Positions 1-64,000 of a stretch of DNA of 64,000 nt are shown here, one piece after another (position 1 is the stretch's first letter; every line of letters starts with the position of its first letter). This DNA comes from Serripes groenlandicus (Eukaryota; Mollusca; Bivalvia; Cardiida; Cardiidae), in NCBI GenBank assembly GCA_031761405.1, contig JASEVX010000003.1:114703831-114767830 (forward strand), in the 5' to 3' direction. Below the pieces are notes generated by a model. It did not search any database and was not told the origin of the DNA. It was given only the letters and a program-made list of their open reading frames with translations. Position numbers and translations under genes: made by a program.

Positions 1-925
1 ATCCCCCTTTTGTGAAACCCATCATACACATTGATATAAACATTTGTCAGAAGTTTCAATCCAATCCTTTGAGTAGATTAAATTTTTGACAGAAAAGGGC
101 CAATAACTCCGATATAAAAATATTTGGATTATCCCCCTTTTTGTGAACCCATCATAACATTGATATAAACATTTGTCAGAAGTTTCAATCCAATCCTTTG
201 AGTAGAAAAAAAGTTATTTGAAAATTTAAATTTTTGACAGAAAAGGGGCAATAACTCTGATATAAAATTATTTGGATTATCGCCCTTTTGTGAACCAATC
301 ACACACATTGATAAAAACATTTGTCAGAAGTTTCAATCTAATCCTTTGAGTAGAACAAAAGTTATTTGAAAACGTGACGAAAAAAGTGTGACGGACAGAC
401 AGACAGACAGACGCCGGATAAAAAAAAAAATAGACAGACAGACGTCGAATAAAAAAAAAGTAACATTTGTCAGAAGTTTCAATCCAATCCTTCGGGTAGA
501 AAAAAAGTTATTTGAAAATTTAATTTTTTGACAGAAAAGGGGCAATAACTCTGATATAAAATTATTTGGATTATCGCCCTTTTGTGAACCAATCACACAC
601 ATTGATATAAACATTTGTCATAAGTTTCAATCTAATCCTTTGAGTAGAAAAAAAGTTATTTGAAAACGTGACGAAAAAGTGAGATTTTTTGACAGAAAAG
701 GGGCAATAACTCTGATATAAAATTATTTGGATTATCCCCCTTTTGTGAACCAATCACACACATTGATATAAACATTTGTCATAAGTTTCAATCTAATCCT
801 TTGAGTAGAAAAAAAGTTATTTGAAAACGTGACGAAAAAGTGTGACGGACAGACAGACAGACAGACGGACAGACAGACAGACAGACAGACGGACGGACGG
901 ACAGACGCCGGCTAAAAAAAAAAGT
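1..925. repeat. Dispersed bivalve-type repeat with GACA/GACG arrays
   Basis: About six diverged copies of a ~150-160 bp unit ('aacatttgtcagaagtttca', 'gacagaaaaggggcaataac', 'ttatttggattatc'), interrupted at 391-450 and 845-915 by GACA/GACG microsatellite ending in 'gacgccgg'. The ORFs on the minus strand through it are repeat shadows. The left edge of the window cuts the array. Confidence 0.85.
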
Positions 926-1059
926 AATCCCTAAGTGCCTACCATGCTACGCAGGTGACACAATAATAAAGTATGTACACAGTATAATAAAGCATGTACA
1001 GAACATAATAAAGGGTGGACACAATATAATAATAAGCGTAATCATAAGACAGCTGAGGC

Positions 1060-1535
1060 GTTCCATAGAAGTGCGCATGTCTTTAACTGAGTCAATATGA
1101 ATACATCAATATGAGTGATTGTCCATTTAACATGAATACATCATCGCTGTATTTAAGCAGAGTGATTGTCTATTAAACTTTTTTTTCAGGTATGTTTCCA
1201 AAGTCGTCTGTCGCAGATTTGTTGTATGTGGGAATGGGTTACACGTCAAAGTTATGAAGATGATGTTTAATTGAGTGAGAAAATGGTTTATTATTTGCAG
1301 GAAAAGGTTGCCCGCCTGAGGATTTTTTAATTACTTGTTTGTTTGACATGGTATCGACATTTATTAATCTTGCTCCAAATAGGTAGGTAAATTGGCTGCC
1401 ATGATCTGACTGAAAACTTGTTTAAAACGGTGTTTAACCTAAACCAATCAATAAACCAACAAATCAATCAACAAATCAATCAATCAATCCAAACTCTGTA
1501 AGCGGGAAATGCTAATCAATCAATCAATCAACTGT
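1060..1535 (+). repeat. Dispersed repeat, copy 1 (pair with 61719-62380), AATC-rich end
   Basis: Matches 61719-62380 nearly base for base ('tttaactgagtcaatatgaa', 'ggtatcgacatttatt'), ending in a SINE-like 'aaaacggtgtttaac' and (AATC)n. This copy lacks the MITE present at 61782-61997, so it preserves the empty target (1125-1132). A different MITE remnant sits at about 1185-1243. Confidence 0.8.
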
Positions 1536-1715
1536 AACCGGCCACGGCAAGTTCGATTTAAGATACAACACGACAACAGAGAAAGAATGATAGTTTATAC
1601 TTTTAATGAGCTTTTGCCTTTACTCATAGCCAAAACAGGACAAATGTACACAATAAATGAAACATACAACTCAAATGATACTATAGAGCATAATATAAGG
1701 AAAGTCAGGAAAGGA

Positions 1716-1742
1716 GAGAGAACGAGAGAGAGAGAGAGAGAG
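1716..1742. repeat. GA microsatellite
   Basis: Simple (GA)n tract with one interruption. Confidence 0.9.
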
Positions 1743-2154
1743 TGCGCTCAGAGTGGTCAGCATAGAAGGTAAACGTTACCTTTGGAGCTGGTCACAACTG
1801 GGACGAGACAAGAAAGAGACAGGCCTTATATAGTAGAGAAGAAGTTGTGTATACACAAGAATCACATGAACCATGCATAGCACAAGTAAACAAGGCATGC
1901 ATTAATGTAGTTAATAACAAGCACAGCTCGTTTCTTGCGGAGAAAGAAACGTGCTTTGCACGTTTTGAGGTTTAACCTTAATAAGGGGAATTTCCTATAT
2001 TCAGTATGGAACACATTTGGATGCAAATTTTCTACGGCCCGGCACGAATAATCCAAGTAAAATTACATAGAACGAAGCAGAGAACCATGACCGACATTTG
2101 TCCACATCCGGCCGACGTCACATCCGTCCAAATACAGCTGGTTTCCGAGATAAC

Positions 2155-2345
2155 TTTATCTTTAAAGGGTTTTACGCCGCTTTCAATATTATTTCAGTTA
2201 TATCACGGCGACAGTTCACTTATTCATGATCCCTGGGTAAACAAACCTGTATTAGGCTAGAAAATGTGCCTTGTCCAAGGGCACTCCACCATGACACCCG
2301 GTTTCGAAATCCACGACGCTAACCACTCGACCACAGCGGATTCCT
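2155..2345 (-). mobile_element. tRNA-headed SINE, internally deleted copy
   Basis: Nearly the same as 19617-19845 but lacking part of the tRNA-like head: 'ttttacgccgctttcaatat', the 'tattcatgatccctgggtaa' core and 'ctaaccactcgaccacagcg' at the 5' (right) end. Confidence 0.75.
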
Positions 2346-2619
2346 TCCGAGATAACGACAACAACTGTTTTGTTTACGGTAAAAGCTGACAACCAGGACC
2401 TATCAGCTGCGAGTTTCTTTGCTTTAGGTAAGAATTCTTATCTCTCTCGTTTTCCATCGAATAACATAAATAAACACAGAACATGTCATTATGGCGTTCT
2501 TGTAGTTAAAGATATAAAATCTAGCTGTATTTTAAATCTGGGAATCAGCGATGTTTTGCATTCATTTACGGATGTTCGTGGCAGTCGGATTTTGTTTCAC
2601 TGTCTGATCTTAGATGCTC

Positions 2620-2937
2620 TTCGTGGTAAATTTGTTTCACCCTCAATGCTACGCAGACCTGCTAAAGTCGTCGGCCCTTCTGACAAAAAATCCTTCGGAC
2701 TGCAAAGATCAATGCAATATGTGGGTGCATACACCCTGTGACCCAAATCAGAGACATTTATTTATGTCTGCCCAAATACACAACAACGGAGTTGAATCAC
2801 AGGGACTGCTCCTGTATGATCTAAGAAATAAATATGATCTTATGCATAAATATCACTACAATAGTACATACGAAAGTAAATCTATTTTTAATAGTGTTCT
2901 TGGAAGTTCTGGAGTGCAGATTATTTACACATTATAG
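2620..2937 (+). pseudogene. Possible LINE ORF1 relic with a zinc-finger (PHD-like) stretch
   Basis: One plus-strand frame contains C-x3-C-NMWVHTPC, like the second half of the PHD-type finger found at the start of some mollusc LINEs, followed by Asn/Ser-rich sequence. No partner cysteines are clear and no reverse transcriptase follows. Weak call. Confidence 0.25.
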
Positions 2938-2944
2938 ACGCAAT

Positions 2945-4084
2945 ATCTTACGTTTCTGTTGCATGACATCCACTTCATTTTTTAGTGGTTAAACACATTT
3001 GCAATGTGGACGGAATATTTAAGAGTAATGGCTAATCAGTTAAAACTAACAGCTTTTCTGACTAAGAAAAAGAACCCAAGATGAAACGTCCGCAGTGAAT
3101 TCAAGAGACATATCTAGTTTCCAAAAAAGGAAGTTTGAACAATTTTTCCAAAAGACTTGACTGGAGAAATATCCATGGCCAAGACGGATTTATATGGGCA
3201 TGACTTGTGCTGTGTGCTCTGAACAACATTAACAAAAATGTTTTTACGAGTGATAAAGGATGTGACAATCAAAAATGAATCTTAACAAGGCACATTGTAT
3301 ATATCAGGAGCACTGCGATGCTTAAAAAGAATCCAACTGCAGCCAAACATCACCCAAGTAAGTATAAAAACATCTTCAACAACTGTTAAATCTTAAGAAT
3401 TGGAAAAGCATTGTGATAGGAAGTATAATTGCACATTGGCAAATATTTGACCTTTTATTACAATGCTTTGAAAAATCATATGCTGTAAGATCAACTGTCA
3501 TCTTCATAAGATACCTTCTGGTGTATTAAATTTAACAGGAAGAACATTTGTAAAGAGATATATTCTTCTGTATCATCAGTAATTATAATAATCATATGTC
3601 AATTAACATGTTGATTTATCTTTGATTGTCAACAATATCTGTATAACCCCCTCAATTGCTCCTTTTTCTGAAACACAAGTCGGGAATTGGCCCCTTTTCA
3701 AAAAAGTATGGAAGCAACTTTGCCCAAATATACCCAAATGAAAAATGCGGCCGGTGCATAGAAATACCAAAATACACCGGAATCCTCAAAATCTACCAAA
3801 TTCTAAAATAAATCCCCCAAATATCTACTGAATCAGAATTCAGTGAAGATTGGGATTTTCCGCACAAATGGCGCGGGAACTGCTTGTATCTCCAGGACAT
3901 GGAGCGTGATTAAAATAAGATTACAGATTGTTTCACAGTTGATGTTAAACAGATAAGTTTAAAGTAATTGGTTTAAAGGAATAATCCAGATAAGACTGCA
4001 CAGAGGTACAAACTGATCTAAATCAAAACTGGAAAACTGGTCGCAGAGCCCAAAAATTGGCTTTCTGACATAACTAATATACAT
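2945..4084. other. No gene seen
   Basis: AT-rich sequence without a supported ORF, RNA gene or clear repeat. Confidence 0.5.
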
Positions 4085-5110
4085 GTACATTGTTTTCAAT
4101 TCTGATCTATTTTTTAAATATTAGGCTATTTAAAAGAAAAAAGAAGAAAAAGGTATGGTGTTTGTAATCCCATTCTTTAATTTATCATTTTATTTTATTT
4201 AAAGACACTTTTATTTGCAGTTATTGTCTGATGTCATGTATTAAAACAGCAGTCAATGATATTCTGCATCAAGTTTTATATTTAAACAGAATGGATTAAG
4301 AACATCCCATACAATCACGGAATAACAGTTCATATGGTGAATACTTGAGAGGAAATAGTATAATTTACCCCTTGGTCATTGGTAAATGTACCTGTCTATT
4401 TAATGAAAATTGCATGCATCTTTGACCGTGGGGTAATATTCCTTCATGCATGCACATCAAAACAGTAAATGAATTGAGAGCAACCCATACAATCATGGAA
4501 TCACAGCTATTATTGTGATTTCAATGCTGGTCTATTTTTTAAATATTAGGCTACTTAAAAGGAAAAAGTAGAAAAAGGTGTAGTGTTTATAATCCCTCTC
4601 TTTAATTTATCATTTTTTGTTTTTTAAGACACTTTTATTTGCAGTTATTATCTGATGTCATGTATTAAAGAATGGATTACGAACATCCCATAAAGTCATG
4701 GAATAACAGTTCTTATGGTGAATACTGGAGAGGAAATTCATATAGGCAGTTAGTGATATACCCCTTGGTCATTGGTACCTGTCTATTCAATGAAAATTGT
4801 ATGCATCTTTGACCATGGAGTAATATTCTTTCATGCATACACATCAAAACAGTAAATGGATTGAGAGCAACCATTTGCAGTTATTATCTGATGTCATGTA
4901 TTAAAGAATGGATTACGAACATCCCATAAAGTCATGGAATAACAGTTCTTATGGTTATAATTGGAGAGGAAGTCCACATAGGCAGTTAATGATATACCCT
5001 TTGGTCATTGGTGCCTGTCAAAACAATGAAAATTGCATGCAGCTTTGACTGTGGGCTAATATAACTTCATGTACAACACCAAACAAGGGAATATATTGAG
5101 AGAAACTCAT
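4085..5110. repeat. Tandem duplication, ~425-bp unit (two copies plus a partial)
   Basis: Landmarks recur: 'tattttttaaatattaggct' at ~4107 and ~4532; 'gcagttatt(a/g)tctgatgtca' at ~4218, ~4641 and ~4876; 'catggaataacagttcttat' at ~4696 and ~4934. The third copy lacks the first half. Noncoding. Confidence 0.8.
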
Positions 5111-6344
5111 ACAATGATGGAATTACATGTGTTTTGACGATCACAGTAGAGGAAATTCAGCTGATTACATATAATACTAATGGATTAATACAAGGTAATG
5201 TTTATTAACGGATAAGTTTATCAAAATCATATCAAGATAAATGTAGTAAGAAAGTCCTGTTCTTTGATTGCACAGTTTGTGTTTTTGTATGATCACATTT
5301 TGTCTGATGTCCTTCGGTCAGGCGCCATCAACAATTGCCTTGTGAACATTCTACAGGCAACATTTTATAACATCCAATATAAATGAAAGTTTATCAGAAA
5401 ATCATCTCAATCAAATCTTGGCCAAGTTATTAACTGGGTCCTGTGAGGTGAATAACTAGGTGGCAATGTCAATTCGAAGAAAAATATTGTAAACATTCTG
5501 GATGCCTTATTCTAAATTTAAACATGATAAAATGTTTTCAGAATAACTGTTTTGATGATATCTAGGCTAAGTTTAAATATATCCGGTTATAAACTTTGAT
5601 GAATTCGAATCGTTGTATTTGTAAACACTTTTTCCCCCGAGTTTGTATTTAAAGGTATGCAGCTATGCACCTCTTTCATTTAACATATTATAAATCGTAT
5701 AACGGTCACTTCGTTAAAAACGAATATTTACTTAACTATAAATTAAAAATATAAAATTTAAAAATTTGGTTGACACGAATGAAAACGTTACGATAACAAC
5801 GTTCTAGTCTGATTTATACATGACCAAGATATGCGAGTTAAAACAACAACAACAATAAGCAAACCCGGAAGCAAGTGAATATTTATTATCTATAAATCTA
5901 TACGGTTAACCGGTTTGTAATATCGGTAACCGTTGCCATCCCTAAAATAAACACACACACAGTTTTGCTAAATTAAAAATAAATAATATGAAAACATAGC
6001 AGTATAGATCTTTACAAAGATACGTCATTAAATACACAAATGCCTCGCTTTTAAGTTTCAACATAATTTTGCGGTCTTTATAATATGTAAACAAAAAGTG
6101 AGTGTAATTCCTGAATTCAGTTGTATCAATAAATAATTTTTTTCAAAAGGTGGACAATATGATCTGAACGTACACTGTTCAGAAATGCCAACGTGTACTT
6201 TTAAAACCATTATTTATAAAGATATCCGTTATGACAATATTTACTGTAAGAACTAAAAAATTCTTAAAATCTGGACACACACTATTCGGACATAAACAAT
6301 TGAGCAGATCAAGTTCTATATGAGACTTGTTCATTTGAATGGTG

Positions 6345-6570
6345 TTTTACGCCGTTTTTACAACAGAATGTCAGTGATATCACGTCGCTTCCTGAGTAAT
6401 TGACCAGTACCGGACTGATTTATCCTCACACAGATGAATCCGTCCTCATACTACATGTATGCCTGCAAGCTTGAGCACCAAGATTGGAAGGTACTGTTAC
6501 CATCTTGAAATTGTTTGATATGACCGGACCGAGGATTGAACCCTGGTCTCTCGTTCTAACCACTACGTAA
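6345..6570 (-). mobile_element. Degenerate tRNA-headed SINE
   Basis: Minus-strand SINE layout: 3' end 'ggtgttttacgccg' on the left, then 'atcacgtcgcttcctgagta', and at the right a B-box-like 'gaggattgaaccctggtctc' and 'cgttctaaccactacgtaac' (A-box region). Confidence 0.6.
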
Positions 6571-6589
6571 CGAACATGGTTATATTTAA

Positions 6590-6766
6590 CCCTTTCCCTC
6601 ATATAGACGCTTTCTGACGCATTTACAGCAGATGGCTTTTTGAAAACATGTCACCATGGTTTCAATTCTATTCATTTATTGTACTTTCATTTAAAGGGAG
6701 TGTCCAATCTTTTTGGGATATGTTTTCAAAGTATTCTGCTACTGAGTTGTTATATGCGGGAAAGGG
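6590..6766. mobile_element. piggyBac-like MITE flanked by TTAA
   Basis: CCCTTTCCCTCATATAGAC at the left and ATATGCGGGAAAGGG at the right, with TTAA at 6586-6589 and 6767-6770. Internal blocks 'tttttgaaaacatg' and 'atgttttcaaagt' are shared with the other copies. Confidence 0.85.
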
Positions 6767-7269
6767 TTAACACATGTATACATAACTCGGTGCATATGAT
6801 GACTTATGGTAGAGTGGTATTGCTGTGATTCATTAAACATTTCCCACGTTCAACACATCTGCATTAGACAACTTTGATAACATCTGGACAGAAATGTGAC
6901 AAATAGTGTTAGTGTAAGGTTACTGCTTGAGTATAATGCAGTCTGATTAAAACTGGTCATTATGAGCAATTCTTCCTTTTGTCGCAATGCTTTCAAAGGT
7001 CGTCAGCTGCAAACCCGTCAAAACATATAAGTTGGTGAACAATATTCTTGGATCAAACTATATTGTGTCATGCGTAGTCTTTATTATGAGTTTGTTTCGA
7101 AATAAACATCCATAAATCAAGTTCATATTTGACTAAATTGAAATTTACAATCGTACAATTATTATAAAAGAATACTATAAAACAAGTGTGTACATACTTT
7201 GTGAGATACTAAGATCTTACCTACGTCCCTGGATAGGCGAGCGTACAATTCATGACATTTGTTTGCTTT

Positions 7270-7420
7270 GTCTTAGTACAAACCAGTACTACATGTAGGT
7301 TAGGAAATTTGCATTGCCAAGGGACACTTAATTATGAATGCCGCGACTTTGAATTGAACCCTGGAATACTGGTTAAAACTACTGAAAGCTAACCACTCGG
7401 CCATGGCGGAATCCAAACGA
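7270..7420 (-). mobile_element. SINE fragment, minus strand
   Basis: Contains 'gccaagggacactta', B-box-like 'gaattgaaccctgg' and 'gctaaccactcggccatggc', as in the SINE at 19617-19845. Confidence 0.6.
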
Positions 7421-7604
7421 TTAATGTAGAATGTGAATATACATTAACTCGGATGAGATCGTGTTTTGGTTTTACAGTAAAACATGAATGCGCGTAATAA
7501 AAAAACAAAAAACATTTTCACGGTAAGCTTATAGTTCACAAGATGATGATGGTAATGATGAAGATGACGAGGAAGAAGATGTGAATAACAAAAATATAAC
7601 ATAC

Positions 7605-7719
7605 CGTTGTACATGAATAAAACGAAATTGATCAGTAACAGCGACACAGCCAGTTTCCAGTAGTGCATTTCGGTGAATCTTCTGCGGCAAATCAGCCTGA
7701 GTCTCAACATCTTGAACAT
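7605..7719 (-). CDS. Candidate first exon encoding a type II signal anchor
   Basis: From ATG at 7719 (A at -3; in-frame TAA two codons upstream) the exon encodes a short basic cytoplasmic stretch (RLRLICRRRF), then a hydrophobic segment (LAVSLLLINFVLFMY) ending at a strong donor, ACG|GTATGT, just below 7605, phase 1. Short basic tail plus one membrane helix is the N-terminal plan of Golgi glycosyltransferases and sulfotransferases. It cannot be the missing 5' exon of the sulfotransferase at 52.8-54.9 kb: on the minus strand it lies downstream, and its phase (1) does not match that acceptor (0). Remaining exons would have to be below 7.6 kb or off the left edge; none was recognised. Could be a chance ORF. 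Confidence 0.4.
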
Positions 7720-8049
7720 AGTTTATTTTTAACGATCAACTTGATTCGCGTCGATCCTAGTGTAGAAAGTACAATGTAAAAAAACACAATGAACTCCAAG
7801 ACGAAAGGGAACCAAAAACTCCCCTCGAGCTATCAGTGTGTTCTAGCGAACACTGGGGTTATGTTTTTATTCAAGTGTGTAAGGCAACTTCGTAATCTTG
7901 TTTATGTAAGTGTTCATTAGGAAAACAACTGCATTAATGTTATAACATAAGCCAGAAAACAATGCAAACAACCTCAATACATATTGCTCATTACTTCTGT
8001 TTTAAAGTATTTAGATAAAACCCTCGACTTACCGCACATAGCGGAGCCT

Positions 8050-9115
8050 CTACCACTTGACCGTATACGAAGGTAAGGACTTTGAACTAGCATGTTCCAA
8101 CCCGTAAACGAAGGTAAGGCCTTTGTACTAGCACGTTCCAACCGTATACGAAGGAAAGGTCTTTGTACTAGCACGTCCCAACCCGTATACGAAGGTAAGG
8201 CCTTTTCCAATGGCTCGTCCCAACCCATTTACGAAGTTAAGGCCTTTGTACTAGCTGTTCCCATCCCGTATACTAAGCTATGGCATTTGCACTAGCACGT
8301 ACTGACCCGTAAACGAAGTTAGGGTCTTTGTACTACTAGTAGCACATTCCAACCTGTAAACGAAGGTAATGCCTTTGTACTAGCACGTCCCAATCCGTAA
8401 ATGAAGGTAAGGCCTTCGTACTAGCACGTCCCAACCCGTATACGAAGGTAATGCCTTTGCAATGGCACGTCCCAACCCGTATATGAAGGTAAGGCCTTTG
8501 TACTAACACGTCCCAACCCGTATACGAAGGTAATGCCTTAGTACAAGCACGTCCCAGCCCGTATGCGAAGGTAGGGCATTTCTACTAGCACGTCCTAACA
8601 CGTATACGAAGGTAAGGCCTTTGTACTAGCTCTTCTCAACCCGTATATGAAGGTAGTGCATTTGTACTAGCTCGTCACAACCGTATACGAAGGTAGGGAC
8701 TTTGTACTAGCTCGTCCCAACCCATATACGAAGGTAGGGTATTTCTAATAGCACGTCCCAACCTATATACGAAGATATGGCCGTTGTACTAGATCGTCCC
8801 AACCCATATGCGAAGGTAGGGTCTTTGTACTAGCACGTCCCAACCCGTATACGAGGTAATGCCTTTGTATTAGCTATTCCCAACCCGTATATGAAGATAG
8901 GGGCTTTGTTCTAGCTCGTCCCAACCGGTATAGGGAGGTAGGGCATGTGTACTAGCACGTCCCAACCCGTATACGAAGGTAAGGCCTTTGTAAAAACACG
9001 TCCCAGAACATATACGAAGGTAGGGCCTTTGTATTAGCACGTCCCAACCCGTAGACGAAAGTAAGGCATTTGTACTAGCACGTCCCATCCCGTATACGAA
9101 GGTTAGGCCTTTATC
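8050..9115. repeat. 41-bp minisatellite, about 26 copies
   Basis: Unit reads 'cgtcccaacccgtatacgaa' then 'ggtaaggcctttgtactagca'; most copies are 41 bp with scattered substitutions and small indels. ORFs on both strands through it are by-products of the repeat. It starts about 330 bp past the candidate first exon on the other strand. Confidence 0.95.
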
Positions 9116-9309
9116 CATTACCAGATACGCCATTGGTTTTGCACTCTCTCAAAGAAGAAATATCCAAGAATATGTAAAAGAAATTTTATATGAAAACCTG
9201 AACATATTATTCGAGCCGGGACTCTTGCACCAACTATTTGAATCACGGTATGAGCTAGTTCTGCATTTGGAGGTTTTAGAAGTGTCCAGAACACCTTTAG
9301 TTTAAACTT

Positions 9310-9435
9310 ATTTATTTTACATCGATTGCGAAACAAGCTTTAAGCTTATATAAATAACGCTCGATCTCTGCTTCCTGGATACTTAATCGTACTCGCGCCG
9401 TTTGTGTGGAAAATTTCCAAAGGCAGAACAGAACG
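9310..9435 (-). mobile_element. SINE fragment related to 38760-38936
   Basis: Shares 'gcgaaacaagcttt', 'tgcttcctgga' and 'gtactcgcgccg(t/a)ttgtgtgg' with the copy near 38.8 kb; the tRNA-like head is missing. Confidence 0.65.
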
Positions 9436-9439
9436 TCTT

Positions 9440-10900
9440 TATCGATATCTATCTAATCTAAAATCTTTTTTCGAAGTAAAACTAATGGAATTTATCTAAC
9501 TTATTATTAATATCTAGGAATGGATGACGAAACGTATATCAATTTGCCTTTTTGTTAGTTAGTTTGTTAGAATATGTTATGTTATTGTTGCTGTTATTTA
9601 GTTGCTGGCATTCCCCTTTTTGTCTTACAGAGGACGTGAGTTCGAACCCAATCTCCGCCAACGTTATTTCCGACGCTTCACTAAATTCACTGTTGAGTAG
9701 CGTCATTCGAATGGTGTATTAAGCTGCTTTTTAAACAGTACTTCGGTTTTATAACGGCAGAAATCTCATTTGCATAATAAATAATATTCAAATATGGCAA
9801 TCCGTGGTTGGTGAATTTATAAAAGAATATGATAAAATCATATATACGTATATCAATAGGGAGAGGGTAAAACGGACATTTAGTGTATGGCTCGTATTAT
9901 ACACACCTTCCGTGATTATTGGCGAACAGTGCAAATCAAGATTAAACTGTGCGCTTATGCACTGGCTGATCTGGATCTGTACTTGTCGCATATGCCTTGC
10001 GGTTGGGTTTCACAGTGTTAAACCAACAGTATTCTTTAACCGTCTGTCTACCCGATATAATATTATGAAATCATCTGCTTTGATAATGTCTGAGGAAAAC
10101 ATGTAATCAACGAAATCAAGACATTCAGAAGTAAAATGTCGATAGAGGGTTTGTGCAAAGATGACAATAAAGGGTTAAATTTAAATCGATTGAAATAGGT
10201 TTTATGGCCACAGAAAACAGAGCAGGTCACGGTTATACACACTCACCTTTCTTGGTCAGAAAGGCATTGTACTGTTTAAGTTTTAATTAGCTTGTGTTTG
10301 TTCGGGTATTGGAATAGGTCAACTCTGATGATTATAAAATAAAGAAGAAGAAAGATATAGATCTAATACATTATTCTTTCAAAATAGTATTTTGTTAAAC
10401 TCATAGACATATAAACACATGTCTCTGTTAAACTGTATGTCTATTTTGTTTTCGTATGCACATGTATATTGTATATGTTTTGACGATGAACCATATGTTT
10501 TCAAGTCGTATGAATAAACTTCTGTTCTGTTCTGTTTGTTCATATACTGTGTTAGTAATTATTGTCGTTGGATGTTTGCTGTTTAGTGCCGTTTTTGAAA
10601 AATAATTCGGTTATTTGACAACAAAAGTACTTTTGAGCCAGTGCAAGGGAAAATGTACAAGTTGGCATTTCTGAACTGTGTATGTTCAGTTCATCTTGTC
10701 CACCTGCTGATAATCATCTAACAAGCTTGTGTATGTAATAAGTGAACAGAATAGATAATGAGAGCCAACTCGTAACTTTTCCTATGCATATGCTCATGTA
10801 TCCACAAGCCGTATGCACGTGACTAATTACATGTACTACGAGCCTCGGAAATATGCCCTATCTACTTCCATTGAACATTTATTTGGTCATTTCGATTCGG
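9440..10900. other. No gene seen; SINE scraps
   Basis: B-box-like 'gagttcgaacccaatc' at ~9641 and a SINE-like body at ~10570-10760 ('ggcatttctgaactgtgtat', also near 38665 and, inverted, near 6155-6195). The ORFs at 9.8-10.1 kb resemble nothing known. Confidence 0.5.
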
Positions 10901-10916
10901 AATAACGGGCAAACCC

Positions 10917-11208
10917 GGTAGCTTAGTCGATTTGTAGCCAATACAGGGGTGTAAGTTCGCTCCGCCATCTTTCTTTCCGAAATGTTGACAAAAGTCAATG
11001 AGACAAGCCTTATGTGTATTTTACCATTGAACTATCAGTCTATGTTCAAATGCAGTCAAATGCTTCGAAATACTGTTGTGTAGAGAACTGGTGTGAGAAA
11101 GCCAGGAAACACAAGGGTATCACTATGTGAACCGACCGTCAAACATATGACTGAATCTTTTTAAAACGGGATTAATTAAACGCCAAGACCAATCAATCAA
11201 TCGCAATA
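10917..11208 (+). mobile_element. tRNA-headed SINE with (AATC)n tail
   Basis: A-box-like 'gtagcttagtcga', B-box-like 'taagttcgctcc', body 'gagaactggtgtgagaaagc', 3' 'aaaacgggattaattaaacg' and 'caatcaatcaatcg'. Plan resembles V-type SINEs known from molluscs. Confidence 0.7.
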
Positions 11209-11500
11209 ACGCCTATTATGAATTAATATACTATTATCAACTACAAATACACACAAATATGTTACACCTTTCTCACATATAGACGCATTCTGATTGCTTT
11301 CAACTTTAATAATAAAAATAGTTCTACTTACAGAGATGTGTCACAGTGTCCCAATGTATTTAACGTCCTCTGCCGTAAATTGTATTGTAGGTGGAAAAAA
11401 AGATTAATCCAAACAAACAACAACGCTGTCTAATCCGTAACATCCAATGTGGGAGTTTCAATAAGTCATTAAAGGTTTCAGAAACTTCTGCAAAACAATA

Positions 11501-11618
11501 TGAGTTGTTCCACGAGAAAACCAACTGTATGTCCTCTGTGTAATGTATCGACCAATATCAGCCTGCGCAGGCTAATCCGGACCGACACATCTCAGGGGGA
11601 TAGAGGTATAAAGTAACA
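11501..11618. mobile_element. TGAGCC-type MITE, 5' fragment
   Basis: Starts TGAGTTGTTCCACGAGAAAA and contains 'gtaatgtatcgacc' and 'cagcctgcgcaggctaatcc'; ends within the 'gggggatagaggtata' core. Confidence 0.75.
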
Positions 11619-11765
11619 ATAATTGAAAACCAACACCGAAAACAAATGCTGATAATAACCAAAATGATAGTCAATATATACCCTACAAGTAGCACGCAAA
11701 CCTACGCTTTAGTCTATTTCATCCAACTATTTGTTAGAAATAATCGCAAACAGTACGTTTGTCTA

Positions 11766-11925
11766 TTTCCCTCATACAGACACATGTTGTCGTTTTTGAA
11801 AACATCGTGACAAAGAAGAATTTGCTCATACAATATAAGTTTTTCATTTAAAGAGATTTTTCTATTTGTTCAAGATGTTTTCAAAATCGTCTGCTGTATA
11901 TGTGTTGTATGTGGGTAATGGTGAA
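11766..11925. mobile_element. Degenerate piggyBac-like MITE
   Basis: 'tccctcatacagac' on the left, 'ttttgaaaacatcgtgacaa', 'gatgttttcaaaatcgtctg' and 'tgtatgtgggtaatgg' on the right. Terminal CCC/GGG have decayed. Confidence 0.65.
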
Positions 11926-12119
11926 CTCGTATGTCCCTGTTTAATAAAGTCGACAATACCTGGGTACATGTACGATCTACCACTTCACCACCGATGCGGT
12001 CTAGCTTTCGTCTAGTGTGATCAATATCAGCTTGTTTTGTAATCGATGAAGTAAGTGTGGCTCGAAATGAGTGACGTTTAGTCTACACTATTGTGATACA
12101 TGATAAAATTTTAATTGAA

Positions 12120-12303
12120 CTTTCTTTTATACTCTGTTCTAATTCTGTTATACACTGTTCTAATTAGTTTTAACTCTTATACTGTTATATCTTTTTATAC
12201 TATTATGCTCTGTTATAATTATGTTATACTCTGTTATAATTATGTTATACTCTGTTATAATTGTGTATACTTGTATACCTCGTTATAATTATTCTATACT
12301 CTT
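12120..12303. repeat. ~20-bp AT-rich minisatellite
   Basis: Repeats of 'tactctgttataattatgt'. The same unit recurs at 13945-14115, on the other side of inverted block A. Confidence 0.85.
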
Positions 12304-13953
12304 ATTAGTCGCCGGGCAGAAGCCCGCGACTTCTATTTTTAATAGGTTTTCGGAAATCACATGGGAGGAGGAGTTATTATTAGAAAAAAACAAATTTAAA
12401 TGTCTTGAACATATTACAATTGCGTTTGTTTAAAAACACTAAGTTATGACACATCTAAAATGAAATAAATATTCCGATGTTTTAAGTATTAGTAGTTTCT
12501 TTATTTTGACTCGCATCTCTTTTTTTGGGGTTTTATTTACGAAGACAAAACCGTCCCCATGAGACTTGCAGCAAGCAGACTGTTATGTGTCAATATCAAG
12601 TAAAATTCACGTCGAATTCTCCTTTAAAATAGCAATCTTAATTTACTGAATGTTATTTTCATGTTCAAAGAGATGTCTTGATTTGTGAGGAATTCATTTT
12701 ATAATGTTTATCCATGCATGTATATCTAAAATATGAACTGTTTCTAAGCTAAAACTGTTGATCGCGTGACTCGCGAATACCAACTGCGTAGATCAATCTC
12801 CTTTGCAGAGAGCCGCTCTTTACACTCACTTACAAATAGTAAATTATAGGTGATTTAAAATGTTTATTTGGTTCAAAACAAATGAAGAAAAGAACAAACC
12901 GAGATAAAACTGGTTTTAATAGAAAAATTACTTTGAACGAACACTCTCTGCCTATAAAGAGAGTTTCAAGAACGACACCTCTGCGAAGAAGAATGTAGGT
13001 CACGAATCGGGTCTTTCGTACAAAATTATTTCGTCCTTGACAATTTTAAATGTGTCATTAAATTCCCTAAAGGCATATTGCTTCCGATCTGTATATTGTT
13101 ATGCATCATTGACACAAGGGCGCTCATCATAATATAATTTTAAAACATGAGTAGTTTGTTATTTTCATTATAAAAAAGGAAGGAAAGAATTACAATAAAT
13201 TAACATGTTGTAGGGCTCAGTTTAGGTTCGAAATTAAGTTTTAATTATAAAACAATTTCAATGAGATTTAACTGTTTAGCTGATATTATATTTCGAAGGT
13301 GGTCTTATTTGTAAATATTGGATTACATTTCATCATTTGTTAAGGTATGATATAATTAGGATGCCAAGCTATAATATCATTTTGAGAAAAAGAGAAAACT
13401 CATGTCTTCAGCGATTTAACCCTTATCTCATTGTTTTAAAAGTAAATTGCTGCAAAGGTGTCCAATGTTGACTTTAATAGGGGAAACATAAAATGACGTG
13501 CTATTGCATGCAAATCTTAAATTGTCTGTTTTGTGGTTTTGTTGATAAATGATAGAATTCAAATATTCTGACAAACATCTTGAAAAGTGTATGTGGAATT
13601 CACAAATCTTATAATTATTCCTTAATGAAAGCACTGTATACATACTAAGACTAATGATTGTCAAGATTACCCATTTCCATTACTGTGTATGATCAATAAT
13701 TAGTTGGCTGTGTGTATGGTCAACCTACTTTGGAATGGAGATTGATCATAAACAATGAAAGGCTTCAATTATCATTCACTTCGTTGACAAAACAATGCAA
13801 GTTATGACACATTTTCACTTGACCCCGCCCCTGATGTTCCAATATGCCCCTCAGTTGATAACTGTTTATTCAACTACTATACTGTTAGTGTTATGCATAA
13901 CTGCAGTATGCATTTCCGGCGACATTGATGCGTTGCATCAACTTTCTCTTGTA
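12302..13953 (+). repeat. Inverted repeat block A, left copy
   Basis: Matches the reverse complement of 24294-26279 almost throughout, from 'tattagtc' and 'cgcgacttctatttttaata' to 'caactttctcttgta'. The ORF at 13795-14094 has a close counterpart on the minus strand at 24249-24530 but resembles no known protein. The site corresponding to the LINE-tail insertion in the other copy is intact here (13584-13591). Confidence 0.9.
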
Positions 13954-14115
13954 CTCTGTTATAATTATTTTATACTCTTATACTCTGTTCATTATTATTT
14001 TTATACTGTTATACTCTGTTATAATTATGTAATACTCTGTAATAATTATAGTATACTCCGTAATAATTGTGTATACTATTATACTCTGTTATAATTAACT
14101 GATGTTCTGATATAA
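13945..14115. repeat. ~20-bp AT-rich minisatellite, second array
   Basis: Same 'tactctgttataattatgt' unit as 12120-12303. Confidence 0.85.
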
Positions 14116-14658
14116 TTATCACACATTTTATTTGTCTTTTTTTTTTTTTGTCACGTATTTCAGATAACTGCTTAAAAAATACCATTCTACCAATTTCGAC
14201 AAAGTGCCAGTTTGATTGATATTTTGTTTCATATGAATTTATTGATACTTTGTTTCCTAGTAATTGCTTGGTATTTTGCTTCTCGTAAAATGATCAAATT
14301 TGTAAATTCACAATGCAAACAACGATGTAATAGCACCACAGCAGACATATCGGGTTGTTACCAAATAATGCAGGGAGACCGTGCCGATATACATCTTCAT
14401 TTGAAATTGTGTAACATATATTGAATAGCACAACTGCATGATAATAATAAAGTAAATAATTCCCGCACACAAACTAAAACATTATAAATGATATATTTTC
14501 AGAAAACTTTGCATCAGAAAAGTCCTATCGATAAAATTGTGCACGATTTACTCAACCATATAAAACTTTCGTTAAGTAATGAGTATTGACGGGTTGATAC
14601 TTATTCATGCGAAGACATTTCATGTAGTTACGCAGCAAAAAAGATGTGTCAGTATATA

Positions 14659-15547
14659 CGAGGGGTGATCCAGAAGTAATAGGAATTTTGTTATAATTTC
14701 GACACAAATGACAAACAACCTTTCTGGGAGATTATGAAAATTGAAAGTACAATGGAGGCGGGCCCATGTAGTAACGTCACTCTGACATCGTCGTTTGAAG
14801 GGAAACGTGTAGGTTTGAGAACGTAAATAAATATTTTAACAACAGTTATATCAACTCAATTTTTGCATCAACTTCCCCAGAAGCCATTCCTTGAAGACTT
14901 TCCATAAACTTTGTTCAGCGAAATGCGTAACATGTGATGTGTAATAAATGACAAAATTATTATGGGGAAAACGACACTCACACTGTTCCTTTCAACATCA
15001 GAGCTTGCTCCTTTGCAAGTGACATTAGTTTCCCACTGATTTCTCCCCTCCAACCATGAAAATATTTGTATGTATACATCGCTAGTGACTGATTGACTCC
15101 TGGTGAACTTCACTGAATAGACATTTGATTTGTGTCTACGTTGTGATATAATTTTACTATTTAGCATTTTTCAATTGTTATTTGACGTCATTTTGTAGGT
15201 GACATTCTTGCACGTCGGTAAACAACTTTACTATTTTGATGATTAGTATGGAACAAAAACAGTAAACCCTTGTTATTAGACAACAATTGCACATTTTCGG
15301 TATCATTTGTTTGTGTATGTGAAATATACACAGCTTAAATAAGTACTAAAATTACGTTGTTGTCCGCCTATACCTCAACTCGTTTCTTTGACAACGATTT
15401 ATAACTTAGCTAATGACAATATTAAAAATATTAATTCGCCATAAGTTAGAGCAAAAACAAATATACATATGGTATGAATTTCCTAAATATGTATTAACTT
15501 ATACAAGAATTACTAAGAAAATCCTATTTCTTTTGGATCACTCCTCG
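14659..15547. mobile_element. Non-autonomous mariner-like element, ~0.9 kb
   Basis: Left end CGAGGGGTGATCCAGAAGTA, right end the inverse of CGAGGAGTGATCCAAAAGAA; both sides are bordered by TA-rich sequence (TATATA), consistent with TA target use. The interior has no intact transposase; the 99-codon minus ORF at 14868-15167 lacks DDD/HTH signatures. The right ~480 bp recurs inverted at 20690-21182. Confidence 0.7.
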
Positions 15548-16120
15548 TATATATAATATAATATATAAACAGATATCCTGTAGTATGTCTATTTATAAAT
15601 ATACTGTATAATTTGAAATAAAATAGCTATTAGGGAAGAAATCAATTAAAATATCCATTTTTTGTGTAAAAAGGGTTGTCAATTTAAACTGTGTTTCAGC
15701 TCAAATATCGCAATGCAAAACATCGGTAAAACGGCACTCTGATTTACTAAAAATCGGCTACACAGATGTTCTTGAAATTCTAATAACTTTAAGTAGAAAT
15801 GGTGATCGTAATAATATGACTTCTTAAATTAATCTCTCGGGTAAATTTTTAGTAAATTAAAAATTATGTAATAACTTTGAAAATATTCCAGCGAAATGTT
15901 CATTTACAATCGGGTATTGTTATCTGATTCGTCATGGTAGATACATGCAATTTATATCATGACACAGGTTACTTTATACTTTATTTATAATTCAATGTTA
16001 TTGGTGTTTGAATACAAATTCAAACAAGAGTAGTAGCGATTTCTTCAACCACACTGTTATTGTCACAAAAACATACGTTTTGACGACGATAACGATGTTA
16101 TTTCAAAGGTATCAATTTCC
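15548..16120 (+). repeat. Block C of the inverted structure, left copy
   Basis: Aligns with the reverse complement of ~20100-20680 (blocks around 'gatttactaaaaatcggct' and 'gaaaatattccagcgaaat') and, more weakly, in direct orientation with 22290-22650 ('gacgttatttcaaaggtat'-like end). Noncoding. Confidence 0.75.
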
Positions 16121-16747
16121 CACTGACAGACGCATCTGCAGCGGACAACTTTTGAAAAACATTCCGACAAAAACAATTACTGATGAGCAACTTCTCATCT
16201 GTCCACAATATGTGTTCTATTCTTTACATTAATTGTTTCGATTGATAGACTATTTTCATTTACGTTTTGAAAAGCAGACAACTCTAGGCGTTAACTATCG
16301 ATGTTGATAATAAATACCAGATCAAGAGTTGGATCCTCCCTTTACTGATACCAAAATACTTTGACTTGTAGTCTATTCCTTGGTGCTCTGTTTGTTTCGT
16401 ATTTTGTGCGGATACCAACTTTAGTTTAGCTACATGTGCATGTATTTCCCCGACTTGCCAGTGGAATCGGACAGGTTCACCGGACAACCGGGTGCATTAA
16501 AGTCTTAACGCTCCACCTGCAAACTTGAGCGTCGAATAGCACACTGGAGACAGGCTGTGAAGGGAATGTTTTACTAACTACCAATGAACAAACAAATTGT
16601 ATGATTTCAATAATTTATTTAACAATGTGTTCACAATCTGAATCATATACAATTTAGTTGTATTCCCATTGCACCTGGTCACAACTAATATGCCAACCGA
16701 TTTTTAACAGCATGGCCAATGCTTCAGATAATCAGAACAAATTATTA

Positions 16748-17177
16748 TGAGCCGTTACACGAGAAACCCAAAATTGTGGACTCTGCGTAATGTATCGACC
16801 CAGATCAGCCTAAGCATGCCACACAGGCGTGCCCGGATAGACACTTTTCGCCTCCTGTGGATTTTCTGTTTCAGGAATTTCTACTCTATCTATCCCCCCT
16901 TAGACGGAATGTGTCGGCCGGATCAGTCTGCGCGGACAGCGCAGGCTGATCTGGTCGATACATTACGCAGATGTCTATCGCCGCAGCCTCACGAGAAAAC
17001 CAACAGTATGTCCTCTGCGTAATGTATCGACCCAGATCAGCCTTCGCAGGCTAATCCATGCCGACACAGGAGGCGTACAGTGTCTGTCCGGGTTAGCCTG
17101 CACGACATTGCTTAGGCTGATCGGGGTTAATACTTTACGCAGAGTCCACAATGTTGGTTTTCTCCTGGAATGGCTCA
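16748..17177. mobile_element. TGAGCC-type MITE, dimer-like copy
   Basis: Starts TGAGCCGTTACACGAGAAAC and ends with the inverse of TGAGCCATTCCAGGAGAAAA. A second internal start ('ctcacgagaaaaccaacag') at ~16990 shows a nested or tandem copy. Contains the palindromic 'gcgcaggctgatctgg' core. Confidence 0.85.
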
Positions 17178-17234
17178 ATTATTGCAGTAGTAGAGGCCAA
17201 AGTATACCAAATACATTTCACTGACTAGGCTGAT

Positions 17235-17660
17235 CCAAATAGAGCTTAAGTAAACCTCCTGTGTTTGCCTAGAAATGAGTGCATACCTTCAGCTGACTGT
17301 ATTGAATATGTAACAACGTATTTAAAGTCATTGTCAATATGTATAAGATGCTTTGGAATTTTTTGTTTGAATAGTCTTTTGTTTTTTGCCCTTGTCTGAT
17401 ACTATGGAAAACCAGTCTTGGCTCTGGCTAATTTGTATGCAAACTGTCGGTAACCATCGCGGAGTTATTTCTTTCTTACGTAATAATAGTTTCCCCACTT
17501 TTTAGTATTACTTTAAAGCTAAGACTAAAGAGGTAACTCTTCACAATGATATGGGATGTTCTAACTGTAAACATTGAAAAGTTTTGACAGTTGAGGATGG
17601 AAATGTGTTGATTTATATTGAAATATAGGAGAATTTAATTGCTTATCCTTACCCAAAAGC
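17235..17660. repeat. Dispersed repeat, copy 1 (pair with 61185-61560)
   Basis: Shares 'gtgtttgcctagaaatgagt', 'ttatttctttcttac' and 'gggatgttctaactgtaaa'-like blocks with the copy at 61.2-61.56 kb, in the same orientation. No ORF. Confidence 0.75.
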
Positions 17661-17940
17661 CCTTTCCCCTTATATATATGATGCTGTCTGACGCCTCCGC
17701 AGCAGACGACTTATTGAAAACATGGCGACACAAGAAGAAATTGCTCAAAGTGTTCTTTTTTTTTTTTTTTTTATTCCATTTACACTTTCCGGTATTGAAT
17801 TAAGTTTTCAGTAATGGTTATTCGCTGGATTATTGAGAACTAAATTTGTATTGCAAGGCCCTTTAAGCCTTTCCCACATACAACAAATCTGCAGCAGACG
17901 CATTTGAAAACAATTTAAACTAAATGAGGGAAAAGGGTTA
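17658..17940. mobile_element. Degenerate piggyBac-like MITE sequence, interrupted by poly(T)
   Basis: 'ccctttccccttatat', 'tctgacgcctccgcagcaga' and 'ttgaaaacatggcgaca' at the left; a T run at ~17757-17772; 'cctttcccacatacaacaaa' at ~17868 and 'gggaaaagggttaa' at 17927-17940. Probably two overlapping copies. Confidence 0.6.
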
Positions 17941-18607
17941 AACGAACATTAAACATTAAACGGATGGAAGGTGCAGAGGCCAAACAAAGAAATATGGGAT
18001 CAAATCCATTAGGACAACAATAATAGTACCAGCTGAAAGAACCTTTTCCCAAATTAAACAAATATGCAGCAGATGAAAACATCAAGGCAACTATATAGAA
18101 TTTTCTATATACAAAATCACAATGATACCGTATCATAAAGAGACATTGTCCATTATATAGAGGTAGATTTATTTTTTTCGGTGTATTTTCTGAATTTATC
18201 TTATCCACTGAAAAGCAAAGGGTAATAGTTTCAAGAATGGCCAATCCACAAGTGAAAATATAACCCTTTTTTTGTCCATGATATGAAAGAAATTTCAATA
18301 ATACACAGAAACAATTAATTACTACATTGTATATTTTCTTTTACGCTTTAAATGAGATTTCTAATTAAAAGGTCAAACAATTGTAAAGACTACAATGTCA
18401 TGTAATTAATTCCTGGTTTGGTGCCCCAATAAACACAAGCCCTTGCCCTCATACAGGTTCTTTCTGAAGCCTCTACAGCGAACAACTTTTCAAAATATTG
18501 TGACAAAGGAAGAAAGTGCTCATAAAAAAGCAAACTTCCTTTTTGCCACAATGTTTTCAACTCTATTTAGTAATTGAACTTATAGAGATCAGGGAAGTAG
18601 ATATTAA

Positions 18608-18828
18608 CCCTTTCCCACAAACAAGAAATCTGCAGCAGGTGACTTGGAACATATCTTGTCAAAAAATGGAAAATCCCTATGATTGAATGGATAACCAATG
18701 ACTAAAAGTGGAAAACAGTGTGGCAAAAGGAGAAATTGCTCATCATGAGCAATTTCTTCTATTGCCACAATGTTTTCAAAAGTCGTCTGCTTCAGAGGCG
18801 TCAGAAAGCGTCCGTATGAGGGAAATGG
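18608..18828. mobile_element. piggyBac-like MITE flanked by TTAA
   Basis: TTAA at 18604-18607 and 18829-18832; left CCCTTTCCCACAAACAAG, right CGTATGAGGGAAATGG. The centre is a near-perfect hairpin ('gagaaattgctcatcatgag' / 'caatttctt'). Confidence 0.85.
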
Positions 18829-19235
18829 TTAACTACGTCGCTGTAAAGATGTGTCGTCTGCGGCAGATCTGTTTTATAGGTTTTTTCCCCAAACGCTTAC
18901 TAGATTTAATCTCTACCTTGTTATATTTGGGATGAAGGGGCCTTTTAAGGGTTAGTTATAAGTTAAAGATTAAATGAATGTAGATTTAATTGACTTTGTT
19001 TTCATTTGATTATCATTATGATAGGTAATCAGATCAATCTGATAAAAAAGTATATTTTGTAAAAAAGGACAATTTTTTTTATCGATAAGAAAAGATAATA
19101 CATTATAATAAAGTTTTCCAAAGTCTTCTACAAAATATCATATAATTTACCCTTTACAAGTTATAGATTAAATGAATGTAGATTTAATTGACTTTGTTTT
19201 CATTTGATTATCATTATGATAGGTAATCAGATCAA
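18829..19235 (+). repeat. A-B repeat module, copy 1
   Basis: Module A ('actacgtcgctgtaaagatg' to 'gtaatcagatcaat') and module B ('aaaagtatattttgtaaaaa' to 'tttaccctttacaa') followed by a partial second A. The same modules occur at 23586-24034 in order B-A-B, with very few differences. Confidence 0.8.
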
Positions 19236-19616
19236 TATGATAAATCAAAGCGCCAATGGCACTGTAGTGGCGATCGTATGGAAAATTCTGCTAAGTAACA
19301 AGCAGTATATCGGTGTAGGGCTTGCGCTTTTCAATAATAGTGCACTCTGGTGCGGATCAATTTGAGAATGTATCAACCATGCATCTTTTGACAGTAGAAT
19401 AATGTTAGTTTGCCAGAATGTTGTCTTGGTGATTGTTTAATTACGTTCTGAAACTGGCAAGATGTGTTCAAAATTAGGCCATTCCAAATTTATGAAAAAT
19501 CTAGTTGGTACTCGATAGACTAGCTACCGTTTTAGCTCATTAGAATGGCTATTTGTAATTTAAATTGTTCGGGTAATCACATGTTCATCACCAGGTCGCT
19601 AGGCCATATTAAGTTA

Positions 19617-19845
19617 ATTTATTTATTTATTTATTGGGGTTTTACGCCGCTTTCAACATTATTTCAGTTATATCACGGCGAAAGTTCACTTATTCATGAT
19701 CCCTGGGTAAACAAACCAGTACTAGGCTAGAAAATGTGCCTTGCCCAAGGGGCACTCCACCATGACCGTAGTGTCGCGACTGGGGATCGAACCCAGGACA
19801 CCCGGTTTCGAAATCCCCGATGCTAACTACTCGACCACAGCGGAT
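19617..19845 (-). mobile_element. tRNA-headed SINE, best-preserved copy
   Basis: On the minus strand the 5' head reads like a tRNA: A-box region 'tgtggtcgagtagttagcat', B box 'gggttcgatcccc'. The body contains 'tcatggtggagtgcc', and the 3' end is 'gcggcgtaaaacccc' followed by AAT repeats (TTTA on plus). Layout fits V-type SINEs of molluscs. Minus-strand Pol III transcription would be inferred. Confidence 0.8.
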
Positions 19846-20689
19846 TTCTCCATATCAAGACAAAATATTGTGTACACTTTAGAAATGTCAAAATTATCAA
19901 GAAAGGAGAGAAAACAGTATCCATTAGTTTGGTGTTTGTTTCAATGATGTCCGATATTAAACAGGTCTGTTTAATTTAGTCCCTTCACATTGCATGATTG
20001 AGGGTTGTCAGATACATATGAGCCAGTCCACGACAAAACCTGTATTAGTGACATAACGTATGACGTTTGGAATTTCCAATTTTATGACGTCACATTTTTC
20101 GTCAACGTCGGTTTACCGTAAACAGTATTATCTTATCAAAATTATGCAATTACTTCCAGCGAAATTTTCATTAAAAATCGGGTATTTTTGTAACATCGAA
20201 TTATAGAGAATAAAGTTACCTGTGTCATGATATAAATTTAATGTTTCTGCCATGACGATTCAGATAAAAATACCCGTTTGTTAATGAAAATTTCGCTGGA
20301 ATATTTTCAAAGTAATTACATCATTTTTAATTTTTTAAGAAATACATATCATTAAGATCACCCTTTCTACTTCAAGTTACCAGAATTTCAAGAAAGTCTG
20401 TGGAGCCGATTTTTAGTAAATCAGAATGCCGTTTTACCGATGTCGCACGTCGGAACGCACATTGCGATTTTTGAACTGAAACGCAGTTAGTGGAATTAAA
20501 ATTGACAACCTTTCGTTTTGCACAATAAACATCAACTTTATGGTATCATGAAATCTACTCCCTACTAAAAATGGATATTTTAATTTATTTCTTCCCGAAT
20601 AGTTATTTTATTGCAAATGATACAGTATATAAATAGACGTAATACAGGATACAGGGTTAATCATACCTGGAAATCTGTTTATATATTAT

Positions 20690-21182
20690 TATACAAGGGG
20701 TCATCAAAAAGTAATAACACTTTCTTAGTGATTCTTGTATTAGTTAATACATATTTCGGAATTCATACTATATGTATATTTGTTTTTGCTCTACCTCATG
20801 GCGAATTAATATTTCTAAAATTGTCATTAGTTTAGTTATAAATTGTTGTCAAAGAAACGAGTTGAGGCATAGGCGGGACACAGCATAATTTTACAAGAAA
20901 GTACCAGTTTAAGCTGTGTATATTTCAAATATACACAAACAGAAGATACCGAAAATTTGCATGACATTATTTTGTTGTGAAATAGTAAAGTTGTTTAGCG
21001 ACGTGCAAGAACGTTATGTAAAAAAAGACGTCAAATGATCGTCAAATTTAGGAAATTTAGCAAAATGCTAAATAATAAAATTATATCTCAACGTAGACAA
21101 AAATCAAAATAGTAATTTGAAATGTTTATCCAGTGGAGTTCACCAGGAGTCAAGCAGTCACTAGCGATGTAAATATACACTT
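20690..21182 (-). repeat. Block B of the inverted structure, truncated mariner-like copy
   Basis: Reverse complement of ~15070-15550: 'aaagaaacgagttgaggcat', 'cacaaacagaagataccgaa' and 'gttcaccaggagtcaagcag' all have partners there. Only one mariner-type end survives (at ~20693-20715, with substitutions). Confidence 0.8.
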
Positions 21183-21275
21183 TTGGCAGGGGGAGGTAAC
21201 TTTTGTATTCGGAACGCCTCGGTACAGTTAAATATATAAATACATATTGGTTTAGACTAGAAAGTATGATAATAG

Positions 21276-21351
21276 ATTATTAGCTCAGTCGGTTGAGCCG
21301 GTAAGATTAACGAATTCAGTCCTATGACATGGGTTCGATCCTACCACAATT
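21276..21351 (+). tRNA. tRNA-like sequence (pseudogene or SINE head)
   Basis: A box 'ttagctcagtcggttgag' and B box 'gggttcgatcct' are well placed, but the presumed anticodon arm and acceptor stem do not pair cleanly and a T-rich tract follows. More likely a SINE head or tRNA pseudogene than a working tRNA. Confidence 0.45.
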
Positions 21352-22849
21352 TTTTTTTATTTTTTTATTTAGCTTTGATCTAAGTGTATGTATGCATATA
21401 TTTATTTAAGGTTTTATTATTTTATTTGTTTGCTTTATTTTTAGATTTCATTGTTTTCTTCATTTTTAATATTCATTATAACTTTATTACATAAAGATCA
21501 TCAAAAACCTTGACAAAAATAGTGTAAATAATATATCATCATCATCACTATAATGCGATTTCGACTGCATGGCTGTGTATGCTATAATACGTCGTTCTAC
21601 ATTTGTATGCCACATTTATACCTTCGCAGGTAAATATAAAATCACGATAATTAAGGACATTGTGCGATTAATAGTTACGTAGAAACTACATAAAATAAAA
21701 AGATGTACATGTAATCCATTACGACTCGAACTCGGGACCTTGGCATAACGAGTTCAATGCTCTTGTTAAACGCTAACTTTGCATTCGAACTGGTGGTGTG
21801 TCAGGATTTTACTTATTATCAAAACGGGCGCATAGTTTTATGCTCATCCCTATTTTGGATAATAGAACAATCCATTAGGTTTCGTCATGGCTCACTGCTC
21901 GAATTTGATGTATACCTAAAATGTAATTATGTTAGCATGAATTACGGTATCAACCCGTCACTACTCATTGAATCACGAAATGTCTATATGTTGCGTTACT
22001 GATGCACAATCCTCACTTTAGCATATATCGATATTGTTGAAACTATCATTCTCGCTATCTCGTAAAAATGCAAGTCTTCTTTTGTTGTATTTTTAATGTA
22101 TATACTATATAAATTGCAATATAGTAGCTACTTTGAATCTTTAAAGAGACGCAAATAAATACAACCTACCATTATTTACTAGGGGGGAAAGGAGGTACTT
22201 AAAAGATTGAAATTGATGATTATAATGAAAACATGTGGTGTGTTTATTACCTACACTAGATGCGTATCTATCTAATATTTGTGCAGTGAACGTTCCGAAG
22301 CGCGACAGACGTTTAACTGCATTATGATTTATTAAAAATCGGCTCGATATATATTCTTAAAATTTCGGGAGAATTTTTAATAAATCAGAAATAATCTTAT
22401 AACTGTTAAAATGTTTTGAAGAAACTTTCCTTTTAATTCGCATTTTGTTGTCTAATTTGTCATGGCAGATGTATGGAATTGATATCAGCACGCATGAAAT
22501 TCTATTCCCTACTGTCTGCCGTCTATTTTATCCGAATATCACTTCAAACGAGAAAAGAATGGCGGTTTCATTAACCACACTATCATTGTCGCAATGACAT
22601 ACATTTTGACGTCAAAAACGACGTTATTTCAAAGGTATGATTCCACCTTAAACGCCTTTCTTTTTTTTCGTTTTCTTATGACAGTTGGTATGTTTATATC
22701 GTAATTAAGAGAGTATATGTAGGACTATTTGGCTAATTCTGGTATCATTATGAAGGTAAACGGTTGATATTTTAGGTAATACAAATAACTCAAAAAATAT
22801 TTTTTTGTCACTAATACAGGTTTTGTCGTGGACTGGCTCATATATAAAC

Positions 22850-23585
22850 ACAGTGTATTTATATGTCTCCGAGGTTGTTAAACTGCTTCGAAAAATTTGA
22901 GTACAATAACAAACACAAAACATGCACAAAAAGCGCAATTTCACTATTTGCCAAACTGTTCAATTTATAAAAATATAGGCATATATTATAATGCTCGATC
23001 TCCAAACTAAATAAGGCTACACTTTCAGCATTGATTGCTAATTGACTCTAGAACGTGCAGACGTGTATACATAACGTGTGTACACACTGACATCGTGTGT
23101 CCTTTTAACCTTTGTAAACCAGTCTTATCATCTAGACGCTTTCATATATTTAAACAACTACAAAATGAAGCGTTTATAATATTGAGATTTAAGAACACCA
23201 GTATCGCGAGCTATTTATAGAACCTTATGGAATTTCCAGATTTGAGTATTATCAGAGTTATTTTCCGTTATTTGCAAGGCAGAACGCGCAATGATATTTA
23301 TTATCTGCCAAATCATGACGAAGATAATATTTACATATTTTAACTCTATGTAGATAATGTCTCGATAAAACTCAAATATTAGTAACAATCCGGTACCAAG
23401 GTAGCACTGACATTATTATTATTAATCGCGTATCTGCATCAATGATGGAACTATAACGGATGTGAGTAAATTAGTTTGCAGTAAGGTAAATAAATATCAA
23501 CCGATTTTTCAAAACCGACTATGTAAATATTGTTCGTTGTTGTTGTTTCTGTTAGCATTGTGGCGATTGTCAAACCAATCGCCAC
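22850..23585. other. No gene seen
   Basis: AT-rich sequence with no supported gene or clear repeat. Confidence 0.5.
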
Positions 23586-24034
23586 AAAAAGTATATTTTG
23601 TAAAAAAGGACAATTTTTTTTATCAATAAGAAAAGATAATACATTATAATAAAGTTTTCCAAAGTCTTCTACAAAATATTATATAATTTACCCTTTACAA
23701 TGGTTAACTACGTCGCTGTAAAGATGTGTCGTCTGCGGCAGATTTGTTTTATAGGTTTTTTCCCCAAACGCTTACTAAATTTAATCTCTACCTTGTTATA
23801 TTTGGGATGAAGGGGCCTTTTAAGGGTTAGTTATAAGTTATAGATTAAATGAATGTAGATTTAATTGACTTTGTTTTCATTTGATTATCATTATGATAGG
23901 TAATCAGATCAATCTGATAAAAAAGTATATTTTGTAAAAAAGGACAATTTTTTTTATCAATAAGAAAAGATAATACATTATAATAAAGTTTTCCAAAGTC
24001 TTCTACAAAATATTATATAATTTACCCTTTACAA
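23586..24034 (+). repeat. A-B repeat module, copy 2 (order B-A-B)
   Basis: Near-identical to 18829-19235, with module B present on both sides of A. Ends at a 14-nt C run (about 24041-24054). Confidence 0.8.
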
Positions 24035-24293
24035 GGCGCACCCCCCCCCCCCCCGCTCCCTGAATTTTTAAAATGGACTTGTCCAGTTTTGCATTTGGGC
24101 CAATAAAAATGTCAAAATGGTTATTTCCATGAGTAGTTGAATATTTTCCAATTTTCCAAATCAGACAAATATCTGGGAATGTATGTCCTTTCACGCTGAT
24201 CCTCTAGGAAGATTTCAGGTTTGCCAGCAAAATAAAATACATGCACCTTTAAGAATAGATCTTTAAAAATAGATATTCAATATACAAAATTAG

Positions 24294-26279
24294 ACAAATT
24301 ACAAGAGAAAGTTGATGTAACGCATCAATGTCGCCGGATATCCATAGTGCAGTTATAACTAACATTATAGTAGTTGAATAAACAGTTATCAACTGGGGGG
24401 CATATTGGAACATCAGGGGTGTGGTCAAGTGAAAATGTATCATAACTTGTTTTGTTAACGAAGTGAATGATAATTGAAGCCTTTCATTGTTTATGATCAA
24501 TCTCCATTCCAAAGTAGGTTGACCATACACACAACCAACTAATTATTGATCATAAACAGTAATGGAAATGAGTAATCTTGCCAATCATTAGTCTTAGTAT
24601 GTATACAGTGCTTTCATTAAGGAATAATTATAAGATTTGTGAATTCCACATACACTTTAATCATGTTTAATACCTATTCATAATATCATATTATCATTTA
24701 TTATCATTTATTATCATTTAATTATCATTATTATCATTTATTATCATTTATTAACACTTCTTATTAGTACTTATATTGATTGATGTCTAGTGACTCATAA
24801 GCCATTTGTATGGCTGGGTAATACGCCCAATATGTACAATTATTACTAACAAATGTGAATGTTATACTGTTGTATTATTATATTGTATGTATAACTTATA
24901 TTACGTGTCACTTAAATAAAATATAAAACTACTACTACTACACTTTTCAAGATGTTTGTCAGAATATTTGAATTTTATTATTTTTCAATAAAACCACAAA
25001 ACAGACAATTTAGGATTTGCATGCAATAGCACTTTATTTTACCTTTCCTCTATTAAAGTCAACAGTGGACACCTTTGCAGCAATCTACTTTTAAAACAAT
25101 GAGATAAGGGTTAAATCGCTGAAGACATGAGTTTTCTCTTTTTCTCAAAATGATATTAGCTTGGCATCCTAATTATATCATACTTTAACAAATGTTGAAA
25201 TGTAGTCCAATATGTATAAATTAGACCACCTTCGAAATATAATATCAACTAAACAGTTAAATCTCATTGAAATTGTTGTATAATTTAAACTTAATTTCGA
25301 GCATAAACTGAGCCCTACAACATGTTAATTTATTTTAATTCTTTCCTTCCTTTTTTATAATGAAAATAACAAACTACTCATGTTTTAAAATTATATTATG
25401 ATGAGCGCCTTTGTGTCAATGATGCATAACAATATGCAGATCGGAAGCAATATGCCTTTAGAGAATTAAATGACACATTTAAAATTGTCAAGGACGAAAT
25501 AATTGTGTACGAAAGACCCGATTCTTTCTTATTCGCAGAGGTGTCGTTCTTGAAACTCTCTTTATAGGCAGTTAGTGTTCGTTCAAAGTAATTTTTCTAT
25601 TAAAACCAGTTTTATCTCGGTTTGTTCTTTTCTTCCTATGTTTCGAACCAAATAAACATTTTAAATCACCTATGATTTACTATTTGTAAGTGAGTGTAAA
25701 GAGCGTGTAAAGAGCGGCTCTCTGCAAAGGTGATTGATCTACGCAGTTGTTATTATTCGCGAGTCACGCGTCAACAGTTTTAGCTTAGAAACAGTTCATA
25801 GTTTAGATATACATGGATAAACATTATAAAATGCCTTCTTCACAAATCAAGACGTCTCTTTGAACATGAAAATAACATTCAGTAAGTTAAAATTGCCATT
25901 AAAAGGAGAATATTCTGTTGCAAGCAGGTGCGCGTATGTAAACAAATTAGACTGTGCGACGTAAAGGTTTGTAGTTATCGCCTTTTGATTACATGTAGTA
26001 TATAGTGTAAAATGAAGTATACCAGTCTAGCTAATAGGGACTGTTTTGTCTTCGTAAATAAAACAAAAAAAACATAAATACGAGTCAAAATAAAGAAACT
26101 GAAAATACCTAAAACATCGAAATATTTATTTCATTTTAGATGTGTCATTACTTAGTGTTTTTAAACAAACACAATTGTAATATGTTCAAGACATCTAAAT
26201 GTGTTTCTTTCTAATAATAATCCCCCCCTCCCATGTCATTTCCGAAAACCTATTAAAAATGGAAGTCGCGGGACTAATA
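24294..26279 (-). repeat. Inverted repeat block A, right copy
   Basis: Reverse-complement partner of 12302-13953. It is longer mainly because of the LINE-tail insertion at 24659-24938. Confidence 0.9.
24659..24938 (+). mobile_element. LINE 3'-end insertion with target duplication
   Basis: Flanked by TACACTTT at 24651-24658 and 24939-24946. The insert ends 'aataaaatataaaactacta' with a short (ACT)n tail, as in 5'-truncated non-LTR retrotransposons, and contains an ATTATCATTT repeat near its left end. Block A's other copy (13584-13591) has the undisturbed site. Confidence 0.75.
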
Positions 26280-27540
26280 ATTGAATTGCTATGGTAGTAA
26301 CTTCTGCTTTTCAAGCAATGAATTCAAGTCATCAAGAGCATTTGCATCAACAGTAAAAAGAAGACAACCATGATGATCCTTAATCGCTTACCTGATTAAA
26401 TAGAAAACAAAGTTTTCAATGTTCTTACGATATGCATAAAAGGAAAACTAGACAGAGGGTCAACCAAGGAACTTGTGTGCAAAGTTATTTTCAAATCAGG
26501 CCTGTACTTTTGGACAAGTTTGGCATTTTCCTTTGATTTCTTCGAACAACTTTGAAAGAGGAAGACCGACGGAAAATTCCTGTGTAATTGTTCTAAAATT
26601 GGTCGATTGGTTTAGGAGGAAAAGTTGTTAGTAGAAAAATGTGAACGGACAGACGACGCCGGACGATCACAAAAGCTCTCCTGTACTTCATGCTCAGGTG
26701 AGCTACACAATCAAGAATAATAGTGCTATGCAAAAGGACAACTGATCTCTTGCAACAAAATGAATGCCTGGATGAGTCAGTGTCGCCATGCGGTCTGCTA
26801 TGGATATACTCTGTTAACCTTGTGCAAACTTATTATCAAATCAAGTCAGTACCTTTTGACAAGAATATTTTTACAGCTTTTTTCAATTCTTCTACTTTTT
26901 CTGATGCCATAGCCATCAAAGTTCTACATGGAATTCAATTATTTGACCATTGTGAAAGAGGACCACCTAACAAACATTTCTGAGAAATTATTTTAAATGT
27001 GTCGATTGGCTTAGGAGAAGTTGTTTTTAGGATAATGTGAACGGATGGACGGACCCCCATCTGACGGTGAGTGATCACAATAGCTAAGGTGAGTTAATAA
27101 AACCTTCAAAGATCTGTTTTCATTTCATGTCAATCCATTAACAATCAAAGAAATACAAGCAGCTGTGGGAAAGATTCCTCAAATTGTTGAAGTCCTTGAA
27201 GAAAAAGCTTTTGGTTGACCTGTTGACAGAAAGGCTCGACAGCAAGACACCTATCATTATGTTAGAAATTGAAAATTCTAGCTAGAATTCATTTAATAAT
27301 TTCATAAACTCTGCAAATATATTTGCATACAGTAAAGACCTTGATCAGTTTGTTTATGCACTGCTCTATGGACAGTCACTAAAGTGGCCACTAGCTCAGA
27401 CCAGTCTCTACACTCTCTGGAACTCAATATATTATTTTTATCTGAGTATTCCAAAAATTGATTATAATTTCTTTCAAACGCAAAGCAGGGCAAGTCCTTT
27501 TTTAAATATTCAGCATTGAAAGGGTTAAGGTTTTAATCAG
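26280..27540. other. No gene seen; repeat ends
   Basis: Contains two ends of the bivalve repeat: 'gacgacgccggacgatcaca' and 'gctcaggtgagc' near 26650-26710, and a similar end near 27050-27095. ORFs here resemble no known protein. Confidence 0.5.
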
Positions 27541-27544
27541 TTCC

Positions 27545-27780
27545 AGGCCCCAATTCCACCAACGATACTCAGGGCTAAGTCATACTTAAATACTTAAGAG
27601 CGTATTTCATCATTTTAGTTTTCCTAATAAAAAGGCCAAAATGTTTTATTTCTTTACAAGTATTGTTGGTCAACTTAATCATATTTTACAAAATATAAGG
27701 GAAGCAAAAATGACGAAATAGGCTTCCAAGTATTTAAGTATTACTTAGCCATAAGTAAGGTTGGTGGAATTGGATCCAGA
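27545..27780. mobile_element. Foldback MITE, ~235 bp, ~60-bp inverted ends
   Basis: Left 'cccaattccaccaacgatac' and 'gggctaagtcatacttaaat' pair with right 'agtattacttagcc' and 'ggttggtggaattgg'. No ORF. Confidence 0.75.
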
Positions 27781-27888
27781 GATCACATTACATGATGCTT
27801 CATGAATGCTTCAGCTTGTTTATTTCTTAAATTGTTGTAAAATGCCTAGGTCTAGATTTGGGCGAATAGGCATCTCATTTGCTCATAA

Positions 27889-28185
27889 TATCTCTCTTAC
27901 TACTTAACCAAACCCTAGGTTGTGGGTACAGACTTGCCTAAATGAAACAATTCTTTTGAAAACCCACAACAAAAGGTGTTATGATAAAACAATAGGAGCT
28001 CTGAAAATGTCTAATAGCCAAAAGGGGTTACAGAGCTCTAGATAAGGAGCATTTGCTTGTTCTATAATCCTTATTTGATCCGCTAACCCTATGTTGTCGG
28101 TACTCAAAATAATCGTATTAATGAGACGATTCCTTTAAGTACCTACATCATAGGGTTTGGTTGGATAATAAGAGAGATATAGTGG
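27889..28185. mobile_element. Foldback element, ~0.3 kb
   Basis: Left 'tatctctcttactacttaac' and 'caaaccctaggttgtgggta' are mirrored at the right by 'gtacctacatcatagggttt' and 'ggataataagagagata'. Confidence 0.7.
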
Positions 28186-28993
28186 GGAAAAGAGAAATTA
28201 ACCCCTCCATATCTGGTCCTCTGAGGGTTAGCGTTAGGGCAAACACTAACCCTAAATAAATCAGTGAGAAATTGATGCAGCAGACGCCTTTGAAATCATC
28301 AAGTTCTTCTAGAAAATATCGAAAAAAAAACTGTTAATGAGAGTGCAATTATTTTATAGAAATGAAAAATTATCAAAAAATGGCAAATTGCTCATGAAGA
28401 GCAATTTCTTTTTTATCCAAAAAATATTCAAGTGTTGTCTGCTGCAGATGCGTCAAAATTCATCTGCAGATGAGAAATGATTATCTGTTGTAAAATGTGT
28501 TGTCCAGTGGTCATTACCTTCTCCTTCTTCTAAATAAATAAGTGAGAAATAGATCAACCATCACTGGCCACACCAGAATGAAAAATGCTGTTCTGCCTGT
28601 ACGGTTTTGAAATGGCCACCAAGTCTGCAAAATATAATAAATATATGTGTATGTATCATGTGACGTTAACTTTTAAAAGCCTTTTCACTGATAAAGATGA
28701 ATTAAATCACCACAACATCACTCCTCATTTGAACTCATTCTGGGAAACAGAACAAGAAAACCAAATAATACCAGTATTGCTCAACTGCTGAACTGTGAAA
28801 TAAACCTGTACACTTTGGGCATAAAGAGTAAAACAGCCCTATCCATCAAGTGCCTTGTTTCTTTTACCAGACAACATGACATGAAGGTCAGCCAGCCTAG
28901 GAGCAATTCTATGCAATTCTTTGAAAATCAGGTCAATAATATATGAGGAGAAGACTTCCTAACCTTTCACTTAAGGCATTCCGGCCTGATTTA

Positions 28994-29195
28994 CCCTTTC
29001 CCCCATGTAGACGCTTCCTGACGCCTCTGCAGCAGACCGCTTTTTGAAAACGAAGTGACAAAAGAAGTAATTACTCAAAACGAAGAATTTCTCCTTTTGC
29101 CACAATGATTTCCACTTTTAGTCATAGGTTATCCATTCAATTATAGCGATTTTCTATCAAAGTCGTCTGCTGCAGAATTGTCGTATGAAGTTTGA
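28994..29195. mobile_element. piggyBac-like MITE
   Basis: CCCTTTCCCCCATGTAGACG at the left; 'tgcagaattgtcgtatgaag' at the right; internal 'ctccttttgccacaatga'. The terminal TTAA has decayed. A more degraded relative lies at ~28265-28480. Confidence 0.75.
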
Positions 29196-29345
29196 ACTTT
29201 TAAACCCCTTTTCAATATCGCTGGCACACATGTTATAGACGGTCACCTAATGAGCATTTGTGTCAAATTATTTTGAATTCAGATGCACAATTTCAGAAGA
29301 AAAGAAGTTTAATTGATATATTTCGTCATTCTATACATCTCTTTA

Positions 29346-29605
29346 GATTAAGATGTGATTGATTGCTGGGGTTTAACGCCATTTTCAAAAAAGAAATCAG
29401 TCATATAACGACGGCAAGTTCACCTACTCATATGTTTCTTGGCTTTCTCACACCAGTACTTCATACAACATTCTTTCAAAGCAACTGGCTGCTTTTCAAC
29501 ATATACTGATAGCCCATTGGTGGAAGACGAATGACGCTTGTGTCAAACGTCGGAAAGAATATTGGCCTAGCTAAGGTTCAAACTCACAACCACTGGATTG
29601 AAGCG
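29346..29605 (-). mobile_element. tRNA-headed SINE, minus strand
   Basis: Left end 'gattgattgctggggtttaa', body 'cttggctttctcacaccagt' and 'cccattggtggaagacgaat', and at the right a B-box-like 'aaggttcaaactcacaacca'. Same family as 37915-38430 and 42936-43128. Confidence 0.7.
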
Positions 29606-30486
29606 AGTTATGTCCTATAATGAGAAGCATATCTATGTTTCCAGAAGTAATTTTACACTTAAATGCCTCCACGACAAACGTCAAATGTTGAAGTTCTATC
29701 GTCTGTCTGTTTTTTACCACGAGAAAGGGTTCACGAACAGCTTCATCTACCAATGGGTTCCTCTTGCATACAGCAGTTCCGACAGCAAATCATTATACGT
29801 TACATCTAGATATCCAGAAAATGTGGTCTTCTTGTTATATAACTTCATCATTTACGTACAGCTATTGTTTATGATCATTCTTAAAACTAAAAAGTTCGTA
29901 ACGTGTCTTCGACATGTCTTCCCACAACAGTGACGGTATCCTTTTCCAAAAATGAATATCTCCAATCTAAACAACGACTAAGCATCACAATTGTCTTGAA
30001 TATAGTCTACTGTATTTAAACGGTGAGTGTTACTTGAACTTCCATAGCCTGAAGTTACTTAAAATAACGACTTTCAGATCTAACACAACTATTCATTTTC
30101 AAAACACGGCGGTTGACATACATGTACATGTTGACCTATGGCGTGTACTGAAGCGACGGCCAATCAGGCAATACTTACACTTCTACTAAGAATATGTTCG
30201 AGTTAATATTGTCGTGTAAAGGTATTTTGTCACACCAGATATACAAATTAAGTAGTAATAATCGAGAAATGTGGAGTTAAAGTGGGAACTCTTTAGCTTC
30301 CGTATGTCGTGTGTACACAATGTAATTCGGCGCGTATTTATGTACGCGCGTGACGTCATTATATTTAGGTAGAGACAAATATGAATGGGCTGTTGTGATT
30401 TGTGTATGTTATTTCTTAAAACTACTTAAAATGAATGTATATTTACCTGAAAACATAATTGTGCATGCAAGATAAATAGAATAGAC

Positions 30487-30613
30487 GTCCCTGACTTTCG
30501 ACATAAACTTTATCTGACTCGGCTGAGAGAAGTGATAATTGTCTCGCCAGAGGCTCGACAATTATCAATTCTCCCAACCTCGTCAGATTAAGTTCATATC
30601 TTAAGCCAGGGAC
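30487..30613. repeat. Hairpin repeat H1 (imperfect ~58-bp arms)
   Basis: GTCCCTGAC ... 'gtgataattgtctcg' pairs with 'cgacaattatcaatt' ... GGGAC; central 'ccagagg'. The arms differ at many positions but would fold on either strand. Confidence 0.75.
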
Positions 30614-30740
30614 ATAATATTCTCTATATATAAACGAATATGATTTCAGTTGCTCTCGGTCACGAAACAGTGGTACGAATATACAAGCTTTGGAATTTGT
30701 TTGCGATCATTAATCACGTGGTACCATCCTATGTCGGTAG

Positions 30741-30780
30741 TATAAATACCGCGAAGTTACATTTAGTTGCCATCTCAGTC
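30741..30780 (+). promoter_or_regulatory. Possible TATA box plus initiator
   Basis: TATAAATA at 30741-30748 and TCAGTC at 30775-30780, spaced as in an animal core promoter. Short overlapping ORFs follow (to 30991) but look like nothing known. Confidence 0.3.
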
Positions 30781-31379
30781 CAACAGCAGTTAATTGATTA
30801 TCGACGTGGTTTGTTTTGTGAATTGTTCTTCTCGACTTTGCTACACTACGGAAGTACCGATGAACAACAGAGCCGAAAGCTTGTCCAGATCAATATTTAC
30901 GACCAGAAAGCTTTTTGTCAATTTTTGGGAAAATTTAGCAACTCTTTGGCAGTTTCATGTACGTTTCTCTAGTCGCCTTTCGATGATATGAACCTTTGAC
31001 AGCGACATACAAACAATACGTGTACTATATGCACTGTCTATCTATCCTAATTTCATAGGAATTTCTCTTTATTACATGTTTGTCTAAGACACCGGCCTGT
31101 TCCTTCACTTTGTATCAACGCAAGAGTATTGTTCGCACGTTGAGTTATGAGAAAGAATACACGTTGATTTATCCTTGTTTTGTCACCACATTTAGTACTA
31201 ATGGAGCACAATAATTGGCGTCACACATCTCTTGTAGGTGATATAAATGGACCACTTCTGCATAGATCTCTCTGTCACGCTTTGACTCTGTGTGATATTT
31301 CAACTAAGCATATACAGGCGACAGATGTGTTCCTACATCCAGATTTGGAATGACTGGGAAGAATCTAGGTTTACTTGAT

Positions 31380-31645
31380 CCTACATGTTGAATGAATTAT
31401 AAGAGTTTGGTGATTCTTGCTATTTCAACTGACACATGTGTTCTTACATCCAGATGTGGCATGACTGCGAAGAGTTTGGTGATTCTTGCTATTTCAACTG
31501 AAACATGTGTTCCTACATCCAGATGTGGCATGACTGCGAAGCGTTTGGTGATACTTGCTATTTCAACTGCAACATGTGTTTCTACATCTATATGTGGATG
31601 GAAAGTTAACAGATCCGTCATACTTGCTATGTGTACTTATACATC
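31380..31645. repeat. 69-bp tandem repeat, ~4 copies, open on both strands
   Basis: Unit 'ggtgattcttgctatttcaa' ... 'atccagatgtggcatgactg' 'cgaagagttt'; 69 bp = 23 codons, so frames stay open on both strands. The last copy is diverged. Peptides resemble no known family. Confidence 0.8.
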
Positions 31646-32195
31646 TGTTACAAATTGAACGCTCTTCAGACATCTAATTGATAGTGTAATCTATAAAAGC
31701 GAATTTACCAGACACTCTCAACTGTCTAGTTCGTGGTATGACTGAATACAGAATACAGATGATATATTTTGTAAATAAATGCCTCTGCTCAGGCCAATAT
31801 TACACTATGATATATATAATTCATGTTTTTTTTGTTTCCATAATATGCGAAACAGTAGAAATAGAACTCATTTGTTTCCATATTATGTGCAACAGTACAA
31901 ATAGAGGAATATTCAAGGGACTGTGTGAACCTTTACATCCCCAAGAACATTCATTGATAATTTGCAATGCAGATCGAAGCAATTATCAATAGGTGCTAGA
32001 GGTAAAACCCTAAGTGATATTTTATTTCAAAATATGAGCTATGATTAATTTTGTCTAAACAGAAATATGTTTTAATATGTTTTTAAATTCTGTTATAATG
32101 CAGTATAACTTCATTTTAGCTAGATGGCAAAATGATCTTCTTCTATATTGAATATGATGTTTTGATGAGAGATGGCAATATATACATGTATCATA

Positions 32196-32593
32196 TACCT
32201 GCACATTTTCCGGCACAATCAAATACAGATGGTCATTCGCAATTAAAACATGACGGATTAAAATTCCAAGTATGGTAATTGTAAGTCACTGAAATATGAT
32301 GTGACGTCATTTAAATATGCTTTTACGTCATTCAAAATATGGTATTATATTTTACGTGTAAATTATGTTATTTCTTTATTTAGAATATAGCATTTTGTAT
32401 TTGTTTTCTTTATTTTGTACGTGATTTATAATGAAAGGGAAATTATGTTGCATTATAGATACAGGTTTAAATAGTGTCTACTCGGGGCGTGGACAAATTG
32501 GCAGGACCTCCATTCTCGCCAGATATCAATTATCCAGGCCTCTCGTAGTACAATACTAAAACCTGTATCGCTAATGCAACCTAATATTCCCTG
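32196..32593 (+). repeat. Dispersed repeat with hairpin H2, left of the deaminase
   Basis: Starts 'atacctgcacattttccg', continues with a TGACGTCAT-rich stretch, and ends in an inverted repeat (32436-32593; 'gttgcattatagatacaggt' against 'acctgtatcgctaatgcaac'). Direct copy at 37461-37905. Confidence 0.75.
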
Positions 32594-33589
32594 TGTATAT
32601 GGTGGGTACATCATGAATGCTGTAGATCAAGATTGTTCGGCAAATTTTGATTGTCGACCATTTTCCTGGTAATCCATAAACGCAGTTGCTATATGTAAAT
32701 AATTCAAGATGTTAACACTTTATTCACTTTATCCTACAAAGTACATTGCCTCAAATACATATATATAAGTTCAGAACTTGAAAAAAGAAAAAGAGACATT
32801 TGACCTTGAAATATAAAGGGGCATGTAGTGGACAGCTGGTATTTCTTATATCCTGACAGACATTAAACATATATTCTCTCATGGATGTAACGTATAAAGT
32901 GGTCTAGCACAGAGAAATTGCCTTTCCTACCTTTTCAGTCATGTTCATATTTAGGTTTAGCTTAAAATTACTGACATTTGGAATGAGATAAACGGTTTTC
33001 AAATACATATATAATCGAATATATATATATATATATGTATAATCCAATTAATTATTCATAACTGTATTATAAATAACCAAGTCTATTCAATAGTTCAGCC
33101 CAATGTCTTCTTCGGGATACTACAAAGAGCATAGAGTATGATGCATCAATCTTGAAAGCAATGAACACGAAGACTCATGTCCTATTGCTTTCCATATGGA
33201 AGTTGTATAGTTTGTAATATCCTGAAGAAGACCCATATTAATTGAGATACGTATTTAATTCCATACTGAAAAGAACTGTTAAATATGTATCAAGTATGCA
33301 ACTCATTACCTCTACTTTCGTACAACAGATTTTCAATGGAAAATAATGACCGTTGAGGTACATGTAGTTGTTCTTGTCACCCTGCACATCTATAGTATAC
33401 ATATGTGTGTAGTAAATATGTTCATGATATTATATCCATTGTCAAATATGTATTTGTCTTTAACAGCAAATGTTGGATTTTGATGATCCAAAATTTATTT
33501 TGCCATTATTTTAAAAAGTCGTCTTTTGCAGACCTGTCAAAAACCGACCACATATGTTTGGTAATGAGGTAAGTCAGTGTTTGTACAAA

Positions 33590-33670
33590 TATACCAAAGG
33601 GCACCTAAGCATGACCGCCGTGACTTGGGCTCATAACTAACGACGCTAATCACTCGGCCACGGTGGATTT
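33590..33670 (-). mobile_element. SINE head fragment
   Basis: 'cgctaatcactcggccacgg' and 'gggcacctaagcatgacc' match the right half of the SINE at 19617-19845. Confidence 0.6.
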
Positions 33671-33712
33671 CACATGATCTAATTTACAGGCTAGGTTCAT
33701 ACCCTTACAAAA

Positions 33713-33965
33713 GTTCCACGAGAAAAACAACATTATGGATTATTGGTAATGTATCGATCCAGATCAGTCTGCGCTGACTGTTCAGGCTAATTATGGCCGA
33801 CATATTCCGTCTCATGAGGATAGAGGTATAGAGTAATGATTCCTGAAACAGAAAATCCACACGATGTGAAAAGTGTCTGTCCAGGTTAGTCTTCGCGGCT
33901 TAGGCTGATCCGGGTCAATACTTTACGCAGAGTCCATAATGCTAGTTTTCTCGTGGAACGGCTCA
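33713..33965. mobile_element. TGAGCC-type MITE
   Basis: Left end lacks TGAGCC but begins 'gttccacgagaaaaacaaca'; right end is the inverse of TGAGCCGTTCCACGAGAAAA. Core 'gactgttcaggctaat' and 'gaggatagaggtatagagta'. Confidence 0.85.
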
Positions 33966-33969
33966 TATC

Positions 33970-35170
33970 ATTTATCTATCATGCATCTGTACAGCATGAT
34001 CCATGCCAAGTTCACTTATACCAAGTCTTTAAACAAAACAAATATCCGAATATTGTATATAAAAAAAGAAATAAATAGGCCCTAAAGATGTAGGGATCAG
34101 TTTGTCGAGGAGTTTTGAAATAGGATATTGTTCAGTTGGTGACAATAGGACAAACTGTCAACGCCGGACTATCTAAGGCATGAATAAAACGTGATTCCTA
34201 ACTAACACAAGCGGAATGGTGAACAAAATAAGAAATAACCAGAGAGTTGTCAAATTAATTTTTAATTAACTGAAGAGGAAATAAATAAATAACCAGATAT
34301 TAAAAAAAATAAGAAGAAAATAAAGAAAAAACAAGATAAACAGAAGTCTCAAGGAGCAACACTGGTCAGATTTTTGTTTTAAATACACCAAAGGTGAACT
34401 AACCTTGAAACCGGAAATAATAAAAACAAAGTATATAAAATGTAAAAACAAGAAGAAAAGGGGCAACTATCAGTTGTTTATCTTTTGTATTTAGTTCCTG
34501 TTTCTAGAATACTTTGACTTATCCTATAACACTTCGCATATACCTTTCTCCCTGTGTTTTTTTGTTGCGATGGCTTGACTTATATGCTGAATTATCTAAC
34601 TGATTTAGTATTTAGATTAATGCCATGGTTTATCACGGTTCTAGCTCATACTGTGTACAAGAAAAACTGCATATAACGCACACGTTTTCCGTGGCGAGTC
34701 CTTGTTAATTGTTCGACTTTGAAAATATCACTGACTTTGACGTCTAAATAAAGTTATGTTGTGCAAAATGCGGAATTCTACGTTCGATAACAAGGATCTG
34801 ATTTGCTGAATGTTGATTTCTTTGTAAATATTATGATCTCGTAATTCGTACGTCTATATATAAGTCTTTTCCTTTAAATGTTGAATTCTACTTTCGCTTT
34901 CTGATCCCTGATTGAATGGAGAGAGGGTCATATGAACGCAACCTTCTGTCGGTCGTCAGATCACAATTATGTAGCGAACATTGTGATGTGATTTGAATCA
35001 GAGTGATCGAACTCGTTTATCTTTTTAGAAAGGCATTTCTTGTTTGTAAAGTAAAACCTTGCACCATGCCGATAATGTACGTATTTAACTCTTGGCTTTG
35101 AAACAGTGCATACCGTGTTATACAATATACATTTACATACAGATATACGTTTGTTTAAATCCGTTATGTT
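33970..35170. other. No gene seen; upstream region of the deaminase
   Basis: AT-rich, with no supported exon. The 81-codon minus ORF at 34967-35212 overlaps the presumed promoter and resembles nothing known. Confidence 0.5.
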
Positions 35171-35172
35171 CA

Positions 35173-35183
35173 ATTCTATATAT
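35173..35183 (+). promoter_or_regulatory. Possible TATA box of the deaminase gene
   Basis: A TATATATAA-type run lies about 100 bp before the preferred start codon. Other TA-rich runs at 35215-35228 and 35264-35271 could serve equally, and the whole region is AT-rich, so this is a weak call. Confidence 0.25.
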
Positions 35184-35279
35184 AAACTATTTACCGATTG
35201 AAATGATAACATTGTATATATGTATATAAGATATCAGGGTATATACATTAAGTACGCCAACGCTTATATAACAACGACA

Positions 35280-36209
35280 ATGGATACACAAGGAAACACA
35301 GAAAAACCGCTGTTGGAAATTATTAACAAGATAGGAAGGAATACATGTCGAGAGTACTTCAAAACGTTAAACGGACTGGGTGTAAAGGTAAGACATTTAC
35401 TGCTTTCCTCGCATGACTTAGAGCCTACTGAAAAAAATTGGACTGAGATAGGAATAAAAGTAAGAGTTCCTACTCATGATTGGGGAAACATATCGACAAA
35501 TAGAAAACAGTTTATAATAGCAGCTGTTGTTTCTATGGAGGAATTAGAAAACGAAAACTGTTCTCTGATCGACGACGATTTACACCAGATGTCCACCATT
35601 CCTACTTTCAAACCTAACTCAATAGTGTTCCGAAAGGGAAGAATTGTTATTGTGTTGAATGACAAGCGAAAATATACACATAATCATGGTGAGGCTATAC
35701 TGCTAGATGGAGATGAGACACCTCAACATGCTGTCAGAAACCACGTAGGATCATCTTCAGATTCAGACGAAGACTACTTATCGAACATGATAAAGAATTA
35801 TCAAGAACGATTCAATTATTTCGACAAGAGTGGTCTAGTTTTGTTATTATACTCCTATTATATCCCATGTACTGCATACCAACACCACTGTGCCGACGTC
35901 GTTAGAGAGTATGTATATCGATCAGATTCAATTAGGGTAATCGTTGCATATGACTTCGTTCATAGGGTAACAGATGAAGAGGAGGCTTTGAAAGCCATGA
36001 AAACAGACCGCTCTTGGCCAATTCTAATGGAATATGTCAATACAAGCAATGCCATGGATCTTGTGGCCAGCTGTGAGAATAGAGATGACGACATGGTTTA
36101 CCTTGCAGAAACACATCGATTGAAGAAGAGACAAGAACAACAATTCAGAAAAACCAAGAAAAAGAAAAGGCAAACCACAAGAACAAGTAAACAAAAACAC
36201 AGCCAATAA
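35280..36209 (+). CDS. Intronless zinc-dependent deaminase-fold protein, possible AID/APOBEC-like nucleic acid deaminase
   Basis: The frame is open from 35220, but the ATG at 35280 is preferred: it has A at -3 and G at +4, while the ATG at 35220 has a poor context. This gives 309 aa. Seen directly: two strand-like stretches (SIVFRKG, RIVIVLN) lead into HGE (His codon 35685-35687, Glu 35691-35693). After an acidic serine-rich insert (SSSDSDEDY) comes a hydrophobic strand (LVLLLYSYY) ending in PC-x6-C (Cys codons 35868-35870 and 35889-35891). A helix, a strand (IRVIVAYDF) and another helix (DEEEALKAM) follow. Known of the family: deaminases bind Zn through H-x-E and PC-x(2-6)-C on this fold, with Glu as proton shuttle. 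Inference: a nucleoside or polynucleotide deaminase. The first ~110 residues are unassigned; the last ~30 are Lys/Arg-rich and may bind nucleic acid or direct nuclear import. No neighbouring exon is needed. AATAAA overlaps the stop at 36205-36210. Fold fairly sure; substrate and clade unknown. Confidence 0.72.
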   Translation: MDTQGNTEKPLLEIINKIGRNTCREYFKTLNGLGVKVRHLLLSSHDLEPTEKNWTEIGIKVRVPTHDWGNISTNRKQFIIAAVVSMEELENENCSLIDDDLHQMSTIPTFKPNSIVFRKGRIVIVLNDKRKYTHNHGEAILLDGDETPQHAVRNHVGSSSDSDEDYLSNMIKNYQERFNYFDKSGLVLLLYSYYIPCTAYQHHCADVVREYVYRSDSIRVIVAYDFVHRVTDEEEALKAMKTDRSWPILMEYVNTSNAMDLVASCENRDDDMVYLAETHRLKKRQEQQFRKTKKKKRQTTRTSKQKHSQ

Positions 36210-36210
36210 A
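36205..36210 (+). terminator. AATAAA overlapping the deaminase stop codon
   Basis: AATAAA begins two bases before the TAA stop of the deaminase ORF. If used, the 3'UTR would be only about 15-30 nt. It may be chance, since the codons here are A-rich. Confidence 0.25.
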
Positions 36211-36688
36211 AGAAAGACGAGAATCTCTAAAAGAGAAGGCAAAAAATACATCTAGTATCGCCAATTATATTACAGTTTAGTGAAATATTGTAACATCTAA
36301 ACATATGGAAACATTGTGGGAAAAAAAGTTTCTCGCACTAAACATGTCTGCTGCATCGGTGTTTCTCCTATGTCTCCATGGTTTCTAAATCAACATTCCA
36401 CAGTAATATATTCAGATATTGCATTGTATTCTTTGACATGTATTATAAGGCAGAGCCTGAAAAGGTTAGCTTTTATGTCACCCCTGTGTTAAAAAGATCC
36501 CTCAAAAGAAACTTGTTTCGCTTCGTTCCGGTCATACCAATGACCTTAACAATGGCAGTAATAGTTTCCGTCCTTGACGATCCGTCTCGCTGGGATAGCA
36601 TTACGACTGATACGCTGGTGTCCGGATATATAAAACCGCAGTACTGATAATTTACCCAGCAAGTGCCGTAATATAACTGAAATACATG

Positions 36689-36941
36689 TGAGCCGTACTC
36701 GAGAAAATCAACATTGTGTAAAGTATCGACCAGGATTAGCCTAAGCATGCCGCGTAGGGTAACCCGAATATACTCTTTTCGCTTCCTGTGGATTTTCTGT
36801 TTCAGGAATCATTACTCTATACCTCTATCCCCCTGAGACGGAATGTGTCGGCCCGGTCCAGTCTGCGCGGACTGCGCAGGCTGATCAGGGTCAATACTTT
36901 ACGCAGGGACCATAATGTTGGTTTTCTCTCGGGACGGCTCA
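36689..36941. mobile_element. TGAGCC-type MITE downstream of the deaminase
   Basis: Starts TGAGCCGTACTCGAGAAAAT and ends with the inverse of TGAGCCGTCCCGAGAGAAAA. Core 'tgcgcggactgcgcaggctg'. About 480 bp past the deaminase stop. Confidence 0.85.
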
Positions 36942-37460
36942 TTTAGAAACGGCATTTAACACAATTTTAATGTATTGCGTCTATCTATTGATTAATGAAC
37001 ATAGAATAGATTAAAGGTTTTATAAATCGATTATATTTGATATGCTGTAAGGGCACTTGTGATTTATATCTGTTATCAACCTTTAACTTTCCAGTTGTAT
37101 AAAATGCCATATTCTCAATATTGGACACGTTTTTATGGCCTGCTTTTGCAAGTTGACAATCCGTCGTCTTTCCATCCGTCTGACCAGTGAATCATTCTTT
37201 TTTACTGACATATCGTCGGCTGGGGACGCAGGTGCTTCGTCAAACACTCTTGTTCTTACATAATATGATTCGGTCAAGGGATGGAACTCAGTAAGATTTA
37301 GATAACCAACTGTAAAATAAAATCAATTTTTGAGCGACAACCTATAATATCGCACTTAAAATTTCTGAAATCAAATATAAACAATTGAAATCGTTAGTTG
37401 TATTGAATGAATAGATCAATTATATACTGATTTAAACCGGCTCTATATATTTATTTATTA

Positions 37461-37905
37461 TATACCTACACATTTTCCGTCGCAAATACATGCAGATTGG
37501 CATGCGCACTTCAATTACGACGGGTTAAAAATCCGTATTTGACTAGGTCAAGTACGGTATCAAATATGGTAATGGTACGTTACTGAAATGTAATGTGACG
37601 CCAATGAAATATGATATCACGTCATTAAAAATGTGGTAACTGGGCGTGATTCATACATTTTAATTCATGATTTTTTGTTCTTTTAATTTCCAAATGTGTA
37701 TCACTTTTCTATAGTATGATGTAACAGTTACACTAGGTATATACTAACGGGTACATTACGCTGCAGTAGCGAAACATGACTTTGTTTTGTCAACTCGAGG
37801 CGTGGTAGAATTGACATCTCTCTCGACCATCGGTCTTGCGAGATATCAATTGTCAACGCCCCTCGTTGTACAATACTAAACCCAGTATCGCTACTGCAAC
37901 ATATT
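37461..37905 (+). repeat. Dispersed repeat with hairpin H3, right of the deaminase
   Basis: Direct, diverged copy of 32196-32593: 'atacctacacattttccg', a TGACG-rich stretch, then an inverted repeat (about 37757-37905; 'ctgcagtagcga' against 'tcgctactgcaac'). Confidence 0.75.
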
Positions 37906-37914
37906 GCTGTTTCC

Positions 37915-38430
37915 TAGCTCGTTATAACTCAGTCGGGAACGCTTAAGGATGATCCAGGGTATTTAGTTCGAACCCCGGCTTGATCACGGATACTTTTTGT
38001 AAGATAATGAACATATTGTGTGTAGCAGGGCTAATTCACCAGGACGTGCCACAGGTAAACAGTTAGGGCTATATACGTGTAACGATATAACATGCAATCA
38101 AAGTGGTATACATGTTTATAGTCGGCTTTTTATGCATTCAAAATCTCCGCTTCGGCCGGCCACTATGCATTACATTACGTTATGGACCTGTATTGTTCGT
38201 GCTTTTATGCCCCATTTCCAATTATTGACAATAAGCATTACGAGTAGTGCATTCGTCTTCCACCAATGGGCTTAACGGAATCTATGTGGGAAAGAAGCTG
38301 TTTGTATGGTACTAATGTATTGCCGAGTAATTGTTTGAGAAAGAAAACCCAGGATCACATGGCTAGGTGAAATGGTCGCGTTAATCTATTGAAAAAAATG
38401 TGAAACTTAACCAACCAATCCATCAATCAA
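37915..38430 (+). mobile_element. tRNA-headed SINE, near full length
   Basis: Head: A-box-like 'ataactcagtcggga', B box 'agttcgaaccccgg'. Body: 'cgtcttccaccaatgggct', 'atgtgggaaagaagc', 'gaaacttaaccaaccaatcc' and an AATC-type tail. Confidence 0.75.
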
Positions 38431-38759
38431 TTCTAGCTTTCTGGCACCAGTATTTGTTTGATTCAACGTCCCTTCCAGACTACCTCACATAGTTATCTTA
38501 GTCTATGTCAGAGTGACTTTTAAAAATCGTTGGAAAGACTATACGGCCTAATCTAGATTCGAATTTACGAACTCTTCTTCGTCGTTACAGCCAAATCTGG
38601 AGTTGTTATACATGCGGTTATACATGTTCACTATTCGAACAATATATAAGAAAAGTTAAAAGATGGCATTTTTGAACATTGTATGTTCACATTACCTTGT
38701 CCATCTGTTCTATCTGATAACGATCTACACAATTTAGTTTAAAACTTATTATTTCTTTA

Positions 38760-38936
38760 TCAATTACGAAACAAGCTTTCAGATTATACTAATTGGAGTA
38801 TGCTTCCTGGAAACATAAACAGTACTCGCGCCGATTGTGTGGTCAAATCCCAAACGCAGAACCCGCACATTACGTGATACGAACCCTGAACCTTCGGTAT
38901 GAGAGGCCAACGCTCTACCACTGCACCACTGTCTTC
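38760..38936 (-). mobile_element. tRNA-headed SINE of a second type
   Basis: On the minus strand: 'cagtggtgcagtggtagagc' (A box) and 'cagggttcgtatcacg' (B box), then a body shared with 9310-9435. Confidence 0.7.
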
Positions 38937-39099
38937 CAAACAAGTTAACAGAAGCTTCTAATAAGATAATGGAACAATGAACATCTTAATCAGACTTTGC
39001 AAAAGGGGGGTTCATATGATTTATCTGGCAACAGCCTTCTTATACCCACTTTAGTGATAAAGTGTGCACATCGTCCTACGCGAGAGACGAGGATGATTC

Positions 39100-39692
39100 T
39101 GTCCTCGGTCCACTTATACTAGCTATTTGAACTCCTTCAGTGACAATGGCAATATTGAGGTTATTTTGAAAACATTACATGCTCCGGTGAGTCAGCTCAT
39201 AACGAGCTTTCTTTGTCAAATTCGGTCCACTTATTCTAGATATTTAAACTTTTCCAGTGCCAAAGGCAGAAATGAGGTTATTTTGCAAACATAGCATGCA
39301 CCGGTGAGTCAGCTCATAACGAGCTTACTTTGAAAAATTCGGTCCACTTATACAAGCTATTAAAACTATTTCAGTGCCAATGGCAGTAATGAGGTTATTT
39401 TGCAAACATTAGAGGCTCCAGTGAGTCGTCAGCTAGTAACGAGCTTACTTTGGGAAATTGTGTTCCACTTATACAAGCCATTTAAACGTTTGCAGTGCCA
39501 ATGGCAGTAATGAGCTTATTTTGCAAACTTAACAGGCTCCGGTGAGTCAGCTTGTAACGAGCTTACTTAAGGAAATTCGGTCCCCTTATTCAAGCGATTT
39601 AAACTCTTTCAGTGCCAATGGCAATAATGAGTTTGCAAACATTACATGCTCCGGTGAGTCAGCTCGTAACGAGCTTACTTTGGGAAATTCGG
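39100..39692. repeat. ~118-bp tandem repeat, ~5 copies
   Basis: Blocks 'ggtgagtcagct(c/t)(a/g)taacgag', 'attcggtccactta' and 'agtgccaatggcagtaatga' recur at ~113-122 bp steps. Noncoding. Confidence 0.9.
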
Positions 39693-40690
39693 TGCTTAAA
39701 ATGTTATGATGGTAGTACTAAATGATGTTCCTCATTAGTGCACATATCCTCTTAGATAGTACGGCTGATAGGGACCGCCTTTACATACCATATCAATGTC
39801 CTTCCCTTGCCTGGCACTAAGCATACGGTGTCAGCATTTCGACTGACTCGCTGGTGTCAGGGTCTAAATGGACCAGTAATATTGGTAACTTACCCAGAAA
39901 CTCTGCGATATTAAGTGTTGAACACCATTTAAAAACAAACGAGAGATGGGCCAGTTTTATCTATGACGAGTCTGTCGAAACTAAATTTGATATCAACTCA
40001 GAAAACGGCAGGACATGAGCACTAAGTCGTTCTTAAAAAGGGTTATCAAACGTGTCTATAAGTGTTTATGACGTATTGACGAGCATTGCCGATTCAGTCC
40101 AGACTGTGTAGATGCAAAGTTCAGTTATACCATACACATATCAAATTCTAAATGTCTAATGAAATGATGAGATGTTTAGAAACATTGGTAATACAAAGTG
40201 GAATAGTTAATGCTTAGCCCTTTCACGGCTGAGACCGATTCTGTGAAGTCAATAACAACGTCTAAACTGGATCGATACTGTTGGATTCTCATTTATTATG
40301 TCCATATTGATATTCCGAGAATTGGAACCGGGCTTTTTAAAAAATGTTAAGCTTAACAAGTCAACTTACAAATATGCATTGAAAGGGCTTACATATTTCT
40401 GCAAGAATTTTAGAGAGATTCGTCTGTTGCAGAGACTATGTGTATGAAGTTAGTAGTAAGATGGTAATTGTTATTAGTTATTTAATATACTGCCAATGAA
40501 CGAATATGCAGCCATCCAGTAGTTGAGAGTCCGCCACGATAGAGTGAACTCATACAAACGGGTACATTCCCAGCTAAATAGTAAATGGTAGTTCCTCAAA
40601 AGCCCACAGCACAAACATATTGCCACGTATGAACACCTAGCCAGCTAGTAGATGCCAATCGCCTGTTTGTACTATGACGAATTCATAGTC
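39693..40690. other. No gene seen
   Basis: No ORF or RNA signal. Confidence 0.5.
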
Positions 40691-40694
40691 ACGG

Positions 40695-41070
40695 GTGTAC
40701 GTAAAAGACCAAGTATTTTCTTCAAATGTACATAAATTAACAAGTGTTTTCTTCAGATGAATGTAAACGACCACGTCTTTTTCTTCTGACGTACGTAACC
40801 GACCACGTATTTTTCTTTATGTATACATACATTACCAAGTATTTTCTTCAGATATACGTCAATGACCATTTCCTTTCTTCAGATATTTGTAAATGACCAA
40901 GTCTTTTTCTTCAGATGTTTGTTAATGTCAAGTATTTTCTTCAGATGTTTGTAAATATTCAAGTATTTTCTTCAGATATACGTAAATTACCATTTATTTT
41001 CTTCAAATGTACATACATTACCAAATATTTTATTCATATGTACGTAAATGACCAAATAATTTCTTCAGAT
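40695..41070. repeat. ~31-36-bp tandem repeat, ~11 diverged copies
   Basis: Unit 'tattttcttcagatgtacgt' then 'aaatgaccaag'. Copies vary in length and sequence. Confidence 0.85.
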
Positions 41071-41508
41071 TTATTTCAATAACAATCCATTCCAATGGAT
41101 TACTTACGTCTAAATATAAGTGTTTCTTTATCTCTTAATTACTTTCCATACAATTGTTATCATTTCAGCTGTATTAATGGTAATAAATGTTGTGGAAATG
41201 AATTAAATCCCGAATAATATGACAACCAACTTCCGATCAAGGGGAATAACATTTTCTGGTACATAATTTCCTGATTATTCTTCAAACTAGAGTTGTCTTC
41301 CTTTGATCTTTAATCCACTAGTTGACTTAACCACATACAACAAATATACGTACTTGGCAGTCATTCCAGTGTCTCCAATTACCCCTGTTGCTGTGAAACG
41401 GTGAATCCCCATAATAAACCGCATTGTCCGAGTTCGTATATTATATAAAGGGACCTTTATACAAAAATGAAAGTAAGAATACCAAGGGTAGCTTTGTTCA
41501 CTTAAACC

Positions 41509-41740
41509 CTTCCTCACATACAACAATTCGGAAGCAGACGACTTTAAAATTAAGATCTACACACAACTTAGGACCTATCTCTTTAAATGAAAGTAAACTC
41601 GAGGGATACAGTTGAAAACATTAATGCAAAAGTAGATACTAATCATTATGAGCAATGTATCTTTTTTGATAATGTTTTCAAAAGCCGTCTGCTGTTGATG
41701 CATAAGAAAGCGTCTGTATGCGAGAAAGTGTTATACAGTT
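41509..41740. mobile_element. Degenerate piggyBac-like MITE
   Basis: 'acccttcctcacatacaaca' at the left, 'cagacgactttaaa', 'aatgttttcaaaagccgtct' and 'gcgtctgtatgcgagaaagt' at the right. Confidence 0.65.
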
Positions 41741-42169
41741 CGTTATTTATCTAAATAGAGAAACACAAATATGATTTTGAAAAAAGGTCATTATCATATA
41801 ACATATAAAAAAATAAGGATGCATACTCTGTCGATAGTGCATGAATTGATATTGCAGGCATCGATATTGCACTCAGATCCTTTTCACTTGCTGCTAAGGA
41901 CGGACTTATTTACACACGGTCACGTTACAAGGCGCTCCGATCCAAACATTGATGAATTTAAAGACCAGCCTTTAATGTTTACATCGTTTAACATGTATAT
42001 CACTTAACACAGTCACACGCGCTGAATAAATCAGTAGACATATATAAATAGCGTAAATGTGTGTAAATACATTATGCATTTTCTGATGAAACAAAGTGAC
42101 GTGTAGATCAATGACATGCATTCAGTCATTACACACTCAATAGAGAACAGTCCGAAAAAATTAACAAAA

Positions 42170-42900
42170 ACTCTAGATAAAGCAGGAAGAAAGTCCATGC
42201 CAAACTATATAAACTTAAATCACTCAGAAAACTCAGTACATTCATGACGGAATCAAAGATGTTATATATACAAAATGGAAGGAATCGGGGCGAAAATGTG
42301 AGGTAACAAAGCTACAACTTAGGCGTGAAAAAAAGAACACTCCGCAGTCTACAAGATCAGGCTCATGCAAACTAAATATGTACAAAGTATAATAAATGCT
42401 TCAGAAAATGACACTAAGCTGTTCTATAAAATCATAAAATCCTAAAGAAATAGTAATACGTCATGTCACTGATATTCTAATTGTGGGTAATCTTAAATTA
42501 TCAAAACCTGACGAAATACTGGCAGTTTGGAAGGATCATTTTGAGAAATTAGCGACACCTACAGCTGCTAGCAGAGAAGACACATATTATGAAAAATAAA
42601 CAAAATCGCACAATTGAAGAAAATGATGCTATCAAGAATTTAAACTATGAAAAAGCTGCAGACACTTACCGTGATGTGCCAGTAGAGATGAAAGGGGGAG
42701 TCCTGAAACAAGTACTTGTAGATTGAATTATTCAACTGAATGTAAAGTTCTATCTCGCCAACTAGTAATGTCTAAACAAGCGGAGCAGTCATTTGCATCA
42801 ATAATCAAAGAAATCTTGCATAAATGCCAGGTCACTAATAAACAAACCTGTGGACAAACCTAGCTGGAAACAGATGGTGGACCAAGCTTCTCTCCAACTA
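42170..42900 (+). pseudogene. Non-LTR retrotransposon (LINE) relic
   Basis: Out-of-frame plus-strand fragments look like the linker between LINE endonuclease and RT: ASENDTKLFYKIIK (about 42400), then after a break KPDEILAVWKDHFEKLATP (about 42505-42565), the common W-x2-HF-x2-L-x-TP signature. Stops and frameshifts are frequent and no RT core (YxDD) follows. A SINE 3' end begins at about 42936. Confidence 0.6.
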
Positions 42901-42935
42901 CTGGTACCGGATGTTAGACAAAGGTCACTATGCCA

Positions 42936-43128
42936 AGCGTTATTCATCTTCCATCAATGGGCTAACAGTCTATGTGGAAAAGCAGCCAGTTGCTTGGAAA
43001 GAATGTTGTGTGGATTACTGGTGTGAAAAAGCAAGGAATGGCATGAGTAGGTTAATTGGTCGCCGTGATATGACTGAAAACTGTTGAAAACGGCGTTAAA
43101 CTCCAATAAATCAATCAACTAAAAATGG
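42936..43128 (+). mobile_element. SINE 3' part
   Basis: 'catcttccatcaatgggcta', 'gtgtggattactggtgtgaa', 'gaaaacggcgttaaactcca' and an ATAAATCAATC tail. The tRNA head is replaced by LINE-relic sequence. Confidence 0.75.
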
Positions 43129-43129
43129 G

Positions 43130-43970
43130 TTGATCAACCAGAAGGAAAACCTACCCTAAATACCTACAAATACAAGACAGACCAATAGAAGGAAGTAGAT
43201 CAACATATATCTAGATACAATCGAGTTTCTTTGATCAAACGGGCAAATTGCATCGACACCTGACTAGATTTTATCAAAAGTTATTGATAAAAATGATCAA
43301 CCACTATCTTAGCTGGATACTTGTTTGCTAAAGTTTCTCAATATGAAACAAGATTTATTTTCATAACCAAATTTAAAATGTTAGAATGTTGATTTTATTT
43401 TTCTACCATGGTCAAAGGAAGTTTCCTGTTGTGTCCTTGTTTCGTGACTTTTAACATCGATTTTCGCGCATGCGCATTTCGATATGAAAAAGCGAGTGAT
43501 CAAAATATTATTTTATTTTAGATAAGTATCAACATGAACTGGTAACATAAACAAAAATAAGAAATATTTAAAAAAATATAGGCCTGTTTATCGGGACTAT
43601 AAGGCTCGTGACCTTATTTCATATTGCCAAACTATAAAGGGAAGCAACCGGAAGTAAAATGTAAACTTAGAAAAGCGCTTCCATGACATTGACGAGTCAT
43701 GCAGCTAAAAAATGTCGCTCGAAAAATGATTTATTTTACGTCACGTCACGAGTGCAAAGGCCGAATGTAGGAGAAAGAAGGATAACTGCTATAGCATTCA
43801 TCTATAAATTGCCCGAGTTAGTTTTCTTTCTAAACAAAATAGTTTATTGTTTAAGTTGAATATTGAATGACAAAGATCAATGTCACTGCACTTAAATGTT
43901 TCTTTGGTTTGGTCACTGTTCTACCTGAACATGTAACATATGGTTTAACGTCATTTTCCACTGGGATGTT
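43130..43970. other. No gene seen between SINE and gypsy relic
   Basis: No supported ORF; no second gypsy LTR was recognised here, where the element's 3' LTR would be expected. Confidence 0.5.
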
Positions 43971-43975
43971 TTCTG

Positions 43976-44398
43976 TCATAACAGATCTGTCACAGTTTGA
44001 AGACATGTGTGTGTCATCACTTGTAGATGTTTATTCAGGAAATACAGTTTCTGCAAATTATCGGAATCAAAGGCCTTGTTGACTTTTTCTGACGAAACAC
44101 GTAAATGTACCCTGTTACGTCGGTACAAACGGTAACCACAATTTACTATGTATGAACGCTGTCTTTCATGTTTGGAAATCAATACTCCGGGTTTCCAGTT
44201 GCTTTTGCCGTTGGCCATCCAAACGTGAGTTCCTTGCAGTATAGGATGAATGGTGTAAGCACCTTTCCTCTTGTCATAGTAGAACGTTTGCGATTGTTTT
44301 TGAGAGCGAAAGTGTTCTTTCACTTTCCGTGGATTTAGTGAACGCGGTTTTAGTCCCTCACATGAAGCTGGTAAAGTGTTGCTATGTCGCCTGCCCAT
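43976..44398 (-). pseudogene. Integrase C-terminal domain of the gypsy relic (140-codon open stretch)
   Basis: Longest uninterrupted piece of the gypsy relic. It opens with MGRRHSNTLP, the usual end of the integrase core, and contains the C-terminal domain signature W-K-P-G-V then R-S-Y-I-V and Y-R-R-N-R-V-H-L. A stop separates it from the core just upstream (SPA*LLMGRR). Not a functional gene alone. Confidence 0.8.
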
Positions 44399-46095
44399 CA
44401 GTAACTATGCAGGAGACATATTAAGATCAACAAGTGGAGTCGTGCGTTATTTAAGTAGCACCAATTGCATGTCTTCTGATTTTTTCAATAATTTTGTCAC
44501 TGTCTGTATAGCACGTTCAGCCTTACCAGTTGAGCTAAATATGACGCGTGTATCAGTTTTAGCATATGGGCACGTAAACTCGGTGAATAACAATTATCAG
44601 CTCTTTGTATATAACACCATCTGATATGGACGGGTTTCAAATGGGGCTTCACTTCTTACATCTGGCCTTCAACCTTTTCTATCTGTGCTTAACGCTTTTC
44701 AGCTTCTGTTAATGTGCGACATGCGTATGCTTTGACTCCCTGTAACAGTAAAACCCCTAACTCATCTTTGCTTCCATCACATCTCAATGTCTTTGTAGAC
44801 ATCATAGTAGGCGAGTACTGGTGGAGTGCTGCAGAGCCTCTTGAGTTCCTTAAAACTCATTTCCTGTGCATGGTTCCACTAAAATTATATGTCTGACTTG
44901 AGAATAATGCTGATGGGAAATCTACTTGGTTTAGTTTGGAATAAATCAATGTTTCTCATCAGATGATGTTTCACGCTTTCTTGCTTTATTGAGGTCTTTT
45001 GAATCAATGTAAATGCGAACTTCATCATTTTTCAGTGAAACAATCATCGAACTAACCCATTGCAGTAGGCTCATGAACTGGCATGATAAAACCACCCCCT
45101 TCCATTTGGTGGAGATTATCGATAACACATGGTTTTAAAGATGCTGCGATTCTCCTAGGTGTGTGAATCTTTCCAGCAGCATTCTCTTGTAGTTTTAATC
45201 TGTATTCTCCTGGGAGAGTACCTGTTGCTCTGATTAATTCTGGAAAATCACGTGTTAGTTGATGTTTTACGATTCTTGCTCTACACTGTTTATTCGCTGT
45301 AACAAACCAAGCTTTTCAGCTCTATCACCGCTGATGATGGTCGATTGTTTCCAATCGCACACTCATCTGATGACTTTTATATTCAATCGGAACGAAAATT
45401 GTCCCGATTGGTTAAAACTTGTGGTTTGTGTATGATTTCAGTGTTTTTGAAGAATAATACAGACGGACTTCTTTGTTCACTTTATTGTATTCTTATAGAA
45501 GTATGTGGTGTTTAGCACCTGTGTCTCTACGGAAAGTTATATTCTGTTGACACATATTCAGATTAACTAGCCATTTATCAGTAAGGTCATGTATATGACC
45601 AGAGTCTTCCCGGACTTCAGAAGAGTTGATGTGTACGAGATCACCATCCCTGCTTTCTGAATAAAGTTCACTTTCAAGTTTATTTACACTTTTGGGTCTT
45701 GTTCTGCACATTTTGATCAAATAGTTTTTCTTCTTACAAAAATTACAAGTTGAAACAAATTATGGGCACTTCCCTTTTTTTTCATGTTTCCTTACACATT
45801 TATCACATGAGTTAAAATGATGGGCCTAGTGTCCTTGTGTTTACTACTTTGACAGTAAACCCATCACATCATCTTTATTTGACTCTGTGAAATGGTTTTA
45901 TCAAGTGTTCATTTCTGACCTTGATCAAGAAGACTTTCTTGGTTTTTCTAGTGTTTGACCCCACTGATAATAAAGTCTACTAGAACGTCACCTGCGTTAA
46001 TATACTCACAGTCCATTATCAAGAGTCTTAGATCTTTGACGAAATTATCAAAATTCTCACAATCCAGTTGCTTTCTCTGATGAGCTCGTAACATA
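43976..46095 (-). mobile_element. Decayed, internally deleted Ty3/gypsy-type LTR retrotransposon
   Basis: Read on the minus strand, remnants occur in canonical gag-pol order with stops and frameshifts between them. Gag capsid end at about 46085-45900 (ENFDNFVKDLRLL). Two zinc-knuckle relics at about 45830-45700, one with its His replaced by Tyr. Protease active-site stretch RRDTGAKHHIL near 45505. RT block QWVSSMIVSLKNDEVRIYID near 45060-44980. RNase H-type tether and catalytic region (SFKELKRLCSTP, CDGSKDELG) at about 44880-44650. Integrase core end (ERAIQTVTKLLKKSEDMQL) and C-terminal domain at about 44580-43976. The span is only ~2.1 kb where gag end to integrase end normally needs about 4 kb, so most of RT and the integrase N-terminal half are gone. 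The 5' end is cut at ~46.09 kb by a plus-oriented LTR fragment. Dead element. Confidence 0.85.
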
Positions 46096-46197
46096 ATTCT
46101 ATATAACCCATGCACTCCATGTTAATCTTTGTGGTATTTAATGTTCTGCTAAGCTATATGGTTGTTCCTGCATTTAATGTTGTACACAAACACAACA
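46096..46197 (+). repeat. Truncated LTR copy (3' part), plus orientation
   Basis: About 100 bp from TTCTATATAACCC to ACACAACA, a diverged match to the end of the LTR at 46398-46578. It abuts the broken 5' end of the minus-strand gypsy relic. The TATA-like TCTATATAA suggests plus orientation. Confidence 0.6.
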
Positions 46198-46397
46198 CAT
46201 TTTCGACAAGGTTGGGTTTTTGCACCGCTATAAATGATAATGACTATGTTAATTGGGGTCATCGTGGACAGTGGAATGTAATGGCTAATCACAAACGAAA
46301 GAAACTAAAACAGTTTGTGCATACGTTCATGAGGTGTATTATAGTTGCAATTTCAAAATTGAATTTGAAATGATGACTTTACATTTGAAGGGGAGAG

Positions 46398-46578
46398 TGT
46401 TGTGTATATTGTCTTAACAAAGGAACTCATGAATGAAAGTGTATCCACTCAAAGCGACGCCTCTTAGTGTAACATGTTTCTATATAAACCATGCATTTCA
46501 TGTTAATAATTATAGTGTTAAATATTCTACTAAGCTATTCAGCTGATCCTTCATTTAATGTTGTACACTTACACAACA
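46398..46578 (+). mobile_element. 181-bp LTR with polypurine tract, small LTR element
   Basis: Starts TGTTGTGT and ends ACACAACA, perfect 8-bp terminal inverted repeats starting TG and ending CA. Directly before it is GAAGGGGAGAG (46387-46397), a good polypurine tract for a plus-strand 3' LTR. An internal TTCTATATAAACC may be its TATA box. With the copy at 46096-46197 the pair encloses only ~200 bp, as in TRIM-like elements. The last bases of the upstream copy are not followed by an obvious primer-binding site. Confidence 0.6.
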
Positions 46579-46579
46579 C

Positions 46580-48220
46580 GGCCCTTATGTTTATAGTTAC
46601 AAATTTCGCAGCGGGTGCAAAATCGCTAGGACTGTATAACTATCAATAGAAATTGTGTATCGTGAAAGACATTACAGAGTAAAAAGTACCATCGAACGAT
46701 CGATTGGTACCTTCAGATCAACAACTTCTACAAACTGCTTATTGATTTGTTATGGGGGATAAAACATGTTCAGTTGTTTTGAGGCAAGCTGTGACTGTGA
46801 CTGTAAAAAGCCATGCTAGACTGACACTACAATTTTGATTATTTTGTTTTAACGTAGTTTACTGTAAAATCTATCTCCAGGCACGGACCATTCTTTATTG
46901 TTCTATTATAGCACAGTGTAAATATTTTGTTTATATAATGACTCGTGTTAACTTCAAAAGTATTATATAAATTATTTCAAACAAGGTAAAATAAATATAA
47001 CACCATTTTTGGTAGAGTTGCGTAAGCGAACGAGACCATAGTTATAATAGCAATTTGAAGTCACGTGATTTAAAAGACTGAGAACGCCAACATAACTAGT
47101 GCAAACATTTCTTGTCTGAATTACAAATGCAAACATAAGCAAAAGTGAAATAAGTAAAATTAAATCAATTTATTCTTGGTAATCAAATACAATTACAAGT
47201 CTCTGAATGTGTAAATATCATATTTAAGTGTACACAATTATTTGGATATCACTATGCCAATATAGACAAGCTTGAAAACACTGAACCGCGCAATTATTCT
47301 TTGTAAATTGTAACCCTTTGTTCCCTTTCATGGGTGTAAACATCCACTCGCCCGCTCGAGTGGAATGAAGGATCGGGCGAGTTCGAAATTCTAGGCGCTA
47401 GTCCGACAGGGCGAGTGGGTTTTCAAGCTAAATATTTAAAATGATTAAACATTTTGCAGAATATTCGTTCATGTCCTTCATCATAATGATATTCTGCATT
47501 GCTAAGCTTTTTCTCACTATCCATCAAATCATCCGTAATGTTGCGGATGGAGCCAACAGGTGCCCATCGAAGTCGCTTCAGTTATGCATTCGTTTTCAAT
47601 AAGTAATTTTCCTTTTACATTTATCCGACCGGCACGATCAATGTTATCATGTTGATATCATAGACAGCTATTGCAATGATTAAACAAATCAAATGATATG
47701 CATCACATCAGAGAAAAAATTAAATCGTACACCATATTGTTTTCATCCAACACGTGGTTAAATTGACAAGACGAAATAGGTAAATCAAATTAAACGAAAT
47801 ATCACCCAACTCCCTATCATTTGTGTATGAATATTAAAGTTATATATAATTATTTCATTAAATATTTGATTCGGTTAAATATCACATTTGGTAAAAAGCG
47901 ACATTTTAATTGATATCCGGCACAGAAAATGTAGCGATTTTTTTAAAAATGTAAACAACGTCGACGAAACGGGTATTTTATATTTATTTTTCAGAAAATC
48001 AAGGAATAAAGTTAAAATTAGTTAAAAATAATGTGGTAGAAATGTTCATTTGATAATTCTCTACAAATACAAAAAAAAAATGACAACATTTTAAAACTAT
48101 ATTCTTATAAAGTGCTTGTCTTATTTCAAGATAATTTAGCAGAACTGTTAATAATTATATTCTACATGTTTTTAAGTTTTATTTATTGGTTTAAAGTCAT
48201 AACATTCTGGACGAAGAAAA
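46580..48220. other. No gene seen
   Basis: AT-rich. A short stretch at 47350-47420 repeats 'gcgag(t)gg' motifs ('cactcgcccgctcgagtgga'). Confidence 0.5.
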
Positions 48221-48224
48221 CAAG

Positions 48225-50110
48225 AGGGCCATGATCGCTCACCTGATTTCTTTTTCACTTAAGCCATATAAGCCCCCCTGGCGGCCATAGTTTTCGATCA
48301 ATCAACATGACTTGAAGGAATTTGATATAGGGTCACCCTAGGAATATTTCTACGAAATGATTTGAAAATCGGTCAAATAGACAGATCTGGCTTTTAAAAG
48401 GAACCGATCGATCATGTATATCTAGCTACTGTATAAGTTTGGTAAACATCGGATTATAAATGATGACTTTATCTTGTTCACAAGGTCAATTGTAGCACTT
48501 TTGCCAATTTTATGCATGAACGGATCTGGCTTGTTTCCGAAAGGAATCGAGCTCTCGTGGATATCTAGCTACTGAACAAGTTTGGTAAACATCGGATAAT
48601 AAATGAAGACTTTATCGTGTTCGCAAGAAATTGGTCCTTTTCTTTATCATGTTCAAAGATATATGTTTAATTTTATCTTGTGCGGTATCATGAAGGGAGT
48701 AAAATGCCCAATATTTAAAATTATTCTCCTCTTAATCCAGTTGTCTGATTCCAAGGTTATCTAGTAGAAAAGTTTATTTTATTGACTATCTACATCAGAA
48801 AAGGACAAAATGACAACATTTTAAAACTCCTTTCTTATGAAAATATTTGTCTGATTTACTCCTTCATTGACACTCTTCATGATTTATTAAGCCATGTTTA
48901 CTGATTGAAAGATATAGTTACCAGGCTTCTCAGAAAAGGGGTGTATTGAAAGTTATGCTTCAAATGACATCTCATCCACGAGGCAAATTTCGACAAAATT
49001 CCACAGGAATGTTCCTTTGGATGTCTTTTTTCAAAGGTGTTCAAACCTATAAGTTCTAAACACAGCGTGTGTTGCTGCGGCTGCAGGAAGGGAGTAAAAT
49101 TCTTAAACTATAACATTCTTCTTCTGTGAATTCGCTTGTCAGATTCAAAGATATTTTAGTACAAATGTTCATTGAGTGACCCTTCACAAGATTTGCATAA
49201 GCTGAATTGATTGGTTGAAAAATGTGGCAGCCATACGGAAGCCATATTAATTGGTTGATAACAAGCAAGCGAGTCGGCATCAGAAAAGGACAAAATGACA
49301 CATTTTAAAACTACGTTCTTATGAATATGCTTTTCTGATTTGCTCCTTCATTGACTCTCTTCGTGATTCTTTAAGCCATATTTACTGGTTGAAAGACAAA
49401 GTTACCAGGCTCATCAGAAAAGGCGTATATTGAACTGTTAGCTTCAAATGACATCTCATCCTAATCCACTTGACAAATTTCGACAAGATTTCAAAGGAAT
49501 GTTCCTTTGGTGGTCCTCTATTAAATGTGTTAACAATTCTTTTTTTTAAACACATCTTTTGTTGCTGCGGCAGCAGGAAGGAAGAAAAATACATTAACGG
49601 TAATATTCTTCTTCCTGAATCGGCTTGTCAGAGTACAAGACAATTTAGTACAAATGTTCCTCAAGTGACCCTCTACTAGATTTGCATAAGCTGTATTGAT
49701 TGACAGCAATACGGCATCAGAAAATGGCCAAAATGACAAACTTAGTAGATCCATTCCTATTCAATTTGTTATCTGATTTAGGATACATTTGTAATTGAGC
49801 GGAAATGTTCTACTTAATTTGTTCAATCCATAATACTTGGTTTGAAAAGATAGCTGCATCAGAATAGGGGTAACATAAACTTTTAGCTCCTAAACCATTG
49901 GATTGATAACAACCAAACTTCACGGGAATGTTATTTTCGTGGGCCTCTTAGAAACTGTTTAAAGATTTAATATCATATCAAATGTACTTTATTAATAAGT
50001 GTACATTTACAATGTCCACTTCTAGCAGTTTTATTCACGTTCTTGATTAAATGTTCTCCGACATTAGCAGTTACACATGAACTACATCGCTATCACTCAG
50101 GTGACCGAGT
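48225..50110. repeat. Long bivalve-type repeat with ~0.48-kb tandem unit
   Basis: Opens 'acaagagggccatgatcgct' and ends near 'atcactcaggtgaccgagtc'. A ~486-bp unit occurs at ~48796 and ~49282 ('catcagaaaaggacaaaatg', 'gacatctcatcc', 'gttgctgcgg'), with a partial third at ~49692. ORFs at 49.0-49.75 kb are repeat shadows. Confidence 0.8.
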
Positions 50111-51763
50111 CAAAACCACGCTTGTCCTCTGATTTGGATATGCAAAACTCTTTTGTACATTATTACATTGTTTTGGGTTTAGGCCTTTTTATATTAATCT
50201 GTTCATTTTTATAGCAATTTTCTGTCAAAATAGAAGCTTGCAATCAATTTCGTTTAACAGACACTTAAAGTAAAGTATAATACTGGAGAAATAATTCAAA
50301 ACACAACTGTTTTGGTAGAATAAACTTCTAAGTTTCTGTTATTATTGTAAACATTCATAGATTGCATACTACGAATGCGTCATTTGGTTCAGTAAAGTCA
50401 ATATATAGGAAAACACTGCACTGTCATGCATTTTCATGGTGGGATTTCCATAGAGCCATTGTGTAATATGATCATTAAAAAAACGTGCAATTAACGTGAA
50501 CCGAATGATATATTCGGGGTTGGGGTCAATTAATGTTCACAAGACCAACAAGAATTTATGATCTTTGAAACATTTCATTCTGGCCTGATGTATCATTACG
50601 TGTCATGGTTTGAATTTTGCATGACAGACATTTCTCTTCTGCATCTCCTCTTAACCGATTGCAATTCTACCTTCGGTACTTTTAGTACTTTTATTTGTTT
50701 TTAGTAACCAGAAAATGTAGATACAGATTTTTTTTTTTTTGCTTTGATATTTTAATTGGATTTCAATATAGTTTTCATTGTTATGCAGCGTTCTTTTGAT
50801 TTTGATATACCATGCATTGTGATTAATGCATAAATGTGTGTGTACGTTATGCAACGACCTCTGTGAAATAACGCCAGTCAAATAAAAGTTTTTGCGATAG
50901 ATCCCCATTCTGTGTATACAATATCGTTCAACACAAATATTATTCATTTTAACGGACATAACAAGGTCTTCCTGTGAAGTGTATGTGATAGAAAAAAAAT
51001 CGGTAAATCCTTGTCCTAATATATTCCGTGATCTGCAGTTTACCCCTTTCTGGCAGCACTTTGAGTGCTTTGATTTACATAAAGTTTGCAAAAGATTTCT
51101 GCTGCAGAGTCGTCAAAAGAATTGATCGGTAAATCCTTGTCCGTATATATTCCGTGATCTGCAGTTAGCATAACATAAAGTTTGCAAAAGGTGTCTGCTG
51201 CAGAGTCGTCAAAAAGCTTCTGTATGTGGGAAACTCATTGCGGAAAAAGTGACATTTATCTATTCGAGCTATTATAACAAGCAAGTAAAATTTCAACATT
51301 TGGGGTTCTACCCAACAGCCGGCTGGTTAAGTACTGGTTTATCCTATCAAGGCCAAATACTTAAGATGGACTTGTCATTGGAAATAATCAATAGCCAATT
51401 TTAGAAATATCTAGATAGAAATGTTAAGTTCAGCAGCCAAACAGTGATAGTTCTATTCGGAGGAGGCGTAGGTGCCGGCTGCTCTGACTTTAGACCGGTG
51501 GCGCTTGCTTCACAAATTGTTTCCAGCAATCACAGAGATAAGTTTTAAGGAATCTGTCATTGAAAGTCATTTTTTTACCAATTGCTTTATCTGTAATTGT
51601 TATACGTGTAATTGTTATACCTGTATTTGTTATATCCGTAATTATTATACCCGTAAGTATGTAAGTAAGTTAATCTTTTATTAAAGTGACATGTGTATAA
51701 CATATAATTAAACATAATACAAAGTTTGTTGGGCCTATATGACACTATACAGTATATATAGGA

Positions 51764-51906
51764 TCTGACATGATTTGTCATTTCATATGAAGTTTTATTA
51801 AACGAGTTTAAGAAATTTGTTATTAAGCGAGCCTCTGGGGAGCTTTATAACACATTTCATGGACGAGTTTAATAACATTTTATATGAAATGACAACGAAT
51901 GTCAGA
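51764..51906. repeat. Hairpin repeat H4 (~40-bp arms)
   Basis: 'tctgacatgatttgtcattt' at the left pairs with 'aaatgacaacgaatgtcaga' at the right. Central 'cgagcctctggggagct'. Confidence 0.8.
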
Positions 51907-52678
51907 TTATTTTTATCGCATGAAGAAACACAAAAAGAAAATCGGCTTTTCGCTGTCAGAAAATAGTCCCAACATGTTATACTTAATAAATTGGTAACTA
52001 ATCACACACACAAATATTTCTATTACCGATAATGGTCCCTTTACCTCGTCCATCTATCGTGACGTTTTTGTTTACCGGATACACGTTCTAAGCCATTATG
52101 TAAACATTTGCGGACGAATACAAAAATAGTGATTATTACACATGTGACATATAAAAAAAATACGTAATGGGTATATTAGATCGGATACAAGCATTGTCAT
52201 GTGATAAATAAAGGTAATGTCTATTTACGTAAATTGATGTACTCTTATCAGTTTGTGGTTCATCGAGTCTATATACATATATACATATATATATATTTAT
52301 ATACACACATCTATAATTATAACGATGGTCTCGTTCGAGCAGACAGAAGCTACAGCTTGTACAAGATGAAGTTATTGCATCCCAAAAAAAAAGGACATCA
52401 ATATTTCAGAGTTGCTAGAACTTTAGGAGATATAATTTACTTTTGAAAGCAACTTGCTTTAACATATAAGGGTTCTACTGTTGCATTTTAATAGAACGAT
52501 AATCCGTAACGCAAATGACATAAGTTTAAATACAATTACGGGTCATCCGTGCCATAAGCGCTTAATAGCACTATCTATTTATAAAAGGAAATCGATATAC
52601 CATCCACTGCCTATCCCGTTATTTTTATACATATAATTGTTATATCCATAATGGTTATATCCATATGCTTGCCATTAT

Positions 52679-52705
52679 GTTTTTTTTTTTTTTTTTTTTT
52701 TTTTT
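52679..52705. repeat. Poly(T) tract next to a MITE scrap
   Basis: About 27 T; on the minus strand a poly(A) about 80-105 nt past the sulfotransferase stop. A MITE-like 'tcaaagtcgttatctgctaa' follows directly. Confidence 0.8.
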
Positions 52706-52781
52706 CAAAGTCGTTATCTGCTAATTGTCATACATATGGGAATTGTCTAATTATAGCCATCAGTTGGACACTAGTTTTATT

Positions 52782-53302
52782 TCAGTTCCGAAAGTCAGTT
52801 ACATTCCGTGGAACAAATGCTATCGAGCGATCAAACATATACCCAGGCGTGTCGTTGTAATCTAAAAGCTTAAAATCTACTTTATATACGTCTCTGAATT
52901 CATACAATATCTTTTCAGGCACTTGACGAAACATTTCTATTAAAACTTGTCGTTTTTGTTCTTTTAGAGCAGTATGGTTGGACGATGAATGGGCAATGTA
53001 AGCCAATTGTAGAAAATATCCTCTGGAAATAGTTCCCGCCGACGAGTGTGTTAGCGGTAGTCTGTGCTTCATTTCGATCAAACCTCGCAGTTGTAATTTC
53101 CGCCATATTCGCGATAACGCTTCAAACCATCCAATACATTTTGAAATATCTTTTTTCCAACTGAATGGGCTTGTGATACTATCGTCAATAGCGTCCAATG
53201 CCGCCTGTCTCGAGAGAGGTATGTGGGAGCTTTGTATTGTCTTCTCTAATCCGAATCTACGGAACATTTCGGATGAATCAGCGGCGAAGTTTTCCATTTT
53301 AC
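52782..53302 (-). CDS. Carbohydrate sulfotransferase, last coding exon
   Basis: Completes the gene whose previous exon ends at 54320. The acceptor (TTACGCAG, just above 53302) is in phase: joining the split glycine gives the family motif F-I-G-K-M-E-N, the usual IGK-x-E after the PAPS domain. The exon encodes KMENFAADSSEM and ends with the typical C-terminal pattern of a helix (LIEMFRQVPEKILYEF) and VYKVDFKLLDY, then about 20 extra residues to TGA at 52782-52784. The two exons give 379 aa, so only the anchor region is missing relative to the usual 350-420 aa. The intervening ~1 kb intron is filled with MITEs. AATAAA on the minus strand (52776-52781) abuts the stop codon, so the 3'UTR may be very short. 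Confidence 0.88.
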
Positions 53303-53383
53303 CTGCGTAATTAAAAATTAATAATAATAATATTTATGCCTACTTCCTATCAGTGAGTTTAGTCATTAGATGGTTGACATTAA

Positions 53384-53500
53384 CCCTTTCCCACTTACAA
53401 ACGCTTTCTGAAGACCTTTGCAGCAGACGACTTTTGAAAACATAGAGGCAAAAGAAGAAATGTTTTGAACTCTATTTATTAATCACATTCTCATATTTGG
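53384..53500. mobile_element. piggyBac-like MITE, left half, in sulfotransferase intron
   Basis: TTAA at 53380-53383, then CCCTTTCCCACTTACAAACG and 'cagacgacttttgaaaacat'. No right end found. Confidence 0.75.
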
Positions 53501-53645
53501 AGATCTTTCACGCTTTGTTGATACTCCTTTAAAATTATTATCGTTTTTGTAACCTTTCAATGGCCAGGCCGTACTGCTGGCACAAGGCTTCACACTATCA
53601 GATTCAGCAGTCCAAGTGTTTTTACTATTGAAATTTTACCCGTGA

Positions 53646-53833
53646 AACTTTTCCCACCTATTAACGCGTTTTAAGGCATCTGCAGCAGACAACTTTTGGG
53701 AAAAACGTGACAAAAGGAGAAATTGCTCAAAATGTTCTTTCAGTAATTATACCTACAAGTATAGAGATTTTCCATTTTTTTAGAAGACATTTTCCAAGTC
53801 GTCTGCTGCAGATTTGCTGTATGTGGAAAAGGG
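53646..53833. mobile_element. piggyBac-like MITE in sulfotransferase intron
   Basis: Left 'aacttttcccacctattaac' (decayed); right 'gctgtatgtggaaaaggg' followed by TTAA (53834-53837). Hairpin-like middle 'gacaaaaggagaaattgctc'. Confidence 0.7.
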
Positions 53834-54083
53834 TTAATTCATCAGATAGGGCATGTTAGCAGTTATTCCTGTAGTTGTCACAACATGTTTTAACCACCAT
53901 TTCCCCCATAAAACACATCCGCAGCAGACGAATTTCAAGCGGAGACATTTCACATTATGATCGATTTCATTATTTTGCTACACTGTTTACAAAAGTCGTC
54001 TGCAGCAGAGAGGGTCAAACAAATGATTGAAATGGGAACCTGCTTAATATCCCAGAGATGTAGAATGCCATCGAGGCGGTTAA

Positions 54084-54299
54084 CCCTTTCCCTCATACGA
54101 CAATTCTGCAGCAGACGACTTTGAACATATTTTGTCAAAAAAAATGGAAAATCTCTATAAGTGAATGGATAACCTATGACTAAAAGTGGAAAACATTGTG
54201 GCAAAAGGAGAAATTGCTCGTTTTCTTCTTTTGTCACTATGTTTTCCAAAATCCGCCTGCTGCAGAGGCGTCATAAAGCGTCTATATAGAGGGAAAGGG
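54084..54299. mobile_element. piggyBac-like MITE, 216 bp, 18 bp from a splice donor
   Basis: TTAA at 54080-54083 and 54300-54303; CCCTTTCCCTCATACGAC at the left and TATATAGAGGGAAAGGG at the right. Its right TTAA lies inside the sulfotransferase intron only ~15 nt from the donor GT (54318-54319). Same length as the copy at 61782-61997. Confidence 0.9.
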
Positions 54300-54319
54300 T
54301 TAATGCAGAAACATCTTAC

Positions 54320-54938
54320 CAATAAAACTGTAGTTCAAAGAGCACATGATGCACATCTCGGATTCTATCAACGTGTGTACATCCATCTTTTTCCTGTTTT
54401 TAACGGACCATGTCACAAACTGAAGAAACTCTGTGAACGTTGGATCAGAGTAGCATCTCTTACGACTGATGTTGACCCCGTTTGGTTCCCGAAAAAGGGT
54501 AATTGCGGGTTCACCGAATCTTTTCCAAAACATTGGATTCGGAGCATACACTTTGTCGATATAAGCCGAAAGCATACGATTGTATGGATCTCGTACGAAC
54601 GTGAATTTGAAATAATCCCTAGTATCATTCGGTGTTGTGGTGTTAGATAGAGAATCAATACGCTGCATTAAGGCTTCTCCAATTGAAACCTCGTACGGAT
54701 TTCGTTTTTCCGCAGTGTGACTAACTTGATAGATGAATCGTCTCCAAAAAGTAGATCCGACTTTTTCCAGTGGACAATAGATGGATCTGTGTTTAGATAT
54801 CACGTGCATCCGGCTCAACCAAAGCGATTTCCAGTTTTCGAAATTCGTATTTACGTCCCTGCAATTATCTTGCACCTTTTTGGCTAGCTGGTATCCTGAT
54901 TGCTTCGTATAAACTTGGTCGTCTTTGACCTTGATATC
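54320..54938 (-). CDS. Carbohydrate sulfotransferase, penultimate coding exon (PAPS-binding domain)
   Basis: Transfers sulfate from PAPS to sugar hydroxyls on glycans in the Golgi lumen (known for Sulfotransfer_2/CHST8-14 type enzymes). The exon encodes 206 residues plus one base. The 5'-phosphosulfate loop is CPLEKVGSTFW (KVGST at exon residues 59-63) and the 3'-phosphate motif is FVRDPYNRMLSAY (RDPYNR at 116-121). Near the end the family pattern of two close cysteines before Y-x-F-I-G-K is kept (MCIMCSLNYSFIG). Borders: acceptor TTTATTTCAG just above 54938, phase 0; donor G|GTAAGA just below 54320, phase 1. The acceptor fits because upstream codons in the same frame match intron and MITE sequence. 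The 5' exon(s) with cytoplasmic tail and membrane anchor were not found between 55 and 64 kb. No frameshift or stop in the exon. Sugar specificity cannot be read. Confidence 0.9.
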
Positions 54939-54977
54939 CTGAAATAAAATGAGCATTATAAAACCTTTCAGGCTTAA

Positions 54978-55189
54978 CTCTTTCTCATCTTCAGACACAT
55001 TAGCAGAAGAAAAGTTTTGAAAACATTGTAACAAAAGGAGAAATTGATCATGATAAACAATCTATTTTTGCCACAATGTTTCCACGCTATTCTGAAAATG
55101 TACTTTCATTTAGACAGATCTTTAGATAATATTTTGCCAATTTATTTCAACGTCGTCTGTTGCAGATTTGCTTTTTGTTGGAAAGGGGG
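54978..55189. mobile_element. piggyBac-like MITE just upstream of a splice acceptor
   Basis: TTAA at 54974-54977 and 55191-55194 (right end displaced by one base). Internal 'gaaaacattgtaacaaaagg' and 'tttttgccacaatgtttcca'. The sulfotransferase acceptor is ~36 bp away. Confidence 0.75.
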
Positions 55190-55233
55190 TTTAATGAACA
55201 TTTTCACCAAGATAACAACAAAGTTGGTCTTAA

Positions 55234-55436
55234 TCCTTTCCCCCATACAACAAATTTGCACCAGAAGACTTTGAAAGTACCTATGCAAATACATGGATAA
55301 GCTCTATAAATGTAGGTAAAAATTATTGATAGAACTGAAAACATTGTGGCAAAAGGAGAAATTGCTCGTTTTGGACTATTTCTTCTTTGGTCGTAATGTT
55401 TTCAAAAGTCGTCTGCTGCAGATATATGGGAAAGGG
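55234..55436. mobile_element. piggyBac-like MITE, left member of a tandem pair
   Basis: Left TTAA 55230-55233, then TCCTTTCCCCCATACAACAA; right 'gatatatgggaaaggg' and TTAA 55437-55440. Confidence 0.85.
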
Positions 55437-55440
55437 TTAA

Positions 55441-55645
55441 CCCTTTCCCTCATATAGACGCTTTCTGACGCCTTGTAGCAGACTGCTTTTTGAAAACATA
55501 GTGACAAAAAAAGAAATTGCTCAAAATTGCCACAATGCTTTCGACTTTTAGTCATAGGTTATCCATTGAATTATAGAGATTTTCTATTTTTTGACAAAAT
55601 ATGTTCAAAGTCGTCTGCTGCAGAATTGTCGTATGAGGTAAAGAG
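55441..55645. mobile_element. piggyBac-like MITE, right member of a tandem pair
   Basis: Shares TTAA 55437-55440 with its neighbour; starts CCCTTTCCCTCATATAGACG and ends 'gtatgaggtaaagag' before TTAA 55646-55649. Confidence 0.85.
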
Positions 55646-55865
55646 TTAATGACTCGTTATCACTAATGACATCTCAGACCAAAATAAGTTGCTGCAAGCA
55701 AAGAGTTTTATCTGTAATTTCGTGACCGCGTACGAGCCCATACATCATTAACTGTATTCGATACCTTTGCGACAGTTCGCATAACCAAGTATAGTTATGC
55801 ACACCAACCCACGAGCATTGGCGAGTATTGACGACTGTACCGAGTCTGCCTAGTGTCGTCGAGCC

Positions 55866-56060
55866 CCGGGACTCAGTTGGTAACGACGCGGGTAACCCTA
55901 TGTTTAACCTGCAAGTCCAAAGTCCTGTAGTTATCGGGGAATCGTCAATCCAGACATCGTTGGTTCGAAGCCCGGCTCGGCCATTGGTTATCTTCTTTGA
56001 TTGACTAACGTTAGTGTGGCTAGTGTCTCGTGCGTCTTCCACCAACGGACTGTTATATGT
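55866..56060 (+). mobile_element. tRNA-headed SINE, 5' part
   Basis: A-box-like 'ggactcagttggtaacgacg', B box 'tggttcgaagcccgg', then 'cgtcttccaccaacggact' as in the SINE at 37915. The body is cut short before the MITE at 56169. Confidence 0.7.
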
Positions 56061-56168
56061 AAGAGGGTGGGAAGTTGACTTGGATGAATGTTTCGTGAAC
56101 TACCTATTTTTTTTAAAAGCATCGGGGCATTTAATGTATGCGTCCGTCCGCCGCTGTCAGTTAACATA

Positions 56169-56432
56169 TGAGCCGTTCCATGAGAAAACCAGAATTGTGG
56201 ACTCTGCGTAAAAGTATCGACCCGGATCAGCATACGCATGCCGCACAGGCTTACCCGGATATACACTTTTCGCCTCCTGTATATTTTCTGTTCCAGAATC
56301 ATTACTCTATACCTCTATCCCCCCTGAGATGGAATGTGTAGGCCCGGATCAGTCTGCGCGGAATGCGCAGGCTGATCTGGGTCGATACATTACGCAGAGG
56401 ACATAATGTTGGTTTTCTCGCGGGACGGCTCA
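56169..56432. mobile_element. TGAGCC-type MITE with TA flanks
   Basis: Starts TGAGCCGTTCCATGAGAAAA and ends with the inverse of TGAGCCGTCCCGCGAGAAAA; TA at 56167-56168 and 56433-56434. Core 'aatgcgcaggctgatctggg'. Confidence 0.9.
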
Positions 56433-56477
56433 TATTCAATATTATACCTTAGATCCTTGGACGATAACAGGGCCTTG

Positions 56478-57175
56478 TCTTCTATTCACAGCTGCAAATA
56501 TACGCAAATACGGAAATGACAATCCTGCTTTTATTCACAGCGGCAATGATTCGCTAAAACGGATAGTACAAAATTACTTCTATTCACAGCTACAAAGATA
56601 TGCAAATAATGGTGTGACAAACATATTTTATTCACATCTGCAATGATACGCATATAAGAGACTCAAAATTACTTCTATTCACATCTGAAAATATATGCAA
56701 AAAAAAAAGGAATTACTTTTATCCTTGGCTGCAACCTTACGCAAAAGGTAAATGGCAAACTTTTAATACTTTTACTCACAGCTTCAATATATGTAAGGGA
56801 ATGACAAACTTGCTGCTAATCAAAGCTGCACAATTACGCAAATAAGGGAATGACAAAATCACTTCTATTCACGGCTGCAAAGATGTGGCACTATAAGGGA
56901 ATGACAAAATTACATCAATTCACAGCTGCAAAGGTACGCAAATGATGACTGAACAAATACTATTAACAGCAGCAGATAAACGCAAATAAGGGATGGACAC
57001 CATTCTTCTTTTCACAGCTGCAAAAATGCAAATAAGGGAATGATTAAATTACTTCTATTGACAGCTGCAAGATACGCACATAGGGGAAATGACACAATAA
57101 CTTCCAGTCACAATTGCAAAGTTACACACATAAGGGATGACAAAAATAAATACTTGTATTCAAAGCTGTAAATGA
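56478..57175. repeat. Diverged ~48-bp tandem repeat
   Basis: 'cttctattcacagctgcaaa' and 'tacgcaaataagggaatgac' recur about every 45-60 bp (56483, 56532, 56580, 56627, 56676 and on), roughly 14 copies. Confidence 0.85.
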
Positions 57176-57271
57176 ACGCGAAAGATACAAAGGAATGAAA
57201 CATGGCAGTAATGTATTTCCCTCTTTGTCGCTCGGGATTATAGAGTAAGCATTGCGTCTGACTTACTGGTG

Positions 57272-60200
57272 TCTGGATTACTGGACCAGAACTATAGGTA
57301 ACCAACTCAGATTACTGGATTACTTGAACAGAACTATAGGTAACCAACTCAGATTACTGGATTACTGGACCAGAACTACAGGTAATCAACTCAGATTACT
57401 GGACTACTGGACCAGAACTACAGGTAACCAACTCAGATTACTGGAATACTAGACCAGAACTACAGGTAATCAACTCAGATTACTGGATTACTGGACCAGA
57501 ACTACAGGTAACCAACTCAGATTACTGGATTACTGGACCAGAACTACAGGTAACCAACTCAGATTACTGGATTACTAGACCAGAACTACAGGTAATCAAC
57601 TCAGATTACTGGATTACTGGACCAGAACTATAGGTAACCAACTCATAATACTGGATTACTGGACCAGAACTACAGGTAACCAACTCAGGTTACTGGATTA
57701 CTGGACTAGAACTACAGGTAACAAACTCAGATTACTGGATTGCTGGACCAGAACTACAGGTAACCAACTCAGATTACTGTACCAGAACTACAGGTAACCA
57801 ACTCAGATTACTGGATTACTGGACCAGAACTACAGGTAACCAACTCAGATTACTGGATTACTGGACCAGAACTACAGGTAACCAACTCAGATTAATGGAT
57901 TACTGGACCAGAACTACAGCTAACCAACTCAGATTACTGGATTGCTGGACCAGAACTACAGGTAACCAACTCAGATTACTGTACCAGAACTACAGGTAAC
58001 CAACTCAGATTACTGTACCAGAACTACAGGTAACCAACTCAGATTACTGGATTGCTGGACCAGAACTACAGGTATCCAACTCAGATTACTGTACCAGAAC
58101 TACAGGTAACCAACTCAGATTACTGGATTACTGGACCAGAACTACAGGTAACCAACTCAGATTACTGGATTACTGGACCGGAACTACAGGTAACCAACTC
58201 AGATTACTGGATTACTGGACCAGAACTACAGGTAACCAACTCAGATTACTGGATTACTGGACCAAAACTACAGGTAACCAACTCAGATTAATGGATTACT
58301 GGACCAGAACTACAGCTAACCAACTCAGATTACTGGATTACTGGACCAGAACTACAGGTAACCAACTCAGATTACTGGACCGAAGGTAACCAACTCAGAT
58401 TACTGGCTTACTGGACCAGAACTACAGGTAACCAACTCAGGTTACTGGATTACTGGACTAGAACTACAGGTAACCAACTCATACTACTGGACTACTGGAC
58501 CAGAACTGCAGGTAACCATCTCAGATTACTGGATTACTGGACCAGAACTACAGGTAACCAACTCAGATTACTGGATTACTGTACCAGAACTACAGGTAAC
58601 CAACTCAGATTACTGGATTACTGGACCAGAACTACAGGTAACCAACTCAGATTACTGCATTACTGGAACAGAACTACAGGTAACCAACTCAGATTACTGT
58701 ACCAGAACTACAGTTAACCAACTCATATTACTAGATTACTGAACCAGAATTACAGGTAACCAACTCAGATTACTGGATTACTGGACTAGAACTACAGGTA
58801 ACTAACTCAGATTACTGGATTGCTGGACCAGAACTACAGGTAACCAACTCAGATTACTGGATTACTGGACCAGAACTACAGGTAACCAACTTAGATTACT
58901 GGATTACTGGACCAGAACTACAGCTAACCAACTCAGATTACTGGGGTGCTGGACCAGAACTACAGGTAACCAACTCAGATTACTGGACCAGAACTACAGG
59001 TAACTAACTCAGATTACTAGATTATTGAACCAGAACTACAGGTAACCAACTCAGATTACTGGATTACTGGACCAGAACTACAGCTAACCAACTCAGATTA
59101 CTGGATTACTGGACCAGAACTACAGGTAACCAACTCAGATTAATGGATTACTGGACCAGAACTACAGCTAACCAACTCAGATTACTGGATTGTTGGACCA
59201 GAACTACAGGTAACCAACTCAGATTACTGTACCAGAACTACAGGTAACCAACTCAGATTACTGTACCAGAACTACAGGTAACCAACTCAGATTACTGGAT
59301 TGCTGGACCAGAACTACAGGTATCCAACTCAGATTACTGTACCAGAACTACAGGTAACCAACTCAGATTACTGGATTACTGGACCAGAACTACAGGTAAC
59401 CAACTCAGATTACTGGATTACTGGACCAGAACTACAGGTAACCAACTCAGATTACTGGATTACTGGACCAAAACTACAGGTAACCAACTCAGATTAATGG
59501 ATTACTGGACCAGAACTACAGCTAACCAACTCAGATTACTGGATTACTGGACCAGAACTACAGGTAACCAACTCAGATTACTGGGCTAGAACTACAGGTA
59601 ACCAACTCAGATTACTGGCTTACTGGACCAGAACTACAGGTAACCAACTCAGGTTACTGGATTACTGGACTAGAACTACAGGTAACCAACTCATACTACT
59701 GGATTACTGTACCAGAACTACAGGTAACCAACTCAGATTACTGGATTACTGGACCAGAACTACAGGTAACCAACTCAGATTACTGCATTACTGGACCAGA
59801 ACTACAGGTAACCAACTCAGATTACTGTACCAGAACTACAGTTAACCAACTCATATTACTAGATTACTAAACCAGAATTACAGGTAACCAACTCAGATTA
59901 CTGGATTACTGGACTAGAACTACAGGTAACTAACTCAGATTACTGGATTGCTGGACCAGAACTACAGGTAACCAACTCAGATTACTGGATTACTGGACCA
60001 GAACTACAGGTAACCAACTCAGATTACTGGATTACTGGACCAGAACTACAGGTAACCAACTCAGATTACTGGATTACTGGACCAGAACTACAGGTAACCA
60101 ACTTAGATTACTGGATTACTGGACCAGAACTACAGCTAACCAACTCAGATTACTTGGGTGCTGGACCAGAACTACAGGTAACCAACTCAGATTACTGGAC

Positions 60201-60957
60201 CAGAACTACAGGTAACTAACTCAGATTACTAGATTACTGAACCAGAACTACAGGTAACCAACTCAGATTACTGGATTACTGGACCAGAACTACAGCTAAC
60301 CAACTCAGATTACTGGATTACTGAAGCAGAACTACAGGTAACCAACTCAGATTACTGGATTATTGGACCAGAACTACAGGTAACCAACTCAGATTACTAG
60401 ATTACTGGACCAGAACTACAGGTAACCAACTCAGATTACTAGATTACTGAACCAGAACTACAGGTAACCAACTCAGATTACTGGATTACTGGACCAGAAC
60501 TACAGGTAACCAACTCAGATTACTGGATTACTGAAGCAGAACTACAGGTAACCAACTCAGATTACTAGATTACTGGACCAGAACTACAGGTAACCAACTC
60601 AGATTACTGGATTACTGGACCAGAACTACAGGTAACCAACTCAGATTACTGGACCAGAACTACAGGTAACCAACTCAGATTACTGGACCAGAACTACAGG
60701 TAACCAACTCAGATTACTGGATTACTTGACCAGAACTACAGGTAACCAACTCAGATTACTGGATTACTGGACCAGAATTACAGGTAACCATCTCAGAATA
60801 ATGGACCAGAACTACAGGTCACCAACTCAGATTACTGGATTACTGGACCAGAACTACAGGTAACCAACTCAGATTACTGGATTACTGGACCAGAACTACA
60901 GGTAACTAACTCAGATTACTGGATTACTGGACCAGAAGTACAGGTAACCAACTCAGA
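57272..60957. repeat. 42/34-bp minisatellite, ~3.7 kb, with higher-order period
   Basis: Main unit 42 bp: 'gattactggattactggacc' + 'agaactacaggtaaccaact' + 'ca'. A 34-bp variant lacks one 8-bp 'gattactg' step. About 90 units. Unit order repeats with a ~1248-bp period (e.g. 58052 and 59300). The 42-bp unit is 14 codons, so frames stay open, but short runs and frame-breaking 34-bp units argue against coding. Confidence 0.97.
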
Positions 60958-61184
60958 AAACGTCATCTTATAACTAAAACATTGTTGAATGCGACGCTTA
61001 ACATTATACAAACATAGAAACGAATCCACCATGACATGTTAAATGCTAATGTTACAATGAACTAAAGGATTCAATGTGACGTATGGTATGCTACAAATTT
61101 ACATTGATTTCTTATATAGGTCAAAAGTAATGCAAATATACCCGAAAGCCAGGCTGTAGTGCCTACACAGGCTCTAAAACAAAA

Positions 61185-61560
61185 TGTGTTTGCCTAGAAA
61201 TGAGTGTATACCGTCAACAGACTGCAGTGACTATTTGACAATGTGTTTAAATTTATTGTAAATATTTAATGGATGAACTTAAAGTTTCTGATGCTATCTG
61301 TTCCGGTTCTTTTACTAAAAATAGGGCATGTGGATAACCAGTATTGGCCCGGCACAATTGTATGCAGAATGACTAGAACCATATTTGCGGGGTTATTTAT
61401 TTCTTACATGACACATGCCCCTCATTTTTGGATCAATATAATGATATAGGGTGTTCTATCTGTAAATATTGAAGAAAGTGTGACAATTGAGGGTTGAAGT
61501 TTGCTGGTTCACATTGAAACAAAGAAGGCATTTAATTGCTAATCTTTTACCTATTCTAAA
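61185..61560. repeat. Dispersed repeat, copy 2 (pair with 17235-17660)
   Basis: 'gtgtttgcctagaaatgagt', 'gataaccagtattggcccgg' and 'tagggtgttctatctgtaaa' align in the same orientation with the copy at 17.2 kb. Confidence 0.75.
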
Positions 61561-61718
61561 TAATATAGTATACCCTACCTGTCGCTAATCCAAGTGGGCG
61601 ATATCTGTGACTGGTTTCAGCTCCGAAATTTACTGTAAATTAGATTGGGAAAAAAAAGGTTGATTGGTAAGGATATGCTATATGCTATGCTCCCGTAATC
61701 AGGGAAGCACGCCTCTCT

Positions 61719-62380
61719 GTAAGTGCGCACGTCTTTAACTGAGTCAATATGAATACATCAATATGAATGATTGTCCATTAACCCTTTCCCTCATATAAAC
61801 GCTTTCAGACGCCTCTGCAGCAGTCGGCTTTTTGAAAACATAGTGACAAAAGAAGAAATTGCACAAAACGTGCAATTTCTCCTTTTGCCACAATGTTTTC
61901 CACTTTTAGTCATAGGTTATCCATTCAATTATTTTCTATGTTTTGACAAAATACGTTCAAAGTAGTCTGCTGCAGAATTGTCGTATGTGGGAAAGGGTTA
62001 AACATGAATACGTCATCGTTGTATTTAAGCAGAGTGATTGTCCATTAAACTGGGAAAGGGTTAAATGTCAAATTATGAAGATGAGGTTTAATTGAGTGAG
62101 AAAATGGTTTATTATTTGCAGGAAAAAGTTGCCCGCCTGAGGATAAAGGACTATCATGTTACTCCTATCTTATAGGTAAATATTGCTACTTGTTTTTTGA
62201 ATGACTTGTTTGTTTGACATGGTATCGACATTTACTCATCTTGCTCAAAATGGTAGGTAAACTGGCTGCCATGATCTGACTGAAAACTTGTCTAAAACGG
62301 TGTTTAACCCCAACCAATCAATAAACCAACAAATCAATCAATCAATCAATCAATCAACCAACAAATCAATCAACCCAAAC
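61719..62380 (+). repeat. Dispersed repeat, copy 2 (pair with 1060-1535), split by a MITE
   Basis: Same sequence as 1060-1535 on both sides of the MITE at 61782-61997; ends in (AATC)n at ~62320-62375. A second AATC-tailed end lies at 62505-62575. Confidence 0.85.
61782..61997. mobile_element. piggyBac-like MITE, 216 bp, with empty site known
   Basis: CCCTTTCCCTCATATAAACG to GTCGTATGTGGGAAAGGG, between TTAA 61778-61781 and TTAA 61998-62001. The centre folds ('gaagaaattgcacaaaacgt' / 'gcaatttctccttttgccac'). Confidence 0.92.
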
Positions 62381-62649
62381 ATGGATGCAGATTACCACAG
62401 TTTAAGCTGTTTACGACGCAGTCTACTGCATATGAATCGTACATGTAAGCAGGAAATGCTACAGTGTAGCTGTCCATGGGGTATTTGAGTATATGCATCT
62501 GAAAAATTGTTGAAAGCGGGGTTTAACCCCAACCAATCAATCAATCAATCAACCAACAAATCAATCAATCAATCCAAACTCGGATGGAGATTACCACTGT
62601 TTAACCTTTAGTTGTTCAGTCTGCTGCATAGTAATCGTACATTTAAGCA

Positions 62650-63240
62650 GGGAATGCTTCAGTGTAACCTATCCATGTAGTCCAGTCAGTAAGTGGGGGA
62701 AATGGGCTCAACATCGAACTAATTGCAACAGAAATGATATTATTGTTTTTTGATAGTTACCTATAACATCACTGGTAAAAAATCTACAAAAATCTACAAA
62801 GGGGAAATTGGTATATTTCCCTTATTTATATTATAACCCAAAAGGTAGAAAACACCAGAAACATATAAACACATATGTGTTTATAAATATGTCTCTGAAA
62901 ACACCAACTGTTTTCAACATTGTTTCTAAGTATCTATGCAAGGAACAAATTTAAGCGGACATTGTACCTTAGTTTAAATATATATCTAACACAAATGTAA
63001 TCTTAATATAAAATGTTCTTATCAAAATGATTTTACCAACTTTGTATCAATTTATAGATATTTGTGAGCATACTTCAAGGTATATCTTACCCCACCACTT
63101 GCGCAAGCAGGCATACACATAACACTAAACAGTGCCATAAAGTAACTTAGATAAACAAGCAATCAATCAATTAAAGCAAAGGCTTGTGCAAGAAGACTTC
63201 TTCGACAAACAGGCCGACTAATGCACACCTGAAGACAAAT
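62650..63240. other. No gene seen
   Basis: AT-rich without supported ORF; a short inverted stretch 'acacatatgtgt' at ~62870. Confidence 0.5.
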
Positions 63241-63254
63241 ATCAAAAACATTGT

Positions 63255-64000
63255 AAAACAAGAGGGCCATGATGGCCCTGGACCGCTCACCTGATTTTTT
63301 TTGCACTTTAGCTATATAAGCCCCGCCCCCTGGCGGCGATAGTTTCCGACCAATCAATTTAGCTTGGAGGAATCTGATAGAGGATCACCCTAGGAACATT
63401 TCTACAAAATGATTTGAAAATCGGCCTGACACTTTTGGAGGAGAAGATTTTTTAAGTTTTCACCATAGCCATATAAGGCAAAAAAGCCCCGCCCAATGGC
63501 GGCCATGTTTTTCGACCAATCAACATGGCTTGAAGGAATCTGATAGAGAGTCATCCAAGGAACATTTCTACAAAATTATTTGAAAATCGGCCTGACACTT
63601 TCGGAGGAGAAGATTTTTTAAGTTTTCACTATAGCCATATAAGGCAAAATAGCCCCGCCCAATGGCGGCCATGTTTTTCGACCAATCAACATGGCTTGAA
63701 GGAATCTGATAGAAGGTCATCCAAGGAACATTTCTACAAAATTATTTGAAAATCTGCCAAACAGTTTGGGAGAAGAAGAATTTTGAAGTTTTTTTCATTC
63801 CGTTGCCATGGAAACCAGAATTCTGCATGGATCCCAAAAATGTAAAGGAAATCTGGTGAGGTCATTGAGAGGATGCTTTCTGTGAAGTTTCATCCTTATT
63901 AACCCACTGGTTACTGAGGAGAAGAAGTTGACGCACGACGCACGACGGACGCCGGACAAAAGGCGATCACAATAACTCACCTTGAGCAAAGCTCAGGTGA
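63255..64000. repeat. Bivalve-type repeat with ~166-bp tandem unit
   Basis: Opens 'acaagagggccatgatggcc' and closes 'acgccggacaaaaggcgatc' then 'tgagcaaagctcaggtga'. 'gccccgcccaatggcggcca' and 'cgaccaatcaacatggcttg' recur at ~166-bp spacing (three copies, 63300-63770). The outer ends are partly complementary (GCTCACCTGA / TCAGGTGA). Confidence 0.85.

Follow-up and report, generated by a model that had tools for sequence, protein, structure and literature searches.

An intact open reading frame (ORF) in the 64,000-nucleotide stretch of DNA analysed here (the window) very probably codes for a zinc-dependent deaminase within the AID/APOBEC-like (SNAD/NAD-related) assemblage, and would belong to a divergent clade that has expanded in this bivalve. 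The deaminase reading, advanced in an earlier note on the same DNA, gains support from the matches of related proteins to the SNAD1 and NAD1 families, from catalytic positions that are conserved across a wider family and from an in-register match to an AID/APOBEC profile. The gene itself is real and under purifying selection, with dN/dS values of 0.27-0.42 against three further copies. In vertebrates, enzymes of the AID/APOBEC-like group drive the diversification of antibodies and restrict viruses; their origins among invertebrates have been thinly sampled.

A Single-Exon Gene and Its Close Copies

The ORF lies where the earlier note had placed it, its frame is intact, and shuffles, stop counts, phase statistics and conserved copies all speak for its coding nature. 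Counted from an ATG at 35220 it comprises 329 aa, more than any other ORF in the window; the maxima in Markov shuffles of orders 1, 2 and 5 (n = 60 each) were 186, 198 and 242 aa, and none was as long as the ORF at 35280-36209. This frame is free of stops, of which the remaining two forward frames have 25 and 20, and its codon-phase statistics are coding-like (RNY 0.28 versus 0.21, with a codon score equalled by 0.75% of random segments). Because the ATG at 35280 is common to all four close copies, and that at 35220 to the window copy and L006 only, position 35280 is the likelier start, and residues are numbered from it below. The description of the gene as intronless is true of the coding frame, and introns could still occur in the untranslated regions. 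Coordinates of the main features are collected in Table 1.

Table 1. Features of the candidate deaminase gene in the window.
Feature	Position	Strand	Evidence
Single-exon coding frame, AID/APOBEC-like deaminase candidate, 309 aa	35280..36209	+	Intact copies (n = 4, including the window copy), pairwise dN/dS 0.27-0.56
TATA-like box (putative), TTCTATATATAAAC	35177..35184	+	Identical string upstream of the L007 and L008 copies
Predicted beta1-beta2 hairpin ahead of the HxE motif, residues 115-124	35622..35651	+	Low-confidence models only
H136-G-E138, predicted zinc ligand and proton-shuttling Glu	35685..35693	+	HGE in 4/4 close copies and 12/13 aligned members (LGE in the remaining one)
Acidic/Ser-rich 18-residue insert, directly after HGEAILL	35706..35759	+	Without counterpart in the two C1263 copies
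P196-C197-x6-C204, predicted zinc-binding Cys pair	35865..35891	+	Both Cys invariant in 13/13 aligned members
Region aligned to beta4-alpha3-beta5 of AID/APOBEC3G, residues 217-253	35928..36038	+	Several alignments, each weak alone
Basic C-terminal tail, residues 278-309, varying among copies	36111..36206	+	Copy alignment, K/R count
AATAAA, possible poly(A) signal, overlapping the stop codon	36205..36210	+	Sequence

A search of the 1.76-Gb assembly, in which the window corresponds to C963:114703831-114767830, revealed three further intact copies elsewhere. One of them (L006) lies about 80 kb upstream of the window copy on the same strand, with 93% identity, and the other two (L007 and L008, the latter and L009 being one gene counted once) are found on C1263, with identities to the window copy of 78% and 67-70%, respectively. 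The dN/dS against the window copy was 0.27-0.30 for L006, 0.30-0.32 for L007 and 0.37-0.42 for L008, and reached 0.55-0.56 between L007 and L008, which indicates a weaker constraint. The HGE, PC and C204 residues are identical in all four copies, with variable residues adjoining them. Between the window and C1263 copies, similarity extends from about 290-305 bp ahead of the ATG to about 60 bp beyond the stop codon, and the window copy and L006 have 2.5 kb in common at 94.9%. Such an extension of similarity into the flanks fits a duplication of DNA rather than the copying of an mRNA; an origin as a retrogene or mobile element was considered and rejected.

Other sequences in the window give a view of the gene surroundings. 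A dispersed and partly palindromic repeat of about 220 bp, which we take to be MITE-like, occurs in both orientations (33719-33968, 36715-36942, 16784-16970 and 56211-56433), with one copy flanking the gene on each side. These repeats were considered as the ends of a single element around the gene, an idea that we rejected because they recur elsewhere in the window. There are also two tandem repeats, one of 41 bp at 8061-9112 (about 26 copies) and another of 42 bp at 57273-60957 (about 91 copies, with open frames in several phases). On the minus strand, positions 52785-55061 hold exons of a Sulfotransfer_2 (carbohydrate sulfotransferase) gene, whose three named relatives among the 11 found come from Mactra antiquata (47%), Dreissena polymorpha (49%) and Aplysia. 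The first two suggest a bivalve genome, and the three together bear out the "mollusc-like" label of the earlier note.

The Predicted Active-Site Motif

The earlier note had read an HGE followed by a PC-x6-C at H156, E158, C217 and C224 from 35220, and both elements are present at those residues, which become H136, E138, C197 and C204 from 35280. A histidine inside the Cys pair, H202, likewise shows no variation among the four close copies. The distance from HGE to PC is x57 in proteins carrying the 18-residue insert and x39 in the C1263 copies devoid of it. In this regard, the window protein shows neither the canonical PCx2-4C spacing of the cysteines nor the longer H[AVS]E-x(24-36)-PCxxC motif (PMC5956068): it reads HGE-x57-PC-x6-C, and the copies without the insert read HGE-x39-PC-x6-C. 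Given this departure from the canonical motif, the gene is not assigned to AID/APOBEC proper, to SNAD1 or to NAD1. A relaxed HxE..PCx1-7C motif arises in 0.17% of shuffles of the window protein, so that the motif alone is a lead and not a proof. The HGE and the six-residue spacing had been called unusual, a label that needs qualifying: all four close copies retain both, HGE is typical of the wider family described below, and the spacing there is 8-9. Judging from the aligned sequences, the family as a rule has HGE together with a Cys spacing of 6-9.

The basic C-terminal tail pointed out before is real, with 14 K/R within the last 40 residues. A signal peptide, expected for SNAD1 proteins, was not detected in the window copy by a test of hydropathy alone (top 12-residue hydropathy 0.09). 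The lack of a signal peptide together with the basic tail suits an intracellular nucleic-acid enzyme, and the best reading of these traits is that the window gene represents an intracellular, basic-tailed branch of the family.

Structural models contributed little. Two runs of AlphaFold2 without an alignment gave pLDDT values of 33.8 and 33.5 for the window protein, which are uninformative, and both low-confidence models followed the order strand-strand-helix-strand-helix-strand-helix. The strand/helix setting of a deaminase fold claimed for this ORF is thus reproduced in part, and in these low-confidence models only: PC sits at a strand-helix junction and HGE follows a hairpin, but the helix starts about 25 residues past HGE and the fifth strand is not predicted.

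A Wider Family in the Same Genome

When L008 was used as a genome query, two long open frames, L015 (E 0.9) and L021 (E 6.6), matched weakly and at HGE..PC only. Other places at E 1.2-8.9 in that search (L016-L020, L022 and L023, among which L020 and L022 were inspected) were rejected as members of the family. The use of L021 as the query gave 14 places, or 13 once L028 and L030 were merged (L015 and L021 reappear among them as L027 and L024), which sit on C1 (150.5 Mb and 234-236 Mb), C1407 (29.8 Mb) and C1263. They include broken or altered members: L025, L028/L030 and L037 have stops, L031 has ILC and a split frame, and L035 and L036 carry LGE, so some family members (those with LGE or ILC) look inactive from their motifs. 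The candidate inactive L035 (C1:234238674) and L036 (C1:236117492) are near-identical, with LGE for HGE in both and about 1.9 Mb between them. The decaying copy L031 (C1407:29838052), with ILC for IPC and its split frame, lies about 30 kb from the intact L029.

Nine wider members and the four close copies were aligned, with L028/L030, L031, L035 and L037 omitted. The GE of HGE, YSxxIPC and CA are invariant in the 13 aligned members, and the H is found in 12. In the alignment the spacing reads HGE-x32-39-PC-x6/8/9-C, the two insert-bearing copies having x57; the nine wider members taken separately have HGE (LGE in one) and a Cys spacing of 8-9. The predicted catalytic residues are therefore conserved at two levels, HGE and PC..C in 4/4 close copies, and E, PC and C in 13/13 and H in 12/13 aligned members, four of the 13 wider places being outside the alignment. 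Three wider members (L021, L026 and L029) show signal-peptide-like N-termini, with 12-residue hydropathies of 2.98, 2.35 and 2.23 as judged by hydropathy only.

A profile made solely of the nine wider members recovers all the close copies, scoring 18.5 bits for the window core (E = 6.5e-8), 19.7 for L006, 27.9 for L008 and 32.9 for L007, and its top score on 466 other real frames was 5.5. Shuffles of the window protein and of L007 never reached the real score (0/2000 in each of three nulls). Under the strictest null, which keeps the motif and the hydrophobic pattern, the top shuffles attained 17.7 for the window protein and 24.0 for L007, so that the margin for the window copy is narrow. This profile supports, independently, a tie of the window group to the wider family.

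Links to Known Deaminase Families

Profile searches, which the earlier note had proposed as a check, returned SNAD1 and NAD1 for relatives of the window protein and nothing for the window copy alone. The full-length L008 matches Pfam SNAD1 (PF18744) with E = 3.6e-5 and 24.2 bits (cut-off 25), and its best fragment (60-178) reaches 25.7 bits (E = 1.2e-5). Two fragments of L007 score 20.1 and 21.0 bits, one of them with E = 3.4e-4. The fragments were cut once the first L008 match was known, and 6/9 copy fragments match SNAD1, four of L008 and two of L007. No SNAD1 match was obtained with the window and L006 fragments, with a 54-residue piece of L008, with a 215-residue piece of L007 or with the full-length L007 and L006. 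The ends of the matches, rather than a residue alignment, place the PC of L007 and L008 at profile positions 124-125. One L008 fragment also matches XOO_2897-deam (E = 0.17). A whole-genome scan with PF18744 gave no matches at E<=1, a weak negative given that one candidate was scored and L008 itself was missed.

In the wider family, L033 matches Pfam NAD1 (PF18778) with E = 0.0013 and 19.3 bits, below the cut-off of 27, over residues 71-194 of the fragment, and this was the one deaminase-family match among the ten core fragments scanned. The window copy matched no Pfam family at E<=10, as was also the case for the full-length L021 and L015. Significance against family profiles was consequently reached through the relatives (SNAD1 3.6e-5, NAD1 0.0013 and hhalign 4.7e-4) and not by the window copy alone. 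The latter value comes from a single hhalign comparison of the 13-member profile with six AID/APOBEC sequences (probability 32%, E = 4.7e-4), in which H, E, PC and the second Cys each align with their counterparts; with the nine wider members alone, E was 1.2e-3 and 1.4e-3. When columns were shuffled with the motif fixed, 0/150 equalled the 13-member score for either APOBEC profile. Free column shuffles formally equalled the observed value against the six-sequence profile in 5/350 cases, owing to odd scores of 130-135 in 1/150 and 4/200 shuffles. The latter four span 5-28 columns and are followed by a fifth-highest score of 18.5, and these odd scores are taken as a program artefact. Among single deaminases, the family profile scored CDA1 at 30.2, APOBEC3G (A3G) domain 2 at 27.2, A3G domain 1 at 26.4, AID at 20.4, A3A at 19.8, rat APOBEC1 at 13.7 and TadA at 11.8, so that four of the seven exceed the best of 80 E. 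coli decoys (20.2), AID barely, and three do not.

Direct comparisons of the window copy or its close copies with AID/APOBEC were less telling. Pairwise local alignments of the window protein gave p values of 0.02-0.06 for A3G domain 1, 0.13-0.25 for AID and at least 0.37 for A3G domain 2 and TadA. Run without filters, a three-sequence AID/APOBEC3G profile scored the window core at 9.1 bits, a value reached by 1/4000 free shuffles, 2/4000 with the motif kept and 21/4000 with the motif and hydrophobic pattern kept. With a six-sequence profile the core fell to 4.3 bits, which 16, 31 and 270 of 4000 shuffles reached (free, motif and strictest, respectively). When 261 E. coli and 206 window frames were scored with the three-sequence profile, the window ORF came first (core 9.1, uncut 7.6), ahead of the E. 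coli TadA (5.1), recognised by its position in L001, and of the next frame (3.4). With the six-sequence profile, TadA led the same frames (9.2), followed by the cut core (4.3), and the uncut ORF (3.1; whole frame 2.9) scored the same as two short window frames (3.1). Among 49 single-sequence profiles run on the core (7 deaminases and 42 E. coli controls), the top four were A3G domain 1, A3A, AID and rat APOBEC1, with A3G domain 2 tenth and CDA1 and TadA outside the best 14 of 49. On the three-sequence profile, the other copies L006, L007 and L008 scored 7.3, 6.1 and 1.9, respectively, and a four-copy profile gave hhalign E values of 0.047 and 0.092 against AID/APOBEC. By these comparisons, the window group by itself appears weakly tied to AID/APOBEC.

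Library searches with the window copy gave nothing significant in Pfam, NCBIfam, PHROGs, PADLOC, PDB, viral contigs, genome contigs, or phages and plasmids, nor among 5.8 billion proteins, a search in which relatives must share exact 5-residue words. Rows at E 0.09-7 in the PDB, NCBIfam, PHROGs and phage/plasmid searches were discarded as chance. No family query found a deaminase in PDB, where the lowest E (0.19) belonged to an unrelated protein, and family profiles and members had no significant match in the viral, genome or phage collections. The protein database does contain mollusc proteins, as the Mactra, Dreissena and Aplysia relatives of the neighbouring sulfotransferase attest, so the lack of a match for the ORF there does carry information, within the 5-residue-word limit.

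Proposed Mechanism and Alternative Explanations

The family is conserved and under selection, and has the full complement of ligand and catalytic residues of a zinc deaminase in the expected order. In a plausible mechanism, H136, C197 and C204 would hold a Zn2+ ion, with a possible contribution of H202, and E138 would activate water and protonate the base, so that cytosines of single-stranded DNA or RNA would become uracils. At the rim of the site would lie the longer Cys loop and the 18-residue insert. Members of the window branch, which lack a signal peptide and bear a basic tail, may act inside the cell on nucleic acid, whereas the relatives with signal peptides may be secreted. A likely role for such enzymes would be defence against viral or parasite nucleic acid. 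Defence genes often show clustered local expansion and decayed members.

Lost or changed catalysis has precedents within the deaminase fold, as exemplified by APOBEC2 and APOBEC4. A zinc-stabilised protein with a nucleic-acid-binding or regulatory role would agree with the longer Cys spacing, the additional insert near the site and the weaker constraint between L007 and L008, and the LGE of L036 and ILC of L031 indicate that decay does occur in the family. We nevertheless regard this explanation as unlikely: the four close copies keep HGE, PC and C unchanged in spite of varying neighbouring residues, and the Glu kept in 13/13 members would not be required by a purely structural zinc site. Slightly less probable still is an enzyme acting on nucleosides, nucleotides or adenine instead of on cytosine in nucleic acids. 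The sequence does not reveal the substrate, and the motif is common to TadA-type and AID-type enzymes, but the profile matches obtained are to SNAD1, NAD1 and AID/APOBEC, TadA does not surpass the decoys on the family profile (11.8 versus 20.2), and the basic tail argues in the same direction.

An unrelated orphan protein with a chance combination of HGE and PC..C would account for the absence of significant matches of the window copy in the public libraries searched and for the relaxed motif in 0.17% of shuffles. Such an origin is, however, very improbable, since the nine-member profile scores the window gene well in excess of the decoys and higher than every shuffle, two separate members match two deaminase Pfam families, and the alignment with the AID/APOBEC profile is in register. 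We propose tentatively, and with somewhat less than even confidence, that these genes make up an undescribed bivalve clade of AID/APOBEC-like deaminases with the signature HGE plus YSxxIPC-x6-9-C-A, expanded in clusters and divided into secreted and intracellular branches. If so, molluscs would possess a local battery of enzymes that mutate nucleic acids, comparable to the expanded APOBEC3 set of mammals. A conserved and locally expanded clade with relaxed Cys spacing, whose window copy goes unseen by Pfam, suggests that the deaminase repertoires of molluscs are undercounted; a role in mollusc immunity would become directly testable, and such unusual enzymes could be of use for base editing.

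Comparison with Known Deaminases

Animal AID/APOBEC-like deaminases and the SNAD/NAD clades are already known, according to the passages available from two sources (PMC8201067, PMC11004436), and mollusc members have been noted before. Passages of a third source mention divergent predicted factors in Crassostrea gigas (PMC5956068), and three APOBEC3-like proteins are reported for Aplysia in a portion of another (PMC9334734). No title among the papers listed names a SNAD-like family of bivalves, and the best ten of 131 papers comprise SNAD papers on fish, a review and unrelated work, which is not proof of absence. What is new, as read from our alignment, is the signature HGE / YSxxIPC-x6-9-C. 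The sea-urchin and brachiopod AID-like genes are likewise invertebrate members of the AID/APOBEC-like group, discussed in an immune setting in the passages at hand (PMC5956068); those of sea urchin keep, in the same passages, the H[AVS]E-x24-36-PCxxC motif and a pfam08210 domain (PMC5956068), a domain unmatched by the bivalve family members scanned.

SNAD1 is the best profile match of two copies (L007 and L008), over a stretch that includes HGE and ends at PC, and the secreted SNADs are paralleled by the signal-peptide-like N-termini of L021, L026 and L029. The window copy differs in having neither a signal peptide nor a direct match, and the family shows PC-x6-C and x8-9 where fish SNAD1 has CVxxC, at least in the portion of the source describing it (PMC11004436). 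For NAD1 (Novel AID APOBEC clade 1), L033 matches below the cut-off and 9/10 core fragments are unmatched. The window protein departs from AID/APOBEC proper (AID, APOBEC3G and lamprey CDA1) by its HGE, wider spacing and additional insert, and by a weak or absent significance as a single protein. The family nonetheless shares with them the order of H-x-E, PC and C and an alignment through beta4-alpha3-beta5, and in AID and CDA1 the second Cys is followed by Ala, as it is in the family.
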